64,000 bases of DNA from Candidatus Bathyarchaeota archaeon (GTDB lineage Archaea; Thermoproteota; Bathyarchaeia; Bathyarchaeales; Bathycorpusculaceae), in the NCBI GenBank assembly GCA_018396675.1, contig JAGTQX010000010.1:62001-126000 (forward strand). The letters are read 5' to 3'. Below, piece after piece: positions 1 to 64,000 of this stretch. Position 1 is the first letter of the stretch. The number at the start of each line of letters is the position of its first letter. The notes under the pieces were generated by a model. That model worked only from the letters and a program-made list of their open reading frames with translations. It ran no database searches and was not told the DNA's origin. The position numbers and the translations under genes were made by a program.

Positions 1-210
1 GCAAAGTTCGCCATATATAATGGGAATAATAACACGGTGATTGAGTCAACCGAAAAAGCGTTTCTGATAATCTGCCTCGACGAGCAACATAGGATTAGTG
101 ACTACGAAACTGTAAAGATTGAGGTCAGAGGTGCAAAGGGCGCCGCTTTGACGGTTGTACGAACTGCTCCAGGCGGCATGCTTCCAGATTCGTTTGTAGA
201 CCTGGGTTAG
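1..210 (+). CDS. Archaellin-like protein, C-terminal fragment
   Basis: The reading frame is open from the first base and ends at a TAG at 208-210, leaving 69 residues of a protein whose start lies before the window. The fragment is nearly a copy of the C terminus of the gene at 1047-1691: both contain the pattern STEKAFL/SNEKAFL, then KIEVR-AKGAALTV-RTAPGG and end in FVDLG. It is therefore the third member of a tandem family of archaellin or archaeal type IV pilin-like surface filament proteins. In the family the conserved hydrophobic N terminus forms the filament core and this C-terminal part forms the exposed beta domain. Whether its N terminus carries the class III signal cannot be seen here. 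Confidence 0.85.
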   Translation, partial: AKFAIYNGNNNTVIESTEKAFLIICLDEQHRISDYETVKIEVRGAKGAALTVVRTAPGGMLPDSFVDLG

Positions 211-403
211 CCCCGCTTTCCCATTTTTATGCTGCGTCATTGCCGTCGGTGGTTTTCGTTGTTTTTCTTTGTCGGATTTCGAATTGAATTCGATATTTTA
301 TTCATTTTTTGAATCAAAATTAGCAATTTTACCAATCTAAATTATCATTTCATAACTCTTAATATAAGAACAAGCATAACTCAAAAAGCACCAAAAAAGG
401 AAG

Positions 404-1045
404 ATGAAAAAAATGAACTGGAAGAAAACTTTGATGAAACTAGTAAAACAGAAACGTGCCATGGTGGGTCTAGAAGCTGCAATAATCCTCATAGCCTTCG
501 TCATCATCGCAGGCGCCTTCAGCTTCATGGTCATCAACCAAGGCTTATTTGCAACAGAACGAGGCAAAACAGTAGTTCAAGACAGCCTAAGACAAGCAAG
601 CACACCCTTGATAGTGGACGGAAGCATATACCTAAATGCTGACTCATCAACAACTATTAACGCTATTGTCATCCCATTAAGGGCTTACGGTGTTAAGTAT
701 GTGGCGCTCGGAGAAGACGCAACCTCTGTTTCCCTTCAAGTGGCTGGAAGCGCTTGGCCAAACGTATATGAGGGCATAAACGGAACATTTACTACGAGCG
801 ACAATTTCGGCGACCTTGTTGCCAACGTAACTACTGGTCACGCGGCTCTGTTCATCCAAAACAGTAATGGAGACGACTCTTTGGATTCCAACGAGAAAGG
901 CTTTCTTGTTATATCTTTGAGTGCTTCTGCAAATGCTAGAGACCACATAGTTGTTGAAATCAAGCCAGAGAAAGCTGCGCCGTTGACAATTGACTTCTAC
1001 GTGCCCGAATCTTTGCCAAGCGGCTGGATAACGGTGGCTGGCTAA
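404..1045 (+). CDS. Archaellin/type IV pilin-like protein
   Basis: 213 residues. Residues about 1-20 are basic (KKMNWKK, KQKR) and are followed by a hydrophobic helix VGLEAAIILIAFVIIAGAF, the layout of a class III signal peptide cut by a FlaK/PibD prepilin peptidase, probably next to the KRA site. The first residues after the site form the filament core helix. The remainder is a beta-rich, Ser/Thr-rich exterior domain with an Asp/Asn-rich loop NSNGDDSLDSNEK near residue 155 that looks able to bind a metal such as calcium. A purine-rich stretch AGGAAG lies just before the ATG. The next paralogue starts one base after its stop, so the two are surely co-transcribed. Archaellin versus adhesion pilin cannot be settled because no fla/arl accessory genes are in the window. 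Confidence 0.85.
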   Translation: MKKMNWKKTLMKLVKQKRAMVGLEAAIILIAFVIIAGAFSFMVINQGLFATERGKTVVQDSLRQASTPLIVDGSIYLNADSSTTINAIVIPLRAYGVKYVALGEDATSVSLQVAGSAWPNVYEGINGTFTTSDNFGDLVANVTTGHAALFIQNSNGDDSLDSNEKGFLVISLSASANARDHIVVEIKPEKAAPLTIDFYVPESLPSGWITVAG

Positions 1046-1046
1046 A

Positions 1047-1691
1047 ATGTTCGCAAAAAAACTGTTTAAAAACCGGAAAGGCATTGTCGGTGTAGAAGCC
1101 GCCATCGTTCTCATAGCCTTCCTGATAATCGCCGCGGCATTAAGCTACGTGGTCATAAACATGGGCTTCTACACAACACAAAAAACAAAAGAGACAATGC
1201 AGACAGGCCTCGATGAATCATTAACAGCTCTACAACTGGACGGCGTGGTCACAGCGAGGACCAACGACACCTCACCTCACATATTGTATATCCTTGTCCC
1301 AGCGAAGCTCTCAGCGGGTAGAGGCGCAGTAGACCTAAGCACAAGCTCAGTCGTAGTGTCGGTGTATTTGCCAAACGCTACTTTAATGAATATATATGAA
1401 GGCTCAAATCCATCAACGGATGATGTGGCATGGGACGATTTGGTTAGCACTTTGTCGCTGAGTGATAAACAAGCCAAGTTCGCAATCTATAATGACGACG
1501 GCGACACTGTGCTGGAATCGAACGAAAAGGCTTTCCTGCTGATACGCCTAGACTCAACAGACGCACAAAGCATGCTAAGCGAATACCAAACAATAAAAAT
1601 TGAAGTCAGAACTGCAAAAGGCGCCGCACTAACAGTAATACGCACAGCCCCAGGCGGCTTAGCGGCAAACTCTTTCGTCGACCTAGGCTAA
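1047..1691 (+). CDS. Archaellin/type IV pilin-like protein
   Basis: 214 residues, a clear paralogue of its upstream neighbour. The N terminus has a short basic segment ending in NRKG followed by IVGVEAAIVLIAFLIIAAAL, a class III (prepilin peptidase) signal with the helix that packs in the filament. The C-terminal domain includes NDDGDTVLESNEKAFLLI, an Asp-rich loop also present in the paralogue, and ends in FVDLG like the truncated copy at the window start. ATG begins one base after the upstream TAA, so translation is probably coupled. Tandem paralogues are common for archaellins, where different subunits occupy different parts of the filament. I assign family with confidence, filament type without. 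Confidence 0.87.
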   Translation: MFAKKLFKNRKGIVGVEAAIVLIAFLIIAAALSYVVINMGFYTTQKTKETMQTGLDESLTALQLDGVVTARTNDTSPHILYILVPAKLSAGRGAVDLSTSSVVVSVYLPNATLMNIYEGSNPSTDDVAWDDLVSTLSLSDKQAKFAIYNDDGDTVLESNEKAFLLIRLDSTDAQSMLSEYQTIKIEVRTAKGAALTVIRTAPGGLAANSFVDLG

Positions 1692-1795
1692 TAAAGGCTT
1701 TCCCCACTCCACCACCCACCTCCACCATTTTTTCTACAACCCACTACCTTTTTATTTCGTCAAACATTTCCCAAAAAAAGAATGTTTTTGAAAAG

Positions 1796-1906
1796 CGCCG
1801 GGGGTGGGATTTGAACCCACGCGGCCCAAAAGGGCCACAGGCTTTTAGGCGCTTCCAAGTTTTTTCGTCTCCAGGCCTGCTCCCTACCTGACTAGGAGAC
1901 CCCGGC
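1796..1906 (-). tRNA. tRNA-Ser (anticodon GGA) with a 25-nt intron
   Basis: On the minus strand the acceptor GCCGGGG (1906-1900) pairs with CCCCGGC, followed by discriminator G at 1796; no CCA is encoded. The T arm is GTGGG-TTCAAAT-CCCAC, and a long variable arm GGCCC-TTTT-GGGCC marks a class II tRNA; discriminator G fits Ser rather than Leu. The anticodon stem CAGGC (1879-1875) pairs with GCCTG (1842-1838). Between them lie the loop CTGGAG, giving anticodon GGA at 1872-1870, and about 25 extra bases (1844-1868) at the usual archaeal position 37/38. I could not draw a perfect bulge-helix-bulge around these junctions, so the exact splice points are uncertain. Confidence 0.88.
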
Positions 1907-2293
1907 TGTGTTGTAGGGTTAATTATGTGATTTTTTATGCGCGCCCTATTATGTTTAAGCATTGTTTTGCGGGTGTTTTATCGTTTTCTCACGCGGTTAA
2001 AGCGAATCCGTCGACCTCGAACTGTTCAAGGCTAGTTCTCTCCACGCCCAAGTCAACGTTGACAACGCTGTGAGTGTTAGCTCAATACCGCGTTAAGCCA
2101 ATAAATGTTTTTAGGGAATACAACACGCTTATAGAAGATTTAGTTATAAACTATTTTAAACCCTTTCAGACATTTATAATTTGGGTTTAACTGTGAGGAA
2201 AAATAAGGCAGTGTGCTTAATCTACATTGCCATTATAGCATCTATTTTCACCGTTTTTAGAGAAAATTTGTAAATTTAGGAGGTGGAGAAAAT
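1907..2293. other. Gene-free stretch with a possible structured element
   Basis: No convincing gene lies in these 387 bases. An ACGCGGT at 1991-1997 is matched by ACCGCGT at 2087-2093. Inside are a short hairpin GAACT/AGTTC and the 12-base palindrome GTCAACGTTGAC near 2052. This could be a small structured RNA, but I recognise no family. The last 60 bases should hold the promoter of the gene at 2294. Confidence 0.3.
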
Positions 2294-2623
2294 ATGGATA
2301 AGAGGAAAGCCCTATACATAATCGGCGCAGCGCTCCTAATTGTATCAGCGCTTCTAACATACAGAGCAACAGCGGAAGAAGAAGACGAGTGCTGGGTTGT
2401 CAAGTTTCCAGACGGCAGCTACATTGCATATTGTGATGGCGTCCCAATAGGCGGTTACAACGCAACCCTAGGCTTATACTGGGATAATTTCCAGGTTCCG
2501 CCATCAATATCTATAGGTCCAGCATTCTTGCTTCCTCTGATGAGTGGAATCTCCGGCACGGCAGGAGTGGGCTGCATAATCTTAGCAAGGAAAAACGCCA
2601 AGAACACAACAGCAACCTCATAG
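2294..2623 (+). CDS. Small predicted membrane protein, unknown function
   Basis: 109 residues preceded by a strong ribosome binding site, AGGAGGTGGAG, about 6 bases before the ATG. The N terminus (DKRKALYIIGAALLIVSALL) is a signal peptide or membrane anchor and is followed by an acidic patch EEEDE and two Cys (ECW, YCDG) about 15 residues apart, which could form a disulfide outside the cell. A second hydrophobic stretch (ISIGPAFLLPLMSGISGTAGVGCII) near the C terminus is a probable second membrane helix, ending in a basic cytoplasmic tail. I do not recognise a family. It stands alone between tRNA-Ser and the next gene. Confidence 0.6.
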   Translation: MDKRKALYIIGAALLIVSALLTYRATAEEEDECWVVKFPDGSYIAYCDGVPIGGYNATLGLYWDNFQVPPSISIGPAFLLPLMSGISGTAGVGCIILARKNAKNTTATS

Positions 2624-2888
2624 AGAAAAGTAAACGATGACACGGATTGTATGTACGCGGGTTTTGGTGATGGTTCAGCACATTCAAATGTCACTGACAC
2701 TTTCACTAAGGTGTGTAGAACACTGTAACCTTCATCTTGAGTTTTAACTAAATTACGTATATCCAAATCTGTGGCTTGCACGTTCAGAATTTCTGTTCTG
2801 GTTCGAATTTGACATGAGTCTATTGCTACTCTGCTATAAACATGTTGGGGACCATTTGTTGGCTTGAACGTGTGGGTGCTCTGGATAA

Positions 2889-2903
2889 TTTTATATTTAA
2901 ATA
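2889..2903 (+). promoter_or_regulatory. Probable TATA box for the coiled-coil protein and rpiA
   Basis: TTTTATATTTAAATA is a typical archaeal TATA element. Transcription would begin about 25 bases downstream, near 2917-2926, which is after the ATG at 2911. This favours the TTG at 2932, which has GAGGG at 2921-2925, as the real start of the next gene. Confidence 0.5.
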
Positions 2904-2910
2904 GGGTTTA

Positions 2911-3645
2911 ATGAAGATAAGAGGGAAAATTTTGCCTCTCGACGACCCCCTAACAATAACGGTTATAATAATAGCGGTAGGGGTGATAATCGCACTCTTA
3001 ATAATTTTTTACGCTATGAGGAGAAAGTCGTCGAAAAAGGAGCTGGTTCCAGAAGAGAAGAAGGAAATGGAAGCGAAAGGGTTGCCTTTCAAAATTGTGA
3101 AAACGGTTTCGCCGGAAGAAGCCGCGAAAGCAAAGGAAGAACTGCGGATATTGGATTTGGAGAGGGAAATTTTAAGCGACGCTATTAGAAGGCTTTATGA
3201 AGCGCACGCGGAAGGCAAAATAAGCGAAGAAGAAAGGGAAAGGCTTGCGCAAACGTATAAGGAGAGAATGATGAGCGTTAAAGAGGCTATTTCTAAAGAT
3301 GAGTCGCTTGTCGCGTTACACGAGCTTGAGGCGATGCAGGAGGACTTGATAAAACTCTTCAGCGAACGCTTTGACGAAATAAGCACAAAAGTTGAAGAGC
3401 TTCGGTCAAAAGTTGAAGCCAAACCGATAAAAGAAATACCTATACCCACTCCGTCAGCGAAGACGATTAAACCGTTGGAAGAAGAGGAAGAAGCGAAGCC
3501 GGAAGCTGAGGAAAAAGCGAAAAAGAAGCGTAAACCGCCATCAAAGCCAAGTCCGAAGACGGAAGCGGAAAAAAGGATAGAAGAAATTAGAGCTGAAGTG
3601 GAGAAGGTTTTGGATAGACTGGGGCAGATGGAAATTGAAACTTGA
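2911..3645 (+). CDS. Membrane-anchored coiled-coil protein, unknown function
   Basis: 244 residues from the ATG, or 237 from a TTG at 2932 that is better supported: it has GAGGG at 2921-2925 and lies downstream of the expected transcription start. One N-terminal membrane helix (LTITVIIIAVGVIIALLIIFYAM) is followed by a long, highly charged alpha-helical region with heptad character (LEREILSDAIRRLYEAHAEG and LHELEAMQEDLIKLFSERF) and then a Lys/Pro/Glu-rich linker and a last short helix. It looks like a cytoplasmic scaffold tethered to the membrane. I recognise no enzyme motif. It overlaps the start of rpiA by 11 bases, so the two are one transcript. Confidence 0.65.
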   Translation: MKIRGKILPLDDPLTITVIIIAVGVIIALLIIFYAMRRKSSKKELVPEEKKEMEAKGLPFKIVKTVSPEEAAKAKEELRILDLEREILSDAIRRLYEAHAEGKISEEERERLAQTYKERMMSVKEAISKDESLVALHELEAMQEDLIKLFSERFDEISTKVEELRSKVEAKPIKEIPIPTPSAKTIKPLEEEEEAKPEAEEKAKKKRKPPSKPSPKTEAEKRIEEIRAEVEKVLDRLGQMEIET

Positions 3646-4345
3646 AAAGGAATATGTTGAAAATGCAAAGAAAAACGCCGCTTTAGAAGCTGTGAAAAAC
3701 GTCAAAAACGGTTTCGTAATTGGGCTGGGAAGCGGAAGTACAGTTGCCTACGCTGCCGAAGAACTTGGAAAAAGAATAAAAACCGAAAAACTTCACGTTC
3801 TAGCTGTTCCCACATCTCACCAGTCTTTTATGTTGTCGGTCAAAAACGGCATCCCAACAACGACATTTGAAGAAAACCCGACGCTTGATTTGACAATAGA
3901 TGGCGCAGACCAGATAGACGAAAAACTGAATCTAATAAAGGGAATGGGAGGCGCTTTAACACGCGAAAAAATCGTCGCCGCTGCATCCAAAAAACTCATA
4001 ATAATTGCAGACGAACGAAAAGCGGTTAAAACTTTAGGAGAAAACAAGCAAGCAGTACCTATAGAAGTTGTTCCATTCGCCACGCAGTTTGTAATCAGAA
4101 AAATTGCGACGTTCGGCGGAAAACCGAAAATACGAGAGGGTTCAGGAAAAGTTGGCCCCGTCATAACGGACAACGGCAACTTTCTAATAGACGCAGACTT
4201 CGGGCTCATAAGAAACCCTGCGGAACTCGAAAAAAAGTTGAAGGCTGTTCCCGGCGTCGTGGAAACTGGACTTTTCGTCGGCATGACTGACACTGTTTAT
4301 CTTGGCACACGTGAAGGCGTGAAAAAAATAGAGCGGAAAGAATAG
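3635..4345 (+). CDS. rpiA: Ribose-5-phosphate isomerase A
   Basis: 236 residues, the normal length for RpiA, which interconverts ribose 5-phosphate and ribulose 5-phosphate in the cytoplasm, here most likely to make PRPP for nucleotides. Family motifs are present in order: GLGSGSTVAYAAEEL (phosphate-binding loop) near residue 30, TIDGADQID (catalytic Asp region) near residue 85, KGMGGALTREK with the catalytic Glu and Lys near residue 100, and DNGNFLIDADF near residue 180. The start is a TTG inside the end of the upstream coiled-coil gene; the family N terminus fits this start. The stop is followed by a convergent carboxypeptidase gene. Confidence 0.95.
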   Translation: MKLEKEYVENAKKNAALEAVKNVKNGFVIGLGSGSTVAYAAEELGKRIKTEKLHVLAVPTSHQSFMLSVKNGIPTTTFEENPTLDLTIDGADQIDEKLNLIKGMGGALTREKIVAAASKKLIIIADERKAVKTLGENKQAVPIEVVPFATQFVIRKIATFGGKPKIREGSGKVGPVITDNGNFLIDADFGLIRNPAELEKKLKAVPGVVETGLFVGMTDTVYLGTREGVKKIERKE

Positions 4346-4371
4346 TTTAACGCATAAACGCTAGTGAACTG

Positions 4372-5904
4372 TCAGAAACCGTAGAGTTTCGAGTATTTTC
4401 CTTCCAAGTATTTCAAGTACGGCGTAACGTTTAGTTCTGTTCCAGTTATCAGTTTTATGAGGTCTGCTGGATCGTAAAGGTTGCCATACTTGTGGACATT
4501 GTTTACCAGCCAGCTTTTGACTAGTCTAAAGTTTCCTCTGCCTATTTGTTCTCTCCACTCTGCCAATTCCTTCTCCAGTTGCGAAAGAATTTGTCCGCTG
4601 TATATGTTGCCTAAAGCGTAGCTTGGAAAGTAGCCAAATAGTCCGCTAGCCCAGTGTGTGTCCTGCATGACCCCTTCCGAGTCATTTTCAATCGTCAAGC
4701 CCAAATAGTCTTTGTAGCTTTGGTTCCATATTTCCGGCAGTTCTTCAACCTTTATTTTTTCGGCGAAAAGGTCTCTTTCAATGTTGAACCGTATTATTAT
4801 GTGTAGGCAATATGTCACCTCGTCTGCTTCAACTCTGATTTTAGAAGGCTTTACCTCGTTTACCGCGTGGACAAAAGTGTCAAGATTCACATCTGACAAA
4901 ACATCGCCAGTAATTGCCTTAAGCTTCGGCAAGAAGCAGCTCCAGAATTCTCTTGATCTTCCAACAATGTTTTCTACGAAACGTGACTGGGACTCGTGGA
5001 AGCCTGAAGAGCACGCGGTGCCAACGGGCTGGTAAATCCATTCTGGGTTAAGGTTTTGCTCGTACATAGCGTGTCCAGCCTCATGCAAGATCGAGAATAT
5101 TGACGAGGCAAAGTTATCCTCATAATAATGCGTGGTTATGCGCACGTCATCATAGTAGCCCGTCGTGAACGGATGCTCGGTCTCGTCAATTCTGCCTCCA
5201 GCCATGTTTGACTCCACATCATAATCCACAGCTTTTGCAAGTTCCTTCGCAATTTTGCGTTGCACATCTACTGGGACTCGGCGTTTTAGAATGCTTACAT
5301 CCGGCTTTTTCGGAGAAGCCTCACATTTCCTCAGCAATACAACAAGTCCCTCTCTCAGTTCATTGAAAACTTTTGTTATCTCTTCCGCCGTCATTTTCGG
5401 TTCGAAAATGTCGATTAACGCGTCGTAAGGCGTCTTCGTCTGTTTCACTTCCATCAAAATTTCAGCGGCTTTCTTAACCAAGTCCACAAGCTTATCAAGT
5501 TCAGGCTTGAACATTTGAAAGTTTTTCGCGGCTTTCGCCTTCTTCCAAATGTCCGTCGTTATTGCCCGCTGTTTAGCCAATGCCGCCACAAGCTCTTCAG
5601 GCAGCTTTGTCTGCTCGTCATACTGCTTCTTTATTAGGTAAACGTTCCTCCTCTGGATTTGACTTAACGCTTCATAATGTGGACTATGCAGTATTTCTTC
5701 AAGAAGCCTTCCGATTTCAGGGTCTGTGCTCATCCTATGTTCTATCATGCTGAGTAATGCAAGCTGTTGACTTCGAAGGTTTATGGCTTTAGGAGGCATC
5801 ATTGTTTCCATGTCCCAGTGGACAATGGATTCGGCGGACTGGAAAATCACTAAACTTTTTGCTTTTTCCATCAGTTTTTCATAACTTGATTTTAACGATT
5901 CCAT
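4372..5904 (-). CDS. Thermostable carboxypeptidase, M32 (Taq) family
   Basis: 510 residues, the usual size for M32 metallocarboxypeptidases, which remove C-terminal residues from peptides in the cytoplasm. The zinc motif HEAGH is near residue 265 (SILHEAGHAMYEQNL), followed by the family signatures GFHESQSRFVENIVGRSREF, where the third zinc ligand Glu sits, and IIIRFNIERDLF. The N-terminal helical region with IVHWDMETMMPP is also diagnostic. I chose the ATG at 5904 because GGAG lies eight bases upstream; a TTG at 5910 is possible. The gene stands alone, convergent with rpiA. Confidence 0.95.
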   Translation of the reverse strand: MESLKSSYEKLMEKAKSLVIFQSAESIVHWDMETMMPPKAINLRSQQLALLSMIEHRMSTDPEIGRLLEEILHSPHYEALSQIQRRNVYLIKKQYDEQTKLPEELVAALAKQRAITTDIWKKAKAAKNFQMFKPELDKLVDLVKKAAEILMEVKQTKTPYDALIDIFEPKMTAEEITKVFNELREGLVVLLRKCEASPKKPDVSILKRRVPVDVQRKIAKELAKAVDYDVESNMAGGRIDETEHPFTTGYYDDVRITTHYYEDNFASSIFSILHEAGHAMYEQNLNPEWIYQPVGTACSSGFHESQSRFVENIVGRSREFWSCFLPKLKAITGDVLSDVNLDTFVHAVNEVKPSKIRVEADEVTYCLHIIIRFNIERDLFAEKIKVEELPEIWNQSYKDYLGLTIENDSEGVMQDTHWASGLFGYFPSYALGNIYSGQILSQLEKELAEWREQIGRGNFRLVKSWLVNNVHKYGNLYDPADLIKLITGTELNVTPYLKYLEGKYSKLYGF

Positions 5905-6063
5905 GCACAAATCTCCAAACTCATATAGAGAGTTAGAGTTACACGATATCCTATTTTAGCTTTAACCAGTCAAGCAATTAATAAAACCTTACGATAAACA
6001 TAGCAACGGCAGCATACTTTCTCCGAAAACATAAATAAACAACAACCAAAACTTACTAGAATA

Positions 6064-6176
6064 GCCGGGGTAGCCTAGCCTGGAATGGGCGCCAGACTCA
6101 TAATCTGGAGAACACGAAACGGGGTAAACGCCCAACTGTCCAGAAGTCGCGGGCTCGAATCCCGCCCCCGGCACCA
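6064..6176 (+). tRNA. Elongator tRNA-Met (CAT) with an intron in the variable region
   Basis: Acceptor GCCGGGG (6064-6070) pairs with CCCCGGC, followed by A and an encoded CCA ending at 6176. The anticodon arm CCAGA-CTCATAA-TCTGG (6092-6108) gives CAT at 6099-6101 with no insertion in the loop. The T arm is GCGGG-CTCGAAT-CCCGC. Between the anticodon stem and the T stem there are 40 bases instead of 5. Removing about 35 bases (around 6111-6145) leaves AG+GTC, the usual variable loop of archaeal tRNA-Met. TCTGGA at 6104 can also pair with TCCAGA at 6139-6144, as expected around a splice helix. The acceptor and stem pattern is that of an elongator, not initiator, tRNA; tRNA-Ile2 (also CAT) is less likely. 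Confidence 0.9.
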
Positions 6177-6282
6177 TTTTTCCGATGTGGAAACTGCATA
6201 TTAGTCGGATGTGCGGACATATCGGTATCTGAAATATGGATTATGAAACCCTAAACGCTTTTAGGTTATTTTGGGAAATGCC

Positions 6283-6369
6283 GTGAACAAGCGACAGATC
6301 CGCAAACTGTTGAAAAAGCAGGGATATTCTGGCAAAGCAGTTAAGGCCATTTTTAAGCTTTATGAGTGA
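6283..6369 (+). CDS. Possible 28-residue basic protein
   Basis: A GTG-started frame reads NKRQIRKLLKKQGYSGKAV followed by KAIFKLYE and a TGA; an in-frame TTG at 6271 would add four residues. The peptide is strongly basic and helical, with a turn at GYSG, like a small nucleic-acid-binding peptide. GGGA upstream is a weak ribosome binding site. It overlaps the end of the convergent RPA gene by ten bases. I include it because the composition looks protein-like, but it may be chance. Confidence 0.25.
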   Translation: MNKRQIRKLLKKQGYSGKAVKAIFKLYE

Positions 6370-7532
6370 GCATTTTGGCTTTGTGTGGTTATTGTTGTTG
6401 TTTTTGATGTTGCAATTTCAAGTTGGTTGTTGAAGCCCTTTTTCGTGTAAGCGTTTTTAACTAGTATTTTTTCGCCTTTTTTCATGTTTTGGACGGTTTC
6501 TGCGTGTTGCCGCCATGTTGAAACCCATATTTTTCCTGTTTCGTCTTTCAACTCGAAAGTTGCAACTTTAATAGTTTCGCCATTGATGGTTTTAACTTCT
6601 CGAATTATGGGATTGGTTGAAATTTCTCCCGCGACGTTTACGTGGATTAAGCCTTCTCTTAACTGGGCAATTTTTAGTGTTTTCTCCTCGGGTCTGAGGA
6701 TTTGAAAATAGGTTTCGTTGTCAACATGAACTTCAAAACCTTCAGATGCTGCCTTTTTGACTTTTGCGTTTACAAGCTGAAGCTCTAATCCAGTTTTTAG
6801 TTCCTTTTCGATTTCGTCTACTTTTTCATTCCAAAAAACCACCGGCACCTTTCCTGTTTTATCTTTCAAAAAAAGGCGCATTACGCGTCCTAGGTTTGAA
6901 TCTCGCTTTTGGAACGTGGAAACATTAGATATCTCGGCAACTGTGCCCCGTAAGTTTATCCTTTTATTTTTGTGCGTTGCGGTTATGCTTCCGATTTTTG
7001 TTGTAAGTTCGGTTATTGTTGGATAATTCTTTTCGTCAATGTTTTCAGGGTTAATGGTCGCTTCTCCTTTTTCGCCTATGTGCAACTCAACTCGTCCAAG
7101 AAGGCTTTCTTTTGTGTATCCATGAGAAAACTCTGCAATCTCTCCGATTTTCACTTTTTCGCTGATGGAAGCCTTATCGTTCCATAAAACGACCCGCATA
7201 ACACCGCTTTTGTCCGCCAATAGTAAGCTTGCAAATTTGACTGTGCCATTCTTTTTCTCGGAAGTTTTAGCTGGGAAAACAGCGATTACTCTTCCAACAA
7301 CAGTAACGTCACCTAACCCTGGAACGAGATCTGCTATTGAAAGCTTTGTTTTCTTTGTTTCTTTTGAAACTTTTACGCCTAGCTCCGCCGCAATTATTCG
7401 CAATAAAGTGTCGTCAGATATTAGGCCGCCGGAGCTTTTGCGTTTGTTTTCAAGCCTTTTCAGTATTTCTTCCCTTGAAATATTTGTACATTTTGAGAGC
7501 ATCTCGTCGATTAGTTTTTCGGTGTCGCTCAT
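6360..7532 (-). CDS. Replication factor A (RPA), single-strand DNA-binding protein
   Basis: About 390 residues with repeated OB folds: residues 70-170 (DLVPGLGDVTVVGRVIAVFP, then GVMRVVLWND), 190-280 (INLRGTVAEISNVSTF, then KVPVVFWNE) and 300-385 (HVNVAGEISTNPIIREV, then KIWVSTWRQ). The recurring hydrophobic-W-ND/NE/RQ pattern is typical of archaeal RPA. It coats single-stranded DNA in replication and repair. I prefer the ATG at 7532 (MSDTEKL) to the one at 7565: a TATA-like TTTATA lies at about 7567-7575 on the minus strand, so transcription should begin near 7546, after the upstream ATG. No zinc-finger Cys set is obvious. Confidence 0.9.
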   Translation of the reverse strand: MSDTEKLIDEMLSKCTNISREEILKRLENKRKSSGGLISDDTLLRIIAAELGVKVSKETKKTKLSIADLVPGLGDVTVVGRVIAVFPAKTSEKKNGTVKFASLLLADKSGVMRVVLWNDKASISEKVKIGEIAEFSHGYTKESLLGRVELHIGEKGEATINPENIDEKNYPTITELTTKIGSITATHKNKRINLRGTVAEISNVSTFQKRDSNLGRVMRLFLKDKTGKVPVVFWNEKVDEIEKELKTGLELQLVNAKVKKAASEGFEVHVDNETYFQILRPEEKTLKIAQLREGLIHVNVAGEISTNPIIREVKTINGETIKVATFELKDETGKIWVSTWRQHAETVQNMKKGEKILVKNAYTKKGFNNQLEIATSKTTTITTQSQNAHS

Positions 7533-7674
7533 CTTTTTGATGCCCACTAGAAACGGTGGGATCATTTCTATAAAGTTTGCCGTGTCTTGTTGTAATGTTG
7601 AAAGTTATGGAAAATTATGATGAATTAAGATTTATCATGTGAAGGTTGTGTGAACAAAATTTTTATTATAGCAT

Positions 7675-7691
7675 TTCGTAAGAAATACGAA
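7675..7691. promoter_or_regulatory. Inverted repeat upstream of the surface propeller protein
   Basis: TTCGTA-AGAAA-TACGAA is a perfect 6-bp inverted repeat ending 20 bases before the ATG at 7712. It lies where a repressor would block transcription start. No regulator can be assigned. Confidence 0.3.
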
Positions 7692-7711
7692 GTTATGGTG
7701 GGAAACAAACA

Positions 7712-9547
7712 ATGGTAAAAACAAAACGTGAGCTCATTATACCAGTGAGTATAATAACGATAGTATCAGCAATGCTTGGATTTTGCTACACAGTTCATCC
7801 ATCAAGTGCGTTTGCACCTACTGCAGAAGCTAATCCAAGAATTATCTACTGGCCTCCAACAGAAGTTTGGCGCTATGGAGACTTTTTCAATATTAATCGA
7901 GGCTGGATTAACGCCAGAAGTATTGTTTGGTCACCTTCCGGAAAATACTTGTTGATTTTCGGAGAAATCCAACACACCAATTACGGAAGCGCTAACACGT
8001 TGATTATAGACATGGAAAATGGAACACCGGCACACATCTTCAACCTTGATGCGGAAGTAGGGTACGAACGGTGTTCTCAGTTTGCTTTTTCGCCAGATGA
8101 AACAAAAATATTCTATGTTAGCTTTTCATATTCAGACTGGCTTCCACAAATATTCTCTGTGGATTTGGACGGCTCTAATCCAACTTTCATAACGTATATG
8201 AACAGCACAACGGGAACCAGTATCCGAAAGCCTTACCTTATTGATGTAACAAGTAACGGGCTTCTAATTTATTCTTCATGTGAAGCTACATATAATGTCA
8301 CAAGCGGCCAATACAATTACACAAGCTACCTCTGGAAATATAACTTAACCAGTAATGAAAAATCGCTTGTTTTAAAGCTTGAAGGGTTTGACAACGTGAT
8401 TACAAGTTTGAAGGTTTCTCCATTAAACGACAAAATAGCCTACGCGGTTGGAAACGAAGTCTGGACTGTGGACATAAACGGAACTGAACCGCCAGTAAGC
8501 GTCACATCCGCTTCTATTAAAAAAGTTGTAACCTCTATTGACTTTACACCTAACGGAACAATGCTAACATATTCTGAAATCATAGCCAACATAACCGACT
8601 TCGGAATATCCTACCAGTCATATGACCCCTCCTTCAGTGGCAACATTACAGCTGTGAACCTAGATGGAAGCAATAAGCGTGTAATTCTTAACGATGCCTA
8701 TGGACTTGCATGGTCGCCAATCAACGACTCACTTGCCGCATACATCAGATTTATTCCACCTGACTCCTGGTGTGGCTACCCATACATCATCGACTTCAAC
8801 ATGCCTATAACACCTAATCCAGACAGTGACGGCGATGGCCTACCAGACGCTGATGAACTCCGGAATTTCCTTAATCCCATAGACCCTACAGATTTAAACA
8901 AAGACTATGACGAAGATGGATTAACCAACCTAGAAGAAATCATCTATGGAACATATATGGGAACCACGGATTTTGATCATGACGGTCTCAGCGATGGCGT
9001 TGAAGTCAAAGTTTTCCGGACGGACCCAACAAAGGCTGATACGGATGGTGACGGCATAAGCGATGGTCTTGAGGCTGCGGCAACTGGTTTGAACGCTTTC
9101 ATTTCTGTTTTGCCTGAAGGGTGGATTCGCATGCAGTTGCAATGGTCAAACAAGACCATGTACGTTTCAACAAACTCTTCAGTCCTCGGCGTGGTTTTCA
9201 ACTCTACTAGTATGGCTTTAAGCATTTCTGTTGGCGGTCAAGACGGCACACGAGGCGTAGCCAACATAACCATACCAGTTGAAATGATTAATTCGCTTTC
9301 AGCTGTCAAAGTGACACTAGACAATCAACCAATAGACTTCCAAATAAGCCAGACTGGCGGTTATGCACAGATCTACGTGCAATACCATCACAGCTATCAC
9401 GAGTTGACGGCGCATTTAAGCAGCAGCGGAGTGGGCATCGGCGGCGTGGACTTAACGGGCTTAATGAGTTACTGGTGGATAATACTGTCAGTTGCCATTG
9501 TAGCGGTTGCATCTGTGATAGCTGCAATAATCGTGAAACGCGGATGA
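7712..9547 (+). CDS. Surface protein: TolB-like beta-propeller plus calcium-binding repeats
   Basis: 611 residues. The N-terminal signal helix (LIIPVSIITIVSAMLGFCY) indicates export. Residues about 60-370 carry propeller-blade repeats of the TolB/PD40 type (IVWSPSGKYLLI, FAFSPDETKIFYV, IDFTPNGTMLTY, LAWSPINDSLAAY). Residues about 370-460 hold thrombospondin type 3-like calcium repeats (DSDGDGLPDADEL, DYDEDGLTNLEE, DFDHDGLSDGVE, DTDGDGISDGLE). A beta domain follows, and a C-terminal membrane helix (WWIILSVAIVAVASVIAAII) with a KRG tail anchors it. GGTGGG sits before the ATG. The next gene starts 16 bases downstream and is also an anchored surface protein. Function beyond a calcium-stabilised extracellular scaffold is unknown. 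Confidence 0.85.
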   Translation: MVKTKRELIIPVSIITIVSAMLGFCYTVHPSSAFAPTAEANPRIIYWPPTEVWRYGDFFNINRGWINARSIVWSPSGKYLLIFGEIQHTNYGSANTLIIDMENGTPAHIFNLDAEVGYERCSQFAFSPDETKIFYVSFSYSDWLPQIFSVDLDGSNPTFITYMNSTTGTSIRKPYLIDVTSNGLLIYSSCEATYNVTSGQYNYTSYLWKYNLTSNEKSLVLKLEGFDNVITSLKVSPLNDKIAYAVGNEVWTVDINGTEPPVSVTSASIKKVVTSIDFTPNGTMLTYSEIIANITDFGISYQSYDPSFSGNITAVNLDGSNKRVILNDAYGLAWSPINDSLAAYIRFIPPDSWCGYPYIIDFNMPITPNPDSDGDGLPDADELRNFLNPIDPTDLNKDYDEDGLTNLEEIIYGTYMGTTDFDHDGLSDGVEVKVFRTDPTKADTDGDGISDGLEAAATGLNAFISVLPEGWIRMQLQWSNKTMYVSTNSSVLGVVFNSTSMALSISVGGQDGTRGVANITIPVEMINSLSAVKVTLDNQPIDFQISQTGGYAQIYVQYHHSYHELTAHLSSSGVGIGGVDLTGLMSYWWIILSVAIVAVASVIAAIIVKRG

Positions 9548-9563
9548 TGGGAGGGTCAACGTT

Positions 9564-10259
9564 ATGAGTAAGGCAGTTGCTCTGGGAACAATCATCATCC
9601 TCTTTCTGCTCTGTTTAGGTTCAGTTTACGCTACTGCGCAGTTAGGCGTTGAAGCAGGCGACTGGATAAAATGCGACTATGTTTCGGGCAATAATTTGCC
9701 AAGCGAGTTTATCCAATGGGTTAAAGTGGAGTGTCTATCAGCCGCGGGAACAACTGCAACGTTACGCGTGACAACGCACTTCAGCAATGGCGCAGAACAG
9801 ACTGAAACCATGACGTGGGATGTTGCCAGCGGCGCTGGAAACCTTACTTTCCAAGCGCTTATACCAGCAAACTCGAATAACGGCGATACCATTCCAGCGG
9901 TGGAAGGAAGCAGCGTAACCATTGCTGGTGAAAGAACAGGAACCTATGCCGGAGCAAGCAGAACCGTTGTCTACGCAAGCTTAACACAAGGAGACATGCA
10001 GTTCAGCTACTGCTGGGACAAGGAAACAGGAATCATCGTGGAAGTAACCTTAACCCAAGGCTCCATGTCAGCCACTTTCAAAGCAACAAGCACAAACATT
10101 TGGCAAGCAACATCACCAATACTGCCAAACCTGCCAACGTTAAACATATCCATAGAAATGCTTTCAATAGGCGTTTCGGTAGTAGCGGCAATAGCAATAG
10201 TCGCAGCCGCAATGGTTTACAAAACGCGAAAAAAAGAGCCTTTAATCCAACAGGCCTAA
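9564..10259 (+). CDS. Exported, C-terminally anchored protein, unknown function
   Basis: 231 residues with a signal peptide (ALGTIIILFLLCLGSVYATA), a beta-rich, Thr-rich extracellular domain (residues 25-190) that includes GDWIKCDYVSG and a WDKETGIIVEV strand, and a C-terminal membrane helix (IGVSVVAAIAIVAAAMVYK) with a basic tail. The topology matches its upstream neighbour, whose stop is 16 bases away; GGGAGG precedes the ATG. The WDKETG pattern is seen in archaeal surface proteins with lipoprotein-like beta sheets, but I cannot name a family. Probably part of the same surface complex as the propeller protein. Confidence 0.7.
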   Translation: MSKAVALGTIIILFLLCLGSVYATAQLGVEAGDWIKCDYVSGNNLPSEFIQWVKVECLSAAGTTATLRVTTHFSNGAEQTETMTWDVASGAGNLTFQALIPANSNNGDTIPAVEGSSVTIAGERTGTYAGASRTVVYASLTQGDMQFSYCWDKETGIIVEVTLTQGSMSATFKATSTNIWQATSPILPNLPTLNISIEMLSIGVSVVAAIAIVAAAMVYKTRKKEPLIQQA

Positions 10260-10309
10260 CATTTCCTCTATTTTTTGTGTTAGAATAAGAGAAAAATCGG
10301 GAACGCTGT

Positions 10310-10750
10310 TTATTCTATGCCCCATTTCTTGGTTATCTTCACTATTAGAAATATGACTAAGGCTACTATCACAAATGTTATTATGGACACAAGGAAGTTT
10401 CCGATGCCGAACAGTTGTCCTGTCCAGTCCGGATCTGTTGGATTTCCTTGAGCATCTAAGGCTGTTGGGGGGACAGCTATTCTGAATGTTGAAAGGTTTC
10501 CAAGTCCGGGAAGCGCCAAACCTATTATTGGCATTAATATGTCTTTAACAAGGGATTGGATGACTTGGCCAACATAAACACCCATTATGAAGGCTACGGC
10601 GAGTCCTAACACTTTATACTTGGATATGAAATCTATGAACTCGTTCCACAAGCCCTTCTTTGGCGGCGGAGTTGGCGGAGCAGGTTTTGGCTCCAGTAAC
10701 GCCTTTATCTCTTTGAGAACTTGTAATATTTCCTCATCTTCTTTTGGCAT
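10310..10750 (-). CDS. mscL: Large-conductance mechanosensitive channel MscL
   Basis: About 146 residues, the usual MscL size. After a soluble N-terminal segment with a Pro-rich stretch (KPAPPTPPPKK) comes the family core: LWNEFIDFISKYKVLGLAVAFIMG (N-terminal helix and first membrane helix), VYVGQVIQSLVKDILMPIIGLAL, a short outer loop, and a second membrane helix GNFLVSIITFVIVALVIFLI ending in a basic tail. The channel opens under membrane tension to release solutes. In bacterial MscL the acidic N-terminal helix and cytoplasmic bundle are at the opposite end, so the extra N-terminal Pro-rich piece is unusual. I chose the ATG at 10750 because GGTGG lies just upstream. Confidence 0.9.
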   Translation of the reverse strand: MPKEDEEILQVLKEIKALLEPKPAPPTPPPKKGLWNEFIDFISKYKVLGLAVAFIMGVYVGQVIQSLVKDILMPIIGLALPGLGNLSTFRIAVPPTALDAQGNPTDPDWTGQLFGIGNFLVSIITFVIVALVIFLIVKITKKWGIE

Positions 10751-10763
10751 AAAACCACCATAA

Positions 10764-11648
10764 CTAGTTATGTTCGGATGCGGATTTAACATTTGCCATT
10801 TTAAGGGCGTTGTTTTTGATCAGCCATGAGCCGTCGCATGTCACCATGTTCAGGCTGGTGAATCCTTCTCGGCAAGTGGCAAATTTTAGTCCGTATTTCT
10901 TTGCAAGTTCCGCTACATTTGTCATGAATTTTAGTCTCAAATTTTTTGGCAGATAGACGTATCTTCCTATTTTTTCGCCGTTTTTGAAGTAAAGCGGTTT
11001 AAGTCTCGCAGCGGTTTTTGGAATGGCTAGGCTTAACCTTTGCCAGTTGTCAGCTTTCACTTTGTATGTTGAAGCGGTCACATGTCTTACGCCTATTTCC
11101 GCTATTGTCTTAATCAGAGCCTCTGGGTTTTCGTTAACATATGGAATTATAGGGTCTATGCGCACTGTTACAGGTATGCCTTCCTCCAACAGTCTTGCGG
11201 CGGTTTTTAGGCGTTCGTTTGGCGGCGGCGCGTTCGGTTCCAAAATCTTCGCGGTTTCCTCGTCTTCCGTTGTTATCGTTAGGGCAATCATTGAAAGCTT
11301 CTTCTTTAAAACGTCTACGTCCCTAATCACAATGTTGGATTTGGTTATTATCTGAATTTTGCAGTCATGCCGCACCAGTATTTCAAGACATCTACGTGTC
11401 AAGCCGGTTTCCGCTTCGATTGTCGGGTAGGGATCCGAAGAGTTCGCGATAGAGATTAATTCACCCTTGAGCTTGCCGGCTTCTCGTTCCAGTTTTGGCA
11501 ACAAATCCTTTTTTGGTCTGCAACTAAAAAATTTCGGTATGTAACTTGACGCGTAACAATAAACGCATCCGTGGTCGCATCCAGTGTAAGGGTTAAAGGT
11601 AAGCTTATGCGGACAAGTGCACAATTTTGAATGCCAAGGGTCAAACAT
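10764..11648 (-). CDS. Radical SAM protein, SPL/Rv2578c-like
   Basis: About 294 residues. It carries the radical SAM cluster CDHGCVYC near residue 25, within NPYTGCDHGCVYCYA, the signature of the spore photoproduct lyase-related (Rv2578c) group. Downstream are SIANSSDPYPTIEAETGLTR, KIQIITKSNIVIRD and VTVRIDPIIPY, all usual for the group. These proteins bind a 4Fe-4S cluster and cleave S-adenosylmethionine; a DNA-repair role is known only for the true SPL branch, and the substrate of this group is not established. The ATG at 11648 is used; a TTG at 11663 is possible. Thirteen bases separate it from mscL, on the same strand. Confidence 0.88.
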   Translation of the reverse strand: MFDPWHSKLCTCPHKLTFNPYTGCDHGCVYCYASSYIPKFFSCRPKKDLLPKLEREAGKLKGELISIANSSDPYPTIEAETGLTRRCLEILVRHDCKIQIITKSNIVIRDVDVLKKKLSMIALTITTEDEETAKILEPNAPPPNERLKTAARLLEEGIPVTVRIDPIIPYVNENPEALIKTIAEIGVRHVTASTYKVKADNWQRLSLAIPKTAARLKPLYFKNGEKIGRYVYLPKNLRLKFMTNVAELAKKYGLKFATCREGFTSLNMVTCDGSWLIKNNALKMANVKSASEHN

Positions 11649-11663
11649 TTTTATTAAGTTCAA

Positions 11664-12013
11664 GGTTTGATTGCACGCTCTGCAGTGCTTGCGCCTATTA
11701 AAGGCTTATGTGAACTTGCTTGTAAACCCATCTCAGTTTCAACATCAAAAAGAGGCTTGGCTTGTCAAGAGCTGTTTGTATTTAACTTTTTTATTGTTCT
11801 TTCGTTTTTTTACGGAACGTTTCTAAACTTCTGCGGTGGCGATACGCCTTAAAATTGAGCTTTTAACTGTTTAGCCTTTTTTTCGCGCGTAAACGTGCGG
11901 TAAAGTCAAATAATTTCGGTTTTGTATTTTTTGTTTGCTACTGGAATTTGTTTATTTTGAGTTTGTGCAAGCGTGTTTGTTTTAAATTTTTGCTGCATAA
12001 AGGGTTAAAAGCT
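11664..12013. other. AT-rich intergenic stretch upstream of nrdR
   Basis: About 350 T-rich bases between divergent genes. I see no convincing coding frame or RNA gene. T-rich runs near 11790-11880 could hold promoters for the minus-strand radical SAM gene, but no clean TATA element stands out. Confidence 0.4.
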
Positions 12014-12060
12014 ACGCTATATCTAGCGGTTTAAATCAATGTTTAACACTATTATAGTGT
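12014..12060. promoter_or_regulatory. Pair of NrdR-box-like operators
   Basis: Two palindromes lie upstream of nrdR: ACGCTATATCTAGCGG (12014-12029) and ACACTATTATAGTGT (12046-12060). The second is perfect apart from its centre. Their centres are about 31.5 bp apart, three helical turns, as for the paired NrdR boxes of bacteria (consensus near ACACTATATATAGTGT). Possible TATA elements (GCTATATC, TTTAAATC) lie inside or between them, so a bound NrdR would block transcription. Confidence 0.75.
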
Positions 12061-12082
12061 GAAGCACGCGAAAGGATAAGCC

Positions 12083-12529
12083 ATGAAGTGTCCCTACTGC
12101 GGTTCAGAAAACCTCAAAACCCTCGAAACGCGGGATTCGGCAGACAACACCATAAGACGGCGAAAAGAATGCGCAGACTGTGGAAAACGCTTCACAACCT
12201 ACGAGTACATAGAAACCATAGAGCTGATGGTGCGCAAACGCGACGGCAGACTTGAACGCTTCGATTTAAACAAAATTGTTAGAGGACTACAGAAAGCCTG
12301 CGAAAAAAGACCAGTAACCATGGAGCAGATACACACATTAGCCGAAAAAGTCAGACAAGAACTCATGCAGATGGGAAAGGAAGAAATATCTTCACAGGAA
12401 ATCGGAGACCTCGTGATGAAACACTTAAAGACTCTTGACCGCGTAGCCTACATCCGCTTCGCGTCAGTCTACCGCAAATTCGAAGAACCGGAAGACTTTC
12501 GCCGCGTGCTTCAAGAGGTGAAAAAATGA
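12083..12529 (+). CDS. nrdR: Ribonucleotide reductase repressor NrdR
   Basis: 148 residues, the standard NrdR length. An N-terminal zinc ribbon (CPYCG near residue 3, CADCGKRFTTYE near residue 31) is the DNA-binding part. Residues about 48-138 form an ATP-cone (VRKRDGRLERFDLNKIVRGLQKAC) that senses ATP and dATP. NrdR represses ribonucleotide reductase genes when dATP is abundant. The ATG has AGGAT seven bases upstream. Its TGA overlaps the ATG of nrdD, so translation is coupled, and the palindrome pair upstream suggests that it controls its own operon. NrdR is mainly bacterial, so this operon and its sites may have been acquired together. Confidence 0.96.
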   Translation: MKCPYCGSENLKTLETRDSADNTIRRRKECADCGKRFTTYEYIETIELMVRKRDGRLERFDLNKIVRGLQKACEKRPVTMEQIHTLAEKVRQELMQMGKEEISSQEIGDLVMKHLKTLDRVAYIRFASVYRKFEEPEDFRRVLQEVKK

Positions 12530-14652
12530 AGTTTGTTAGGAAGCGTGATGGAAGATTAGAACCCTTTAACCAAGAACGGATTACGAACGCGATTTGGAAA
12601 GCAGCCAAAGCTGTAGGAGGAAAAGACCGCGAACTAGCCAAAAAATTAAGCGACCAGGTTGTGACTGAACTTAAAAACCGCTTCGGAGAAGAAGGCGTCC
12701 CAACAGTTGAAGAAATCCAAGATATCGTGGAAAAAATCCTAATAGAAAATGGACACGCCAGAACCGCTAAGGCCTATATACTCTACAGAAAACAGCATCA
12801 AGACCTACGTGAACTAGCCGCGTTACTGAGCTCAGCAGACCTCGTAGACCAGTACTTGGATGTTGAAGACTGGCGAGTAAAAGAAAATTCGAACATGAGT
12901 TACTCACTACAAGGCCTAAACAATTACCTATCATCCACAGTCATAGCCAAATACTGGATAACGCGGATTTATCCGCCAAACCTTGCAGAAGCCCACTTTT
13001 CAGGCGACATGCACATCCACGACCTAGGCGTTCTAGGCCCATACTGTGTAGGCTGGGATGTCAAAGATTTGCTGCTTTCAGGATTCGGCGGCGTGCCAGG
13101 CAAAATTGAAAGCGCACCAGCGAAGCATTTCAGAACAGCTCTAGGCCAGATAGTTAACTTCTTTTACACGCTTCAAGGCGAAGCCGCAGGCGCGCAGGCT
13201 TTCTCAAACTTTGACACTTATTTGGCGCCTTTCATACGTTATGATGGCCTAAGCCAAAAAGAGGTTGAACAGGCACTTCAAGAATTCTTCTTCAACATGA
13301 ACGTGCCAACGCGAGTTGGTTTCCAAACGCCGTTCACAAACGTCACATTAGACTTGGAAATTCCAGAATTCATGAAGGACGAGCCGGCGATAATTGGCGG
13401 AAAAGTGATGGACTACACTTACGGCAGCATGGAAAAAGAAATGGAAATGTTCAACATTGCCTTTTCAGAAGTCCTCAGCAGAGGCGACTCAAAAGGAAGA
13501 GTCTTCACTTTTCCGATACCAACATACTGCATAACAAAAGATTTCAACTGGGACTCGCCGGTAGCGCAGCAAATATTCGAAGTAGCAGCCAAATACGGAG
13601 TGCCCTACTTCTCCAACTTTGTCAACAGTGACATGAAACCCGAGGACGTCAGAAGTATGTGCTGCCGCTTGAGAATAGACAACCGTGAACTCCGCAAAAG
13701 AGGAGGAGGCTTCTTCGGGGCAAACCCGTTGACCGGCAGCATAGGCGTTGTAACCCTTGACCTTCCAAGGCTTGGCTACTTATCGAAAGACGAGGACGAA
13801 TTCTTTGAGCGGCTAGAAGCTCTAATGGAAATAGCCAAAGACAGCCTAGAAATAAAGCGTAAAGTTTTGGAGCAGTTCACAGAGAGAGGCTTATACCCAT
13901 ACTCGAAACGGTACCTCCGCGGTGTAAAAGAAACGTTCGGGAAATACTGGAAAAATCACTTCTCAACAATAGGCATTTTAGGCATGAACGAAGCCATACA
14001 AAACCTCTTCGGCTACAGCATAGCCACACGAGAAGGCCTCGAATTCGCAGTGAAAACGCTAAACTTCATGCGGGAAAGACTTTCAGACTTCCAAGAAGAA
14101 ACTGGAAACATTTACAACTTGGAGGCTACACCGGCGGAAGGCGCAAGCTACAGACTGGCACGCATAGACAAACGTAAATATCCAGACATAATCGTGGCAA
14201 ACGAGAAACACTTAGCTAAAGGCGCAGAACCCTTCTACACCAACTCGACGCAACTGCCAGTGGATCATGAAGCCGACCTGTTTGAGGCTTTAGAGCATCA
14301 AGACAAGCTTCAGACGCTCTATACTGGCGGCACAGTCTTCCACATCTATCTTGGCGAAAGACTCCACTCTTGGAGAGCCGCAGCCGAGCTGGTACGCAAG
14401 GTGGCGTGGAACTTCCGTCTGCCATACTTCACGCTCACGCCTACGTTCAGTATTTGTCCAACACACGGCTACATAAGTGGCGAACATAGAAAGTGCCCCA
14501 GATGCGGCGCAAACTGCGAAGTTTACTCGCGGGTCGTAGGCTACTTGAGGCCGGTGGACCAGTGGAACGACGGAAAACAAGCGGAATTCACAATACGTAA
14601 AACCTTTGAGAAAACCACTATAGTCACACAAGCAATGGTGCCAGCCCAGTGA
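12526..14652 (+). CDS. nrdD: Anaerobic (class III) ribonucleoside-triphosphate reductase
   Basis: 708 residues. It reduces ribonucleoside triphosphates to deoxynucleotides using a glycyl radical and is destroyed by oxygen. Residues about 1-90 are an ATP-cone (VRKRDGRLEPFNQERITNAI). The active-site Cys are visible at GPYCVGWD and at SMCCRLR (the thiyl radical site). The C terminus has the zinc site CPTH...CPRCGANC and the glycyl radical loop RVVGYLRP, where Gly holds the radical. All key residues are intact. The gene overlaps nrdR by four bases and is followed seven bases later by its activase nrdG. Confidence 0.97.
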   Translation: MKFVRKRDGRLEPFNQERITNAIWKAAKAVGGKDRELAKKLSDQVVTELKNRFGEEGVPTVEEIQDIVEKILIENGHARTAKAYILYRKQHQDLRELAALLSSADLVDQYLDVEDWRVKENSNMSYSLQGLNNYLSSTVIAKYWITRIYPPNLAEAHFSGDMHIHDLGVLGPYCVGWDVKDLLLSGFGGVPGKIESAPAKHFRTALGQIVNFFYTLQGEAAGAQAFSNFDTYLAPFIRYDGLSQKEVEQALQEFFFNMNVPTRVGFQTPFTNVTLDLEIPEFMKDEPAIIGGKVMDYTYGSMEKEMEMFNIAFSEVLSRGDSKGRVFTFPIPTYCITKDFNWDSPVAQQIFEVAAKYGVPYFSNFVNSDMKPEDVRSMCCRLRIDNRELRKRGGGFFGANPLTGSIGVVTLDLPRLGYLSKDEDEFFERLEALMEIAKDSLEIKRKVLEQFTERGLYPYSKRYLRGVKETFGKYWKNHFSTIGILGMNEAIQNLFGYSIATREGLEFAVKTLNFMRERLSDFQEETGNIYNLEATPAEGASYRLARIDKRKYPDIIVANEKHLAKGAEPFYTNSTQLPVDHEADLFEALEHQDKLQTLYTGGTVFHIYLGERLHSWRAAAELVRKVAWNFRLPYFTLTPTFSICPTHGYISGEHRKCPRCGANCEVYSRVVGYLRPVDQWNDGKQAEFTIRKTFEKTTIVTQAMVPAQ

Positions 14653-14659
14653 AAAACCC

Positions 14660-15337
14660 ATGAAGTTCAGCGGAATCCAAAAAACAAGCCTAATCGATTA
14701 CCCAGAAAGAATAGCCGCTGTGCTTTTTACGCCAGGCTGCAATCTGCGTTGCCCTTACTGTTACAACTGGCGCATAGCGGTAGACCCTAAACCGCCGTTT
14801 CTAAACGAGGAAGCCGCCATACAAATGCTTGAGGAACGCAAAAAATACGTTGACGCCGTCGTTGTAACAGGCGGCGAACCGACAATCCACAAGGAACTTC
14901 CAAGATTCTTGAAGAAACTTAAAGAAAGGGGGTTTACCGTAAAACTGGACACGAACGGTTTTAACCCAAGAGTGTTAGAAGAGTCGCTTCCACACGTGGA
15001 TTACGTGGCTTTAGACATAAAAACTTCACCAGAAAAATACCATCTCGTAGGAGCAAAAGACACGGCGGCGCTTCTCCAAACAATCGAAATTTTGAAAACT
15101 GGAAAAATCGAGTACGAATTTAGAACAACCGTCGTGCCAAAAATCATAGAAGAAAAAGACATAACCCGAATAGGCGAGATAGCGAAAGACGCGAGAAACT
15201 ACGCACTGCAACAGTTCATACCCGAAGATGTTCTGGATAAGACTTTTCAAACAGTTAAACCTTACCCGCCGGAAGTCATCAATGAATTCGCTGAAACACT
15301 GAAAAAATACGTGAAAAAAGTTGTTCTCCGAGTTTGA
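14660..15337 (+). CDS. nrdG: Anaerobic ribonucleotide reductase activating enzyme
   Basis: 225 residues with the radical SAM cluster CNLRCPYC near residue 30 (FTPGCNLRCPYCYN), VVVTGGEPTIH near residue 73 (SAM binding) and VKLDTNGFNP. The enzyme places the glycyl radical on NrdD using a 4Fe-4S cluster, SAM and an electron from flavodoxin or ferredoxin. The N terminus GIQKTSLIDYPERIAAVLF is typical of the NrdG2 branch found beside archaeal and anaerobic-bacterial nrdD. It lies seven bases after nrdD in the nrdR-nrdD-nrdG operon. Confidence 0.95.
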   Translation: MKFSGIQKTSLIDYPERIAAVLFTPGCNLRCPYCYNWRIAVDPKPPFLNEEAAIQMLEERKKYVDAVVVTGGEPTIHKELPRFLKKLKERGFTVKLDTNGFNPRVLEESLPHVDYVALDIKTSPEKYHLVGAKDTAALLQTIEILKTGKIEYEFRTTVVPKIIEEKDITRIGEIAKDARNYALQQFIPEDVLDKTFQTVKPYPPEVINEFAETLKKYVKKVVLRV

Positions 15338-15366
15338 AACTAGAACATGAAAAAGGAAAAAGAGTT

Positions 15367-16740
15367 TTAGTAGGCTGATACGCCTACAAAGCGCAACTTT
15401 TTCAGTTTAACCGCTGGCACAGTCGCAGTCTCGACCATCTGCAATTCTTTGCCTATTAATGGCACTTCTTTAAACGCTGAAAGCATGCTGTCAGTGAAAC
15501 GCATGTTAACAATAGGCTTTGTTATTTCTCCGTTCTCTATGAGAAAAGTCCCATCCCTCGTCAGTCCAGTCAAAATAAGCTTTGTAGGCTCAACAGGATT
15601 CACGTAATGGAACGTTGTAACGAATATTCCATGTTTCGTGTCGGCGACAGCCTCCTCTAAAGTGGCGTCTCCAGGTTTCATAATCATGTTGAACGGCATC
15701 GGCATTTCGCCGTAATAGTCACCCAACGGGGGAATCGCATGTCCAGTGCTTTTCTTGTTCTCCTTTCCGGCCGTGAAAGAGTTATAGCATATGCTCTTTT
15801 CGGAGACTACCCCTTTTGTTATTAGGTTTAAGGGTTTCTTGGGGACTCCTTCGCCGTCAACTGGCACAGCGTAAAGCGTTTTCGGGTTTCGCGCATCGTC
15901 AACCACATTGAGTTTACCGTCGAAGACTTGCTGATTTGCGAAGTATTTAACAAAAGACTGTCCATCTTGGTAAGCCGTGGCGGAGAAACCGACATAGCCA
16001 AAGTACGTAAGAAGTGCAGCAACAGCTAAAGGTGACAAAACAACCTCGTATTCGCCAGGGTCAACCTTAACGGGGTTTAAGCTCCGTACGGATTTTTCTG
16101 CAGCGTCTTCCGCCAATGCTGAGGGCTTTATTTCGCTGATATGTCTCGAGTATTGCTCGGCTGTGCCGAAGCCTTCAGAGTTGCTAATTCGCGAAATCAC
16201 CGTTGTTTTCATGTAAGCCATTGTGAGTTCAGCCCAAGCAGAAACTCCAAGCGAGTTTGCAACCGCATAACTTGCATAGTTGGTGGAAACGAACCCTGCA
16301 ACCGCCGACACTTTAGGCGATTTCGCATGCGCGGTTTCAATTGCCTCTTTAGCTTTTTCAGCCCTAAACTTTGGCGTGCACTCAGCGGTTTTCTTGTCAA
16401 ACGCGTTTTTTACTGGCTCCCAAGCCTCTGGCTCTGGAAGACTCTTGAAATCCTTGCTTGGAGACGAAGCCTTGGCGATTTTCACCGCTTTCTGCACGGC
16501 TTCTTCTAATCCTTCATCTTCAAGCGTGTTCGCTCTAACAGTGCTTATCTTCTTGTCAAGAACAACCTTAATTATAACTCCGCCAATTTTTTGGGCGACG
16601 TTCTGGTGAATCTGCGAGTTTGCAAAACGTGTTAAGGCACCATCAACAAGAAACGCTACAGCTTGCGCTTGGTTAACTTTTTGTCCCAACGCGTGCTTGA
16701 CTGTTGCTCCAGCTATTTCCTTTAACCTTTCAGCACTCAT
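15367..16740 (-). CDS. pmbA: TldD/PmbA family protein, PmbA (TldE) type
   Basis: 457 residues. Conserved family features include KIGGVIIKVVLDKKISTVRANTLEDEGLEEAV at residues 50-85, the SNSEG-like stretch around residue 190 and the C-terminal GEITKPIVNMRFTDSMLSAF near residue 415. PmbA/TldE is the partner lacking the metal site; with TldD it forms a heterodimeric metalloprotease that degrades unfolded peptides inside the dimer. It sits 12 bases downstream of tldD on the same strand, so the two are an operon and probably made as a pair. Confidence 0.93.
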   Translation of the reverse strand: MSAERLKEIAGATVKHALGQKVNQAQAVAFLVDGALTRFANSQIHQNVAQKIGGVIIKVVLDKKISTVRANTLEDEGLEEAVQKAVKIAKASSPSKDFKSLPEPEAWEPVKNAFDKKTAECTPKFRAEKAKEAIETAHAKSPKVSAVAGFVSTNYASYAVANSLGVSAWAELTMAYMKTTVISRISNSEGFGTAEQYSRHISEIKPSALAEDAAEKSVRSLNPVKVDPGEYEVVLSPLAVAALLTYFGYVGFSATAYQDGQSFVKYFANQQVFDGKLNVVDDARNPKTLYAVPVDGEGVPKKPLNLITKGVVSEKSICYNSFTAGKENKKSTGHAIPPLGDYYGEMPMPFNMIMKPGDATLEEAVADTKHGIFVTTFHYVNPVEPTKLILTGLTRDGTFLIENGEITKPIVNMRFTDSMLSAFKEVPLIGKELQMVETATVPAVKLKKLRFVGVSAY

Positions 16741-16752
16741 CCTTTCACGCTC

Positions 16753-18201
16753 CTATTTTATTAGTCCAACACGGACTTTTCGGAAACGGGCAGTTCCACA
16801 ACCATGTCCAACGTACATCACCTGACCGGGCACTCCTTTGCCGCAGTTCGGCGTGCCCCACATTTTCCAGTCGTCTTTGCTGACGGCGTCACATGAACCC
16901 CAGAACTGTGGGGTCACACCCATGTATGTTGGGTTCTTAATCGTTTTTTCTCGACTCCCGTTTTTTATGCGCCAGCCGATTTCTGTGCCGAACTGGAAGT
17001 TTATGCGTTTATCGTCTATGCTCCATGAACGGTTCGTGGTTATTAATATCCCATCTTTCGTGTCTTCAATTATGTCTTCAGCCTTATAATCGCCGGGAAG
17101 CAGGTTTATGTTCGTCATACGTATGATCGGCAAAGACAACGGTGAGTCTGCACGCATTCCGCCGCTGCTTTCTTTAAGTCCAAGCTGCGCGGCTGTTTCA
17201 CGTGAACTCTGATAGCCAACGAAGATTCCTTCCTTGACAAGGTAAACCTTCTTCGCCTTTGTTCCTTCGTCGTCAAAGCCGAATGTGCCAAGTCCCATGG
17301 GCGCCGTGGCGTCAGCGACAATGTTCACTTTTTCTGAACCATACCTGAATTTTCCAAGTTTCTCCGGCGTCAGAAAACTTGTTCCAGCATAGTCTGCCTC
17401 TGTTCCGAAAACACGGTCAAGCTCTGTTGGGTGTCCACAGCTCTCATGTATCTGCAAAGCCAACTGGTCTCCACACAAGATTAAGTCCATTTCTCCTGAC
17501 GGACACTTTTCAGCTTCGAAAAGCTCCAAAAGTTCTTTTCCAACTTTTTCAGCATGGTCAACCAAGGCCAAAGATTCAAAAAACTCGTAGCCGCTTGTTG
17601 CAAAGTCTCCCCTGAAAGCCGAGGGGTAAGACCTTATCTGCATCTCTGAACCCTTAACAGCCACTGCAGAAACTCCGCCGCCACACCACGTTATCTGCTG
17701 GTTTACCTCCGCGCCCTCGCTGCTCATGAAAAGCTTGTTTTCACGGAAGCCTCTATAATACGCGTATGAAGCCTTGACCAGCGAAGAAAACTCCTTAAGC
17801 AAACGTCCAGCCTGAACAAGAACCTCAAGCTTCTCTTCCAACGGAACCTTGAATGGGTCCTTCTTGAAACTGGTGGCATACTTCTCCTTGTAAACATTTT
17901 CTTTAACGAGAACGGTATCTTTTTTCTTAAGCATGGCACTGGCTTTAGCAATGTCCACGGCTTTTTCAACACATTTTTTGATTTCTTCCCTATTCACGTC
18001 AACGGAGCCCGCGAATCCCCATGCACCGTTAACGATTACTCTTACGCCGAAGCCTTTCACCTGCGAATAAGAAATTGCCTCAGGCTCACCATTCTTCACA
18101 GTTAAGTTTTCGTTGAGAATTTCGCTGATTCTAATGTCTGCATATGAAGCGCCTCTTTTTTCAGCTGTCTCTAAGGCTAATTTTCCAAAATCTGACACCA
18201 T
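16753..18201 (-). CDS. tldD: TldD family metalloprotease
   Basis: 482 residues. The zinc motif HExxxH appears as HESCGHPTELD near residue 260, the place used for the catalytic metal in TldD. Other signatures are GDYKAEDIIEDTKDGILI near residue 375 and the C-terminal GVPGQVMYVGHGCGTARF. TldD forms a heterodimer with PmbA/TldE and processes or degrades small peptides. It is upstream of pmbA with 12 bases between them and is divergent from rpo5. The motif HESCGH instead of the bacterial HEAIGH keeps the two His and the Glu, so activity is expected. Confidence 0.94.
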   Translation of the reverse strand: MVSDFGKLALETAEKRGASYADIRISEILNENLTVKNGEPEAISYSQVKGFGVRVIVNGAWGFAGSVDVNREEIKKCVEKAVDIAKASAMLKKKDTVLVKENVYKEKYATSFKKDPFKVPLEEKLEVLVQAGRLLKEFSSLVKASYAYYRGFRENKLFMSSEGAEVNQQITWCGGGVSAVAVKGSEMQIRSYPSAFRGDFATSGYEFFESLALVDHAEKVGKELLELFEAEKCPSGEMDLILCGDQLALQIHESCGHPTELDRVFGTEADYAGTSFLTPEKLGKFRYGSEKVNIVADATAPMGLGTFGFDDEGTKAKKVYLVKEGIFVGYQSSRETAAQLGLKESSGGMRADSPLSLPIIRMTNINLLPGDYKAEDIIEDTKDGILITTNRSWSIDDKRINFQFGTEIGWRIKNGSREKTIKNPTYMGVTPQFWGSCDAVSKDDWKMWGTPNCGKGVPGQVMYVGHGCGTARFRKVRVGLIK

Positions 18202-18328
18202 CTGTGATCATCTCGTTTTTCAGAAGGTTTAGGTAATGCAGTTTTATGCTTTTAAGCTTTGGCAAAGCGTAAAGTTTAAAGGGTTAATGCCTTGTTAAGG
18301 GTTTCGAATATCCCTCGAGGTTTATAGT

Positions 18329-18877
18329 TTGAGCGTTGAAGAAGAAACATTAGAAGAACGAAAAGCAAAAATCTTAATCAAACTCAGAGGCTACAAGCTT
18401 GTCCAAAAAGAAAAAGCCAAAGACGCCATAAGCTATATCGTTGAGGTTCCTAAAGAGAAACAGAAAGCCCTGATCTGGTGTGTTCCAGAAGAAACCGTTG
18501 GCATATTGACAGTTAACAAGATGGCGAAGGCCATGAAAGAAGCGGAAATAGAGAGAGGTGTCTTAATCGCAAGTGGACGCTACACCAACGCGGCAAAACA
18601 AACAGCAAAGAAAAAGAAGATAGAACTTTTGCCGAAAACTTTTCCAGTTTTCGACATTTTCGAACACAAGCTTGTGCCGAAACATGAAATCCTAACGCAG
18701 GAGGAACGTGAAAAAATCCTAGCCCAATATAGAGTGCAGCCTTATCAACTTCCACAGATTAAGGCTTCAGACCCAGCCGTGAAAGCTATAGGCGCCAAAC
18801 CAGGCGATATATTGCGTATAGTTCGCAAGAGCCAAACAGCAGGCGAGCACGTAGCCTACCGGTATGTTGTGGAATAG
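18329..18877 (+). CDS. rpo5: RNA polymerase subunit Rpo5 with an RPB5-like N-terminal domain
   Basis: 182 residues, more than twice the usual archaeal Rpo5/RpoH (about 80). Residues about 108-182 are the standard assembly domain: [51 protein letters not shown]. Residues 1-107 ([38 protein letters not shown]) resemble the eukaryotic RPB5 jaw domain, which contains VGIKTIK, ITRAIIVVQQG and PSAKQ at equivalent places (recalled from memory). The start is a TTG with GAGG ten bases upstream. It stands alone, divergent from tldD, not next to rpoB as is normal for archaeal rpoH. It may be the only Rpo5 or an extra paralogue. Confidence 0.85.
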
Positions 18878-18913
18878 ATTTTCAAGCGTTCACGCATGTC
18901 ATTGGCACCGCGT

Positions 18914-19774
18914 TCATCCATTATCAAATAAAATCATTACTATGAATTCGCGGACGTGAACCATTCCAAAGCCTGGGTGAAAATACCATAATCCGTCTCC
19001 TATTGTGGCTTTGAAGACTGCGTCAGTTTGTGGTTCTACATACTTTAGTGTGTTGCCCGCGCAGATTATAGCGTTAAAAGCGTGATTGAACTCGCTTCCA
19101 TCGCCGAGATTCCCGAGAACACCAACCACTCCCATGTCCCAGTGCTTCATTTTCGCGTGCATGTGAAGCATTACGGCGAAGTCACCGCAGACAAAATCTG
19201 GGTAAGCATAAGTTATTTTGTCGGTTTTGTCTGCCGCAAGCCACTGTGTGAGCTCTTCAACTGTAGGCGCAACTTTGTTATCAGCTAGCAAAGGCTCGTA
19301 GAATGCAAAATGCATCTCATCATATTCGCTTTTAAATTGGGTGTAATTTTGTAAAAGCTGTTGGTAATTCTGCATTAGCGTTTGATATTGACTTAAGAAC
19401 ATTGTGTAATTTGAGGAAGCTGCTTGTTCAAGCGCTGTATAGTTTTGCAGAAGCGAATAGTAGGTCTCATTAAGCGCGTGGTACGCAATCGTTAGGTCAA
19501 CATAATTAGTTAATAATACATAATATTCGTTTGAAAGTTCAGTGTAATTTTGCGCAAGCGTTTCACAGGTCTCGTTAAGAGAAGTGTAATCCGCATCTAG
19601 GGTGAAATATGACTGGTTTAGCAGAACAAACTGGTCAAAAAGCGTTTGATACTGGTTTTCCAAAATTTGTTTAGCTTCGTTGACGCTTTGAAGATCTGTC
19701 ATAAGCCTCAAAATTTCGGTTTTAAAAGTGCAACAACTGTAGCCTAAAAATGCAATAAGCACTACGCACGCCAA
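18914..19774 (-). CDS. Exported transglutaminase-like protein with N-glycosylated stalk; N terminus interrupted
   Basis: 286 residues from a TTG. The C-terminal domain has the papain-like transglutaminase pattern: Cys in FVCGDFAVMLH, His in FNHAFNAI and the acidic residue in YVEPQTD. Residues about 35-175 form a long coiled stalk with repeated LLQNYT and SLNET units; seven N-x-S/T sequons suggest heavy N-glycosylation outside the cell. In the same frame, upstream, lie ATG (19810) with AGGTGA before it and eight codons (MLDKTKIL), then a TAA at 19784-19786, then TLLLACVVLIAFLGYS. The ATG frame would give an ideal signal anchor, so the TAA looks like a recent nonsense change or an assembly error. 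As written, only the TTG start avoids it. Confidence 0.7.
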   Translation of the reverse strand: MACVVLIAFLGYSCCTFKTEILRLMTDLQSVNEAKQILENQYQTLFDQFVLLNQSYFTLDADYTSLNETCETLAQNYTELSNEYYVLLTNYVDLTIAYHALNETYYSLLQNYTALEQAASSNYTMFLSQYQTLMQNYQQLLQNYTQFKSEYDEMHFAFYEPLLADNKVAPTVEELTQWLAADKTDKITYAYPDFVCGDFAVMLHMHAKMKHWDMGVVGVLGNLGDGSEFNHAFNAIICAGNTLKYVEPQTDAVFKATIGDGLWYFHPGFGMVHVREFIVMILFDNG

Positions 19775-19869
19775 AAGAAGCGTTTAGAGGATTTTAGTTT
19801 TGTCCAACATGCTCACCTAACATTTTGAATGAGTTTTTCTGCACTTAAAATGTTTTTAAAAAGAAGTAG

Positions 19870-20217
19870 TTAACGTTTAACAGTGTCCATGACCGCAAGC
19901 TTCGCGTGTAAATTGGCTTCGGCACATTTGTATTCTTCGAGCAGTTTGCTTCCGAGCAATGTGAGTTTTGCGCCTCCTCCGCCATTTTTGCCCCCGCGGT
20001 AGGTTTCAACAATTGGTTTCCCTAAAGTTTTTTCTATTCTTTTCAAGTAGCTCCAAACGTATCGATAGGACATGCCAAGTTTTTTGGCGGCTTTTGAAAT
20101 TGACTGTTCCTTTTCTATTTGTTCTAGTATTTGGGCTCCACCCTTACCTATCAAGGGCTTTCCTTCATACTCAAGCCATAATTTGCATGAAATCTTGTGC
20201 TCTGTCGGGTTTGACAT
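19870..20217 (-). CDS. ModE-like molybdate-responsive regulator (DNA-binding domain only)
   Basis: About 115 residues from the ATG at 20217. The winged helix-turn-helix of ModE is clear: ILEQIEKEQSISKAAKKLGMSYRYVWSYLKRIEKTLGKP and the Gly-rich wing RGGKNGGGGAKLTLLGSKLLEEY. The molybdate-binding TOBE (Mop) domains of full ModE are missing, as in many archaeal versions, so the ligand is unproven. A TATA-like CTTATAAG lies about 33 bases upstream, which predicts a very short leader and supports this start over longer frames. It is divergent from tauE, with a ModE-type operator between them. MobB is also encoded in the window, 40 kb away. Confidence 0.85.
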   Translation of the reverse strand: MSNPTEHKISCKLWLEYEGKPLIGKGGAQILEQIEKEQSISKAAKKLGMSYRYVWSYLKRIEKTLGKPIVETYRGGKNGGGGAKLTLLGSKLLEEYKCAEANLHAKLAVMDTVKR

Positions 20218-20259
20218 TGTGTTTTTTGTATTTTGCTGCGTTAGTCTTATAAGTTTATT

Positions 20260-20283
20260 CGTTATGAATACGAAAGCATAACG
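20260..20283. promoter_or_regulatory. ModE-type operator between modE and tauE
   Basis: CGTTAT (20260-20265), 12 bases, ATAACG (20278-20283): the arms extend to a perfect 8-bp inverted repeat TCGTTATG/CATAACGA (20259-20284). This matches the arrangement I recall for the E. coli modA operator. A palindromic TATA-like CTTATAAG lies at 20247-20254. For the plus strand the operator covers the expected transcription start; for the minus strand it lies just upstream of the TATA box. One site could therefore repress both genes. Confidence 0.7.
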
Positions 20284-20285
20284 AG

Positions 20286-21098
20286 TTGAGAACTCTGATA
20301 ACAAAGAAAATTCAGACACCAGCAAGCAAAGTGGCAATAGCACTGTTGTCAGGTTTTCTGTTTGGAACAGCCGCTGGCTTAATAGGTGTTGGCGGAGGCG
20401 AGTTCAGAATGCCAATACTGCTTTACGCTCTTGAGCTTTCAACGGTGACTGCAATAGCCGTAAACCTTCTTGTAGGCTTACTAACCGTTGTTGTTTCTTT
20501 TGTTAGACGTTTCCAACTAGGTTTGATCAATCAACACAGTTTGAATGTGGCGATAATAATGTCGTTTGCATCCATTGTCGGGGCATACTTTGGAGCGTTT
20601 TTAACTGGTAAGATTCCCGAAAAACCTCTGAAAAAAATCCTTGCCGCTTTCCTGATAATAGTAGGGCTTAAAATAGGACTTGAACCATTCATCGAAATCC
20701 CATTCGCACCCGCTTTCACGTTAGGAGTTGTTGAAGAGACGATTCTAGCGGCATTAATAGGCTTAGCTATAGGCGTCATAGCTGGCTCTCTCGGCGTCGC
20801 TGGCGGCGAATTCAGAATTCCAGCATTAATGTACATTTTCAGTTTAGATGTTGTTGCTGCTGGAACAACAAGCCTTCTGGTTTCAATACCAACGGTTGCA
20901 ACAGGTTTCTTGAAGCACAAGAACATGGGACATTTAGACGGAAAAGCCACGTTAATTGCGGTTGTAATGGGCTTAGGCTCGGTGCTCGGCGCGTTTATAG
21001 GGGCTTCTTTCGCTGGAACAGTGGACAAGGACATTCTCAAGGTATTGCTTGGCGCGATTCTTGTTTTGGCTACCGTTCGCATGGTGACGAAACCCTAA
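20286..21098 (+). CDS. TauE/SafE family membrane transporter
   Basis: 270 residues with eight or so membrane helices in two related halves, each starting with the family motif: LFGTAAGLIGVGGGEFRMPILL near residue 30 and GVIAGSLGVAGGEFRIPALM near residue 165. TauE/SafE proteins export or import small anions or sulfur compounds such as sulfite, sulfoacetate or thiosulfate. Being divergent from a ModE-like gene around a ModE-type operator suggests that this one responds to molybdate or tungstate, or carries an oxyanion linked to it. The start is a TTG close after the operator; a later GTG or TTG is possible. Confidence 0.88.
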   Translation: MRTLITKKIQTPASKVAIALLSGFLFGTAAGLIGVGGGEFRMPILLYALELSTVTAIAVNLLVGLLTVVVSFVRRFQLGLINQHSLNVAIIMSFASIVGAYFGAFLTGKIPEKPLKKILAAFLIIVGLKIGLEPFIEIPFAPAFTLGVVEETILAALIGLAIGVIAGSLGVAGGEFRIPALMYIFSLDVVAAGTTSLLVSIPTVATGFLKHKNMGHLDGKATLIAVVMGLGSVLGAFIGASFAGTVDKDILKVLLGAILVLATVRMVTKP

Positions 21099-21313
21099 AA
21101 TTTTCTTTCAAACTTTAACTCGTAAAGAATTACTAGGGCTTCGCCTAATGGTATGCTAAGCCTTGCGGCTAACTCGGCTGGCGTTATATCGGGATTTTCG
21201 TGAAGAATAACATCTCTAGTGTAAGCCTTATGGTTGGCGTACATAACCATGGCGTGAACAGTCTCAACAAGAATAGGCCAAAGCCTCTCCTTAACGTATT
21301 CTTCAACACTCAT
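21095..21313 (-). CDS. Small protein with possible winged helix, unknown function
   Basis: 72 residues. The C-terminal half (DVILHENPDITPAELAARLSIPLGEALVILYELKFE) reads like a helix-turn-helix of the type where ITPAELAARLSI is the first two helices; the N-terminal half is an amphipathic helix (VEEYVKERLWPILVETVHAM). It may be a small DNA-binding protein. It ends within the last four bases of tauE, convergent with it, and precedes nothing obvious on its own strand. I do not recognise a named family. Confidence 0.6.
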   Translation of the reverse strand: MSVEEYVKERLWPILVETVHAMVMYANHKAYTRDVILHENPDITPAELAARLSIPLGEALVILYELKFERKF

Positions 21314-21392
21314 AGATTCATCATAAAAATTATGTAGCTAGTGATAGTTTACCTTTACTAAAAAATGCTTGTTTAAACTGTGTTTTAACTGT

Positions 21393-21842
21393 TTATTCGA
21401 GGAACTCTTCTATGGTTGCTTGATTTTTTTCTCCAGATGTTTTATTTGCTTCTTTCTCCATGGTCGTGTTTTTGGGTTGAACGTTGTTAACATTCACGAT
21501 GTCCATTCTGCTTACTACACGTGTGAAATCCGACCATGCCGAGAAGAATCCGCGGTCAAAGTCGCCGTGAAGCCTATTTTTCACATGGTCAAGAAATTCC
21601 CGTCTGAAACGTTGCAAACCTTCCTTATCGCCCACATCAAGTTTGGAGAAAAACGCGTAAGAGTCACCGTTGTTTGCTCGTCTTACCAGAAGCATTCCAT
21701 ATAAGGCTCTGAAATATCCTCTATTCCATTCTGTCTTGTGCATTTTCTGTTTGAGCCTTTCAAGTTCACGTTCTGCTTCAGCGAACTGTTTGTTTAGGAT
21801 TAGCTGGAAAAACCGTGCAACTAAAGCTGATGGTATAGGCAT
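21393..21842 (-). CDS. Unknown protein with a C-terminal PCNA-interacting motif
   Basis: 149 residues. Residues about 1-110 are helical (PIPSALVARFFQLILNKQF, then ERELERLKQKMHKTEWNRGYF), followed by a flexible tail. The protein ends in NQATIEEFLE; QATIEEFL fits the PIP-box Q-x-x-(I/L/M)-x-x-F-(F/L) by which proteins bind the PCNA sliding clamp, and the extreme C terminus is the usual place for it. It lies immediately after radA in the same transcript: ATG at 21842 starts one base after the radA TAA. A GTG at 21854 inside radA is an alternative. A role in recombination or repair at the clamp is inferred; the fold is not recognised. Confidence 0.7.
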   Translation of the reverse strand: MPIPSALVARFFQLILNKQFAEAERELERLKQKMHKTEWNRGYFRALYGMLLVRRANNGDSYAFFSKLDVGDKEGLQRFRREFLDHVKNRLHGDFDRGFFSAWSDFTRVVSRMDIVNVNNVQPKNTTMEKEANKTSGEKNQATIEEFLE

Positions 21843-21843
21843 T

Positions 21844-22854
21844 TTAACGACCACTGGACTTGGCTTTTTCCTCTTCCGAAATATCCTCTATTCCATTCTC
21901 TGTTATTTTAAATATTTCCTCTCCCTCTGGCAAATACGGGCTTGAAACTAAACGCGCAACGCGTACTGGACCGTGAGAAGCCCTTCTTAAATAGACGCGC
22001 GTGTGACTTGTGTGCCCAACTATGTGTCCACCGATTGGGTGTATGGCGTCTCCGAAAAACACGTCTGGTTTCGCCATAACTTGATTCGTCACAACGGCTA
22101 CTGCGTTGAAAGCACGTGCAAGCCTTATAAGCCTATGCATATGCTTGTTTAGCCTCTGTTGTCTAGAAGCTAACATTTCGCGTCCAATGTATTCACTTCT
22201 GAAATGTGCTGTCAACGAGTCAATTATTATCAGCTTAATATTGTTCTGCTTAACTATCTCGTCAGCATTTTCCAATAAAAACATTTGATGGTCTGATGTG
22301 TAAGCTTCAGCATAAATAATGTTTTTCACAACGGCTTGGGGGTCAAGCCCTAAATGTTTCGCCATCTGCACAATGCGTTCAGTTCTGAAAGTGTTCTCCG
22401 TATCAATATACAATGCGGCACCGTTCAACCCGCCTCTTTCAGGAGGCAATTGCACATTTACACAAAGCTGGTGGCAAATTTGGCTTTTTCCACTTCCATA
22501 TTCGCCGTAAAACTCCGTTATTGTCTGCGTTTCTAGTCCGCCATCCAAAAGTTTGTCCAAAGCCTTGCTTCCAGTGGTTAACCTTAAAACGCTCTGACGC
22601 ATTTTCAACAGTTCATCTGCACGGATAAAAGATATGCCGATAGAAGAGCGTGCGGCGCTGATTATTGCCAAAGCCTTTTTTTCGCTTATACCTGCAGGTT
22701 CAAGTTCGCGGACCGTTGCCATTGCTAGCGACTCCACAGTGTGAAAGCCCAACTCCTTAAGTTTCTGGGCGGTGGATGGACCTATACCTGGAAGGTCTTC
22801 AAGAGTTTCATACTGCCGTTTTATTGCGACATTTTCCCCTTTCTCTTCGGACAT
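21844..22854 (-). CDS. radA: DNA repair and recombination protein RadA
   Basis: 336 residues, normal for archaeal RadA, the Rad51/RecA-type recombinase that forms filaments on single-stranded DNA and exchanges strands. The N-terminal helix-hairpin-helix domain (LEDLPGIGPSTAQKLKELGF) is followed by the polymerisation motif region and the ATPase core: Walker A GEYGSGKSQ near residue 120, Walker B LIIIDSLTAHFR near residue 215, and the DNA-binding loop 2 area VVTNQVMAKPD. It is the first gene of a two-gene operon with the PIP-box protein. Confidence 0.97.
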   Translation of the reverse strand: MSEEKGENVAIKRQYETLEDLPGIGPSTAQKLKELGFHTVESLAMATVRELEPAGISEKKALAIISAARSSIGISFIRADELLKMRQSVLRLTTGSKALDKLLDGGLETQTITEFYGEYGSGKSQICHQLCVNVQLPPERGGLNGAALYIDTENTFRTERIVQMAKHLGLDPQAVVKNIIYAEAYTSDHQMFLLENADEIVKQNNIKLIIIDSLTAHFRSEYIGREMLASRQQRLNKHMHRLIRLARAFNAVAVVTNQVMAKPDVFFGDAIHPIGGHIVGHTSHTRVYLRRASHGPVRVARLVSSPYLPEGEEIFKITENGIEDISEEEKAKSSGR

Positions 22855-23030
22855 GTGGCTCCCACAATCAGTTAATTTATGAGGTATTTAAATCAAGCGA
22901 GGAATATTGCCGTCAAATACTTGGAGAGATAAGTTAAAGTGAACACGCCATTTTTGAGTTTTGCATGTTTTACTTTCTAGCGGTTGACTGGAAACTTTTT
23001 TAAACCTTGCAGTGAACAACAAGTTCGCAA

Positions 23031-23936
23031 ATGATAATTGGAGGAAAAAACTTGGAAATCGCAAATGTTGTTGAAAACGTTGCTTTTAACCTAATAAAAC
23101 AAGCAGTAATCTACTTACCTGAAGACGTTAAACAAGCGTTGAAAAAGGCGTATGCCGAGGAAACAAGCGCAGCTGGAAAAACCCAGTTGAAGGCAATTCT
23201 TGACAACATAGAGCTGGCAGAAAAATACAAAGCGCCGATATGTCAAGACACGGGCACAATAATATTTTACGCCAATGCTGGCGCCGACGTGAAACACTTG
23301 GACAAAATCGAAAATGCATTAATTAATGCTACACGGAAAGCGACGAAAGAAGTTCCGTTGAGACCAAACGCCGTTGACCCATTCACACAGAAGAACAGCG
23401 GGGACAACACTGGACGGTTTATACCATACATCAACTGGGACATAGTGCCCGGGGACACCTTGGAATTGACGGTTATGACGAAGGGAGGCGGCTCCGAAAA
23501 CGTCTGCACAACAGGAATGCTTGTGCCAGGAGAAGGCATAAACGGGCTGAAAAAGTTCGTAATCGAAGCCGTGATAAAAGCCGGTTCTCAACCGTGTCCA
23601 CCGACGATTTTGGGCGTCGCAATGGGCGGCGGATCTGACATTGCAATTAAACTCGCCAAAAAAGCTCTTCTGAAACCGTTAAACGAACCGAACCCAAATC
23701 CGGAAATTGCCAAACTTGAAAAGGAACTTTACGAGGCTGCAAACATGACTGGCATTGGGCCTATGGGTTTGGGTGGTAAAACAACGGTTTTAGGCGTTCA
23801 TGTAGAGTATGCTTTTAGACATCCGGCCTCTTTTCCAGCAGCCGTTGCTTTCAACTGCTGGGCGGCTAGAAGAGCCACTGCGAGAATTCACGCTGATGGA
23901 ACCGTGGAGTATGTAACCCACAAAGGCAGAGTGTGA
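23031..23936 (+). CDS. Fumarate hydratase class I, alpha subunit
   Basis: 301 residues. It corresponds to the N-terminal half of iron-sulfur fumarase: the 4Fe-4S ligands lie in [17 protein letters not shown] (near residue 65), [16 protein letters not shown] (near residue 165) and [15 protein letters not shown]. With the beta subunit it hydrates fumarate to malate in the TCA cycle or its reductive form. The related L-tartrate dehydratase has the same two-subunit layout and cannot be excluded. The start ATG is preceded by AAG-rich sequence without a strong ribosome site. The beta gene follows after 11 bases. Confidence 0.93.
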
Positions 23937-23947
23937 GGTGAAAAGAA

Positions 23948-24553
23948 ATGACTGAATACCATTTTAAAACACCCATATCTGAAGAAGACATCCGCAAATT
24001 AAAAGTCAACGATGTATTGTATATAACTGGAACAATTGTAACCGCTAGGGACCAAGCACACAGACGCGCTTTAGAGTATTTTAAAGAAGGAAAACAATTA
24101 CCAGTAAACCTTGAAGGATTAGCCGTTTTCCACTGTGGCCCAGTTGTGAGCAAAGAAGGAGACAAGTGGGTTGCTGTGGCTGCCGGTCCAACAACAAGCA
24201 CGCGCATGGACATTTTTGAAGATGAGTTCATTAAAAATTTTAAAGTTCGGGTTGTAATAGGCAAAGGTGGCATGGGCAAAAGAACTACGGATGCCATGGC
24301 GAAATATGGAGCGGTTTACGGCGCTTTTACTGGCGGAGCGGCAATATTGGCTGCAAAAGCCATTAAAAAGGTTAAGGGCGTGGAATGGCTTGACCTTGGA
24401 ACCCCAGAGGCGTTGTGGATTTTTGAAGTTGAAGATTTCGGTCCATTAGCTGTTGCGATAGATTCACATGGAAACAACATTTTCATGGATGTTGCGAAAA
24501 ACGTTGAAGAAAACAGAAAGAAGATTTACCAGAAACTTGGTTTGCAAATTTAA
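23948..24553 (+). CDS. Fumarate hydratase class I, beta subunit
   Basis: 201 residues, the C-terminal half of class I fumarase as a separate subunit. Typical stretches: LKVNDVLYITGTIVTARDQAHRR near residue 20, LAVFHCGPVV near residue 60, AAGPTTSTRMDIFED near residue 80, VVIGKGGMGKRTTDAM near residue 100 and YGAVYGAFTGGAAIL. It completes the active site of the alpha subunit encoded 11 bases upstream; GAGGTG lies before its ATG. Same caveat as the alpha subunit regarding tartrate dehydratase. Confidence 0.93.
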   Translation: MTEYHFKTPISEEDIRKLKVNDVLYITGTIVTARDQAHRRALEYFKEGKQLPVNLEGLAVFHCGPVVSKEGDKWVAVAAGPTTSTRMDIFEDEFIKNFKVRVVIGKGGMGKRTTDAMAKYGAVYGAFTGGAAILAAKAIKKVKGVEWLDLGTPEALWIFEVEDFGPLAVAIDSHGNNIFMDVAKNVEENRKKIYQKLGLQI

Positions 24554-24688
24554 ACAAAGCTAACCTATAAAAATTTCCGCTTTTTTCTCTTGATTGTTCT
24601 GTATTATTTTTGATAGTTACCCCGTATTCTGTTTATTGTGTCAGAATATTTAATATTCAAAACTTGATACTGACATTGAGGAAAAAGC

Positions 24689-25162
24689 ATGTTTACAAGG
24701 TTTAGAGACAAAATATTCGTTTCAGGCGTCGCCGTGCTCGGAGTTGGAGTCGCCTTACTAGTATTCACATTCATTAATGCCTATGGATTTCTAATCCAAA
24801 ACTTTCCCATAATTGCTTCAGAAGACTTCATGCAGACTTTCGGTGCAGCATTCGCTCCGTTAATCGCCACATCTATACGCCTAATGTACCTTGGAGTAAT
24901 GGGATGGGTAGGCTCTCTGTTAACGATAAGAGGCGTAACATTGCTTGTTAACGCACCAAAAACAGAAGTCATCGCTGTACCCCAAAAAACCACCACATCA
25001 CAGCAAAGAACGATACCAACCTCTCAAAAGACAAAACCTGAAAATCAAAAGGAACCTAAAACTGAAACTAGACAGCCAGAGCCCGAAATCGTATTTATTC
25101 CCCCAGAAGAGCAAACGGCACAGCAAGGCACAAGTTCCAGCCAAACGCAGCAGAACTCCTAG
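24689..25162 (+). CDS. Two-helix membrane protein with a disordered tail
   Basis: 157 residues. Two hydrophobic helices, residues about 10-35 (IFVSGVAVLGVGVALLVFTFINAY) and 60-90 (LIATSIRLMYLGVMGWVGSLLTIRGV), are followed by about 60 residues rich in Thr, Gln, Lys and Glu (PQKTTTSQQ..., KTETRQPEPE) with no predicted structure, probably on the cytoplasmic side. The gene is followed 35 bases later by two more membrane proteins on the same strand. I recognise no family. Confidence 0.6.
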   Translation: MFTRFRDKIFVSGVAVLGVGVALLVFTFINAYGFLIQNFPIIASEDFMQTFGAAFAPLIATSIRLMYLGVMGWVGSLLTIRGVTLLVNAPKTEVIAVPQKTTTSQQRTIPTSQKTKPENQKEPKTETRQPEPEIVFIPPEEQTAQQGTSSSQTQQNS

Positions 25163-25197
25163 ATGCGTTTCAGCAAAGTTTAACAGGAGAACTCCAA

Positions 25198-25974
25198 ATG
25201 AACCTTCCAATTCGAGCGATCGGCATAGCGACAACATTACTCTGGGTTTTTTTAATAGCCTTCTTTGCCTCTGCAGTGTACTCCCTTAAAGATTTGCGCT
25301 TTGACATTGGTGAACCACACTTAAGCGTATCCGACGGAGAAGCGTTTGTTTATATCCCAATATGCGTCGACAACAAGGGCAGCTACAATTTAAGCGCGTT
25401 TAACCTCTCAACAAGCGTTAAAGACGCAAATGGGTCAACGTTGTCTGAAAGCTCGACATTCCTACCAGTAATAAAAAGCGGAGAAAAAACCGAATTTCTA
25501 CACAATTTAACCTTTAATCTCGAAGACTTGCTGAGTAATGGCGAATATTACCTTTTCAACGACGCCGACCTACTTGTAACAGCTTCAATAGGTGTTAAAA
25601 TCGCCGAAGCAATCCCAGTTAGAGCATCAACAAATTTCTCGCTTCCTTGGGGAGCACCTTTCTACAATTTCGAGCTTGGAGAACCCTCAATAGAAAATTT
25701 TAACCTAACCCACATTAACTTAATTGTGCCATTAGGCTTCGAGAATCATTCGTTTTTTGACGTGCAAGGCGAAATAAAAGTTCGTATGTACGATGTGTCT
25801 GGCGCGCTTATAGGCGAAGGAGAAACCACAGTTAATGTTCCACAGCACTCATTTTATACAGGGCATGTTTCATTCTGCATTGAAGCGGAAAAAATGCCGT
25901 CCAATGGCTTCTTTGAAGTCTATTTTACAACTGCACCGATAATTTATGGTCCCATGGTGGTTCCATATGGCTAA
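25198..25974 (+). CDS. Membrane-anchored exterior beta-domain protein, unknown
   Basis: 258 residues with an N-terminal membrane anchor (AIGIATTLLWVFLIAFFASAVYSL) and two Ig-like beta domains outside the membrane (residues 35-135 and 140-255). Phrases such as YIPICVDNKGSYNLSAFNLSTSV resemble the archaeal late-embryogenesis/CARDB-like beta sandwiches that bind other surface proteins. Several N-x-S/T sites suggest glycosylation. Preceded by AGGAGAA. It overlaps the next gene by eight bases, so they are co-translated. Confidence 0.65.
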   Translation: MNLPIRAIGIATTLLWVFLIAFFASAVYSLKDLRFDIGEPHLSVSDGEAFVYIPICVDNKGSYNLSAFNLSTSVKDANGSTLSESSTFLPVIKSGEKTEFLHNLTFNLEDLLSNGEYYLFNDADLLVTASIGVKIAEAIPVRASTNFSLPWGAPFYNFELGEPSIENFNLTHINLIVPLGFENHSFFDVQGEIKVRMYDVSGALIGEGETTVNVPQHSFYTGHVSFCIEAEKMPSNGFFEVYFTTAPIIYGPMVVPYG

Positions 25975-26425
25975 AGAAATGGGTGGCTCAAGGAACATTG
26001 TATTTGCCAAAAAAATCGCATTAAGAGCCTTAAAGGCGTTTTTAAAAGGTTTTCTACTTTACATTGCATATTTCGTTTTTTGGATGTTTATTGCGCCGAT
26101 CGCGGAGTTTGTTCCAAGTTTTCAGCAAGTCGTAGAAAATTTTTTCATTATTTACGTTTCTCTGGTGATAATAGGCGAACTTGTCTCTGACACTGTTCTG
26201 CAACATTTTTTCAATGCTGCAAAAGCGCTTTTCGTTATTGGTTATTTGATTATTAGTTTAAATGGCGGAATATTGAATTTCGCTTACTCAAACGTGGTTT
26301 TAACCGTTGATCTTCGTTTCTTTCTGATGGCAGCTGTATTAATAGGCTTAATAGGTCTCGCGAAGTGTGTCATCCAAGCTATAGAATACATGAATAATAA
26401 AGCGGAAATTGGGTTTAAGGCTTAA
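25967..26425 (+). CDS. Four-helix membrane protein, unknown
   Basis: About 152 residues from the ATG at 25967, which overlaps the TAA of the upstream gene (ATGGCTAA). Four hydrophobic segments are visible: LYIAYFVFWMFIAPIA, FFIIYVSLVIIGELV, ALFVIGYLIISLNGGI and FFLMAAVLIGLIGLAKCVI. A basic N terminus lies inside the cell. An in-frame ATG at 25946 would be a longer version. It and its two upstream neighbours probably form a small membrane complex. No family is recognised. Confidence 0.65.
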   Translation: MAKEMGGSRNIVFAKKIALRALKAFLKGFLLYIAYFVFWMFIAPIAEFVPSFQQVVENFFIIYVSLVIIGELVSDTVLQHFFNAAKALFVIGYLIISLNGGILNFAYSNVVLTVDLRFFLMAAVLIGLIGLAKCVIQAIEYMNNKAEIGFKA

Positions 26426-26430
26426 CTTTT

Positions 26431-26907
26431 TCACAGTTCTCTGCTCATAACGTAGGCGTCTTCGCCGTCTGAATAATATCCATGAATTGTTTTTGTAACT
26501 TTGAAGCCAAGCTTTTCGTATAGGCTTATTGCTGGGGTATTGGTTAACCTAACTTCTAAGAAGCATTGTTTTGCGTTGTACAGTCGCATGCCTTCCATAG
26601 CTCTTGTGACCAGAGCTTTCCCTATGCCTTTTCGTCTATGTTCGGGCATAACTGCTATGGAAACCACATGTCCCTTTTTTATGAACCCACTGAAACCGAA
26701 ATTTGATAAGCCTACTTCAATGCGGCACATCACATAGCCAACAATTTCCCCGTTTTCTTCAGCTACAATGAATGTCTCTGGAAAGCGGTTATGTAAGTCC
26801 AAAAAGAAATAATCTCCATAGTTTTCTGGAAGGCAAACTCGGTTGATGTACATTACGCGTTCCAAGTCTTTCGGCGTAAACTTTCGCAGTGTAAAGGTTT
26901 GCTGCAA
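26431..26907 (-). CDS. rimI: RimI-like N-terminal protein acetyltransferase
   Basis: 158 residues of the GNAT fold. The acetyl-CoA loop is HRRKGIGKALV near residue 110, preceded by VVSIAVMPE and followed by LEVRLTNTPAISLYEKLGFKV, the RimI/Naa10 signature; VRLTNTPA is especially characteristic. Archaeal homologues acetylate protein N termini (for example Alba and other abundant proteins). It is convergent with the membrane-protein cluster, five bases from its end. Confidence 0.92.
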   Translation of the reverse strand: MQQTFTLRKFTPKDLERVMYINRVCLPENYGDYFFLDLHNRFPETFIVAEENGEIVGYVMCRIEVGLSNFGFSGFIKKGHVVSIAVMPEHRRKGIGKALVTRAMEGMRLYNAKQCFLEVRLTNTPAISLYEKLGFKVTKTIHGYYSDGEDAYVMSREL

Positions 26908-26994
26908 GCTCTTACTCCCATCGCACTTAATTATCTTGAAAGTCTAGGGTTAGGTTCACTTTCTTACTTTAAAATTTTTCCAGCCACATATTGT

Positions 26995-28263
26995 TTAATC
27001 GCTTGTCTTAACATCAGGAAGCGTAAAGTTTCCATAGGGCATAACCCAAATCTTGGCGTTTTCTCCAACAATCTTAAATGCTTCGTTTAAGGCTTCGTTA
27101 ACAGTCCGCGCTGTTTTCAGTTTAAACACATTGGCAACATAATAATCAGGCATGGCTGAAACAAGAATCATTTGAGCCTTTTGTAAGGCCTTCATTAAAT
27201 AATAGGCTTTATGGCCGCCCAAAACAAAATTACGCTTAATTTCCCTTTCAACGGTCTTTATATCCTTAAACTTGATCATCCAATCGTAAAAAGCTTGGTT
27301 TCCATGTCCCTCGGAGCATTCGGCAACCAAAATTATTACGCCGCCACGTTTAACAATTTCAAGTGCGCTGTCAACCGCTTTATACGCTTGGTAAAGGTTC
27401 ACATCTGCTGGGTAACCTCCGGAGCTTACAGCAACTATGTCTGCTCTGCGGTCGACTGATACACGGTACATTTCATCGACAACTTTGACGCCTTCTTGAA
27501 AGGCTTTTTCCATGTCGCCGGCGACGACCTTGACAATCTCGCCTTTGCTGTTGATTACAACATTTAGAATGAAATCCACTTTTGCCATTTTTGCGGCTTC
27601 AAGCATGTCCTCGTGAACAGGATTACCTTCTAAAATGCCCGTTTTGGCGTTTGGGTGCAAAAGCATGGCATGATTAGCCTTTATTGTTTCTTCACCTGCA
27701 ACTCCCGGCAGAACGCTTTTTCTTCCGCCGCCGTATCCAGCATAATAATGGAAGCTCACATCACCGGTTAAAATTTTCACGTCAGCCTCTGCGAAAACAC
27801 GGTTCAGATAAACCTTTGTCCCGTACTTCGTATTGCCAATATAAATTAGGTCTTGAGCCTTACAATCATGGCTTGTCGTCTTTAAACGTTTAAGAATTCC
27901 ATCGCCGAGAAGCCTAAGCGCCTCCTCATCCGTCACGGCTCTATGCGTACCGCAACCAAAAATAACAGTCACATTTTCATCTTTAACACCAGCACTGTTT
28001 AATTCGTCCAGAATCGGTTCAACCATAAGACGACTTTGCACTGGTCTAGTGGCGTCATCAACAACTATCGCCACCTTATGCTCTGGCCTAACAATTTCGC
28101 TTAACCGTTTCGAGCCGATAGGCTCTTTTAAAGCCCTTTCAATTTCAGCCTTAACGTCTTGAATACCATTTTTTTCTTTAGGTTCGATGGAGCCCAAGAA
28201 ATTTCGGGCTGGAACACGAAGGCAGACTTCTGTTTTTCCATACGGAAGCCAAACGTCAACCAT
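26995..28263 (-). CDS. larA: LarA-type nickel-pincer lactate (2-hydroxyacid) racemase
   Basis: 422 residues, normal for LarA. Conserved parts: VVDDATRPVQ near residue 70, FGCGTHRAVT (His of the active site), VSFHYYAGYGGGRKSVLPGVAGEETI with the Lys that would bind the pincer cofactor, NHAMLLHP and VSSGGYPADVNLYQAYKA. LarA racemises lactate or related 2-hydroxyacids using a nickel-pincer nucleotide made by LarB, LarC and LarE, none of which are in this window. The gene is monocistronic. The substrate in archaea is not settled, as many LarA homologues act on other hydroxyacids. Confidence 0.88.
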   Translation of the reverse strand: MVDVWLPYGKTEVCLRVPARNFLGSIEPKEKNGIQDVKAEIERALKEPIGSKRLSEIVRPEHKVAIVVDDATRPVQSRLMVEPILDELNSAGVKDENVTVIFGCGTHRAVTDEEALRLLGDGILKRLKTTSHDCKAQDLIYIGNTKYGTKVYLNRVFAEADVKILTGDVSFHYYAGYGGGRKSVLPGVAGEETIKANHAMLLHPNAKTGILEGNPVHEDMLEAAKMAKVDFILNVVINSKGEIVKVVAGDMEKAFQEGVKVVDEMYRVSVDRRADIVAVSSGGYPADVNLYQAYKAVDSALEIVKRGGVIILVAECSEGHGNQAFYDWMIKFKDIKTVEREIKRNFVLGGHKAYYLMKALQKAQMILVSAMPDYYVANVFKLKTARTVNEALNEAFKIVGENAKIWVMPYGNFTLPDVKTSD

Positions 28264-28403
28264 TAGGCATCACTGACACAGTTATGACGCTTAAGCAACT
28301 GCTATTAAATCTTATTGGTGCTTTTTTCTCACCACAAAAACTTGGTGTAGCATAAGTTCTTTAAGACTTAAACGTAATAGGTATAATGCAGTGAGGAATC
28401 CGT

Positions 28404-29096
28404 ATGTCGATTGAGAAAACGCCTGGAAAAAATGAAATCCTATTCGTATGGTTTAATCGTTATGCTGGAGTAACCATAAAAACTCCCTCAAAAACGTTTG
28501 TTATAGATCCTGTGGATGTTAGACCCAAAAACCTTCAGAAAGTTGACGCTGTTCTAATAAGTCACGAGCACTATGACCACTTGGACCAGTCGCTTGTCGC
28601 GGAAATTCATAAGCTTTCCCAATGCATGATTGTAGCTGACCCAACATCAGCAAAGAGACTGCGCAACGTTATTCCTACCGAAAAACTTAACGAAGTTCAG
28701 CCGGGATTAGAAGTTAAAGTTGGCGATGTTTCAGTTAAAGCCGAGAGGTGTAATCATCCGCCTGCGGCAACACCGATATCTTTCGTGATCACAAGCGAAG
28801 ACGGTGTAAAAGTTTTTCACACCGCAGATAGTCTTCCATTCCCAGAAATGGCAGCGATAGGCGAAAGAGAAAAATTTGATGTTGTCTTCTGCACTGTTGG
28901 AATTGCACCTGGGACATCACCGGAAACTGGTCTTGAAATAGCTAGGTTGACAAAGCCTAAAGTGGCTGTTCCCTATCATACAGGTTCAACTGCTGACTTG
29001 AAACGGTTCAGTGAACTTTTAAAAAGAGAAATGCCGAAAACCACATGCTTAATACCTGAAATGGGCAAAATTTACCAAGTTTCAAGGAAGGTATAG
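28404..29096 (+). CDS. Metallo-beta-lactamase-fold hydrolase, UlaG-like
   Basis: 230 residues. The metal motif is ISHEHYDHLDQ near residue 52 (HxHxDH), with further ligands expected at CNHPP near residue 110, FHTADS near residue 130 and PYHTGS near residue 195. This is the pattern of UlaG/YtnP-type metal-dependent hydrolases; the substrate is unknown. It lies four bases before pyrE and is most likely co-transcribed with it, which hints at a nucleotide or phosphate compound, but that is a guess. Confidence 0.85.
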   Translation: MSIEKTPGKNEILFVWFNRYAGVTIKTPSKTFVIDPVDVRPKNLQKVDAVLISHEHYDHLDQSLVAEIHKLSQCMIVADPTSAKRLRNVIPTEKLNEVQPGLEVKVGDVSVKAERCNHPPAATPISFVITSEDGVKVFHTADSLPFPEMAAIGEREKFDVVFCTVGIAPGTSPETGLEIARLTKPKVAVPYHTGSTADLKRFSELLKREMPKTTCLIPEMGKIYQVSRKV

Positions 29097-29100
29097 CAGA

Positions 29101-29727
29101 ATGACTATGGGAAAGAGCGGTGAAGTTAAAGTTGAAGTCTGTAAGATACTCAACAAGATAGGCGCATTACAGTTTGGAACATTCAAGCTTACAAGCGGCA
29201 AAATCAGTCCGTACTACATAGACTTACGAATTGTTCCAAGTTTTCCAGACGCTTTCCAAAAAGTGTGCGAATTCTACACAAACTTCGCAAAAGAAGAAAT
29301 AGGCGTAAAAAATTTTGACCGCGTAGCCGGCATACCCGTCGCAGGCATACCATTCGCATCTCTAATAGCGTACAACCTCAAGAAACCTTTCTTGTACATT
29401 CGCAAGGGCGTGCGTCTTCATGGAAGAGAAAGAAGAGTTGAAGGTGTTATAGCGCCTGGAGACCGCGTCATGCTCGTGGATGACTTAATTACAACAGGCT
29501 TGTCACTTAGACGCGCTGCGAAGGCAATAATGGCTGAAGGCGGAGTCGTTAAGGATGCGTTGGTTCTGCTGGATAGAGAAGAAGGCGGGAAGGAAAACCT
29601 TCAAAAAAGCGGAATTAAGCTTCACGCACTCCTAGACATTGTTGAAGTGGCTAAAACGCTTTACGAAACAAACGCGATAAGCGAAGAACAGTTAAAAACA
29701 ATTTTGAAACAAGTTAAAAAGGGATAA
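29101..29727 (+). CDS. pyrE: Orotate phosphoribosyltransferase
   Basis: 208 residues. It joins orotate and PRPP to give orotidine 5-phosphate in pyrimidine synthesis. The PRPP-binding loop is VMLVDDLITTGLSLRRAA near residue 125, preceded by the flexible-loop segment RKGVRLHGRERRVEG and by VAGIPVAGIPFASLIAY. The N-terminal substrate strand FGTFKLTSGKISPYYIDLR is also typical. No orotidylate decarboxylase gene lies next to it, unlike in many archaea. The start ATG follows the stop of the MBL-fold gene by four bases. Confidence 0.95.
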   Translation: MTMGKSGEVKVEVCKILNKIGALQFGTFKLTSGKISPYYIDLRIVPSFPDAFQKVCEFYTNFAKEEIGVKNFDRVAGIPVAGIPFASLIAYNLKKPFLYIRKGVRLHGRERRVEGVIAPGDRVMLVDDLITTGLSLRRAAKAIMAEGGVVKDALVLLDREEGGKENLQKSGIKLHALLDIVEVAKTLYETNAISEEQLKTILKQVKKG

Positions 29728-29754
29728 AAAACGTTTTGACAAATAAAAAGGAGT

Positions 29755-30315
29755 TTACTCGTAGAATATTAGCCCTTTATCCTCCAATATTCCGTGAAGC
29801 GCGTGAACGGCGTCATATACATCTTGTTCTTTTTTCGCTCCAGTGCAAACAAGTTTTCCACTTGCGAAGAGCAGTATTACCACTTTAGGGTCATCCATTC
29901 TGTAGATTAGTCCTGGAAACTGCTCAGGCTCGTACATCGTTTTTCCAAGAGTATAAGCTGCTTTCTCCAAGTCTATCATTCCGCCCAAGCTTGCGGAAGC
30001 CACAATGTTTTGGATTTTCAGTTCCGGTTTGCTGATGATTATTATTCCACCTTTTTTCAGTTCCTTAATCACTTTCATAACTGCTCTACGAGCTTCTTTT
30101 TCGGATTTTGCTCCTGTGCAGACCATTTTGCCGGAATTGAATATCAACGTAGCTGTCTTCGGTCTCTTCAGCCTGAATACAAGTCCTGGAAACTGTTCGG
30201 GACGATACTCCACTCCCGGGTAACCTTTGACAACAGCGTTCAAGTCCACTTTCTGATTTAGGGTTGCAGATGCAACAACGTTTTCTATACTTATTACGGC
30301 TTTAACTTTAGGCAT
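29755..30315 (-). CDS. tbp: TATA-box binding protein
   Basis: 186 residues made of two direct repeats, residues about 8-90 and 100-180, each with the pattern IENVVASATLNQKVDL / IQNIVASASLGGMIDL, then YRPEQFPGLVFRL / YEPEQFPGLIYRM and SGKMVCTGAK / SGKLVCTGAK. TBP bends promoter DNA and starts archaeal transcription with TFB. No acidic C-terminal tail is present. A promoter with TTTAAATA and CTTTATAAAG lies 25-45 bases upstream. Convergent with pyrE. Confidence 0.97.
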   Translation of the reverse strand: MPKVKAVISIENVVASATLNQKVDLNAVVKGYPGVEYRPEQFPGLVFRLKRPKTATLIFNSGKMVCTGAKSEKEARRAVMKVIKELKKGGIIIISKPELKIQNIVASASLGGMIDLEKAAYTLGKTMYEPEQFPGLIYRMDDPKVVILLFASGKLVCTGAKKEQDVYDAVHALHGILEDKGLIFYE

Positions 30316-30339
30316 TAAACACCACTTCTGCTAACAAAT

Positions 30340-30360
30340 CTTTAAATACCCTTTATAAAG
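30340..30360 (-). promoter_or_regulatory. Promoter of the TBP gene
   Basis: On the plus strand, CTTTAAATAC (about 30340-30349) and CTTTATAAAG (30351-30360) lie 25-45 bases before the TBP start. Both read as TATA elements in the TBP direction; the second is palindromic. It also lies six bases from the end of the signal peptidase gene. Confidence 0.5.
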
Positions 30361-30365
30361 CCTTG

Positions 30366-31328
30366 CTATGCATAAAGCTTTTCCTCAACGTTATCCGCCT
30401 GCTTTCTCGATTTCCGCAATTTCATAAACTCATAGAGTTTCCAAACGTTAAATCCGATCAATATTGCCAGAAAGAGTTGGAACCAGGAAAATGTCGGAAC
30501 TCCTAATCGTGTTCCACCGTCAACCGCACAATCAATTTTGTAGGTTAAGAAGCCTTGAGACAAGTATGCAGTGTTCACATTTGAGAAGCTTTCGTGAAAC
30601 TGTAAATCAGCGTATATGCCGCGGATAGTAGCGTAATTTGGAGTGGCACCCGGCTGCCAAAAGGTTAACGAGCCCCATAAGCTGAAAATGAGTAGACAAA
30701 CAATTATGACGTTTGTAATTATGTAAACGATTAGGTTCCAGTCGATTTTCATAAACAGCTTCTTTTTTTCTCCAACAGCCTCTGTTTCTTTTGTTTTCTC
30801 TTCGTCGCTGGAACCGAACGGCAACATCAAAATTATGAGAATTATTAGAAACACGAGAAATACAATGTACATGTTTGTTTCTGAGTGAAACAAGAGCGGC
30901 AGGTTACCAACATATGGTATTCGCGCTATCACCTTGCCAACAAGTTGAGTCGCCGGCCACGATGAGTCGTCCCCTGGATTATTGTCACCGCGCGTTGTAA
31001 TCCAATACACATCGCCTCTGAGCTCTATTTTTACAGCTCTGTGAACAATAAGTTCGTTAGTGAGCGGTTTTTTGTAAACTAGGATATCTCCGGTTAGTCT
31101 ATTGGCGTTTATTTGCGACGGGTCTATCTTTTGTACTATTATTAGGTCTCCAATATTTAGTGTTGGAAGCATGCTTCCAGAAGCCACTGCCAAGGCTGGA
31201 TATTCGGTGCCTAGTGCTGCTTGAACCCCATAGTATAAACCAAAAACTATGAGTAGAAGTAAGGCAATTGTTATCGCTGTTTGGATGTAATCGTTTTTCC
31301 AAAGTCGTTTAAGTGTTTCAACTGTCAA
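30366..31328 (-). CDS. Signal peptidase I, archaeal (S26B) type, with extra C-terminal helices
   Basis: 320 residues; usual archaeal enzymes are shorter. An N-terminal membrane helix precedes the catalytic Ser motif SGSMLPTLNIGDLIIVQK near residue 51 and the catalytic His in ELIVHRAVKIE near residue 95, the Ser-His arrangement of archaeal and ER signal peptidases. The GDNNPGDDSSWP box follows. Extra membrane segments near residues 150 (NMYIVFLVFLIILIILML), 200 (LIVYIITNVIIVCLLIF) and 290 (FLAILIGFNVWKLYEF) enclose an unknown outer domain. It removes signal peptides from exported proteins. A loop with several acidic residues faces the outside. Confidence 0.9.
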   Translation of the reverse strand: MTVETLKRLWKNDYIQTAITIALLLLIVFGLYYGVQAALGTEYPALAVASGSMLPTLNIGDLIIVQKIDPSQINANRLTGDILVYKKPLTNELIVHRAVKIELRGDVYWITTRGDNNPGDDSSWPATQLVGKVIARIPYVGNLPLLFHSETNMYIVFLVFLIILIILMLPFGSSDEEKTKETEAVGEKKKLFMKIDWNLIVYIITNVIIVCLLIFSLWGSLTFWQPGATPNYATIRGIYADLQFHESFSNVNTAYLSQGFLTYKIDCAVDGGTRLGVPTFSWFQLFLAILIGFNVWKLYEFMKLRKSRKQADNVEEKLYA

Positions 31329-31442
31329 CTTTACGCCTTCTACAAGGTTTGCTGATTGTTCTTGTTGAAGTAGCCTTCTGGGTTTTAAAACTTAACGCTT
31401 TGGAAAATAAAAATAAAAGGGAGTTTATAGAAGGCTAGAAAT

Positions 31443-31652
31443 CTATACCTCTATGCCTTCTGCGCCGAGTTTGGCTTTACTTACTATTCCTTTAAACTTC
31501 TTACCACATTTTGGGCACTCGTACATGCCGAAGATTGTCATGGTTATACGCATTTGCTTGTCGGGGAACGGGGCGATAAGCTCCCATGTCTTGTACGGGT
31601 CTTTAACTTCTGTTCCGCATTCTGGACAGATGTTTTGTTTAGCCTTGGGCAT
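31443..31652 (-). CDS. Zinc-ribbon protein, possible Cren7-related chromatin protein
   Basis: 69 residues with two Cys pairs: CPECGTEV near residue 9 and CPKCGKKF near residue 46, making one zinc ribbon. Between them is KTWELIAPFPDKQMRITMTIFGMYE. The whole lines up with the neighbour at 31689 (same Cys spacing, KKWTMAGRPDKSGKR). The core W-xxA-P/GR-xK-IGLF-xP-KxFR matches the order of residues I recall in crenarchaeal Cren7, although Cren7 lacks the zinc Cys. A DNA-binding role is an inference. Confidence 0.7.
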   Translation of the reverse strand: MPKAKQNICPECGTEVKDPYKTWELIAPFPDKQMRITMTIFGMYECPKCGKKFKGIVSKAKLGAEGIEV

Positions 31653-31688
31653 TATGGGTCGCCGGCATTAGCCACGCTTCTATCGGGT

Positions 31689-31859
31689 TTAAACCTTTTT
31701 CTTGCTCAAGACTTCGCGGAAGGGTTTCTTGCATTTGGGGCAGTCGAAGAGTCCTATTTCAAGTTGCATTCTTTTTCCTGACTTGTCTGGGCGTCCAGCC
31801 ATTGTCCACTTCTTTTTAGGCGACGAAACTTGGGTTCCACATTTTGGACATTTAGCCAT
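31689..31859 (-). CDS. Zinc-ribbon protein, possible Cren7-related chromatin protein
   Basis: 56 residues from the ATG at 31859, which has GGAGG eight bases upstream. Zinc Cys pairs are CPKCGTQV and CPKCKKPF. The segment KKWTMAGRPDKSGKR followed by LEIGLFDCPKCKKPFRE parallels Cren7 [28 protein letters not shown] as I remember it, with the zinc Cys inserted in the turn. The protein is strongly basic (KKKV tail), fitting an abundant DNA-binding protein. It is the first of a tandem pair; the second follows 36 bases later. Confidence 0.75.
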   Translation of the reverse strand: MAKCPKCGTQVSSPKKKWTMAGRPDKSGKRMQLEIGLFDCPKCKKPFREVLSKKKV

Positions 31860-31877
31860 TATTTTTTCCTCCAACAT

Positions 31878-32286
31878 TAACGATAATCATGGTTTCCATT
31901 GATGATGGATAAATAATTTTCCATTGCTTTTGAATAGAAAGCGCCTTTTTAAACGTGAAGTTTTGACATGTTTTTGTCAATGAGAACATTTAGGCGTGTG
32001 AAGACTTTTATGTTAAAGCCCGAAAAACGATTACATGCGCCGCAAATGTCACATAGCATGGCTTCAATATATCCTTGAAATTTTGGTGAATACTTAAATT
32101 AAAGCGTGTGTGGGGCAAGATACGCGGTTATAGAGAAAGTATAACTGCACATGTGTTTACTCATGTTCACCAAAATCTTGATATGCCACAATAAATTAGT
32201 CAAAAATTGGGTATAACGACCTTTTAATTTGCTTTTTAAATGGCAAATTTGTCCTTTACAGAAATGGGGGGAATTCTCGCATATGG
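31878..32286. other. Gene-free stretch with an 11-bp inverted repeat
   Basis: No coding frame or known RNA is visible in these 409 bases. ATTTTGGTGAA at 32080-32090 is perfectly matched by TTCACCAAAAT at 32166-32176, enclosing 75 bases. Promoters for the divergent zinc-ribbon gene (start 31859) probably occupy the left end. The right end is the tail side of the acetyltransferase gene. Confidence 0.35.
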
Positions 32287-32808
32287 TTATTCAAGCAGTT
32301 TGCTATACCAAATGTAGGTTTGGCTTGGTTTGAACCCGAGCTTTTCCATAAAACGCATTCCGGCTTGGTTGTTACTTTCCACATCAACTATAGCTATTCG
32401 GGCGCCCTTGTCTTTAAAGCGTTTTTCCAATTCTCTATAAAGTCTTCTGCCCACGCCACGTCTCTGCCTAATCTTTTTCACGCCGGCCCAGACAAAATAG
32501 CCATAAGTCCACGGGCTGAAAGGACGCTTTAAAATAGTGCCTATGGCGAATCCAAAAATCCTTTTTGATGCTACATCCTCAGCCACTAGACAGAGTTCTG
32601 GGTCTTCTTGGAAAAGAGAAAGCAGTTCGTTGACGTTCCATGTGCGGTATGTGAACTGCAACTGTGAAGGCGTAAAAATCTTTTCGCTTAAACGCCAAAC
32701 TTCTGGCAAATCCTCCAGAGTCATCTGCCTAACCTCAACCTCAAACCGTCGCTTCTTGACGCGCTTACGTTTTCTTACAGATTTTTCAACCAATTCTTGT
32801 TCCTTCAA
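32287..32808 (-). CDS. GNAT family acetyltransferase, RimI-like
   Basis: 173 residues. An N-terminal basic patch (VRKRKRVKKRRFEVEVR) precedes a GNAT domain: LVAEDVASKRIFGFAIGTIL, the acetyl-CoA loop QRRGVGRRLYRELEKRF near residue 117 and VDVESNNQAGMRFMEKLGFKP. The last phrase is characteristic of N-terminal protein acetyltransferases. The acceptor is unknown. The basic leader is unusual for the family and might contact RNA or ribosomes. Divergent from nurA. Confidence 0.85.
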   Translation of the reverse strand: MKEQELVEKSVRKRKRVKKRRFEVEVRQMTLEDLPEVWRLSEKIFTPSQLQFTYRTWNVNELLSLFQEDPELCLVAEDVASKRIFGFAIGTILKRPFSPWTYGYFVWAGVKKIRQRRGVGRRLYRELEKRFKDKGARIAIVDVESNNQAGMRFMEKLGFKPSQTYIWYSKLLE

Positions 32809-32941
32809 AACCTAAATTTGTGTGGATAAACGATATAAAACATTCCCAAATTCTATAGATAAGCCCGCCTGCCATCGACTATTTTTTCTTCCAGAAAATG
32901 TTTTTACTAGTTAGACCACTAATCTTGAGTTTGGTGATTAA

Positions 32942-34849
32942 GTGCAACTGTCCCCGCTGAGCAACGCTGTTAGGCGAACATGCAACATACTCAAACATGG
33001 AGCATCAATGCAAGTTTTAGACTATGAGCAACGCTTTTCATCCTTAAAAAGCTTCTACGAAAGCCTCCTCTCAAACCTAATAAAAATGGATTTCCCGCCT
33101 AAAGAAGCTTATGAAACCGCAAAAGAGTTTTTTGGAGCTACTTCAGTCCGATTTGCCGGCGTAGACGGAACCATGTATTCGCGTCCCCTCTTTGACTTGA
33201 TGGTTTTCTTCGGCGGCGCCTACGCCTCGACAGGAACAATAACATTTAGTGAGGATAAGCTTCCCACGGTTGAGTATGATGAGCGGACAGCACGACACGG
33301 GACAGGAATTTCCAGCGTTGTGCCTATTTATGTTAACGAGATTCCAGATGTTGACCAAGCATTTTTTGAAGCCTCACAACCAGATGAAATAAGCCTTGGA
33401 AAACCGCTTACCGAAGAATCAATAATTAACAATTCTACAGTGGCTAATTGGATGATGACTTTCGCTGAGTATTATTTGGCTTACAAACTTGCAGCGGACA
33501 TCGAACAAAATATTCGAGTGATTCTTTTAGACAGAAGCTTATCCATAGAACGTGCAAGCCTACTCTACGATACTTCGAAGCGTGTCTTGTGGGAAGTTAA
33601 AAGCAACATTTTAGGCGTTAAAGTTGACGGAGAACCTGTAGACATTAATGAGCTAACAATAGCGCGGCAGCACGTATGTAACGAAAATTTAGGCTTGCCG
33701 CCGCCGAGGGCCGACTACCTACGCTACGCAATAATAAACCTTCTCAAACAGAAAGGCGCATTGTCAAAAAAGCAGATTCTAACAGAATTCGCCATAAAAG
33801 ACGAGAAAAGAGCAAAGAGAGTTGAACGCAGCTTAAGGCACTTGGTCAAGAGCAGCGTTTTAACCGAGAAAAATGAGGTTTACACCTTAAACAGGAAATA
33901 CGTGAACACTTGGGAGCGCATCAAAAAGCTGGTTGTAAGCGTAGGCGATAGGTTCTTTTTCGCCGAGAATCCAGAAACCGCCAACCTGATGAAAATCGTT
34001 AAAGACGGAAAAGAATATTGGCTGACAACGCTTGACATTGCACTTCTTACACTGTTTACGTTGCACATGCTTATGGAAGAATGCTGGAAAAGACATATAC
34101 TGCTGATAGGCGTCACGAAAGACACAGCAGCAAGAGATTTCAAACGCCAACTGATTCCAATAATGCACAGCAACGACCTACTTGAGACGGCTGTATCCAG
34201 AGAAACGCTTGAAAAGTTGCCGAACACAGACCGCATGATACTCCAGTCTGCAAGCATTCTAAACACGGAAAAAATAACGCCGCCATGGAGTCTAATAGAA
34301 TACGACTCTGCTTTTAGAACAGTTCTGCCCGACAAGCAGAACCGCAAAGGCTACATTTCTGGAGCTATAAAAAACAAGATAGGTTTAGAAAAAACATTTC
34401 TGAAAACTTACGTGCAGCTCAGCCAAGCCAAAACAGATAAGATGCTGCGAAGCAATGTCTTGCTTGTCGACCGTTTGGTATATCCAGAATACGACTACAA
34501 GCCGGAAAACATCGTGGAATTCTGGAATGAGCTAAGCGATGGTACAAAAGAGCCAGTTGAAATGATTCTTTTCATGGATAGAAACGTGCCAAACAGAATT
34601 CAGAACCTTACAATGAACGTTTTGGTTGCGATGACGCCGCCAAACATTCCAGAAGCTTTCGGACATAATACGCCCTTGTTCATAGCGGATAAAATTGCCA
34701 AGTGGAATTACGGCCAGTTCAAACGTGTAGTGGATACAACGGCCGAGTGGATACTCAATAACCATAAATTGAGAAGGTTCATATTTTATATGAGCACTTT
34801 CAGGGAGAGGCGAACAGCAATTGAAGCCGCAAGAAGAGAACAAATTTAA
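32942..34849 (+). CDS. nurA: NurA-type 5'-3' nuclease with an inserted winged helix
   Basis: 635 residues, longer than usual NurA. The nuclease core opens with RFAGVDGTMYSRPLFDLMVFFGG near residue 75, where the Asp binds the catalytic manganese, and has VILLDRSLSIERASLLY near residue 198 with another conserved Asp. Residues about 260-330 form a winged helix-turn-helix (YAIINLLKQKGALSKKQILTEF ... LRHLVKSSVLTEKNEVYTLN) not usual in the family. The C-terminal part contains the late acidic cluster region. NurA works with HerA to resect DNA ends. The start is a GTG with GGTGAT upstream. herA overlaps by 29 bases. Confidence 0.87.
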   Translation: MQLSPLSNAVRRTCNILKHGASMQVLDYEQRFSSLKSFYESLLSNLIKMDFPPKEAYETAKEFFGATSVRFAGVDGTMYSRPLFDLMVFFGGAYASTGTITFSEDKLPTVEYDERTARHGTGISSVVPIYVNEIPDVDQAFFEASQPDEISLGKPLTEESIINNSTVANWMMTFAEYYLAYKLAADIEQNIRVILLDRSLSIERASLLYDTSKRVLWEVKSNILGVKVDGEPVDINELTIARQHVCNENLGLPPPRADYLRYAIINLLKQKGALSKKQILTEFAIKDEKRAKRVERSLRHLVKSSVLTEKNEVYTLNRKYVNTWERIKKLVVSVGDRFFFAENPETANLMKIVKDGKEYWLTTLDIALLTLFTLHMLMEECWKRHILLIGVTKDTAARDFKRQLIPIMHSNDLLETAVSRETLEKLPNTDRMILQSASILNTEKITPPWSLIEYDSAFRTVLPDKQNRKGYISGAIKNKIGLEKTFLKTYVQLSQAKTDKMLRSNVLLVDRLVYPEYDYKPENIVEFWNELSDGTKEPVEMILFMDRNVPNRIQNLTMNVLVAMTPPNIPEAFGHNTPLFIADKIAKWNYGQFKRVVDTTAEWILNNHKLRRFIFYMSTFRERRTAIEAARREQI

Positions 34850-36701
34850 CAGCTTATGCTTCACGGACTTCGATGGGCGATTTCACGCTAGACTAGCCGC
34901 AGTTATGCCACGTTTTTTTGGTGGTGCAGAAGAGTCAAAAATTGCGGGAACAGGCGCTCGTTACCAATGCCGCGTTAAAGTGGAATATCAAAAGGACTTG
35001 ATGGGGCTTCTGGAGGAAGGAATGCTTCTAGCCGTTAAAAACTTTAAGCAAGCGCTCATGGGCGAAGAACGGTATACGCTTATGGAGATAAGCCGCGTTT
35101 GGCCGGAACACTTCGGCTTGAGAGGATTGTCTGACCATGGATATTACCCTATGCAGTTCGAAATAATAGAGCAGTCAGAGGCAGATTGGTTTACAGACGA
35201 CCGTTCAACCATGATGATTCAGATAGACGCCATACCGATAAACTACGATTTGATTATTGGCGAAAACTGCGAGTTCAAATTTGTTAAGGGATTCTCTTAC
35301 CCGATAGTAGGCAGTCCCGTTTACATTCTAAATAGTGAAATGATAAACCGCATGTACAACCAAAAAATAGCCGAAAAGATAGGATTAGACCCGTCCAAAA
35401 CAGTTGAGGATGCACAGGCTGACCCGAGACTCGGCGTAGTAAAAATGTTCCAAACAAGCAAAACAGTAATTCCAATATACGTGGATTTCGAAAAACTTGT
35501 ACGTTACCATTTCGGAGTTTTCGCTTTTACCGGCGGAGGAAAAAGCAACCTCATGTCAAACATTCTTAGGCGGATTCTGCTTCACACTAGCGACGTGAAA
35601 ATTGTGGTTTTTGACGTAAGCTGCGAGTACGTGTTTCTGCTTTTGGATTTGCTTGCAGACAAAGAGATTCCAGCCAAAATCATTCTTGAGCATAGAATCG
35701 ATTCTCTGGAACAGTTTTTCAACTCTGTTGTCAAACCAAGAGAATATGAGGCTGACGAGCGGATAAAGGCTGGCTTAAAACGGATAATGGAACAGGAAAA
35801 GGTTGCGTACTACACGCGGCCAAAGCAGAAAGTTCCAACATACGCCCAGTTTCTAGACGAGTTAAACGACCAAAGAAAAAGCAACACAGACAAGCCGCAT
35901 TACATAAATGCCATAGACAAAATCCACGACGCCATACTTGAATACATGGAAGAGCACGGTTTAAGCGAAAATCAAGAAGTAGACGAGCCATTCATTAAGC
36001 GCATTGACAAAATCTGCATGGAAACAATAGAAGAATTCAAGGTTCATGAAAAAAGCGGATTGTACGCTTGGGGAACAACCCGCAACACAATAATTGACCA
36101 ATTAAAAAAGAGACGGGAGGAAGAACAGAAGGAGACAAGTGGCTTAACCGTCGAAAAAATAAGAGAACTTCTCGAAAACGACACAAAGCTGGTTTGCATT
36201 TCAATTTCAGACCCAACAACCATAAAAGAACTGGTAATAACCCTAACACATGACTTGCTTATCCGCAGAAAACGCAGATTCCAAGTTAAACCCTACATAC
36301 TCCTAGTCTTCGACGAAGCGCAAGAATTCATCCCTGAACTAGCCGGAGCAGCGGGAATAGACAAAAAATGCAGCAGACAAGTGGAGACACTGCTTAGGCA
36401 AGGCCGCAAATATGGCTTGGGCGTTTGTATAGCAACTCAACGCATAGCCTACCTAAACACAAACGCTTTACAACAACTTCACACGTACTTCGTAGGCACC
36501 TTACCAAGGCCATACGACCGCGCTCTGATAAGCGACACGTTTATGATAGATAAGGGCATACTGGAAAAGACGCTGGAGTTTGCACCCGGCGAATGGCTTC
36601 TTTCAAGCTATATAGCCACGGGCATAGAAAACGTGCCAATATTCATAAAAGCAGACAATGCGGAAAAAGAAATAGAAAAATTCCTTAAAAACGCTGTTTA
36701 A
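34821..36701 (+). CDS. herA: HerA DNA translocase/helicase
   Basis: 626 residues. An N-terminal HAS barrel is followed by the ATPase: Walker A FAFTGGGKSNLMSNI near residue 235, Walker B ILLVFDEAQEFIPE near residue 495, and RQGRKYGLGVCIATQR, the sensor and arginine-finger region of the FtsK/HerA group. HerA forms hexamers that pump DNA and drives NurA in double-strand break repair. The start TTG lies inside the nurA end, so both are made together. Mre11 and Rad50, the usual neighbours, are not in the window. Confidence 0.93.
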   Translation: MKPQEENKFNSLCFTDFDGRFHARLAAVMPRFFGGAEESKIAGTGARYQCRVKVEYQKDLMGLLEEGMLLAVKNFKQALMGEERYTLMEISRVWPEHFGLRGLSDHGYYPMQFEIIEQSEADWFTDDRSTMMIQIDAIPINYDLIIGENCEFKFVKGFSYPIVGSPVYILNSEMINRMYNQKIAEKIGLDPSKTVEDAQADPRLGVVKMFQTSKTVIPIYVDFEKLVRYHFGVFAFTGGGKSNLMSNILRRILLHTSDVKIVVFDVSCEYVFLLLDLLADKEIPAKIILEHRIDSLEQFFNSVVKPREYEADERIKAGLKRIMEQEKVAYYTRPKQKVPTYAQFLDELNDQRKSNTDKPHYINAIDKIHDAILEYMEEHGLSENQEVDEPFIKRIDKICMETIEEFKVHEKSGLYAWGTTRNTIIDQLKKRREEEQKETSGLTVEKIRELLENDTKLVCISISDPTTIKELVITLTHDLLIRRKRRFQVKPYILLVFDEAQEFIPELAGAAGIDKKCSRQVETLLRQGRKYGLGVCIATQRIAYLNTNALQQLHTYFVGTLPRPYDRALISDTFMIDKGILEKTLEFAPGEWLLSSYIATGIENVPIFIKADNAEKEIEKFLKNAV

Positions 36702-36771
36702 ACACTGAATTATTAAAAATGGGATTAATAAGATTCGGTAGTAGAAATAAGAGAATGGCTGGAGTTTTAGG

Positions 36772-37737
36772 CTATGCGATCCCGCATTTTTTGAGGAGTT
36801 TTTGCCATCTCATGTCGGTTATTCGCTGAATTTCTTCTAGCATTTTCTCGAATTTTGGAGTTAACAAGTGTCGGAAACGTCCTTGCACGGCTACGTACTC
36901 TTTCACTGGCTTTTTCTTTTGAGGTGCTAGGGCTAGGACTTTGCTTGGTGTTGAAAGCTGGTATTCACCGTTTACGGCTTCCCATAAGGGGAATACGCAT
37001 GTTTCCACTGCTAAGCGGGAAAGCTCTATGGATTTAGCTGGGTCACTTCTCCAACCGCGCGGGCACGGTGCAAACACGTGTAAAAACGCTGGGCCTTCAA
37101 CTTCTAGGCCTTTTCTCACTTTTGTTATCAAGTCTCTCCAGTAATATGGTGAAGCTGTGGCTACGTATGGTATTTCGTGGGCCACCATTATGTCTGCTAT
37201 TGGCTTTTTGGGTTCAAGTTTGCCGGGTATAACAGTGCCTGCTGGCGACGTGGTTGTTGACGCGCCTAATGGTGTGCCACCGCTCCGCTGGATTCCAGTG
37301 TTCATGTAAGCTTCATTGTCGTATAAAACGAAGAGGAAGTCGTGTCCGCGTTCTACGGCTCCTGAAAGCGCTTGTATGCCTATATCATATGTTCCTCCGT
37401 CTCCAGCTATAGCGATTACATCCACATGTTCATGTTTTATTTTTCCCTTTTTCTTCATTATTTTCAATGCAGCCTCTATTCCAGACGCGTTTGCAGCAGC
37501 GTTTTCAAATGCTGTGTGAAGCCAAGGCACCGCCCATGACGTGTACGGGTAAATCGTTGAAACTACTTCCATGCATCCAGTCGCGTGAGTTACTATAGTT
37601 GGGCCTCTAATGGCCTTCATTATGAGCCGCATGACTGTTGCTGGGGCGCATCCTGCACATGCTCGGTGTCCCGACATGAACAAGTCTGGTTTTTCCGCTA
37701 TGTCCTTCGCCGTAAATTTCCATTCTTCACTTTGCAT
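36772..37737 (-). CDS. porB: 2-oxoacid:ferredoxin oxidoreductase (pyruvate type), beta subunit
   Basis: 321 residues. The thiamine diphosphate subunit: CAGCAPATVMR with two iron-sulfur Cys near residue 27, GDGGTYDIGIQALSGAVERGHD (metal and ThDP binding, GDG...N) near residue 110, and YDNEAYMNTGIQRSGGTPLGA. It is the last gene in the order gamma-delta-alpha-beta, the usual archaeal POR arrangement. The complex oxidises pyruvate to acetyl-CoA and reduces ferredoxin, or runs backwards. A branched-chain (VOR) substrate is possible because the families are alike. Confidence 0.93.
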   Translation of the reverse strand: MQSEEWKFTAKDIAEKPDLFMSGHRACAGCAPATVMRLIMKAIRGPTIVTHATGCMEVVSTIYPYTSWAVPWLHTAFENAAANASGIEAALKIMKKKGKIKHEHVDVIAIAGDGGTYDIGIQALSGAVERGHDFLFVLYDNEAYMNTGIQRSGGTPLGASTTTSPAGTVIPGKLEPKKPIADIMVAHEIPYVATASPYYWRDLITKVRKGLEVEGPAFLHVFAPCPRGWRSDPAKSIELSRLAVETCVFPLWEAVNGEYQLSTPSKVLALAPQKKKPVKEYVAVQGRFRHLLTPKFEKMLEEIQRITDMRWQKLLKKCGIA

Positions 37738-37750
37738 TTTGTTTCCTCCT

Positions 37751-38983
37751 TTATTCTCTTAATCCAACGTATTTTACGGGTTCTTCAACGCGGTTTTTCT
37801 TGACTATCTCTTGCAAGTCTGTGTATATTTCGCGTATTTGGCTTGGACTTGTGTCTCTTCCGCCGAGTCCATAAATGTAATTCACCGTCAGCGGATGTTT
37901 GCTTGAATCGTAAAGCGCATGGCGAACCTCGTGAAAGACTGCTCCGCCTTGTCCTCCGAAACTCATACTCCTGTCCATCACCGCCACCGCTTTAACGTGT
38001 TCAAGAGCTTCGCGGATTCCCTGCACTGGCAACGGTCTAAAAGTTCGGATACGCAGAAGTCCAGCTTTAACGCCTTCGGTTCTCAAGTCGTCTATAACTG
38101 TTTTTACTGTTCCGGCAGTTGAGCCTACGCAGACTATGGCTATTTCGGCGTCTTCAAGTTTGTATGGTTCAAGCAGTCCGTCGCCGTATCTTCTTCCGCT
38201 TATCCTCGCGTATTCGTCATGCACTTGTTTTATAACGCTAAGTGCATTTTTCATCGCTTCTTCTTGTTGCCGTTTAAACTCGAAGTAGTAGTTTGGAAAA
38301 GCTAAAGGTCCAAGAGTCATGGGGTAATCAGGGTCAAGTTTTAGCGGCGCTGTTTTGCCCTCATGCGTCAGCGCGTTTGGGAATCGGCGTGTTCCAACAA
38401 ATTTCTTGACTTCTTCGTCTGGTAATGCATTCACGTTTTCAACCGAGTGGCTTAATGTGAAACCGTCAAGGCCGACGATTGTTGGCAAAAGAACATCTGG
38501 ATGCTCTGCGATTCGAAAAGCTTGTATGATGGAGTCGTAGACTTCTTGCGCGTTTTCCGCGTATATTTGTATCCAACCGCTGTCCCTCTGTGCCATCGTG
38601 TCTGACTGGTCTCCGTGAATGTTTATTGGCGCTGACAATGCTCTGTTTGCGATTGCCATAACCACTGGTGCGCGGCAACCAGAAGTTACAAAAAGTATCT
38701 CATGCATTAGAGCTAAACCGGCAGACGCTGAAGCAGTAAAAGTTCTAGCGCCCGCAAGTGAAGCTGCGAGGCAAGCGGTTAAAGCGCTGTGTTCTGATTC
38801 TGTGCAAACGAATGCTGTTTCAACTTCGCCGTTGGCTACATATTCGCTGAATCTTTCAACAATTATTGTTTGAGGCGTTATTGGGTAAGCCGCCACCACG
38901 TCAACATCTGACTGTTTAACAGCGTAGGCAACCGCCTCGTCACCGTTTAGGGCTAAAATCTTCTGTTCAACAGCACTTTTCAT
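37751..38983 (-). CDS. porA: 2-oxoacid:ferredoxin oxidoreductase (pyruvate type), alpha subunit
   Basis: About 410 residues. Pyrimidine-binding and core signatures: AYPITPQTIIVERFSEYVANGEVETAFVCTESEHSA split here as AYPITPQTIIVE and VCTESEHSALTAC, then FTASASAGLALMHEIL, INIHGDQSDTMAQRDSGWIQ and MDRSMSFGGQGGAVFHEV. I use the ATG at 38983, which has GAGGTG upstream; a GTG at 38995 is possible. It follows porD by a few bases and precedes porB by 13. The catalytic Glu in the CTESEHS segment is intact. Confidence 0.93.
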   Translation of the reverse strand: MKSAVEQKILALNGDEAVAYAVKQSDVDVVAAYPITPQTIIVERFSEYVANGEVETAFVCTESEHSALTACLAASLAGARTFTASASAGLALMHEILFVTSGCRAPVVMAIANRALSAPINIHGDQSDTMAQRDSGWIQIYAENAQEVYDSIIQAFRIAEHPDVLLPTIVGLDGFTLSHSVENVNALPDEEVKKFVGTRRFPNALTHEGKTAPLKLDPDYPMTLGPLAFPNYYFEFKRQQEEAMKNALSVIKQVHDEYARISGRRYGDGLLEPYKLEDAEIAIVCVGSTAGTVKTVIDDLRTEGVKAGLLRIRTFRPLPVQGIREALEHVKAVAVMDRSMSFGGQGGAVFHEVRHALYDSSKHPLTVNYIYGLGGRDTSPSQIREIYTDLQEIVKKNRVEEPVKYVGLRE

Positions 38984-38997
38984 TGTTTTTTGCACCT

Positions 38998-39276
38998 CTA
39001 CTCAAGTTTCATTTCTATCGCCTTCACGGGACATTCATTAGCACATATCCCGCAACCTTTACAGAAATTATAGTCAAAATCTATGTCTCCTTTTTCAGAT
39101 TTCCAATGTATCGCACCGTCTGGACAGAAGATAACGCATAACAAGCATCGTGTGCATTTATCCAAATCCCTTATTGGCTTGTAGGTTTTCCAATCGCCAG
39201 TTGGAAACTCTGTGCTGGGTTTCCAGCATACCGCGCCTATCGAAATTTCTTTCCAACCTTTTTCTTTGCTTGTCAT
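38998..39276 (-). CDS. porD: 2-oxoacid:ferredoxin oxidoreductase, delta subunit (two 4Fe-4S ferredoxin)
   Basis: 92 residues. Two cluster motifs are present: CTRCLLCVIFCPDGAI near residue 41 and CKGCGICANECPVKAI near residue 72, each giving four Cys for a 4Fe-4S cluster. The subunit passes electrons from the ThDP site to free ferredoxin. Its ATG overlaps the stop of porC by four bases. Upstream residues TEFPTGDWKTYKPIRD are typical of the family. Confidence 0.94.
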   Translation of the reverse strand: MTSKEKGWKEISIGAVCWKPSTEFPTGDWKTYKPIRDLDKCTRCLLCVIFCPDGAIHWKSEKGDIDFDYNFCKGCGICANECPVKAIEMKLE

Positions 39277-39833
39277 CCTGAACGCGCCTCCTCATAAGCT
39301 TCCTTTATAACTGCAAAGTTTTTATCAGCTACATCGCCTTTAAAACGTTCTTTAACCGTTTTCTGAATGCTTTCTAGGCTAACTGCGCCCGTTGCACGTG
39401 CAACCGCTCCAAGCATGGCTGTGCTGGTTATTGGCATTCCTAAAATTTTTATGGCGACCTCCGTTGCGGGAACAGTCCAAATCTCAAATTTAGCTTCTTT
39501 AAACGCCTTTCTAACTTCGGCAGGGTCTTCCTTAGAATTAATTATTAGTTTCCCACTTTCGCTCAGTCCTTCGGTTACTGGCACAGTTTTCAGCAATGTT
39601 GGGTCGAGGACAACCACAACATCCGGATTATAAACTGCACAGTGCAGTCTTATTGGTTCATTGCTTATCCGTGTGAACGCTGCCACTGGTGCACCCATTC
39701 TTTCTGGACCGAACTCTGGGAAGGATTGGATGTATTTTTCTTCATGAACCGCTGCTCTTGCAAGTAACTCGCTGGCTGTCCATGCGCCTTGTCCGCCTCT
39801 TCCATGCCATCTGACTTCAAGTATTTTTTTCAA
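39273..39833 (-). CDS. porC: 2-oxoacid:ferredoxin oxidoreductase, gamma subunit
   Basis: 186 residues. Opens with EVRWHGRGGQGAWTASELLA, the coenzyme A-binding glycine loop of the gamma subunit, followed by SFPEFGPERMGAPVAAFTRIS and DVVVVLDPTLL. It is the first gene of the four-gene operon, which is usual. An inverted repeat and a TATA-like sequence lie just upstream (39855-39882). Confidence 0.94.
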   Translation of the reverse strand: MKKILEVRWHGRGGQGAWTASELLARAAVHEEKYIQSFPEFGPERMGAPVAAFTRISNEPIRLHCAVYNPDVVVVLDPTLLKTVPVTEGLSESGKLIINSKEDPAEVRKAFKEAKFEIWTVPATEVAIKILGMPITSTAMLGAVARATGAVSLESIQKTVKERFKGDVADKNFAVIKEAYEEARSG

Positions 39834-39854
39834 AGCTTAACTCTCCATGAATCT

Positions 39855-39882
39855 TCCTAACCAATTAGGAGAACTCTAATAT
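39855..39882 (-). promoter_or_regulatory. por operon promoter with inverted repeat
   Basis: TCCTAA-CCAA-TTAGGA (39855-39870) is a 6-bp inverted repeat just downstream, on the minus strand, of a TATA-like GTATATTAG (about 39874-39882). It lies 22-37 bases before porC, where transcription should start. It could bind a regulator such as one of the nearby PadR proteins. Confidence 0.4.
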
Positions 39883-39928
39883 ACATTTTTCTAAACGAAA
39901 TTTGAAAAAGCATGTGATGTTGACGAGT

Positions 39929-40267
39929 TTAGGCTGTGGATATAAGGTCTTTTAGAATTTCTTTTAAAGGCATCTCAAGCATGTTTTTGACGCGGTTCAG
40001 AAGTTCTGTTCCCTCTTTTGTTATAGAGTAACATTTCATTTGCCTTCTTCCTTTTTGCACCCATTCGCCAGCTATAAACTTGTTCTCTTCCAGTTCGTAT
40101 AGAAGCGGGTAAACTACGCCAGGGTGAAAGTTTAGCCCTGTTAACCTTTTTAGCTCTTTTGCAACGCTGTAGCCTGACAAGGGTTTTTTACTTAAAAGCC
40201 ATAGAATCATCACTCTGCTGAAGCCTCTGATTGTGGCCTTGATAACTTCTTTTTCTATTTCGCTCAT
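39929..40267 (-). CDS. PadR family transcriptional regulator
   Basis: 112 residues. A winged helix domain: VMILWLLSKKPLSGYSVAKELKRLTGLNFHPGVVYPLLYELEENKFI, with the family GY and VYP(L/F)L pattern, then a wing GRRQMKCYSITKEGTELL and a C-terminal dimerisation helix. It lies next to the por operon on the same strand, 95 bases beyond it upstream, and is divergent from a second PadR gene whose sequence is about half identical. The ligand and targets are unknown. Confidence 0.9.
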   Translation of the reverse strand: MSEIEKEVIKATIRGFSRVMILWLLSKKPLSGYSVAKELKRLTGLNFHPGVVYPLLYELEENKFIAGEWVQKGRRQMKCYSITKEGTELLNRVKNMLEMPLKEILKDLISTA

Positions 40268-40362
40268 CTCGCGTTGTTCCGCCTTCCACTGTTTCTATCT
40301 TGGTCAGTCTAGGCGTTTAATTTTGTGCTTAAAGATTTAAGTGCATTGCCAAAATCGGAAAA

Positions 40363-40385
40363 TTGATATATCAAAATTCAAAATG
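40363..40385 (+). promoter_or_regulatory. Palindromic promoter element of the plus-strand padR gene
   Basis: TTGATATATCAA (40363-40374) is a perfect palindrome, continued by AATTCAAAATG. The same stretch, GATATATCAAAATT then TAAATG, occurs at 40787 before the radical SAM gene. The GATATATC core is well placed to be the TATA box itself, about 36 bases before the ATG at 40405, so a protein bound here would compete with TBP. Confidence 0.6.
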
Positions 40386-40404
40386 CTTTTACAGGGTCAT
40401 TAAA

Positions 40405-40734
40405 ATGGTTAGGGTGGGTGATGTCTTCCTACGCAGCCTTGAAAAGCCAGTGATTCTTTGGCTTCTGTCACGGAAACCTATGCATGGCTACGAGATTACA
40501 GTTGAGTTCAAGAGGCTCACGGGCAGAAAATTAAAACCAAGCATAGTTTACCCGTTTCTCCGTAGACTTGAAGTTGAAGGATTTGCAAGCGGCGAATGGA
40601 TTGTCAAAGGCAGACGAAAAATGAGACATTATCAGCTTACGAAAAATGGAGAGGAACTTCTCCGAAAAGTACAAGAAATGTTTAAGAAACCCATTAAAGA
40701 ATTTCTTCTAGACATTATTGGTAAGGAGCAATAA
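40405..40734 (+). CDS. PadR family transcriptional regulator
   Basis: About 109 residues from the ATG at 40405; a longer frame from a TTG at 40363 would start inside the promoter palindrome and is unlikely. The winged helix reads VILWLLSRKPMHGYEITVEFKRLTGRKLKPSIVYPFLRRLEVEGFA, wing GRRKMRHYQLTKNGEELL. It is a paralogue of the divergent PadR gene at 39929-40267. A palindromic promoter element shared with the next gene suggests that it regulates both. Confidence 0.92.
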   Translation: MVRVGDVFLRSLEKPVILWLLSRKPMHGYEITVEFKRLTGRKLKPSIVYPFLRRLEVEGFASGEWIVKGRRKMRHYQLTKNGEELLRKVQEMFKKPIKEFLLDIIGKEQ

Positions 40735-40784
40735 GCGTAACGCGGGTTTGATATGTCCATTTTTATTCTTGTGGAAACCAACAA

Positions 40785-40806
40785 AAGATATATCAAAATT
40801 TAAATG
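40785..40806 (+). promoter_or_regulatory. Second copy of the padR promoter element
   Basis: AAGATATATCAAAATTTAAATG lies 55-76 bases upstream of the radical SAM gene and repeats the element before padR (GATATATC core at 40787-40794). The gene also has GGAGG before its ATG, so the leader is about 45 bases long. Confidence 0.6.
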
Positions 40807-40860
40807 TTTTAAAATCAATAATACCATCTACTCGTAAACCCGACATTTGGAGGAAGCTTA

Positions 40861-42333
40861 ATGACCGACATAATATTAACCGCAGACCGCACTTTAATGA
40901 GCGACTATCACCATAACGAGTTCATAGGTTTTGGAACATGCGCGCCTCCAAACGTCATTCCAGACTGGCTATACAGCTTCCTATTCTTTCCACCAATAAA
41001 AACAAACAACGGTGTTCCAGTAGCCGCGCCATATGGACTTAGAAAAGTCGAAGCGCAGCTTCTAAATGAAGGATTCAATGTTTTGACCGTTGACCCAAAC
41101 CATGTGGGAAAATACCTACGCGAGGCAAAAGTCCTAGGCATACACGTAATGGACCCGTTTGGGCTTGGTCCTGCTTCCAGCACTTTTGCTGCTGTTCTTA
41201 AAAAGGAACCTTTTCTTGCGCAGCACTTCCGCAGATTAATGGAGACGCCTGAAATCAGAATTGCAAAAAAACACGGGTTGAAAATAATTGTTGGCGGTTC
41301 TGGTGTTTGGCAGTTCAAGTATAGAGAAAAGTTTGTTGAAGAATACGGCATTGACTGCATAATTGAGGGTGAAGCTGAAAAAGTTATCGGAAAAATCGTG
41401 AACGCAGCGTTGAACGGCGATGCTTTACCTAGATATTATGAGGTTGGCGTTGAAGAAACTCCAAGCTTGGAGGAAATTCCAGACATTCAGAACCCTTCAA
41501 TCAACGGTTTAGTGGAGATCGGCAGAGGATGCTGTAGAGGCTGTAAGTTCTGCAGTGTAACCTTAAGACCGTTAAGATGGTTTTCTCTTGAGAAAATAAT
41601 CAAAGAAATAGATGTAAACATTCAAAGTGGATACGCATCTAACGTTTGCTTGCACGCGGAAGACGTAATGCTTTATGGTTCCAAAAACACAGTTCCAGAC
41701 GAACAAAAACTCATTGCACTTCATGAGGCGGCCTCAAAGAAATGTGATGGCGGAATAAGTTGGAGTCACTGTTCTCTGGCAACAGTGGCGTCGAACCCTA
41801 AAACATTTTCAAAAATAGCTGAAATCATACTGCAGAATCAGCCGTGGTGGGGCGCCGAAGTAGGCATAGAAACTGGTTCTGCTGAACTGGCAAAAAAGGT
41901 TATGCCTGCAAAAGCACATCCGTTTAAACCTGAAGAGTGGCCGGAAGTTGTGCGTACCGGCATGAGTTTGATGCATGACAATAAGCTCGTGCCTGCTTGC
42001 ACATTGATTGTTGGTGTTCCAGAAGAAACAGAAGATGATCTTATTAAGACCATAGAGCTTGTGGAAGACCTCAAAAATGTGAGGAGCTTAATCGTGCCTT
42101 TGTTCTTTGTTCCTTTGGGTAAACTAAAAAGCGAGCAGTGGTTCAATGAGACGCAGTTGACTCAGCTGCACAAAGAATTACTGATAAAATGTCTTAGACA
42201 CGATTTTTACTGGATAGACAACTTGATAGACTTGTCTTTTGAAGGAAAATGGTATGCGAAAATTTTGCGTTCGTTTTACACAGTGTTTGTTAAACTGATT
42301 GAACGCAAAGCTAGAAAAGCTGGAGTAGCCTAG
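40861..42333 (+). CDS. B12-binding-type radical SAM protein
   Basis: 490 residues. The N-terminal 190 residues have the cobalamin-domain layout (IIVGGSGVWQF, then IDCIIEGEAEKV), without a clear DxHxxG histidine. The radical SAM cluster is GRGCCRGCKFCSVT near residue 222 (CxxxCxxC), followed by VCLHAEDVML and GAEVGIETGS. Opening phrases TADRTLMSDYHHNEFIGFG and PYGLRKVEAQLL recall archaeal radical SAM enzymes that modify membrane lipids, but this is from memory and unproven. GGAGG lies before the ATG. Its promoter shares the element found before padR, so it is probably that regulator's target. Confidence 0.82.
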   Translation: MTDIILTADRTLMSDYHHNEFIGFGTCAPPNVIPDWLYSFLFFPPIKTNNGVPVAAPYGLRKVEAQLLNEGFNVLTVDPNHVGKYLREAKVLGIHVMDPFGLGPASSTFAAVLKKEPFLAQHFRRLMETPEIRIAKKHGLKIIVGGSGVWQFKYREKFVEEYGIDCIIEGEAEKVIGKIVNAALNGDALPRYYEVGVEETPSLEEIPDIQNPSINGLVEIGRGCCRGCKFCSVTLRPLRWFSLEKIIKEIDVNIQSGYASNVCLHAEDVMLYGSKNTVPDEQKLIALHEAASKKCDGGISWSHCSLATVASNPKTFSKIAEIILQNQPWWGAEVGIETGSAELAKKVMPAKAHPFKPEEWPEVVRTGMSLMHDNKLVPACTLIVGVPEETEDDLIKTIELVEDLKNVRSLIVPLFFVPLGKLKSEQWFNETQLTQLHKELLIKCLRHDFYWIDNLIDLSFEGKWYAKILRSFYTVFVKLIERKARKAGVA

Positions 42334-42413
42334 ACAGATAAAAGCAAAAACGGTTCGGAATAAACTTAAATACAGCGTTTTAAAACTCAAACACTTAGCT
42401 ACAGCAAAGACGT

Positions 42414-42515
42414 GCCGCCGTAGCTCAGTTCGGTAGAGCGGCTGGCTGTTAACCAGTCGGTCGTAGGTTCAAGAACAAGGAGGAAATCCTCCTGTTGAAA
42501 GTCCTACCGGCGGCG
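42414..42515 (+). tRNA. tRNA-Asn (GTT) with an intron in the T loop
   Basis: Acceptor GCCGCCG (42414-42420) pairs with CGGCGGC, discriminator G at 42515; no full CCA is encoded. The anticodon arm GCTGG-CTGTTAA-CCAGT gives GTT (Asn). The T stem GTAGG (42463-42467) pairs with CCTAC (42503-42507), but the loop between is 35 bases instead of 7. Removing about 28 bases (42473-42500) leaves TTCAA+GT, the normal T loop. The insert forms a hairpin AGGAGG-AAAT-CCTCCT, extended by AAC/GTT, and TTCAA can pair with TTGAA across the splice sites, a typical splicing structure. Confidence 0.92.
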
Positions 42516-42523
42516 CCTTTTTA

Positions 42524-42901
42524 TCATTGTATAAAATGTTTATACCGTGCAACTTCAATTTCAGAATAGGCTTTTCTTAGCTCGATTATGTAATCCGAAA
42601 AATTGTAGCCTTCTTTCAACTCTAAATTTACGGCTAATACTTGGCATAAACGTTTTAGAATTAACCTTTCCAAATCTGGAGCCGCCGCCGCGAATAAATT
42701 TTTTAAGCCAACGGAAAAGGCATCAGGCTTTCGTGCAATGTCTAGCGGCTCGATGGAAAACATCATTTCAAGGTAAGTCCACACGGAGAAGGCGAAGCGT
42801 TCTGAAAAAATTGACTTTAAAACATCATCCACTACTTTTGCCAGTAGCTCATCAAACGTGAATAAGACATTGCGTGAAATGGGGATACTCAATTTGATCA
42901 C
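42524..42901 (-). CDS. Helical protein, unknown function
   Basis: 125 residues, predicted all-helical: VLFTFDELLAKVVDDVLKSIF, FAFSVWTYLEMMF, LERLILKRLCQVL and FSDYIIELRKAYSEIEVARYKHFIQ. No enzyme motif, zinc ligand or membrane helix is evident. It ends nine bases from the tRNA-Asn gene, convergent with it. The composition and length fit a real gene rather than chance. Possibly a four-helix bundle; no family is recognised. Confidence 0.6.
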   Translation of the reverse strand: MIKLSIPISRNVLFTFDELLAKVVDDVLKSIFSERFAFSVWTYLEMMFSIEPLDIARKPDAFSVGLKNLFAAAAPDLERLILKRLCQVLAVNLELKEGYNFSDYIIELRKAYSEIEVARYKHFIQ

Positions 42902-42996
42902 ATCTCACACGTTTACTATGTTGCATACACCTCCAGTTTCATCTTCAGACGCTGTTAGTTGAAGCGTTTTGATTTTTTTATCGAAAAAGCATGGCT

Positions 42997-43302
42997 TTAA
43001 TGTCGGTGTATTTTTTTGTACATGTAAGTCTGTGTTTGGATTTTTGATGTTGGCGCGCTGGCGGTTATTGGGCGTTTTTGTATGTGTTTGTATCCGCATT
43101 CGCATTCGAAGCCCACTATTTTTTCGCCGCGGCGGATTTCCCGCCACATTTTGGAGCTGCATCCAGTGTTTTGTTTGTGTATTTTCCAGAGGATTTTTGC
43201 TTCGGTTAGAGTTAGCGGTGCATAATGTTTTGCCATGGTGAAGTACCATATGGCGTAGGCTGCGAAGCAAGCCCATAATGTGGCCATTATTATTTCTATC
43301 AT
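42997..43302 (-). CDS. Small membrane protein with a Cys cluster
   Basis: 101 residues. One N-terminal membrane helix (IEIIMATLWACFAAYAIWYF) is followed by a cytoplasmic part KHYAPLTLTEAKILWKIHKQNTGC and FECECGYKHIQKRP; the Cys (NTGCSSK, ECECGY) could bind zinc or iron. The ATG at 43302 has GAGGT upstream. The C-terminal stretch is basic. An overlapping frame at 42905-43276 was rejected. I do not know the family. Confidence 0.65.
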   Translation of the reverse strand: MIEIIMATLWACFAAYAIWYFTMAKHYAPLTLTEAKILWKIHKQNTGCSSKMWREIRRGEKIVGFECECGYKHIQKRPITASAPTSKIQTQTYMYKKIHRH

Positions 43303-43433
43303 GTTTTTACCTCACGTGTAGGTGTGTTCTACACATATTCAATATGTCTTTTTTATGACATATCTAATCTGGAAATATTACATCTTAAGATATAAGCATT
43401 ATCTAAAATTCCGAATACTTCAAACATTAAAAA

Positions 43434-43886
43434 TCAAAACTGTTTAAGCACATCACTTTTCTCCATAATGTAACCGCAATAATGACACTTCAGAATCAAC
43501 GGCTCCTCACTTTGAACATAAAACTTGGATTGAACAGGCTCGTTGCTGTTACTTATACACGCTGGATTAGCACATTTAATTATGCCTTCAATAACGCTGG
43601 GAAGCTTAACCCTCTGTTTCTCAACAACATCATAGTTACGAATAATGTTTATAGTCGCATGTGGCGCCAGCAAAGCAATTTTGTGCACTTCTTGCGAGTT
43701 AAGCTCTCGACCCTCAATTTTCACAATATCTTTCACCTTAAACCGTTTGCTAGGAACATTAACCGCAATAGTCATCACCCGTTTTTCTTTTCCTGTTATT
43801 CCCAAAATTTTAATAACGTCCAAAGCGTGCCCGCCAGTAATGTGGTCTATAACGGTGCCATCCTTAATCTTCGAAACATACAACAT
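43434..43886 (-). CDS. pyrI: Aspartate carbamoyltransferase regulatory chain
   Basis: 150 residues from the ATG at 43886, the normal PyrI length. The N-terminal allosteric domain (SKIKDGTVIDHITGGHALDVIKILG) binds CTP/ATP; the C-terminal domain has the zinc Cys pairs CANPACIS near residue 107 and CHYCGYI near residue 138 that join it to PyrB. It tunes the first step of pyrimidine synthesis. Unusually it is divergent from pyrB rather than in one operon with it; the two starts are about 160 bases apart. Confidence 0.95.
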   Translation of the reverse strand: MLYVSKIKDGTVIDHITGGHALDVIKILGITGKEKRVMTIAVNVPSKRFKVKDIVKIEGRELNSQEVHKIALLAPHATINIIRNYDVVEKQRVKLPSVIEGIIKCANPACISNSNEPVQSKFYVQSEEPLILKCHYCGYIMEKSDVLKQF

Positions 43887-44039
43887 TGTTTCACTCGTAA
43901 ACTGACACCCCCTCGAGAGGCTATAGCATAAGCGAAGATAAAAGGTTTTTACCATTCATGCACCGCAAAATCCACGCATAAAAATGTGTGAGCAAGCGCA
44001 TGAAAAGTTATTTAAGTACAGCACAGACTTTTTGTCTAG

Positions 44040-44969
<930 letters not shown>

Positions 44970-44991
44970 AAGCTGTTTCATATTAGGCAAG

Positions 44992-47226
44992 CTATGGATA
45001 ACGCTTAAAAAACGTCAACGTACCCACAGAACCGCACGATGGACACTTATGCAGCAGCCCAAACCAGCTTCGACCACATTGATTGCAGTGGGTTAAGTTG
45101 CGGTTAAAGATAAAATACTCAAAATCGCCTCTCTCCGCGAACCTCTTTGTCAGTCGAAGAAGCGTTTCAGGCGTGTACTCGACATCGCCAAGCTCGATGA
45201 CAGTGCTTTTTCCGCCGCTGAGCAACTCGTTAAGTTTCTTCTCGACAGCCAAAGTTTTCTCCGCGATTTCACTGTTTTGAAGGGCTATTCTGCTAATAGA
45301 CTGGTAGTATGGTTTTTCTCGTGTGCCCTGAAAGCGTACTTTTGCAATGCCGTATCTTTCAATGTCTTGCCGTGCCAATCGTTCAGAAACCTCAAGATAT
45401 GGCAAAGCTGAAAGCAGTAGACGCTTTTCCTGCCGCCTTCCACTTTTGAGGAGATGTTCGGAAATTTGCCTTGTAATTTCCACAGCGAAGTCTAAAGTCT
45501 GTTCATCATCATAAATTCTTTTTCCACTGAATGCTTCGGCAGACTCTCTTAACCCAACAATGTTTACCAAATGCGCAGAATTCTCAAGTCTAAAATACTT
45601 GTCGGCGCCAGTGGACTGCATCAAGAACGGCAGAAAATTTTTCCCGCGCTGTTTTAAGGCTTCATTTTTGATTTCTAAAGCGCGCTTAGCCATTTCCACT
45701 CTCTCCTTAAGGAGGTTAAAAAATCGCGTTCTATCCTTTTCACATTCGTAGGCTATCCGCGGCAAGTTAATTGTCACACATCCTAAAACGCCTGTACGTA
45801 GTGTATCAATTTCCCAGTCTCCATTCAAATCCGCTTTAAGCACAAATCCTGGCGGTGAAAAAACCGAATATTGTTCACTGTTTCCAGAAATGTTTGCAAA
45901 ATAAACCGTTCCAGCATGTGCCACTACATTGCAGGCTTTAATAAGTGCAAGCTCAACATCACTATCATTCATTCTTTCGCGGCGTATCTTAACGGTAAGT
46001 GTAGGATTCAAAAACGGTCGTTGCATGTTTTCTTCGCTGAACACATCAAGTATAATGGATGCAAGCGTTTGGCTTTCTTCGACATAACTGCCATAAGTGT
46101 CAATAGAATTGGTGTTAACTCCAAAAGCTTGTTTGTCCTCCAAAAAGCTTGGCATTGTCAAATCTAAGTTGAATGAGGCATCCACATGCCAACTAATGTT
46201 AAAGAGGAAACGTTTCAAAGTCTCCTTAACAGTGGTTTCGCTTAATCCCCTAATGAAAGGCGCCAAAAAAATATTGAAATACTCCAATGTTTGTGCTTCG
46301 CAAGTTTCTCTTGCAGAAAACAAGAGCACGTTAAAAATCGTGTTAAGTGCGGATTCCAAGCTTTTCGGAGACGTGCAAGAAGGTTTAAAAGTGTTTAATT
46401 GCTGGGGATTTAAGCCGTTTTTTATGAAAAATCGCAAATCATGAATCACGGAGCAAGGCTTCAGAATCCACGAGCTTAGGTTATGAATGTGAATTTCACC
46501 AGAAAGATATGCGTCCGCGATGTCTCTTGGAAGCACGTTTAAAAGCATGTACTCTCTGAGAACGGTTTTTCCAAACTCTTCATGCGTCAAATGGGTGGCT
46601 TTTGAAGTTTTATCGCTTGATAAAAACGCGGAGACATCATACACTGGCAGTCCAAGACGCGTTAATTTTGGGCGATATTCTTCCAAGCCTTTTTCGATTA
46701 GAATTCCATTGACGACTTCCCTTATCAGCGGAGCAGTTAAATAACGTGTTCTAGCCTTTAAAAGGCGTTTTTCTGCCTCTTTGGCGACTTTTTGTGCCAT
46801 TTCAACAGGCATTCCAGCTTCTCTTACAAGCGAATCAGTAATCCTATTCACGTCGAACTCTTCAAGCGTGAAACGTGAAGTGCGGACAAGAATTTTTTGT
46901 GATTTAAGCCTTTTCTTTTCGATTTCTTCAGCCACATCAATAACCATCTTGCCCAAATCAGTCAAGCGGTACTTTTTAGACTCCACGTCAACCTCAATTA
47001 AACCAGCTTTAAGCAGAAACTTCAAATGATAAGCAAAACGTCCAGCATCACGACTAGGACTCATCTTCAGCAAGCTCATAAGCTCAGTGTAAGAAAGCGC
47101 GTCATGGTCAAAAAGCAAGTTTAAAATATGAAGCCTAACGGCTGACGAAACCGCCTTTAAAACACGAACACCATGTGAACGCTGCTGAACAGACAAACTC
47201 GCCCAACCCCCTTTATTAAACACCAA
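44992..47226 (-). CDS. NrdD-like pseudoenzyme fused to an ArsR-type DNA-binding domain
   Basis: 744 residues in three parts. Residues about 15-100: winged helix of ArsR type (VSSAVRLHILNLLFDHDALSYTELMSLLKMSPSRDAGRFAYHLKFLLKAGLIEV, seen as segments). Residues about 108-200: ATP-cone (VRTSRFTLEEFDVNRITDSLV). Residues about 200-744: homologous to NrdD, but key parts are changed. The C-terminal zinc site is kept (CNQCG, CPSCG), yet the glycyl radical loop is gone (ends GTLTFFKRYP), and the thiyl-radical Cys segment CCRL of the true NrdD in this window is SPPGFVLK here. One Cys (KPCSVIHDL) remains. It probably senses nucleotides and regulates DNA. A TTG at 47196 with GGGGG upstream could be the start. 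Confidence 0.8.
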   Translation of the reverse strand: MVFNKGGWASLSVQQRSHGVRVLKAVSSAVRLHILNLLFDHDALSYTELMSLLKMSPSRDAGRFAYHLKFLLKAGLIEVDVESKKYRLTDLGKMVIDVAEEIEKKRLKSQKILVRTSRFTLEEFDVNRITDSLVREAGMPVEMAQKVAKEAEKRLLKARTRYLTAPLIREVVNGILIEKGLEEYRPKLTRLGLPVYDVSAFLSSDKTSKATHLTHEEFGKTVLREYMLLNVLPRDIADAYLSGEIHIHNLSSWILKPCSVIHDLRFFIKNGLNPQQLNTFKPSCTSPKSLESALNTIFNVLLFSARETCEAQTLEYFNIFLAPFIRGLSETTVKETLKRFLFNISWHVDASFNLDLTMPSFLEDKQAFGVNTNSIDTYGSYVEESQTLASIILDVFSEENMQRPFLNPTLTVKIRRERMNDSDVELALIKACNVVAHAGTVYFANISGNSEQYSVFSPPGFVLKADLNGDWEIDTLRTGVLGCVTINLPRIAYECEKDRTRFFNLLKERVEMAKRALEIKNEALKQRGKNFLPFLMQSTGADKYFRLENSAHLVNIVGLRESAEAFSGKRIYDDEQTLDFAVEITRQISEHLLKSGRRQEKRLLLSALPYLEVSERLARQDIERYGIAKVRFQGTREKPYYQSISRIALQNSEIAEKTLAVEKKLNELLSGGKSTVIELGDVEYTPETLLRLTKRFAERGDFEYFIFNRNLTHCNQCGRSWFGLLHKCPSCGSVGTLTFFKRYP

Positions 47227-47312
47227 ACACTCGGGCTAGATAAGGGTTTAAAAGTTAAGAAAACACCTTTATTAAACTAACACAAAAAGTTACATAAACA
47301 AAAACGCGGATA

Positions 47313-47390
47313 GGGGCTGTCGGCTAGCTTGGTCTAGGCTCTGAGCCTCGGGCGCTCGGGACCCCGGTTCAAATCCGGGCAGCCCCACCA
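47313..47390 (+). tRNA. tRNA-Pro (CGG)
   Basis: Acceptor GGGGCTG pairs with CAGCCCC, followed by A and an encoded CCA. Anticodon arm TGAGC-CTCGGGC-GCTCG gives CGG, and the T arm CCCGG-TTCAAAT-CCGGG is standard. No intron. The variable region appears one base short (GGAC). It lies just before a nucleotidyltransferase-like gene on the other strand. Confidence 0.93.
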
Positions 47391-47421
47391 TAACAAAAAA
47401 CTGAACATTAAAAAGTTGTGC

Positions 47422-48264
47422 TTATCTAACTACGTCTTCTACTTCTCGGTACCAGGGTTTAGCTGTTCCTTTCTGTGCCCTTTTAAGCCAATCTTTAGTT
47501 TTAGGCGTTTCGTCAATTATTTTCAGCAACTTGTCTACTCTCTCAATTATCAAATCGTGGTCTTCGCCTCTGATGCTGCCTTCGGAGCTAAATTTGTCCG
47601 CGTACTGCTTCACAAGTTTTAGATTTTGCACGGCGTCGTACCAAAAGCCCCAGTCCTTTGCTAAAGTGTCCGCAATGTAACGGCCATCAATAACCTCTCT
47701 GGTTTTAGATTCACTCACGTCGTGGCCGACGAGGAGAACTATCAAGTCGACAATGTCCTTCAAGTTTATGTTGTGGATCTGTAGTTTTTCAAGCACAATG
47801 TCTTCCAAAGTTATTGTGGGAAAGTCAAGTTCCAGTCTTCCCTGTCCAGGTTTTGAACCGAAATGTACATCGTGGCTGAATTCAAGCTTGTCAAAAAAGA
47901 TGTCCACGTGATACTTGTTTTCGGGGTGGTGATACATCATTCTAGTTCCTCCAAAAAGCGCGTTCAGCCTGGATTCCGGTTTAAAACGCAGCTTTTTTTC
48001 GAAGAAGTTCACTATTTCTTTTCTCTGCTTTCCATAAGCCATAAAGTCAACATCAGTGAATTGTGAACTACTTGAATTAAGCCTCTTGACTTTTCTGTAG
48101 ATGTCAACAGCGTTTGGGATATTGGCGGAACGTATGTAGACGGCGACTGCTCCAATAATCCTTAAAATCACATTATCTTTGCTTGCTTGTTCAACTATAG
48201 ATGTTGCCTCTTTTATGAAATCTGCGTCAGATAATTTCTCAGGCGTCATAGAAAGCTTCACCAA
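47422..48264 (-). CDS. Nucleotidyltransferase-fold protein, AbiEii/MNT-like
   Basis: 280 residues. The N-terminal half has the nucleotidyltransferase pattern: IIGAVAVYIRS near residue 38, SQFTDVDFMAYGKQRKEIVNFF with the DxD-like acidic pair near residue 70, and YHVDIFFDKLEFSHD with a further Asp near residue 118. The C-terminal half is helical. This resembles the AbiEii/MNT toxin-type transferases, though no antitoxin gene is obvious next to it. It lies just after tRNA-Pro, convergent. Target RNA or protein is unknown. Confidence 0.72.
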   Translation of the reverse strand: MVKLSMTPEKLSDADFIKEATSIVEQASKDNVILRIIGAVAVYIRSANIPNAVDIYRKVKRLNSSSSQFTDVDFMAYGKQRKEIVNFFEKKLRFKPESRLNALFGGTRMMYHHPENKYHVDIFFDKLEFSHDVHFGSKPGQGRLELDFPTITLEDIVLEKLQIHNINLKDIVDLIVLLVGHDVSESKTREVIDGRYIADTLAKDWGFWYDAVQNLKLVKQYADKFSSEGSIRGEDHDLIIERVDKLLKIIDETPKTKDWLKRAQKGTAKPWYREVEDVVR

Positions 48265-48476
48265 ACTAATGGACCATTCTCCATTATTTTTTCGCTCTTG
48301 TTAAGGAAATGACGCTTATTAGTTTTCTGGTCTCGAATCTCAATGGCGAATTTTGCGCACATTTTACGAAAATGCAAGCCAAAATAAGCGTATTATGGAC
48401 TTTTAATCATCAAAATTAACATAAAAAGCTACTCATTGGAAAGTTTTAAATATTTACCGCTTTCATAAATGGCTCC

Positions 48477-50039
48477 ATGAAAACCGATGAATTATTCGTA
48501 AGAAAAGCATCAGGGCTTGTCAGAAGCATTTCAGCGTGGGACGCCCTTATCTTCAACGTGGTGGTCATGGGTCCAGGAGCGGTTTACCTTTACGGTATGT
48601 GGGCTTCAGGCCTCTTTCCAGGAGTTGACTTAACCCTTACAGCTTGGGTCGCTGCGCCTTTCTGTATAGTTATAGGGCTTTTCTATGCTCTTTTCTCGGT
48701 TGTCATGCCACGGTCTGGAGGCGACTACGTTTGGGCTACGCGTATACTGCATCCAGCAATAGGATTTTCAGTGGTTTTCTTCATATTCATTGTTCTGATG
48801 GCGTTTATCGGCATGGAAATTCCTTGGATGGTTGAGTGGACACTTGCACCGTTCTTGGCGTACATTGGTTATGAGTCGCTTGCAACAACGCTTCTTGACC
48901 CTTACGTTATGCTGCTGTTGGGTCTTGTGTACTATGGCATATGCGCATTAATCGTCGTTAGAGGTGCAAGAGCATTCGTCAAATCAGTCTGGGCTGTATT
49001 CATAATAATAATGATTGGCATAATCACCTATGTAATTGCGTTAGCATCTATGAACCCTCAATCCTTCGCCGCCGCCTTTAACGCGAACACTAGCATGAAC
49101 TACAACGCCATAATACAGGAAGCCTTGAATTCAGGTTATCCCTCAGGCTTTGTGCTTAGTGCGACGTTTCTTGGCATTGTTTATACTGTGTTGAACTTTA
49201 CGGGGTTCAACCTTTCAGTCTACATTGCTGGAGAAGTCAAGGAAGTTAAAAAATCACAGTTTATTGCAATAATCGGCGGGCTGCTGCTCTTCACAGTTAT
49301 AACATGGCTAATTTACGTGGTGACCTATTCCGCCATGGGATCGCAGTTTGTCGGTGCAATATCATATCTTTCGGTCAATGGAAATCCAATGTACAATTTG
49401 CCGTTTTCGCCTGCGTTTCATCTGTTGGCTATGCTTGTGCTTGAAAACAAAATAATCGGCGGAATAATTGTGTTAACTTGGGCTTTAGCGCCTCTCGCAT
49501 GCGGGTTGACATACATGTTCACAGCCGTCAGAATGGTTTTCTCATGGTCGTTTGACAGAATACTGCCAGAGTCCTTCGCAAAAGTGCATGCAAAGACCAA
49601 CTCGCCCTATGTAGCGTTAATCTTCATAACGATACTGTCTCTGATTTTTGAAGCACTATGGCTTTTCACGCCAATTTTAAGCTATGTTGCCTATGTTGTC
49701 ACAGGATGGGCTATCGAAATGGCAATAGTGTCTTTGGCGGGCATTGTTTTCCCTGTGGTTAAAAAAGACTTGTTTGAAAGCTCGCCTTCAATAGTCAAGC
49801 GGAAGGTTTTAGGTGTGCCTTTGATTTCGCTGTTGGGCTTCCTCAGCCTTATAGTAAGCATCTACATTGCCTACGCGAGTTTGACACCCGCAATGGCTGG
49901 AACGTTGGATACAACCTACATAATATTCACTTTCGGAATATTCGTCGTCGGACTAGTAATATACGCCATATCATCAGTGTACCATAGAGTTAAGGGCATC
50001 CCAATAGAGTTAACATTCAAAGAGATACCCCCAGAATAG
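48477..50039 (+). CDS. Amino acid permease, APC superfamily
   Basis: 520 residues with about 12 membrane helices. Typical first-helix region FNVVVMGPGAVYLYGMWASG and AAPFCIVIGLFYALFSVVMPRSGGDYVWATRIL (in segments), VFIIIMIGIITYVIALAS and FTGFNLSVYIAGEVKE. It imports or exchanges amino acids or polyamines. An AT-rich promoter (TTTTAAATATTT) lies 30-40 bases before the ATG; no ribosome site is obvious, so it may be leaderless. The next gene starts 11 bases after its stop. Confidence 0.88.
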   Translation: MKTDELFVRKASGLVRSISAWDALIFNVVVMGPGAVYLYGMWASGLFPGVDLTLTAWVAAPFCIVIGLFYALFSVVMPRSGGDYVWATRILHPAIGFSVVFFIFIVLMAFIGMEIPWMVEWTLAPFLAYIGYESLATTLLDPYVMLLLGLVYYGICALIVVRGARAFVKSVWAVFIIIMIGIITYVIALASMNPQSFAAAFNANTSMNYNAIIQEALNSGYPSGFVLSATFLGIVYTVLNFTGFNLSVYIAGEVKEVKKSQFIAIIGGLLLFTVITWLIYVVTYSAMGSQFVGAISYLSVNGNPMYNLPFSPAFHLLAMLVLENKIIGGIIVLTWALAPLACGLTYMFTAVRMVFSWSFDRILPESFAKVHAKTNSPYVALIFITILSLIFEALWLFTPILSYVAYVVTGWAIEMAIVSLAGIVFPVVKKDLFESSPSIVKRKVLGVPLISLLGFLSLIVSIYIAYASLTPAMAGTLDTTYIIFTFGIFVVGLVIYAISSVYHRVKGIPIELTFKEIPPE

Positions 50040-50050
50040 GAGCAACCTCT

Positions 50051-51004
50051 ATGCCACGAACCCGCCTTTTTTTTATTTCCGACGTGCATGGCTCAGAAAG
50101 ATGCTTCATAAAATTTCTCAACGCTGGAACTTTCTACAAGGCAAACTGTATAATACTCGGTGGAGACCTTACCTTTAAGGCTATAGTTCCCGTAGTTAAA
50201 AAGTCAGACAAGTATTATGCGACTTTTTTAGGCGAAAAATACATCTTAAACAATGACGCAGAGGTAAACGCGTTAGAAAAGCGGATACGCTCTATAGGTT
50301 TTTATCCTTACAGACTAAGCGAAGAACAGATGCAGGAGCTTTCAGCTAATCCAAGAAAACAGGACGAACTTTTTCTGCAGCTAGTATTGGAAATGATTAA
50401 AAAATGGGTTACAATAGCTGAAGACAAACTTAAGGGAACCAATGTAAAATGTTTCATATCCCCAGGGAACGACGACGACCCTAAAATAGACGAGTATCTG
50501 AAAGCATCCAAGCGCATTATTTATCCAGAGGAGCAAGTCGTCCAAGTGGATGACCACCATGAAATGATAACCTTAGGCGTAGCAAACATCACACCTTGGC
50601 ACTGCTTCAGAGACGTCTCCGAAGAGGTCATCTATGAAAAGCTGGAGAAGCTAGCATCTCAAGTTCGAAACATGGAAACATGCATATTCAATTTGCACGC
50701 GCCGCCTTACGGCACCCCGTTAGATTTGGCTCCGAAATTGGATGAAAACCTGAAACCTGTGCCTTCGCCGACTGGCGGGGTTGAAATGGTTAACGTCGGC
50801 AGCACTTCTGTGAGGAAAATTATAGAGAAATACCAGCCAATGCTCAGCTTACACGGGCACATACATGAGTCAAGAGGAAGCATAAGAATTGGCCGCACTT
50901 TATGTGTAAACCCAGGAAGCGAATACACTGAAGGCATTCTGAAAGGGTTCTTGGCGGATATTACAGAAAAAGGCATAAAGGATTACATTTTCACGACGGG
51001 ATAA
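50051..51004 (+). CDS. Calcineurin-like metallophosphoesterase
   Basis: 317 residues. The five metal motifs are visible: ISDVHGS near residue 7, LGGDLTF near residue 37, SPGNDDD near residue 138, FNLHAPPYG near residue 215 and LHGHIHES near residue 272. It probably hydrolyses a phosphoester; the target is unknown. AGGAG lies at the end of the permease gene before its ATG, so the two are co-transcribed. Confidence 0.9.
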   Translation: MPRTRLFFISDVHGSERCFIKFLNAGTFYKANCIILGGDLTFKAIVPVVKKSDKYYATFLGEKYILNNDAEVNALEKRIRSIGFYPYRLSEEQMQELSANPRKQDELFLQLVLEMIKKWVTIAEDKLKGTNVKCFISPGNDDDPKIDEYLKASKRIIYPEEQVVQVDDHHEMITLGVANITPWHCFRDVSEEVIYEKLEKLASQVRNMETCIFNLHAPPYGTPLDLAPKLDENLKPVPSPTGGVEMVNVGSTSVRKIIEKYQPMLSLHGHIHESRGSIRIGRTLCVNPGSEYTEGILKGFLADITEKGIKDYIFTTG

Positions 51005-51060
51005 TTTTTGCAAAACGTGAAAAGTTTTTTATAAACAGAATTTTCATATAAGCCGTCGGG

Positions 51061-51783
51061 ATGGAAAAGATGAAAAAGAAACAGGTAAAAAAGAAAAAGC
51101 AAATAACTTTCGAAGATGTCATACGAACTCTTGAATCGCCGTATCCAGACTTTGAAATTAAACCTGGAAAAACCGCGCTCATTCTGATTGACATGCAAAA
51201 ATTCGTTTTAGGTGAACATCTGGTGAAAGGCGCCGTCAAGGCAGGATTAGACGAGAAAACTGTTAGGGAAGTTGTGAAAGACTATGATACGCGGGTTAAG
51301 AAAGTTGTTAAGAACGTTCAAAGATTGTTAAAGGTCTGTAGGAAAAAAGGCTTCGATATAATTCATGTGAAAATGCAGGGTCCAACTGATAATCCGAGGC
51401 ACACGGCGAAGGTTAACAGGAAAATTGGTTTAATTATTCCGCCACAGTTTGAAGACAGCGACTTTATCGACGAGGTAAAACCAATACCAGGCGAACTTGT
51501 GATAACGAAAACGAACGGTGGAGCCTTATCTGGAACAAACTTGGACTTTGTCTTGAGAAACATGGACATAGAAAGTCTAATTATTGTCGGTTTTCTGACA
51601 GACCAATGTGTACTAGCCACGTCAGTGCATGCTGCTGATTTAGGCTATGATGTTCTTCTGCTTGAGGATGGATGCACCACCAGATATAAGGAGTTACATG
51701 ATGCAGTTCTGCTTGCACAAAAGGATGTCTGCGCGAAAGTCAAGACAACCGACGAAGTGATAAAGATAATAGAGCGCATTTAG
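51061..51783 (+). CDS. Isochorismatase-like cysteine hydrolase
   Basis: 240 residues with a basic leader (KKKQVKKKKQ) that is not typical. The fold is clear: ALILIDMQKFVLG with the catalytic Asp near residue 44, KTNGGALSGTNLDFVL with the expected Lys, and FLTDQCVLATSVHAADLGYDV with the nucleophilic Cys near residue 180. Relatives hydrolyse nicotinamide, isochorismate or ureidoacrylate. A TATA-like TTTTTTATAAAC lies about 30 bases before the ATG. Substrate undetermined. Confidence 0.88.
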   Translation: MEKMKKKQVKKKKQITFEDVIRTLESPYPDFEIKPGKTALILIDMQKFVLGEHLVKGAVKAGLDEKTVREVVKDYDTRVKKVVKNVQRLLKVCRKKGFDIIHVKMQGPTDNPRHTAKVNRKIGLIIPPQFEDSDFIDEVKPIPGELVITKTNGGALSGTNLDFVLRNMDIESLIIVGFLTDQCVLATSVHAADLGYDVLLLEDGCTTRYKELHDAVLLAQKDVCAKVKTTDEVIKIIERI

Positions 51784-51947
51784 AAAACTAAACGTTCTTG
51801 TTCAAAATTATTTTTTCTCCACTTTTCTAACCAAAACTAAAATATTTTTGGTTTCGTTTGGAAAAGTGTGAACCTTTATATTACTTGTTGCGCTCCTCTT
51901 ATGCTGGAAACATGCTGTTTTAGTGTTTAAAGGAGAAAGGAGGATAA

Positions 51948-52418
51948 ATGAAAAATTCTGAAAATCGCAAAGTTAAGGTTTTAATCGTGTACGACTCGGT
52001 TTATGGAAACACGGAGAAAATTGCCAATGCCATGGGAAACGCCATTGCTAGCGAAGCTAAAGTGGTTCATGTTGCCAATGCAGATCCTTCCGAACTGAAA
52101 AAATTTGACATGCTAATTGTTGGTTCTCCGACGCATGGAGGCAGACCAACATCACCTGTTCAAGAATTTCTCAATAAAATTTTGATTTCAAACATTGAAG
52201 GTATCAAAGTGGCGGCGTTTGACACTAGGTTAACTACGGGGTTTGTAAAGATTTTCGGTTATGCGGCAGGGAGAATTGCAAAAAACCTAGAAAAGAAAGG
52301 CGCAATTCTTGTTGCGCCAGCGGAGGGTTTTTTCGTTAAAGGCACAACTGGCCCGCTGAAAGATGGAGAGTTGGAGCGGGCGGCTGATTGGACAAACGCA
52401 GTTATGAGCCGAATCTAA
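51948..52418 (+). CDS. Flavodoxin-like protein
   Basis: 156 residues. The FMN phosphate loop is YDSVYGNTEKIANAM near residue 15 (T/S-x-x-GNT); VGSPTHGGRPTSPVQEFL near residue 60 and FDTRLTTGF near residue 95 line the flavin. It carries electrons or acts as a flavodoxin/nitric-oxide-reductase partner; a link to the radical SAM activases in the window is possible. AGGAGG precedes the ATG. Its stop overlaps the convergent HtrA gene by four bases. Confidence 0.9.
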   Translation: MKNSENRKVKVLIVYDSVYGNTEKIANAMGNAIASEAKVVHVANADPSELKKFDMLIVGSPTHGGRPTSPVQEFLNKILISNIEGIKVAAFDTRLTTGFVKIFGYAAGRIAKNLEKKGAILVAPAEGFFVKGTTGPLKDGELERAADWTNAVMSRI

Positions 52419-53566
52419 ACAGGTGGCGGCGGTCTTCGTCCCAAGACAACTGGTAAATCGATTTTGCGCAGCGTTTCTCCGTCTCTTCTAATAACCGTCA
52501 AAATTAGTGTTTCGCCTGGAAGCGTTTTCTCTTCAAGGTAGCTTGACATGTCGTCGCCGTTCCTTATCTTTGTTCCGTTCAAGGCGATTATCACGTCGCC
52601 TTCTTGCAATTGGCCATACGATGGATCGCCTTCAATTACTTTAGTCACCCACCATCCATAAGTAACGTTTAAACCTAACTGTTTGGCGGTTTCATAGCTT
52701 ATGTCTCTTCCTTCTATGCCGAGATACGAGTGCCCCGTGTAATTGCCGTATTCAATTAACGCAAACACTTCACGTTGCAACGTGTTTGATGGAATTGCGA
52801 AGCCGAGTCCCTGCGAGTTTTCAATTATGGCTGTTGTTATGCCGACAACTTCGCCGAGGATGTTCAACAGTGGACCACCGCTGTTTCCAGGGTTTATTGG
52901 CGCGCTTGTCTGGATTATGTTTGCTATGGCGAATCTCCCAGCGTATTCTTCTTCCACTATTGTTCTACCGAGGGCGCTTATGATTCCGGTCGTCATTGAA
53001 CCAACCAGCCCATATGGGTTTCCTATGGCTATTACTGGGTCGCCGACTTGCAGGGTTGATGAGCTAACAACCGTTAAAGGCTTGAACTTTTCTTCTGGGA
53101 CATTTATTGGTTTAAGTATTGCTAGGTCCGCGTATGGGTCTGTTCCAAGCACCGTGGCTTCGTAGCCTTCACCGTCTGGAAATGTTATGCTGATGTTGAC
53201 TGCGTTGTGGACGACATGGTAATTCGTCACAATAACCATCATGCTTCTGTAAGTATAATTGTAAACGAAGCCTGAACCTTGAACCGCTCCGACACTTGTT
53301 TGAACGTATATCAGTACGACTGAGTCCTTCACTTTTGCATAGATTTCCGAAAGAGAACTGCCATTTTGATAAACCGTTATAGAATTATTTATGATTGTCT
53401 GGGAGCCCCACAGTTTTGAGACGAGGCTTTGCAGATTGGAGACTTCATTTTTTAGGCTTGTGTTTTCTTGGATGGCTATGTAACTGCTTATCATGCCTCC
53501 AACAACTAGTCCAGCTATAAACAAAAGCGCAAGGAAACTTGAGGATTTAGTTTGATATTCGCTCAT
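52415..53566 (-). CDS. HtrA/DegP-like serine protease with PDZ domain
   Basis: 383 residues. One N-terminal membrane helix (FLALLFIAGLVVGGMISSYIAI) and a short coiled coil tether it outside the membrane. The trypsin-like domain has His in TNYHVVHNAVN near residue 115, Asp in DPYADLAILK near residue 145 and the nucleophile in NPGNSGGPLLN near residue 224. Residues about 280-375 are a PDZ domain (LGIEGRD, YGQLQEGDVIIALNG). It degrades or guards misfolded exported proteins. The C terminus ends in RRPPPP. Confidence 0.93.
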   Translation of the reverse strand: MSEYQTKSSSFLALLFIAGLVVGGMISSYIAIQENTSLKNEVSNLQSLVSKLWGSQTIINNSITVYQNGSSLSEIYAKVKDSVVLIYVQTSVGAVQGSGFVYNYTYRSMMVIVTNYHVVHNAVNISITFPDGEGYEATVLGTDPYADLAILKPINVPEEKFKPLTVVSSSTLQVGDPVIAIGNPYGLVGSMTTGIISALGRTIVEEEYAGRFAIANIIQTSAPINPGNSGGPLLNILGEVVGITTAIIENSQGLGFAIPSNTLQREVFALIEYGNYTGHSYLGIEGRDISYETAKQLGLNVTYGWWVTKVIEGDPSYGQLQEGDVIIALNGTKIRNGDDMSSYLEEKTLPGETLILTVIRRDGETLRKIDLPVVLGRRPPPPV

Positions 53567-53639
53567 GCTGTCTCACTCTTCTCAAGAGAATCACTCACCG
53601 TTATCTGCTTAATAAGATTCTTGGTTATGAAAAAAGCAC

Positions 53640-54830
53640 TTACTTTTCAAATATTCTTGCACAAGCTACCGCAGCTATGATGCAACATGCAAAAATCGCG
53701 ATTATAAACGGATATGTTGGTGAAATATTGTATAGTATTCCGCCGACGTATGGCGCCAGCACCGAAGCGAACATGCCTATAGTTTGCGGGATAGATATCC
53801 ACCTGGCGCGGATATGCTCTGGGGCTAACGGTCCTATTATGGCGTTCATAAGCGACCAGCCTAGATAAGAGCTTCCGGCAAGTAGAAAAGCTACTGCGAG
53901 AACGTAAAAGTTTCCAGTCAAAAGCATGACCGCCAGCGATAGACTGCACAGAATCATCGAAGTCGCAAGCGCGTATTCTTTTCGCCATTTGTCGCCAATT
54001 TTGCCTAGGAAAACGCCTAATACGGCAGAGCCTAGAAACGCTATTGAGCCTAAAACGCCTATTTCGATGTCTCCGAAGTGATGTGCGTCGGCGAGAAACT
54101 GTGGAACTAATGGACGGAACATCATAAGCGTAAACATCACAATGGCGAAGAAGACTGAAATCATCGCCAGATTTCCTGTCTTCAAAAGTTTAGTTGAGGG
54201 TTCCCGCCTTAATGCTTCTTGTCCGCTGGTCGGAGCATGTTGACTGCTGATGAACACGAGAATAATGCCTGCCAAAGCGTATAAAATTAGGCTTGCGTAG
54301 AACACCGGGCGCATGCCAACTGTGCCAGCCATGTAACCGCCCAAGGCTGGAGAAAAAATGTAACCAAGCGACCAAGACGCGGAAATAACCGTAAAAGTCA
54401 AAGTAAGCTTGTTCTTGTCCGCCGCCGTGACGATGTATGCTGTACCTGTTGGTCCGCCGAGCCAAACTCCCCATAAAATCATGCCAGGAAGCATTTGAAT
54501 CCAGTTTTCAGCGAAAGCAAAAATTAAAGGCGCGGGAACCCATGCAATCCATCCGGCGATCATGATTTTTTTGCGGTCATACTTGTCTGCTAGCGTTCCT
54601 GCTATTAGCAACGTGGATGCTGCTGCTAGGCTTACTAACGCGTACAAGATTCCGATTTCCACTGGGCTAGCTTTAAGCGTCTCCTTCATGTAATATGGAA
54701 GAAGGTAAGCAAAGAGGCCGTCGCCAAAGGCGCCAACCATGTTTGAAGTGAAAATCAGTTTTAAATCTCTATTTAAAACTGCAACGAAGGAGATTGACCG
54801 CGTGAGCTTTTTGTAGGCGGGTGTAGACAA
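53640..54830 (-). CDS. Major facilitator superfamily transporter
   Basis: 396 residues with 12 membrane helices in two halves. The family loop between helices 2 and 3 reads GTLADKYDRKKIMI near residue 80 and in the second half GVFLGKIGDKWRKEYALA near residue 275. Relatives export drugs or metabolites; the substrate cannot be read from sequence. The start is a TTG at 54830, with a later Met possible. It is downstream of purA, same strand, about 120 bases apart. Confidence 0.88.
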   Translation of the reverse strand: MSTPAYKKLTRSISFVAVLNRDLKLIFTSNMVGAFGDGLFAYLLPYYMKETLKASPVEIGILYALVSLAAASTLLIAGTLADKYDRKKIMIAGWIAWVPAPLIFAFAENWIQMLPGMILWGVWLGGPTGTAYIVTAADKNKLTLTFTVISASWSLGYIFSPALGGYMAGTVGMRPVFYASLILYALAGIILVFISSQHAPTSGQEALRREPSTKLLKTGNLAMISVFFAIVMFTLMMFRPLVPQFLADAHHFGDIEIGVLGSIAFLGSAVLGVFLGKIGDKWRKEYALATSMILCSLSLAVMLLTGNFYVLAVAFLLAGSSYLGWSLMNAIIGPLAPEHIRARWISIPQTIGMFASVLAPYVGGILYNISPTYPFIIAIFACCIIAAVACARIFEK

Positions 54831-54951
54831 GCAATAGTCCTCGCTTAACGTGTTCTCTTACCGTATTCGCTGCTCAAATTATTATCCTTAGTGTTTAAAA
54901 GAAAACGAAGTTTATGACAAAATAAAATGGGAAACCGCGCTGGCTGCAGTG

Positions 54952-55950
54952 TTAGGCTCTTCGGTCAATTATGTCTAAAACCTCTTGACCTGTTCCAATC
55001 AAGACAACTGGAACACCGATTTGTTTTTCAATTTCCTTTATGAACTCCTTCGCTTCTGCTGGTAAGTCTTCATATTTTCTTGCGCCTTTGCATTTTGTAT
55101 ATAAAACATCAAGTTTTGTAATTGCCACCTGCGTAGCACCGTTCACCATCACTGCTTTCTTGGCGATTTCAAAGTTGAATGGCGCTGAACGTCTCTCACG
55201 TCCAGTTCCAGCTGCAGTTTCAAACCAGCCGCGTTTTACCGCCTCTTCTTTCGGGATTTCTCCTGGAAGCGGGCCGGCGCCGACGCGTGTCATGAAAGCC
55301 TTAAACACCAATAGCACTTCGTCGATTTTTGTTGGTCCGATGCCTGCTTCTGAACATATCGCCGACGCGCTGGTGTCTCTTCCAGTTACGTATGGATACG
55401 TGCCGTAAAAGAGTGAAAGCATAAAACCTTGTGTCCCTTCTAGAATAACTTTTTTTCCATTGTCTATGGCGCTGTTTGCTTCCTCTGCCACATCGGTTAG
55501 GTAAGGTTGCAGTTCTAGGATGTCCTTTGCAAGTTTTGCTGTTCTGCGGACGCGTTCTTCTATTGCTGGTCCCACACCCCAACCTGTTGTGCCTATGCCC
55601 TTCAAATGTGCACTTGCCTTGTCCTGCGCTGAATGTTTCTCCTCAATTATCGATGCTTGTTGGTCTACGCCTATTCGGCTCTTCACGTTTGCCAATTCCG
55701 TTTCTTCGAGGAATTTTGCAACGTGAACGTTTGCGCCCGCGCCAATTAATAGGCGACATTTATCATGAACAAAGGCTGCGGGAACCATGTGCATGGCGTA
55801 ACGTTTTCCTTCAATCCAAACAGTGTGCGCCGCGTTAACTGAGCCTGTTCTTACACATACGTCTATTTTATCCTTCAAAGCTAAGTAGGAGATTATTTTT
55901 CCTTTACCCTCGTCTCCCCAGAAACCTCCAGCTATAACTGTGCACGGCAT
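54952..55950 (-). CDS. purA: Adenylosuccinate synthetase
   Basis: 332 residues, the short archaeal form. The GTP loop is GGFWGDEGKGKI near residue 8 with the catalytic Asp; VRTGSVNAAHTVWIEGKRYAMHMVPAA covers the IMP site, and GTQGFMLSLFYGTYPYVTGRD near residue 170, ATGRERR-like AAGTGRERRSAPF and TKLDVLY complete it. It condenses IMP and aspartate toward AMP. The gene is monocistronic with clear gaps on both sides. Confidence 0.95.
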   Translation of the reverse strand: MPCTVIAGGFWGDEGKGKIISYLALKDKIDVCVRTGSVNAAHTVWIEGKRYAMHMVPAAFVHDKCRLLIGAGANVHVAKFLEETELANVKSRIGVDQQASIIEEKHSAQDKASAHLKGIGTTGWGVGPAIEERVRRTAKLAKDILELQPYLTDVAEEANSAIDNGKKVILEGTQGFMLSLFYGTYPYVTGRDTSASAICSEAGIGPTKIDEVLLVFKAFMTRVGAGPLPGEIPKEEAVKRGWFETAAGTGRERRSAPFNFEIAKKAVMVNGATQVAITKLDVLYTKCKGARKYEDLPAEAKEFIKEIEKQIGVPVVLIGTGQEVLDIIDRRA

Positions 55951-56039
55951 ACTTTCACCGTTCAGAAAATTTGCTGTAGACTATTTAAGATTGTTTGATG
56001 CCTTCATGTAAAACCTAATGTTGCATTGTAACACATGGT

Positions 56040-56291
56040 TTAGCCGCCTTGTTTGCCGCGCGTTTCAATCATGTTCAAGTCTAGAAGCTTTGCCCAAGCA
56101 ATGCTTCGCAACGGTATTTTAAGCATGTTTCCATTCCCGTAGGGGACGCATTTAACGAACACTTCGCCGTTCAAGTCGTCTTTTTGTATTTCTGCAAGCT
56201 GCACGTTAACTATTACCGAACCGTCTTTCAGGTGAAGGTTAACGTTTTTTCCAAGGAAAAACCTTGCAGTGTTACGCGTAAATCCTTCCAT
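56040..56291 (-). CDS. Sm-like protein, probable RNA-binding
   Basis: 83 residues. The sequence LGKNVNLHLKDGSVIVNVQLAEI followed by VFVKCVPYGNGNMLKIPLRSIAW has the shape of an Sm/LSm fold: a first strand pair with LKDGSVI in place of the Sm1 motif and a second with IPLRSI in place of the usual Sm2 GD(x)IxxI. It may form a ring that binds RNA. It follows a 47-residue zinc protein by six bases in the same direction. I give the assignment moderate confidence because Sm motifs are short. Confidence 0.55.
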   Translation of the reverse strand: MEGFTRNTARFFLGKNVNLHLKDGSVIVNVQLAEIQKDDLNGEVFVKCVPYGNGNMLKIPLRSIAWAKLLDLNMIETRGKQGG

Positions 56292-56297
56292 TAGCGT

Positions 56298-56441
56298 TCA
56301 CCACTCCAAGTCTTTTTCTGCAATCTTGTTCCAGCAACTTTTGCAGATTGGGATTTTGTCGCCCTTGACGACTATGTAGACTGTGATGTTTTCATTCTTG
56401 CACTCTTTATTCCAAGGATTTTTGCACCGTTCCATAAGCAT
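56298..56441 (-). CDS. 47-residue protein with four Cys (probable zinc-binding)
   Basis: A short frame, easily missed: ATG at 56441, TGA at 56298-56300. GAGAGG lies five to ten bases before the start. The peptide begins MLMERCKNPWNKECKN and ends CKSCWNKIAEKDLEW, giving a C-x7-C ... C-x2-C arrangement that could bind zinc. Codon use and composition look like those of real archaeal zinc proteins. Six bases separate it from the Sm-like gene downstream, so the two form an operon and may act together, perhaps on RNA. Confidence 0.65.
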   Translation of the reverse strand: MLMERCKNPWNKECKNENITVYIVVKGDKIPICKSCWNKIAEKDLEW

Positions 56442-56743
56442 GCGCCTCTCAACTGCTGACTTGCAAAAGCCAGTTTTTGTTTAGCACGCTTTTAAGGTAT
56501 GCTGTGAAACAACATTTTTGCACCGTGGAGAGAGATAAGTTAAAATGAAATTCTAGATGTTTTTGACATAAGGTTGAAATTCTTTGTTGTGTTTAGTTTT
56601 AAATGGACGATGAAGAAATCGAGGTACGAGTACACAAAAGTGTGGATGACGCCTTTTCCCGCTTCTGAGTCCAAAAATGAAGGCGTTGGAATTGTCTAGC
56701 TACAAAATCGATGAGGGAACGTAAAAAGGAAGAGGGTGAGTTG
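56442..56743. other. Gene-free stretch upstream of the zinc/Sm-like operon
   Basis: About 300 bases without a convincing gene. It contains GAGAGATAAGTTAAAATGAA at 56530-56549, which recurs with one difference at 22924-22943. A 21-codon frame (MDDEEIEVRVHKSVDD...) begins near 56603 but has no ribosome site and is doubtful. Confidence 0.35.
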
Positions 56744-56965
56744 TTAGGTTTCTGACGAACCTGTGACGTATGCCCATACGCTTACGAGAATCAGTGTTAG
56801 GAAAGCGCCTGCAAGCCCTGAAAGGATGTAGCGTGTTAACGCGCCTAACGACGGCAGTATCGCTATCAGTGCTGGAATAACATATGTTGCTGTGACGTCG
56901 GCCACTATGCCTGCGAAGAATCCGAGGATTGCCACGAAAGCGAAAACCTTTAACCTTTCGCCCAT
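56744..56965 (-). CDS. Two-helix membrane protein, unknown
   Basis: About 73 residues from the ATG at 56965, which has AGGTGG six bases upstream; a GTG at 56974 is an alternative. Two hydrophobic helices: VFAFVAILGFFAGIVADVTATYVI and LSGLAGAFLTLILVSVWAYV, with a Pro-rich loop between (PALIAILPSLG) and a short polar tail. It lies 230 bases before the divergent Cdv operon. No family is recognised. Confidence 0.6.
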   Translation of the reverse strand: MGERLKVFAFVAILGFFAGIVADVTATYVIPALIAILPSLGALTRYILSGLAGAFLTLILVSVWAYVTGSSET

Positions 56966-57193
56966 TTTTTCCACCTAGCCTAGAATTGGATTATAAGCCT
57001 CTTTTTAGTCTAACTTACATATTTTTGTCTATTCTTGAGAAAACAGCAAGCACTTCTTTTCACTATAAAATTAAAGCCCAAAACGGTTTTCAAAAGCCCA
57101 TATATCTCTGCATATATACGCTAATATTTCCAGCATATTAACAATGTATAAGATTCGTTTAGCCCTTTTAGTTCTTTTTCGGAGGAATCAAGC

Positions 57194-57856
57194 TTGTCAG
57201 AAAGATTTAGTAAAAGATGGGATGAGAGACGCGACGAACAACCGTTCACAAACCGCATCAAAGAAGCGGTTAGGCCACCAGGCCCATTGAAGCCACGGCT
57301 TGACATGGCAGTTAGACGCATAGAACTACAGATACAGAAACTTGACCAAGCAAGCGAAAGGTTCAGCCAAAGAGACAAATCAATATTCGCGAGGATAGTG
57401 GACGCTTATACAAAGCATGATATGGCACGTGCAAACGTCTTCGCCAACGAACTTGCCGAAATAAGAAAAATGGAAAGAATGATAATGCAGGCTAGACTCG
57501 CCCTAGAGCAAATAGTCTTAAGATTACGCACAGTATCCGAACTTGGAGACGTAGTCTCAACACTCGGCCCTGCTGTAGGCGTACTCAGAGCGATCAAGAC
57601 CGGAATGGCAAACATATTCCCAGAGGCAGAAAGAGAACTTGGCGAGATAGGCAACCTGCTGAGTGGAATAATAGTTGAAGCGGGACAAAACACGGGCATA
57701 TCACTAAACTTTGACACGGCAAACGAGGACGCACAAAAGATTCTCACAGAAGCAGCCGCTGTTGCTGAACAAAGAATCAAAGACAAACTTCCAGAACTTC
57801 CAGCCGGAATACCAGCAATGCCTTTACCCGAAAAATCCCCGACAGAAACATCATAA
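57194..57856 (+). CDS. cdvB1: ESCRT-III (CdvB/Snf7 family) protein, first copy
   Basis: 220 residues, mostly helical as in Snf7 proteins. Residues about 35-135 form the ESCRT-III core: IQKLDQASERFSQRDKSIFARI, ANVFANELAEIRKMERMIMQA, VLRLRTVSELGDVV. The tail KLPELPAGIPAMPLP resembles the MIM2 peptide that binds the CdvC MIT domain. No C-terminal winged helix is present, so it probably does not bind CdvA directly. The start is a TTG with GGAGG upstream. It is the first gene of the Cdv operon (B-A-B-C). It forms membrane-remodelling filaments in division. Confidence 0.92.
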   Translation: MSERFSKRWDERRDEQPFTNRIKEAVRPPGPLKPRLDMAVRRIELQIQKLDQASERFSQRDKSIFARIVDAYTKHDMARANVFANELAEIRKMERMIMQARLALEQIVLRLRTVSELGDVVSTLGPAVGVLRAIKTGMANIFPEAERELGEIGNLLSGIIVEAGQNTGISLNFDTANEDAQKILTEAAAVAEQRIKDKLPELPAGIPAMPLPEKSPTETS

Positions 57857-57878
57857 CCAACTAAAAGGAGGAAAAACC

Positions 57879-58598
57879 ATGCAAGACCCCAATCTTTTTT
57901 TATCCCTCGGCAAAGAAGTTAAAGACGAATACGGACGCCCAATAGGCGAAGTTGCATCATTCGCCGTTAAACCCAACGGCGGAGTTGACTCAATTTACAT
58001 TAAACAAAGCGACGGACGCTTCGTAAAATACCCTGCCGGAAGCATAAAAGTTGAAGGTTCAGAAGCAATTCTTATCTCAAAAATAAAATCTGAAACCGCA
58101 ACATTTTGCGACCAAATTCCACTAATATGGCGAAAAGACCAAGCCTTAAAAGAGCTTCTGGAAAAAGGAAAAATTTCCCCCGAAGTCTACGAGGATTTAC
58201 ACAACAGTTTTGAGGGAGTCTTAAACCAGCTAAAAACTGAAGCCAAAACAGTTCTGGATAAAATAAGCAGAGAAATTGAAAGATGCACCCAAGAAATTAG
58301 GGAACTGAACTATGCATTGGTTCACTTGGAAGTTGAGCATGAAATAGGCGAGGTAGACGAACAGTCTTATCAAACGGCTTTCTCAACACTGCAAGAGTGC
58401 CTCAAAAGGGCGAATTCTGAAAAAGCAGACCTTGAAAGCATGAGAAGCAAACTCTCAAACATTCTATTAGGCGAAACATCATCCTATAAAGCGGCAACTG
58501 AACAGCACAGTGAGGAATCCACCGTTTCTGCATCTCCAAGTCTTCCAGAGCCCCCAGTCATAGTTTACGTGAAAGAAGCAGGCGAATCCAGCATATAG
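57879..58598 (+). CDS. cdvA: Cell division protein CdvA
   Basis: 239 residues from the ATG at 57879, which has AAAGGAGG upstream; longer upstream frames overlap cdvB1 and are rejected. Residues about 1-70 are a PRC-barrel-like beta domain (GKEVKDEYGRPIGEVASFAV), residues 75-200 a long coiled coil, and the C-terminal tail (SLPEPPVIVYVKEAG) fits the short peptide that binds the winged helix of CdvB. CdvA marks the division site on membrane and recruits ESCRT-III. It lies 22 bases after cdvB1. Confidence 0.93.
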   Translation: MQDPNLFLSLGKEVKDEYGRPIGEVASFAVKPNGGVDSIYIKQSDGRFVKYPAGSIKVEGSEAILISKIKSETATFCDQIPLIWRKDQALKELLEKGKISPEVYEDLHNSFEGVLNQLKTEAKTVLDKISREIERCTQEIRELNYALVHLEVEHEIGEVDEQSYQTAFSTLQECLKRANSEKADLESMRSKLSNILLGETSSYKAATEQHSEESTVSASPSLPEPPVIVYVKEAGESSI

Positions 58599-58634
58599 GC
58601 GGTTTTACGGGCGTAGCGGGCGGAGGGAACCAAA

Positions 58635-59531
58635 ATCAAAAACCCATTTGCACAGTCCCCTCCACCTCTACGAGAAGTAATCTTCAGCTCAATCCAAAAA
58701 CTGCGAGTTCAACAGAACAAAGTTATTCAAGCATCTTTTAGGCTAAAGGAAAGAGACAAAGCCCTTTTCCAAACATGCGTAACCGCTCTGAAAGCAAACA
58801 ACAAAGACAGAGCCGCCGTGTGCGCAAACGAGCTGGCAGAAGTTCGAAAATTGATAAACTTTCTCCAGCAAGTGGAACTCGCCATAGAAAGAGTTATTCT
58901 ACGGCTTGAAACACTAAAAGAATTAAGTGAAATAGTCATAGACCTAAAGCCGGCTTTAAAAACTCTTCAAAACGTTTCCAAACAACTGTTCACTGTCCTG
59001 CCAGAAGTTTCTTCCGAACTTACCGAAATCAACGACGTAATAAGCGAAACAATATTCACAACTAAAATGTCAAGCGAAGAAGTAATGATTCCAGTGGACA
59101 AAGTGACTCCAGCAGGAGAACAAATCCTAGAAGAGGTTTCAACGCTCCTAGAAAAACGCATAGCTGAAAAACTTCCAGAGCCGCCCGCTACGCAGGAAAT
59201 TCCAAAACTGGAGCAAGCACAGACGCACATTAAACAGATGGTTGCCCTAGCCGCCACATGCTCACAAAGTGTAAACAGCGAAACAGTTGACGATGAGGAA
59301 AGTCGCTCCCAAAACCTCATTTCTTTTAGGAAAGCCGAAATTCAAGAAGTCTCTTTCAAAGTTGGAAAACCCTCGCTTGAAGAAACCCTCCTGGAATATG
59401 TGAGAAAAAGCGGGGGTGAAGTAGACTTGATGCGTTGCTCCCACGAGTTAGGCGCATCCTACGAAGAAATCGAAAAAGCCCTACAAACTCTTGGGGCTAA
59501 AGGCAAAATAAAAATTGAAGCTAAAAGGTGA
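58635..59531 (+). CDS. cdvB2: ESCRT-III (CdvB) protein, second copy, with winged helix; apparent AUC start
   Basis: 298 residues if started at ATC 58635, which has GGAGG (58622-58626) at ideal distance. The frame upstream of the first usual start, a GTG at 58818, clearly encodes family sequence (LREVIFSSIQKLRVQQNKV, RLKERDKALFQTCVTAL, matching cdvB1), so GTG would cut the core domain. Between stop codon (TAG at 58614) and 58818 no ATG, GTG or TTG occurs in frame. The core continues with CANELAEVRKLINFLQ. KLPEPPATQEIP is MIM2-like, and residues about 250-298 (LLEYVRKSGGEVDLMRC...) form the winged helix that binds CdvA. Either AUC is used or one base is wrong in an original ATG. Confidence 0.88.
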   Translation: MKNPFAQSPPPLREVIFSSIQKLRVQQNKVIQASFRLKERDKALFQTCVTALKANNKDRAAVCANELAEVRKLINFLQQVELAIERVILRLETLKELSEIVIDLKPALKTLQNVSKQLFTVLPEVSSELTEINDVISETIFTTKMSSEEVMIPVDKVTPAGEQILEEVSTLLEKRIAEKLPEPPATQEIPKLEQAQTHIKQMVALAATCSQSVNSETVDDEESRSQNLISFRKAEIQEVSFKVGKPSLEETLLEYVRKSGGEVDLMRCSHELGASYEEIEKALQTLGAKGKIKIEAKR

Positions 59532-59536
59532 AAACC

Positions 59537-60715
59537 ATGGAAGCCTCTCAAGAACTTGAAAAATCAGCAACAAACTACGCTTTAGAAGCCGTCAGATTGG
59601 ACAAACAAGGCGCAAAAGGCATGGCAATAACCATGTACCAGAAAGCCATAGAAACGCTGCTGAGGCTCGTGCAACTTTACCCCGAATACAGCCTAAACAA
59701 AGTTTACATTCAAAGAGCCATAGCCTACCAAGAACGAATCAAAGTGCTGCAAGGAGCAGTTGGCCCGGCAGACCAGACTGAACCGCAAGGAGGAGAAGCC
59801 AAAGAAACAGAAGGCGCCAAAACTTCAGAAGGCAAAAAAGCCAGTTACGAAGACTTAATCATTAAGGAAAAGCCGAAGGTCAAATGGGAAGAAGTCGTCG
59901 GACTTGACACCGCCAAAAAAGCGATAAAAGAGGCAATAATCTACCCTGTTCAGAGACCAGACCTGTTCCCGCTTGGCTGGCCAAGAGGCATACTGCTTTT
60001 TGGACCGCCAGGGTGCGGAAAAACACTTTTGGCAGCGGCGGCAGCGACAGAGATTGATGCTGTTTTCATTTCTGTGGATGCCGCCTCAATAATGTCGAAG
60101 TGGCTGGGTGAGGCTGAACAGAACGTGGCAAGACTTTTTGACTCTGCTAGAAAATCTGCCACGGAGGACAATAAGCCAGCGATAATTTTCATTGATGAGT
60201 TGGATTCTTTAATGGGTAAACACTCCAACGAGGTCGGTGGAGAAGTCCGAGTGCGCAACCAGTTTCTGAAGGAGATGGATGGCATAATTGACAAGGGAAA
60301 AAACCTTCACGTTTACGTTATCGGCGCCACAAACAAGCCTTGGGACCTAGACTGGCCATTTATTAGGCGTTTCCAAAAACGTATTCTTGTGCCGCTTCCA
60401 GACCATCATGCACGTTTGATGATGTTTAAGCATTACACGAGTAATCTAACTTTGGCGCCTGATGTTGACTTACATGAATTAGCCAGACTTTCTGAAGGCT
60501 TCTCGGGAAGCGACATCAAAGACGTTTGTCAAGCGGCGCATCTAAAAGTTATAGGCGAATTCTTCGAATCTGGTCAAGCTGCAAATAAACTTGCCAAGCC
60601 AAGGCCTATGAAAATGAGTGATTTCAGGCAGATTCTTGAGGAAAGAAAGCCTAGCGTTTCCCTTGACATGCTCTCGCTTTATAACCGATGGTTTGAAGCT
60701 TTCAAAGCCCTTTAG
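59537..60715 (+). CDS. cdvC: Vps4-like AAA ATPase CdvC
   Basis: About 392 residues from the ATG at 59537, with AGGTG upstream overlapping the cdvB2 stop. Residues about 1-75 are an MIT domain (KSATNYALEAVRLDKQGAKGMAITMYQKAIETLL, in parts). The AAA module has Walker A GPPGCGKT near residue 162, Walker B IIFIDELD near residue 215, and the arginine finger area RRFQKRI. It disassembles ESCRT-III filaments by pulling on MIM peptides of CdvB. Last gene of the four-gene Cdv operon. Confidence 0.96.
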   Translation: MEASQELEKSATNYALEAVRLDKQGAKGMAITMYQKAIETLLRLVQLYPEYSLNKVYIQRAIAYQERIKVLQGAVGPADQTEPQGGEAKETEGAKTSEGKKASYEDLIIKEKPKVKWEEVVGLDTAKKAIKEAIIYPVQRPDLFPLGWPRGILLFGPPGCGKTLLAAAAATEIDAVFISVDAASIMSKWLGEAEQNVARLFDSARKSATEDNKPAIIFIDELDSLMGKHSNEVGGEVRVRNQFLKEMDGIIDKGKNLHVYVIGATNKPWDLDWPFIRRFQKRILVPLPDHHARLMMFKHYTSNLTLAPDVDLHELARLSEGFSGSDIKDVCQAAHLKVIGEFFESGQAANKLAKPRPMKMSDFRQILEERKPSVSLDMLSLYNRWFEAFKAL

Positions 60716-60839
60716 GAGTGTCTCGAAAAAGTGGAAAGGTTTGGAGTCCCTCATTTAATTTTTGAAAGCTCTCCTTTCTCCCCTTCTCCCCCCTACGGAA
60801 TCTCCAAACCCCACAAGTTTAAAAGTTCAGAGGCACTCC
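60715..60839. terminator. Nested inverted repeats after cdvC
   Basis: Outer arms GGAGTGTCTC (60715-60724) and GAGGCACTCC (60830-60839) pair with one wobble. Inner arms GGTTTGGAG (60738-60746) and CTCCAAACC (60802-60810) pair perfectly, extended by GTGG/CCAC past a three-base bulge. The centre is pyrimidine-rich. It lies between convergent cdvC and mobB, so a bidirectional termination or RNA-stability role is likely; a small mobile remnant is also possible. Confidence 0.5.
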
Positions 60840-60859
60840 AAGAGAGGCTAAGCTTAAAC

Positions 60860-61408
60860 CTACTTCCCCCTTTTTAACAATTCCGCTACGACGTCTGCGA
60901 TTTTTTCCTTCTCTCTTAAAACATCAATATATAAAACATGTGACGCCATTTCCGACGCTTGATATGGCCCAGTGAAGGCTACTATTGGCTTAAAGGTTTT
61001 TAACGCCTCTGACACTTCCTCTGCGGATTTTGTTGCCACGATCTTTGGCACTTTCAAGTTTTTACCGAGCATTTTTCTGAACCCTTCAATTATAATGATG
61101 TCGTTTCCATGACACCTTTCCAAAATACTGCTTAAAGTCACATGGCTTATGTTCGCTTTTTCTATGGTTGCTATTTCATTCGGCGATATGGCGACAACTG
61201 TTTTGGCGCCTGATTGTGCGAATCTCCAAGTATCCTTGTCCTTCGTGTCTATTGTGAAGTCTTTTTCTGGTATGTGTTTCACTGCTGCTACTTTGTAGCC
61301 TTTTTTGGTTAACGTTTCAGTTAAGGCTTCAACGGTTGTTGTTTTTCCAGAGCTTTTGCCTCCGACGACAGCTATTACTATTGGCTTTTGACGTGTTGAC
61401 TGTTTCAT
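60860..61408 (-). CDS. mobB: Molybdopterin-guanine dinucleotide biosynthesis protein MobB
   Basis: 182 residues. The P-loop GGKSSGKTTTVEALT near residue 15, KVAAVKHIPEKDFTIDTKDKDTWRFAQSGA near residue 40 and IIIEGFRKM near residue 105 are the MobB signature. MobB binds GTP and assists MobA in attaching GMP to molybdopterin. Its ATG overlaps the stop of the upstream winged-helix gene, so they are co-translated. A ModE-like regulator lies 40 kb away. Confidence 0.93.
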   Translation of the reverse strand: MKQSTRQKPIVIAVVGGKSSGKTTTVEALTETLTKKGYKVAAVKHIPEKDFTIDTKDKDTWRFAQSGAKTVVAISPNEIATIEKANISHVTLSSILERCHGNDIIIIEGFRKMLGKNLKVPKIVATKSAEEVSEALKTFKPIVAFTGPYQASEMASHVLYIDVLREKEKIADVVAELLKRGK

Positions 61409-61887
61409 TTTTCCATCTCCTCGCTGAATATTTTTTCAAAAGTTGTCTTTTCCATGTGAAGCCTTTCCGAGAGATTTTTCACCCATTTTATGTAACGTCT
61501 GAAAATGTTCTGGAGTATCTCTGCCTTTTCTCTGTCCGAAAGTTCTTTTTCTTCGGCGAGTAGCAACGCGAACCATTTGCCCACATCCGAAAGCTGGTAG
61601 GCCTTAACCCAAACGCTTCGGCCTTCATGCTCAACCTTTTCCATGTTCTCATTTAAAACTCCCAGTTGAGTTAATGTTTTTAAGTTTTCAATAATTGTTT
61701 TGTTTGAGTAGTCAAGCTCTTTAACAAGGTCTTTTTGGTAAATCTTGTTTCCGATTCCATGTTTAAGCGCGAATCTTAAAACGTCAAGAGAAGCTTTGGA
61801 ACCGAAAATTGCGCTTAAAATTTTATCTTTTTGCTCGGCAGGAAGAAACAGCACGTATGGATGTGACTCCAAACTCAACTTTTCCAC
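61405..61887 (-). CDS. Winged-helix transcriptional regulator
   Basis: 160 residues. Residues about 25-110 contain the helix-turn-helix: VLRFALKHGIGNKIYQKDLVKELDYSNKTIIENLKTLTQLGVLNENM, then a wing (VEHEGRSVWVKAYQLSDVGKWF). The C-terminal region is a long helical pair that may dimerise. It is the first gene of a pair with mobB, so molybdenum cofactor control is plausible but unproven. It is divergent from the nucleotidyltransferase gene at 61989. Confidence 0.82.
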   Translation of the reverse strand: MEKLSLESHPYVLFLPAEQKDKILSAIFGSKASLDVLRFALKHGIGNKIYQKDLVKELDYSNKTIIENLKTLTQLGVLNENMEKVEHEGRSVWVKAYQLSDVGKWFALLLAEEKELSDREKAEILQNIFRRYIKWVKNLSERLHMEKTTFEKIFSEEMEK

Positions 61888-61950
61888 CTTTCCGTCACTA
61901 GCCCTTGAAGCTTGAGCTTACTTTGAATGTCGCTTTCCTTAAACGTTACC

Positions 61951-61960
61951 TTTTTTATAA
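61951..61960 (+). promoter_or_regulatory. TATA box of the nucleotidyltransferase operon
   Basis: ACC followed by TTTTTTATAA is a strong BRE/TATA match. Transcription would begin near 61980, which makes the GTG at 61989, rather than the TTG at 61905, the likely start of the next gene. Confidence 0.6.
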
Positions 61961-61988
61961 ATCCTTAACTCACATTTCATCAGCGAAG

Positions 61989-63023
61989 GTGTTTGAAACG
62001 AATACAACAAACTGGCTTCCAATGGACGGCGACACTTTTGTAACATGTGAAGGATTTATACTCAATGTTTTCGGGTATGAGCATCCAAAGGAACGGGTTT
62101 TCGCTTTCTTGAAGTACGTTCCATCTGAATTCAAGAGACTTTTTAAGGTTCGCCTCCTAGAACGGACATGGAAGCATAAAGGCATAGAGCTTTTTAGAGC
62201 TGAAAAACTTTACACGGCTAAAAACTACAAGGCATTTTTGGAGACCTTTCGAAAAAACTTCCCAGACTACGTCTACTTTTGTCCGTTCAGACGAAAAGAG
62301 GTTATAAGCACACCAATCAGCTATATTAACGAAGTTTATGTTCCCAAAGAGTGCTTAAGAGCGTTGATGAAAACTACGAGCAAGGATAAATTGCAGAAGA
62401 TGACTTTGGATTTTGTGGGACTGGTTTCCCGCGAAGCGAAAGTTTCCATCGAAGACTTTGGGATTCACGGTTCTATAGCCTTAAACATGCATTCCAGCGA
62501 GTCTGACATAGACATAGTAGTTTACGGCGGACAAAACTTCCGCAAAGTTGAAGCAGCTATAGAAAGGCTGGTGAAAGATAACGTTTTGACATACACTTTT
62601 AATAATAGGCTTGATGCTGCGAGGCGGTATAAAGGACGTTTCATAGATAAAATTTTCATGTATAACGCCATCCGCAAACCAGAAGAAGTCGCAACTAAAT
62701 ACGGCGAACGCTCTTACACGCCTATAGCCCCGGTCAAGTTCCGCTGCAAAGTTAAAGACGACGGTGAGGCCATGTTCCGCCCAGCAATCTACAAAATCGA
62801 AGACTGCACACCGCTGAGCCAAAGTCTGACGCTTTTAGAAGAGAAAATTCCAGAAACCGTTGTCTCAATGATTGGATGCTACAGAAATGTTGCAAAAAAG
62901 GGCCAAAAAATAGAAGTTTCAGGAACACTTGAACGTGTAGAGGAAACGACAACTGGCAAAATCTCTTATCAAGTTGTTGTCGGAACTGCAGAAAACGAGG
63001 AAGAATACATTTGGCCATTATAA
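61989..63023 (+). CDS. Nucleotidyltransferase-domain protein, first of a tandem pair
   Basis: About 344 residues from a GTG at 61989, chosen because the TATA box at 61951 places transcription start after the longer TTG-started frame. Residues about 20-55 (FVTCEGFILNVFGYEHPKE) match the start of the next gene (ILTQEGLIFRVLGYTHPSE), showing that they are paralogues. The nucleotidyltransferase motif is near residue 160: FGIHGSIALNMHSSESDIDIVVYGG (GS...DxD). The C-terminal part includes RPAIYKI and a beta domain. The substrate is unknown. The next paralogue overlaps by 13 bases. Confidence 0.75.
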   Translation: MFETNTTNWLPMDGDTFVTCEGFILNVFGYEHPKERVFAFLKYVPSEFKRLFKVRLLERTWKHKGIELFRAEKLYTAKNYKAFLETFRKNFPDYVYFCPFRRKEVISTPISYINEVYVPKECLRALMKTTSKDKLQKMTLDFVGLVSREAKVSIEDFGIHGSIALNMHSSESDIDIVVYGGQNFRKVEAAIERLVKDNVLTYTFNNRLDAARRYKGRFIDKIFMYNAIRKPEEVATKYGERSYTPIAPVKFRCKVKDDGEAMFRPAIYKIEDCTPLSQSLTLLEEKIPETVVSMIGCYRNVAKKGQKIEVSGTLERVEETTTGKISYQVVVGTAENEEEYIWPL

Positions 63024-64000
63024 AGCTTAGAGATCGCGACGCGATACTAACTCAAGAAGGATTAATTTTCCGAGTTTTAGGCTACACTCACCCTTCTGAA
63101 GGCTTCATTTGCGATTTAGAGTACTCGCCCGCCAAACTTTTTAAGTCAGATAACCCGAAGGCCTATAGAACCGACGGCAAGCAAGTTTTCTACAAGTTTT
63201 ATGAAGACGAAGGCTGGAGTTTTATTCAGAAACAGTTTCCGCGTTACATGATTTTTTATGCACCGCTTAATAGAAAAGTCATAGGTGTCAAATGTGACAG
63301 TGTGGCAGAAGTAAGAAAGCCTGAAGAAGTTCTTAAAAGACTCGTGGAAACGGTGCCTAAAGACGAATTGGTAAAGGCGCTGAAAATGGTTCTTAAAGTA
63401 ACCGTTGAGGACTCCGGCTTGTCTGTTGACGATTTTGGTGTTTTCGGTTCTCTGCTTCACGGATTTTATCATCCGAAATTTTCAGATATAGACTTAATTG
63501 TTTATGGCAGAGGCAATTTAGCACGGGTTCGCGAAGTTTTGCAGGAACTATACGCGGATGCAATTTCTGGGTTTTCAAACGAGTTTGAGAATGACGCGCC
63601 AATAAAGGGTAAACATTGGCGTTTCAAGAACATAAGTCTGAAAGAGTTTGTTTGGCATCAAAAACGGAAATTAATCTACGGTGTTTTCTATGATTCTGTT
63701 TCGGGAAGAACCATAAAACTGGAGTTTGAGCCTGTTAAAAATTGGAATGAAACACGAGACGGGTATGAGGAGATTAAGAGAATCACGCGAAAAGGCTGGA
63801 TTAAGGCTTTTATGCGCGTTACAGACGATTCAGACGCGGTTTTTATGCCTTCAGTTTACGCTGTTGAACCGCTCAAGATAGTTGAAAACACACGAGTTGA
63901 AAACTTGAAGAGAATAGTGTCTTATCTTGAAGAGTTTAGAATGCAAGCGTGGAAAGACGAGGTTGTCTACGTTGAAGGGAACTTGGAAAAGGTTGAAACT
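63011..64000 (+). CDS. Nucleotidyltransferase-domain protein, second of a tandem pair (partial)
   Basis: 330 residues are visible and the frame runs off the window. It starts at a TTG overlapping the end of the first paralogue. Like it, it has an N-terminal LTQEGLIFRVLGYTHP module and a nucleotidyltransferase motif FGVFGSLLHGFYHPKFSDIDLIVYG (about residues 135-160). MPSVYAVEPLKI near the right edge parallels RPAIYKIEDCTPL. The pair may act as a heterodimer. Function unknown; the C terminus is outside the window. Confidence 0.75.
   Translation, partial: MAIIKLRDRDAILTQEGLIFRVLGYTHPSEGFICDLEYSPAKLFKSDNPKAYRTDGKQVFYKFYEDEGWSFIQKQFPRYMIFYAPLNRKVIGVKCDSVAEVRKPEEVLKRLVETVPKDELVKALKMVLKVTVEDSGLSVDDFGVFGSLLHGFYHPKFSDIDLIVYGRGNLARVREVLQELYADAISGFSNEFENDAPIKGKHWRFKNISLKEFVWHQKRKLIYGVFYDSVSGRTIKLEFEPVKNWNETRDGYEEIKRITRKGWIKAFMRVTDDSDAVFMPSVYAVEPLKIVENTRVENLKRIVSYLEEFRMQAWKDEVVYVEGNLEKVET

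Follow-up and report, generated by a model that had tools for sequence, protein, structure and literature searches.

NrdR is a bacterial repressor of ribonucleotide reductase (RNR) genes, built from a zinc ribbon and an ATP-cone. In the enzyme-derived transcription factors MocR/GabR and ROK/NagC, a helix-turn-helix (HTH) is joined to an enzyme fold that is reused as an effector sensor; we know of no earlier transcription factor in which that fold comes from a glycyl radical enzyme or a reductase. In NrdR of S. coelicolor, the phosphates of the bound nucleotide are contacted by K50 and R51 and its adenine by E56; the same study calls NrdR rare among archaea (PMC9110341). In the open-access literature (most subscription papers lay outside this scope), we found no description of the protein family reported below, nor an account of RNR transcription control in most archaea.

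We analysed a 64,000-nucleotide stretch of a Candidatus Bathyarchaeota contig (the window), in which a putative regulator gene, here called psi, forms a single unbroken open reading frame. Its product consists, from N- to C-terminus, of a winged HTH, an ATP-cone, a class III reductase (NRDD) fold and a zinc ribbon. We consider it probable, at roughly 0.7, that psi is a class III RNR, now catalytically dead, which has become a one-component transcription regulator. The features concerned are as follows.

44992-47226, minus strand: psi open reading frame, 744 amino acids as listed, likely start TTG at 47196 (Leu11)
46936-47169, minus strand: winged HTH of psi, residues 20-97 (DUF7347 / HTH_5), without Cys
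46645-46890, minus strand: ATP-cone-like domain of psi, residues 113-194, signature VRTS...E.F...(K/R)I and YLTAPLIRE
45022-46599, minus strand: NRDD (class III RNR) fold of psi, residues 210-735
45838-45858, minus strand: thiyl-Cys-equivalent loop of psi, residues 457-463, SPPGFVL against SMCCRL of true NrdD, no Cys
45034-45087, minus strand: zinc ribbon CxxC...CxxC of psi (C714, C717, C728, C731), at least 90% conserved
47244-47267, minus strand: predicted psi promoter, TATA-like CTTTTAAACCC with GGTGTTTTCTTAAC before it
44049-44969, plus strand: pyrB (aspartate carbamoyltransferase), identified from sequence, convergent and conserved across the phylum
43434-43955, minus strand: pyrI (aspartate carbamoyltransferase regulatory chain), identified from sequence
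12526-14652, plus strand: intact NrdD, used for comparison

The in-frame TTG is likely to be the true start of psi rather than the listed one, because homologues begin there and a Shine-Dalgarno-like GGGGG precedes it. A tRNA-Pro (cgg; 47313-47390, plus strand), divergent from psi, lies between psi and an upstream AbiEii-like nucleotidyltransferase frame (47422-48264; Pfam E 0.0013, below cut-off); a similar tRNA-like sequence is found upstream of psi in many members of the window’s family, and L064 is one other locus with a relative of the AbiEii-like frame close to psi.

Pfam matched the head of the protein, residues 22-97, to DUF7347 (E 2.6e-7) and HTH_5 (E 2.2e-5), the next region, residues 114-184, to the ATP-cone (E 2.4e-5, 0.6 bit below the curated cut-off for the window’s member) and residues 210-735 to NRDD (E 6.4e-75). 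The structure model (pLDDT 85, pTM 0.72) had NrdD as its best structural matches (9d3x, E 1e-28; 4coj, TM 0.72 by target length), while the head matched the winged-helix proteins HlyU and SmtB. HTH, ATP-cone and NRDD were all matched in 38/38 diverse members scanned across the phylum. The earlier note, that a DNA-binding domain and an ATP-cone stand in front of a protein keeping the shape and zinc site of a class III reductase, is borne out by these matches and by the four zinc-ribbon cysteines.

Alignment with the window’s intact NrdD revealed that psi lacks the thiyl-Cys pair, the partner-Cys motif (GPYC / RPFC), the TPAE loop and the Gly loop. CC379/380 of NrdD, the thiyl Cys within SMCCRL, falls opposite PPGFVL, and the psi chain ends at ‘TFFKRYP’, ahead of the RVVGYLRP glycyl-radical loop. 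The CC pair is absent from HTH-bearing members, and no such member retains the full active-site set (the CC pair with the partner Cys, the TPAE loop and the Gly loop), nor does any of about 80 relatives. The NrdD equivalog model TIGR02487 scored psi at 269.4 bits, under its cut-off of 326.35. The loss of the glycyl radical loop and thiyl Cys region, as noted earlier, thus holds by the alignment and structure prediction that had been proposed as a check: the radical residues are absent from an NrdD-like fold, and none was recovered at a shifted position, C258 (LKPCSV) alone lying near the partner-Cys position and not being conserved among relatives. We considered and rejected the idea that psi is a frameshifted or truncated true NrdD; the end of pyrB is 22 bp from the psi stop, leaving no room for a hidden truncated tail, and the loop is missing in all relatives. 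Eroded glycyl-loop remnants (for example, TKAFGRYKS), present in f20 members and others, fit descent of the psi family from active NrdD.

A profile search with the HTH and ATP-cone detected psi relatives in 242 of 397 sampled genomes of one phylum and, at genus level, in 98 of 167; a single-sequence scan of genome contigs gave no match. Full-length, collinear open frames of 38-65% identity were present in most of 61 relative genomes, and almost all named full-length relatives are from Bathyarchaeota. The NRDD parts of members formed one clade apart from true NrdDs (SH-aLRT 100, in a quick tree with some long branches). Invariant residues are concentrated in the HTH (R31, H67, Y86 and G92) and ATP-cone, which are conserved better than the rest of the protein, and no column that is invariant or nearly so holds a Cys outside the zinc ribbon. 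The psi family is a real and widespread pseudoenzyme family, very probably with a regulatory role linked to RNR supply, and, as judged from sequence, an ancient phylum-wide one rather than a local fusion, which amends the first reading. That psi is a decaying pseudogene, as its lost catalytic residues could suggest, is scarcely credible given the open full-length frames, the invariant HTH, ATP-cone and zinc residues, and an intact frame already seen to be conserved across genera. One ammonia oxidiser’s psi (L078, G315) is split across two frames, through sequencing error or real decay.

The psi protein resembles NrdR in combining a DNA-binding module with an ATP-cone and in its genetic linkage to RNR genes of more than one class. 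It differs in that the module is a winged HTH and not an N-terminal zinc ribbon (TIGR00244 is not among psi matches), in carrying a whole dead reductase, and in an ATP-cone without the KR phosphate pair; its own promoter has no NrdR box, and NrdR and psi can coexist in one genome. When psi was aligned to S. coelicolor NrdR, K50/R51 corresponded to T116/S117, E56 to E122 and F58 to F124, with TS at the pair position in 75/80 psi members. Since the phosphate-contacting KR is TS in psi, psi may bind another ligand or none; adenine-nucleotide sensing is plausible. A neighbouring intact NrdD (L022) has the same VRTS-type ATP-cone variant. With NrdD, psi shares a homologous fold, the ATP-cone position and the C-terminal zinc ribbon, but it has lost the thiyl Cys, partner Cys, TPAE loop and glycyl-radical loop and has gained an N-terminal HTH. 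The winged-helix fold resembles that of ArsR/SmtB regulators (as in the HlyU and SmtB matches), but the psi HTH (residues 20-97) has no Cys, the presumed sensing part lies elsewhere, and metalloregulator model NF033788 gave 28.6 bits, under its cut-off of 55. The MocR/GabR and ROK/NagC factors share with psi the joining of an HTH to an enzyme fold; their folds are unrelated to that of psi.

The usual layout is psi, an RNR gene in the next slot and then a convergent pyrB, which comes directly after psi in loci without the RNR gene; the slot is empty in the window and its family. The class II gene nrdJ is the next gene 3' of psi, in the same orientation, in 24/24 loci of family f19 (6 + 18) and likewise in L236 (f64), L080 (f57) and L088 (f10). 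A true class III nrdD lies directly 3' of psi in 13 order-level Bathyarchaeial genomes and further named records, and several Bathyarchaeial families have a class III nrdD in this slot. L236 (psi-nrdJ-pyrB) and L237 of f63 (psi-nrdD-pyrB) share one layout with a different RNR, and in genus g38 the slot holds either native nrdD (G041, L029) or bacterial-type nrdD (G060, L030) behind one retained promoter element; a bacterial-type nrdD was swapped into the slot within one genus. With nrdJ or nrdD directly downstream of psi, different RNR types therefore fill one slot, although relatedness among the genomes means that the adjacency counts do not represent independent events. In some lineages, f20, f37 and f48 among them, psi has unrelated neighbours and no RNR gene beside it. 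A small glutaredoxin/NrdH-like frame lies in the psi-nrdD gap of L029, L031 and L055 and is shortened in L030, where nrdD was replaced. The nrdD at L032 (3350-6229, minus strand) has an intein-like insert at the partner-Cys site, and over-long nrdJ frames in L246 and L247 (1064-1068 amino acids) may also hold inserts.

Adjacency to RNR genes, with the retained NrdD fold and ATP-cone, would also suit a regulatory pseudo-subunit, an inactive partner of active NrdD or NrdJ that controls the enzyme by protein contact, its HTH serving dimerisation or another role. We regard this as unlikely: the adjacent partners include nrdJ, whose product is a distant relative and unlikely to form a mixed dimer with an NrdD fold, the HTH belongs to the best-conserved regions, and the window’s psi lies away from any RNR gene.

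Family f19 offers a setting in which psi occurs without NrdD. Archaeal AmoA, verified in five genomes of the 24-locus set, identifies these psi-bearing f19 members as ammonia oxidisers; in all five, psi is the only NRDD protein, class II nrdJ is present and NrdR was not found. The structure model of an f19 psi member still matched NrdD folds, with the barrel in ammonia-oxidiser psi trimmed and fast-evolving. The retained fold and zinc ribbon might suggest that psi is a working class III reductase whose radical residues have moved, or another catalyst on the NrdD scaffold, but with no Gly-radical motif, no nearly invariant Cys outside the ribbon, and a trimmed, fast-evolving barrel in aerobic ammonia oxidisers without NrdD, we hold it to be highly improbable. 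The earlier proposal, that a dead reductase has given rise to a nucleotide-sensing regulator, is instead supported by sequence comparison: every member lacks the catalytic residues, the HTH and ATP-cone are best conserved, psi is present in these aerobes without NrdD, and it repeatedly adjoins RNR genes of different classes.

Within the window, the nrdR-nrdD-nrdG genes form an operon away from psi.

12014-12060, plus strand: two NrdR-box-like sites (12014-12029 and 12046-12060) flanking a TATA-like TTTAAAT before nrdR-nrdD-nrdG
12083-12529, plus strand: true NrdR, directly upstream of nrdD
14660-15337, plus strand: NrdG activase (TIGR02495, 194.8 bits; cut-off 131.15)

The region 12014-15337 is thus itself a case of an archaeon with a true NrdR and two NrdR-box-like sites ahead of its operon, and a site with at least 12/16 NrdR-box positions occurs in the nrdD upstream stretches of 18/20 family relatives. 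The nrdJ of the window’s genome lies on another contig and has no NrdR-like box upstream (best, 10/16 positions); nrdJ was present in every genome of the family that was checked. Because nrdD carries NrdR-box-like sites, it is not likely to be the local target of psi, a further amendment to the first reading; with none at nrdJ, the most likely target in the window’s species would be nrdJ or psi itself. Alternatively, nrdD having left the locus, psi in this lineage might control other nucleotide genes (pyrBI) or only itself. The psi/pyrB convergent neighbourhood, conserved well beyond the window’s family, and the NrdR-box-like sites of the local nrdD are in keeping with this; however, convergence places the pyrB promoter far from psi, the adjacency may be an inherited neighbourhood, and nrdJ, present throughout the checked family genomes without an NrdR-like box, is free as a target, so that we think this explanation quite improbable.

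The psi-RNR gaps, mostly 190-570 bp, contain several candidate elements. A near-palindrome, TACAAAATTTTATACA, stands in several Bathyarchaeial psi-nrdD gaps at a near-constant distance ahead of a BRE/TATA-like block, and may itself partly resemble the BRE/TATA box. Ammonia-oxidiser psi-nrdJ gaps contain TATGAANTTCATA and GGTGTnAA...TTGA, and TATGAnnnTCATA occurs in 9/22 of them against 0.02 expected from shuffles, which ignore relatedness. The inverted repeat GTGTTCCCTAACAC, at the psi promoter position in some relatives, is a weak candidate for a psi self-operator, and GTGTTnnnnAACAC lies upstream of psi in 4/22 of the window’s family. We treat all gap elements as candidates only, because the shuffles ignore kinship and TACAAAATTTTATACA is possibly part TATA box. 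No operator common to all lineages was found among the upstream regions of psi and in the psi-RNR gaps, the idealised palindrome GTATAAAATTTTATAC had no match in the window’s genome at up to 2 mismatches, and there were no NrdR boxes upstream of psi.

The best explanation is that psi is an adenine-nucleotide-responsive regulator tied to RNR genes, NrdR-like in its working although its DNA-binding and body domains are different. As a dimer, the winged HTH would bind close to RNR promoters and possibly at its own promoter, and the ATP-cone would read adenine-nucleotide or dNTP levels, perhaps together with the specificity and substrate pockets that the NRDD barrel once used. Such reading would change the oligomeric state of psi and hence its DNA binding, for repression or activation. 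Whether this extends to RNR control throughout much of the phylum by a dedicated dNTP-sensing factor, a dead reductase reading the pool and setting expression of the class II or III enzyme in the next slot, we judge an even chance.

Because the family spans the phylum and often directly precedes the cell’s RNR gene, psi is probably a switch, so far unstudied, that controls how archaea supply themselves with DNA precursors. If so, it would be, to our present knowledge, the first transcription factor on a radical-reductase fold. Some ammonia oxidisers are in culture, and a conserved candidate beside their RNR gene makes archaeal RNR control testable.
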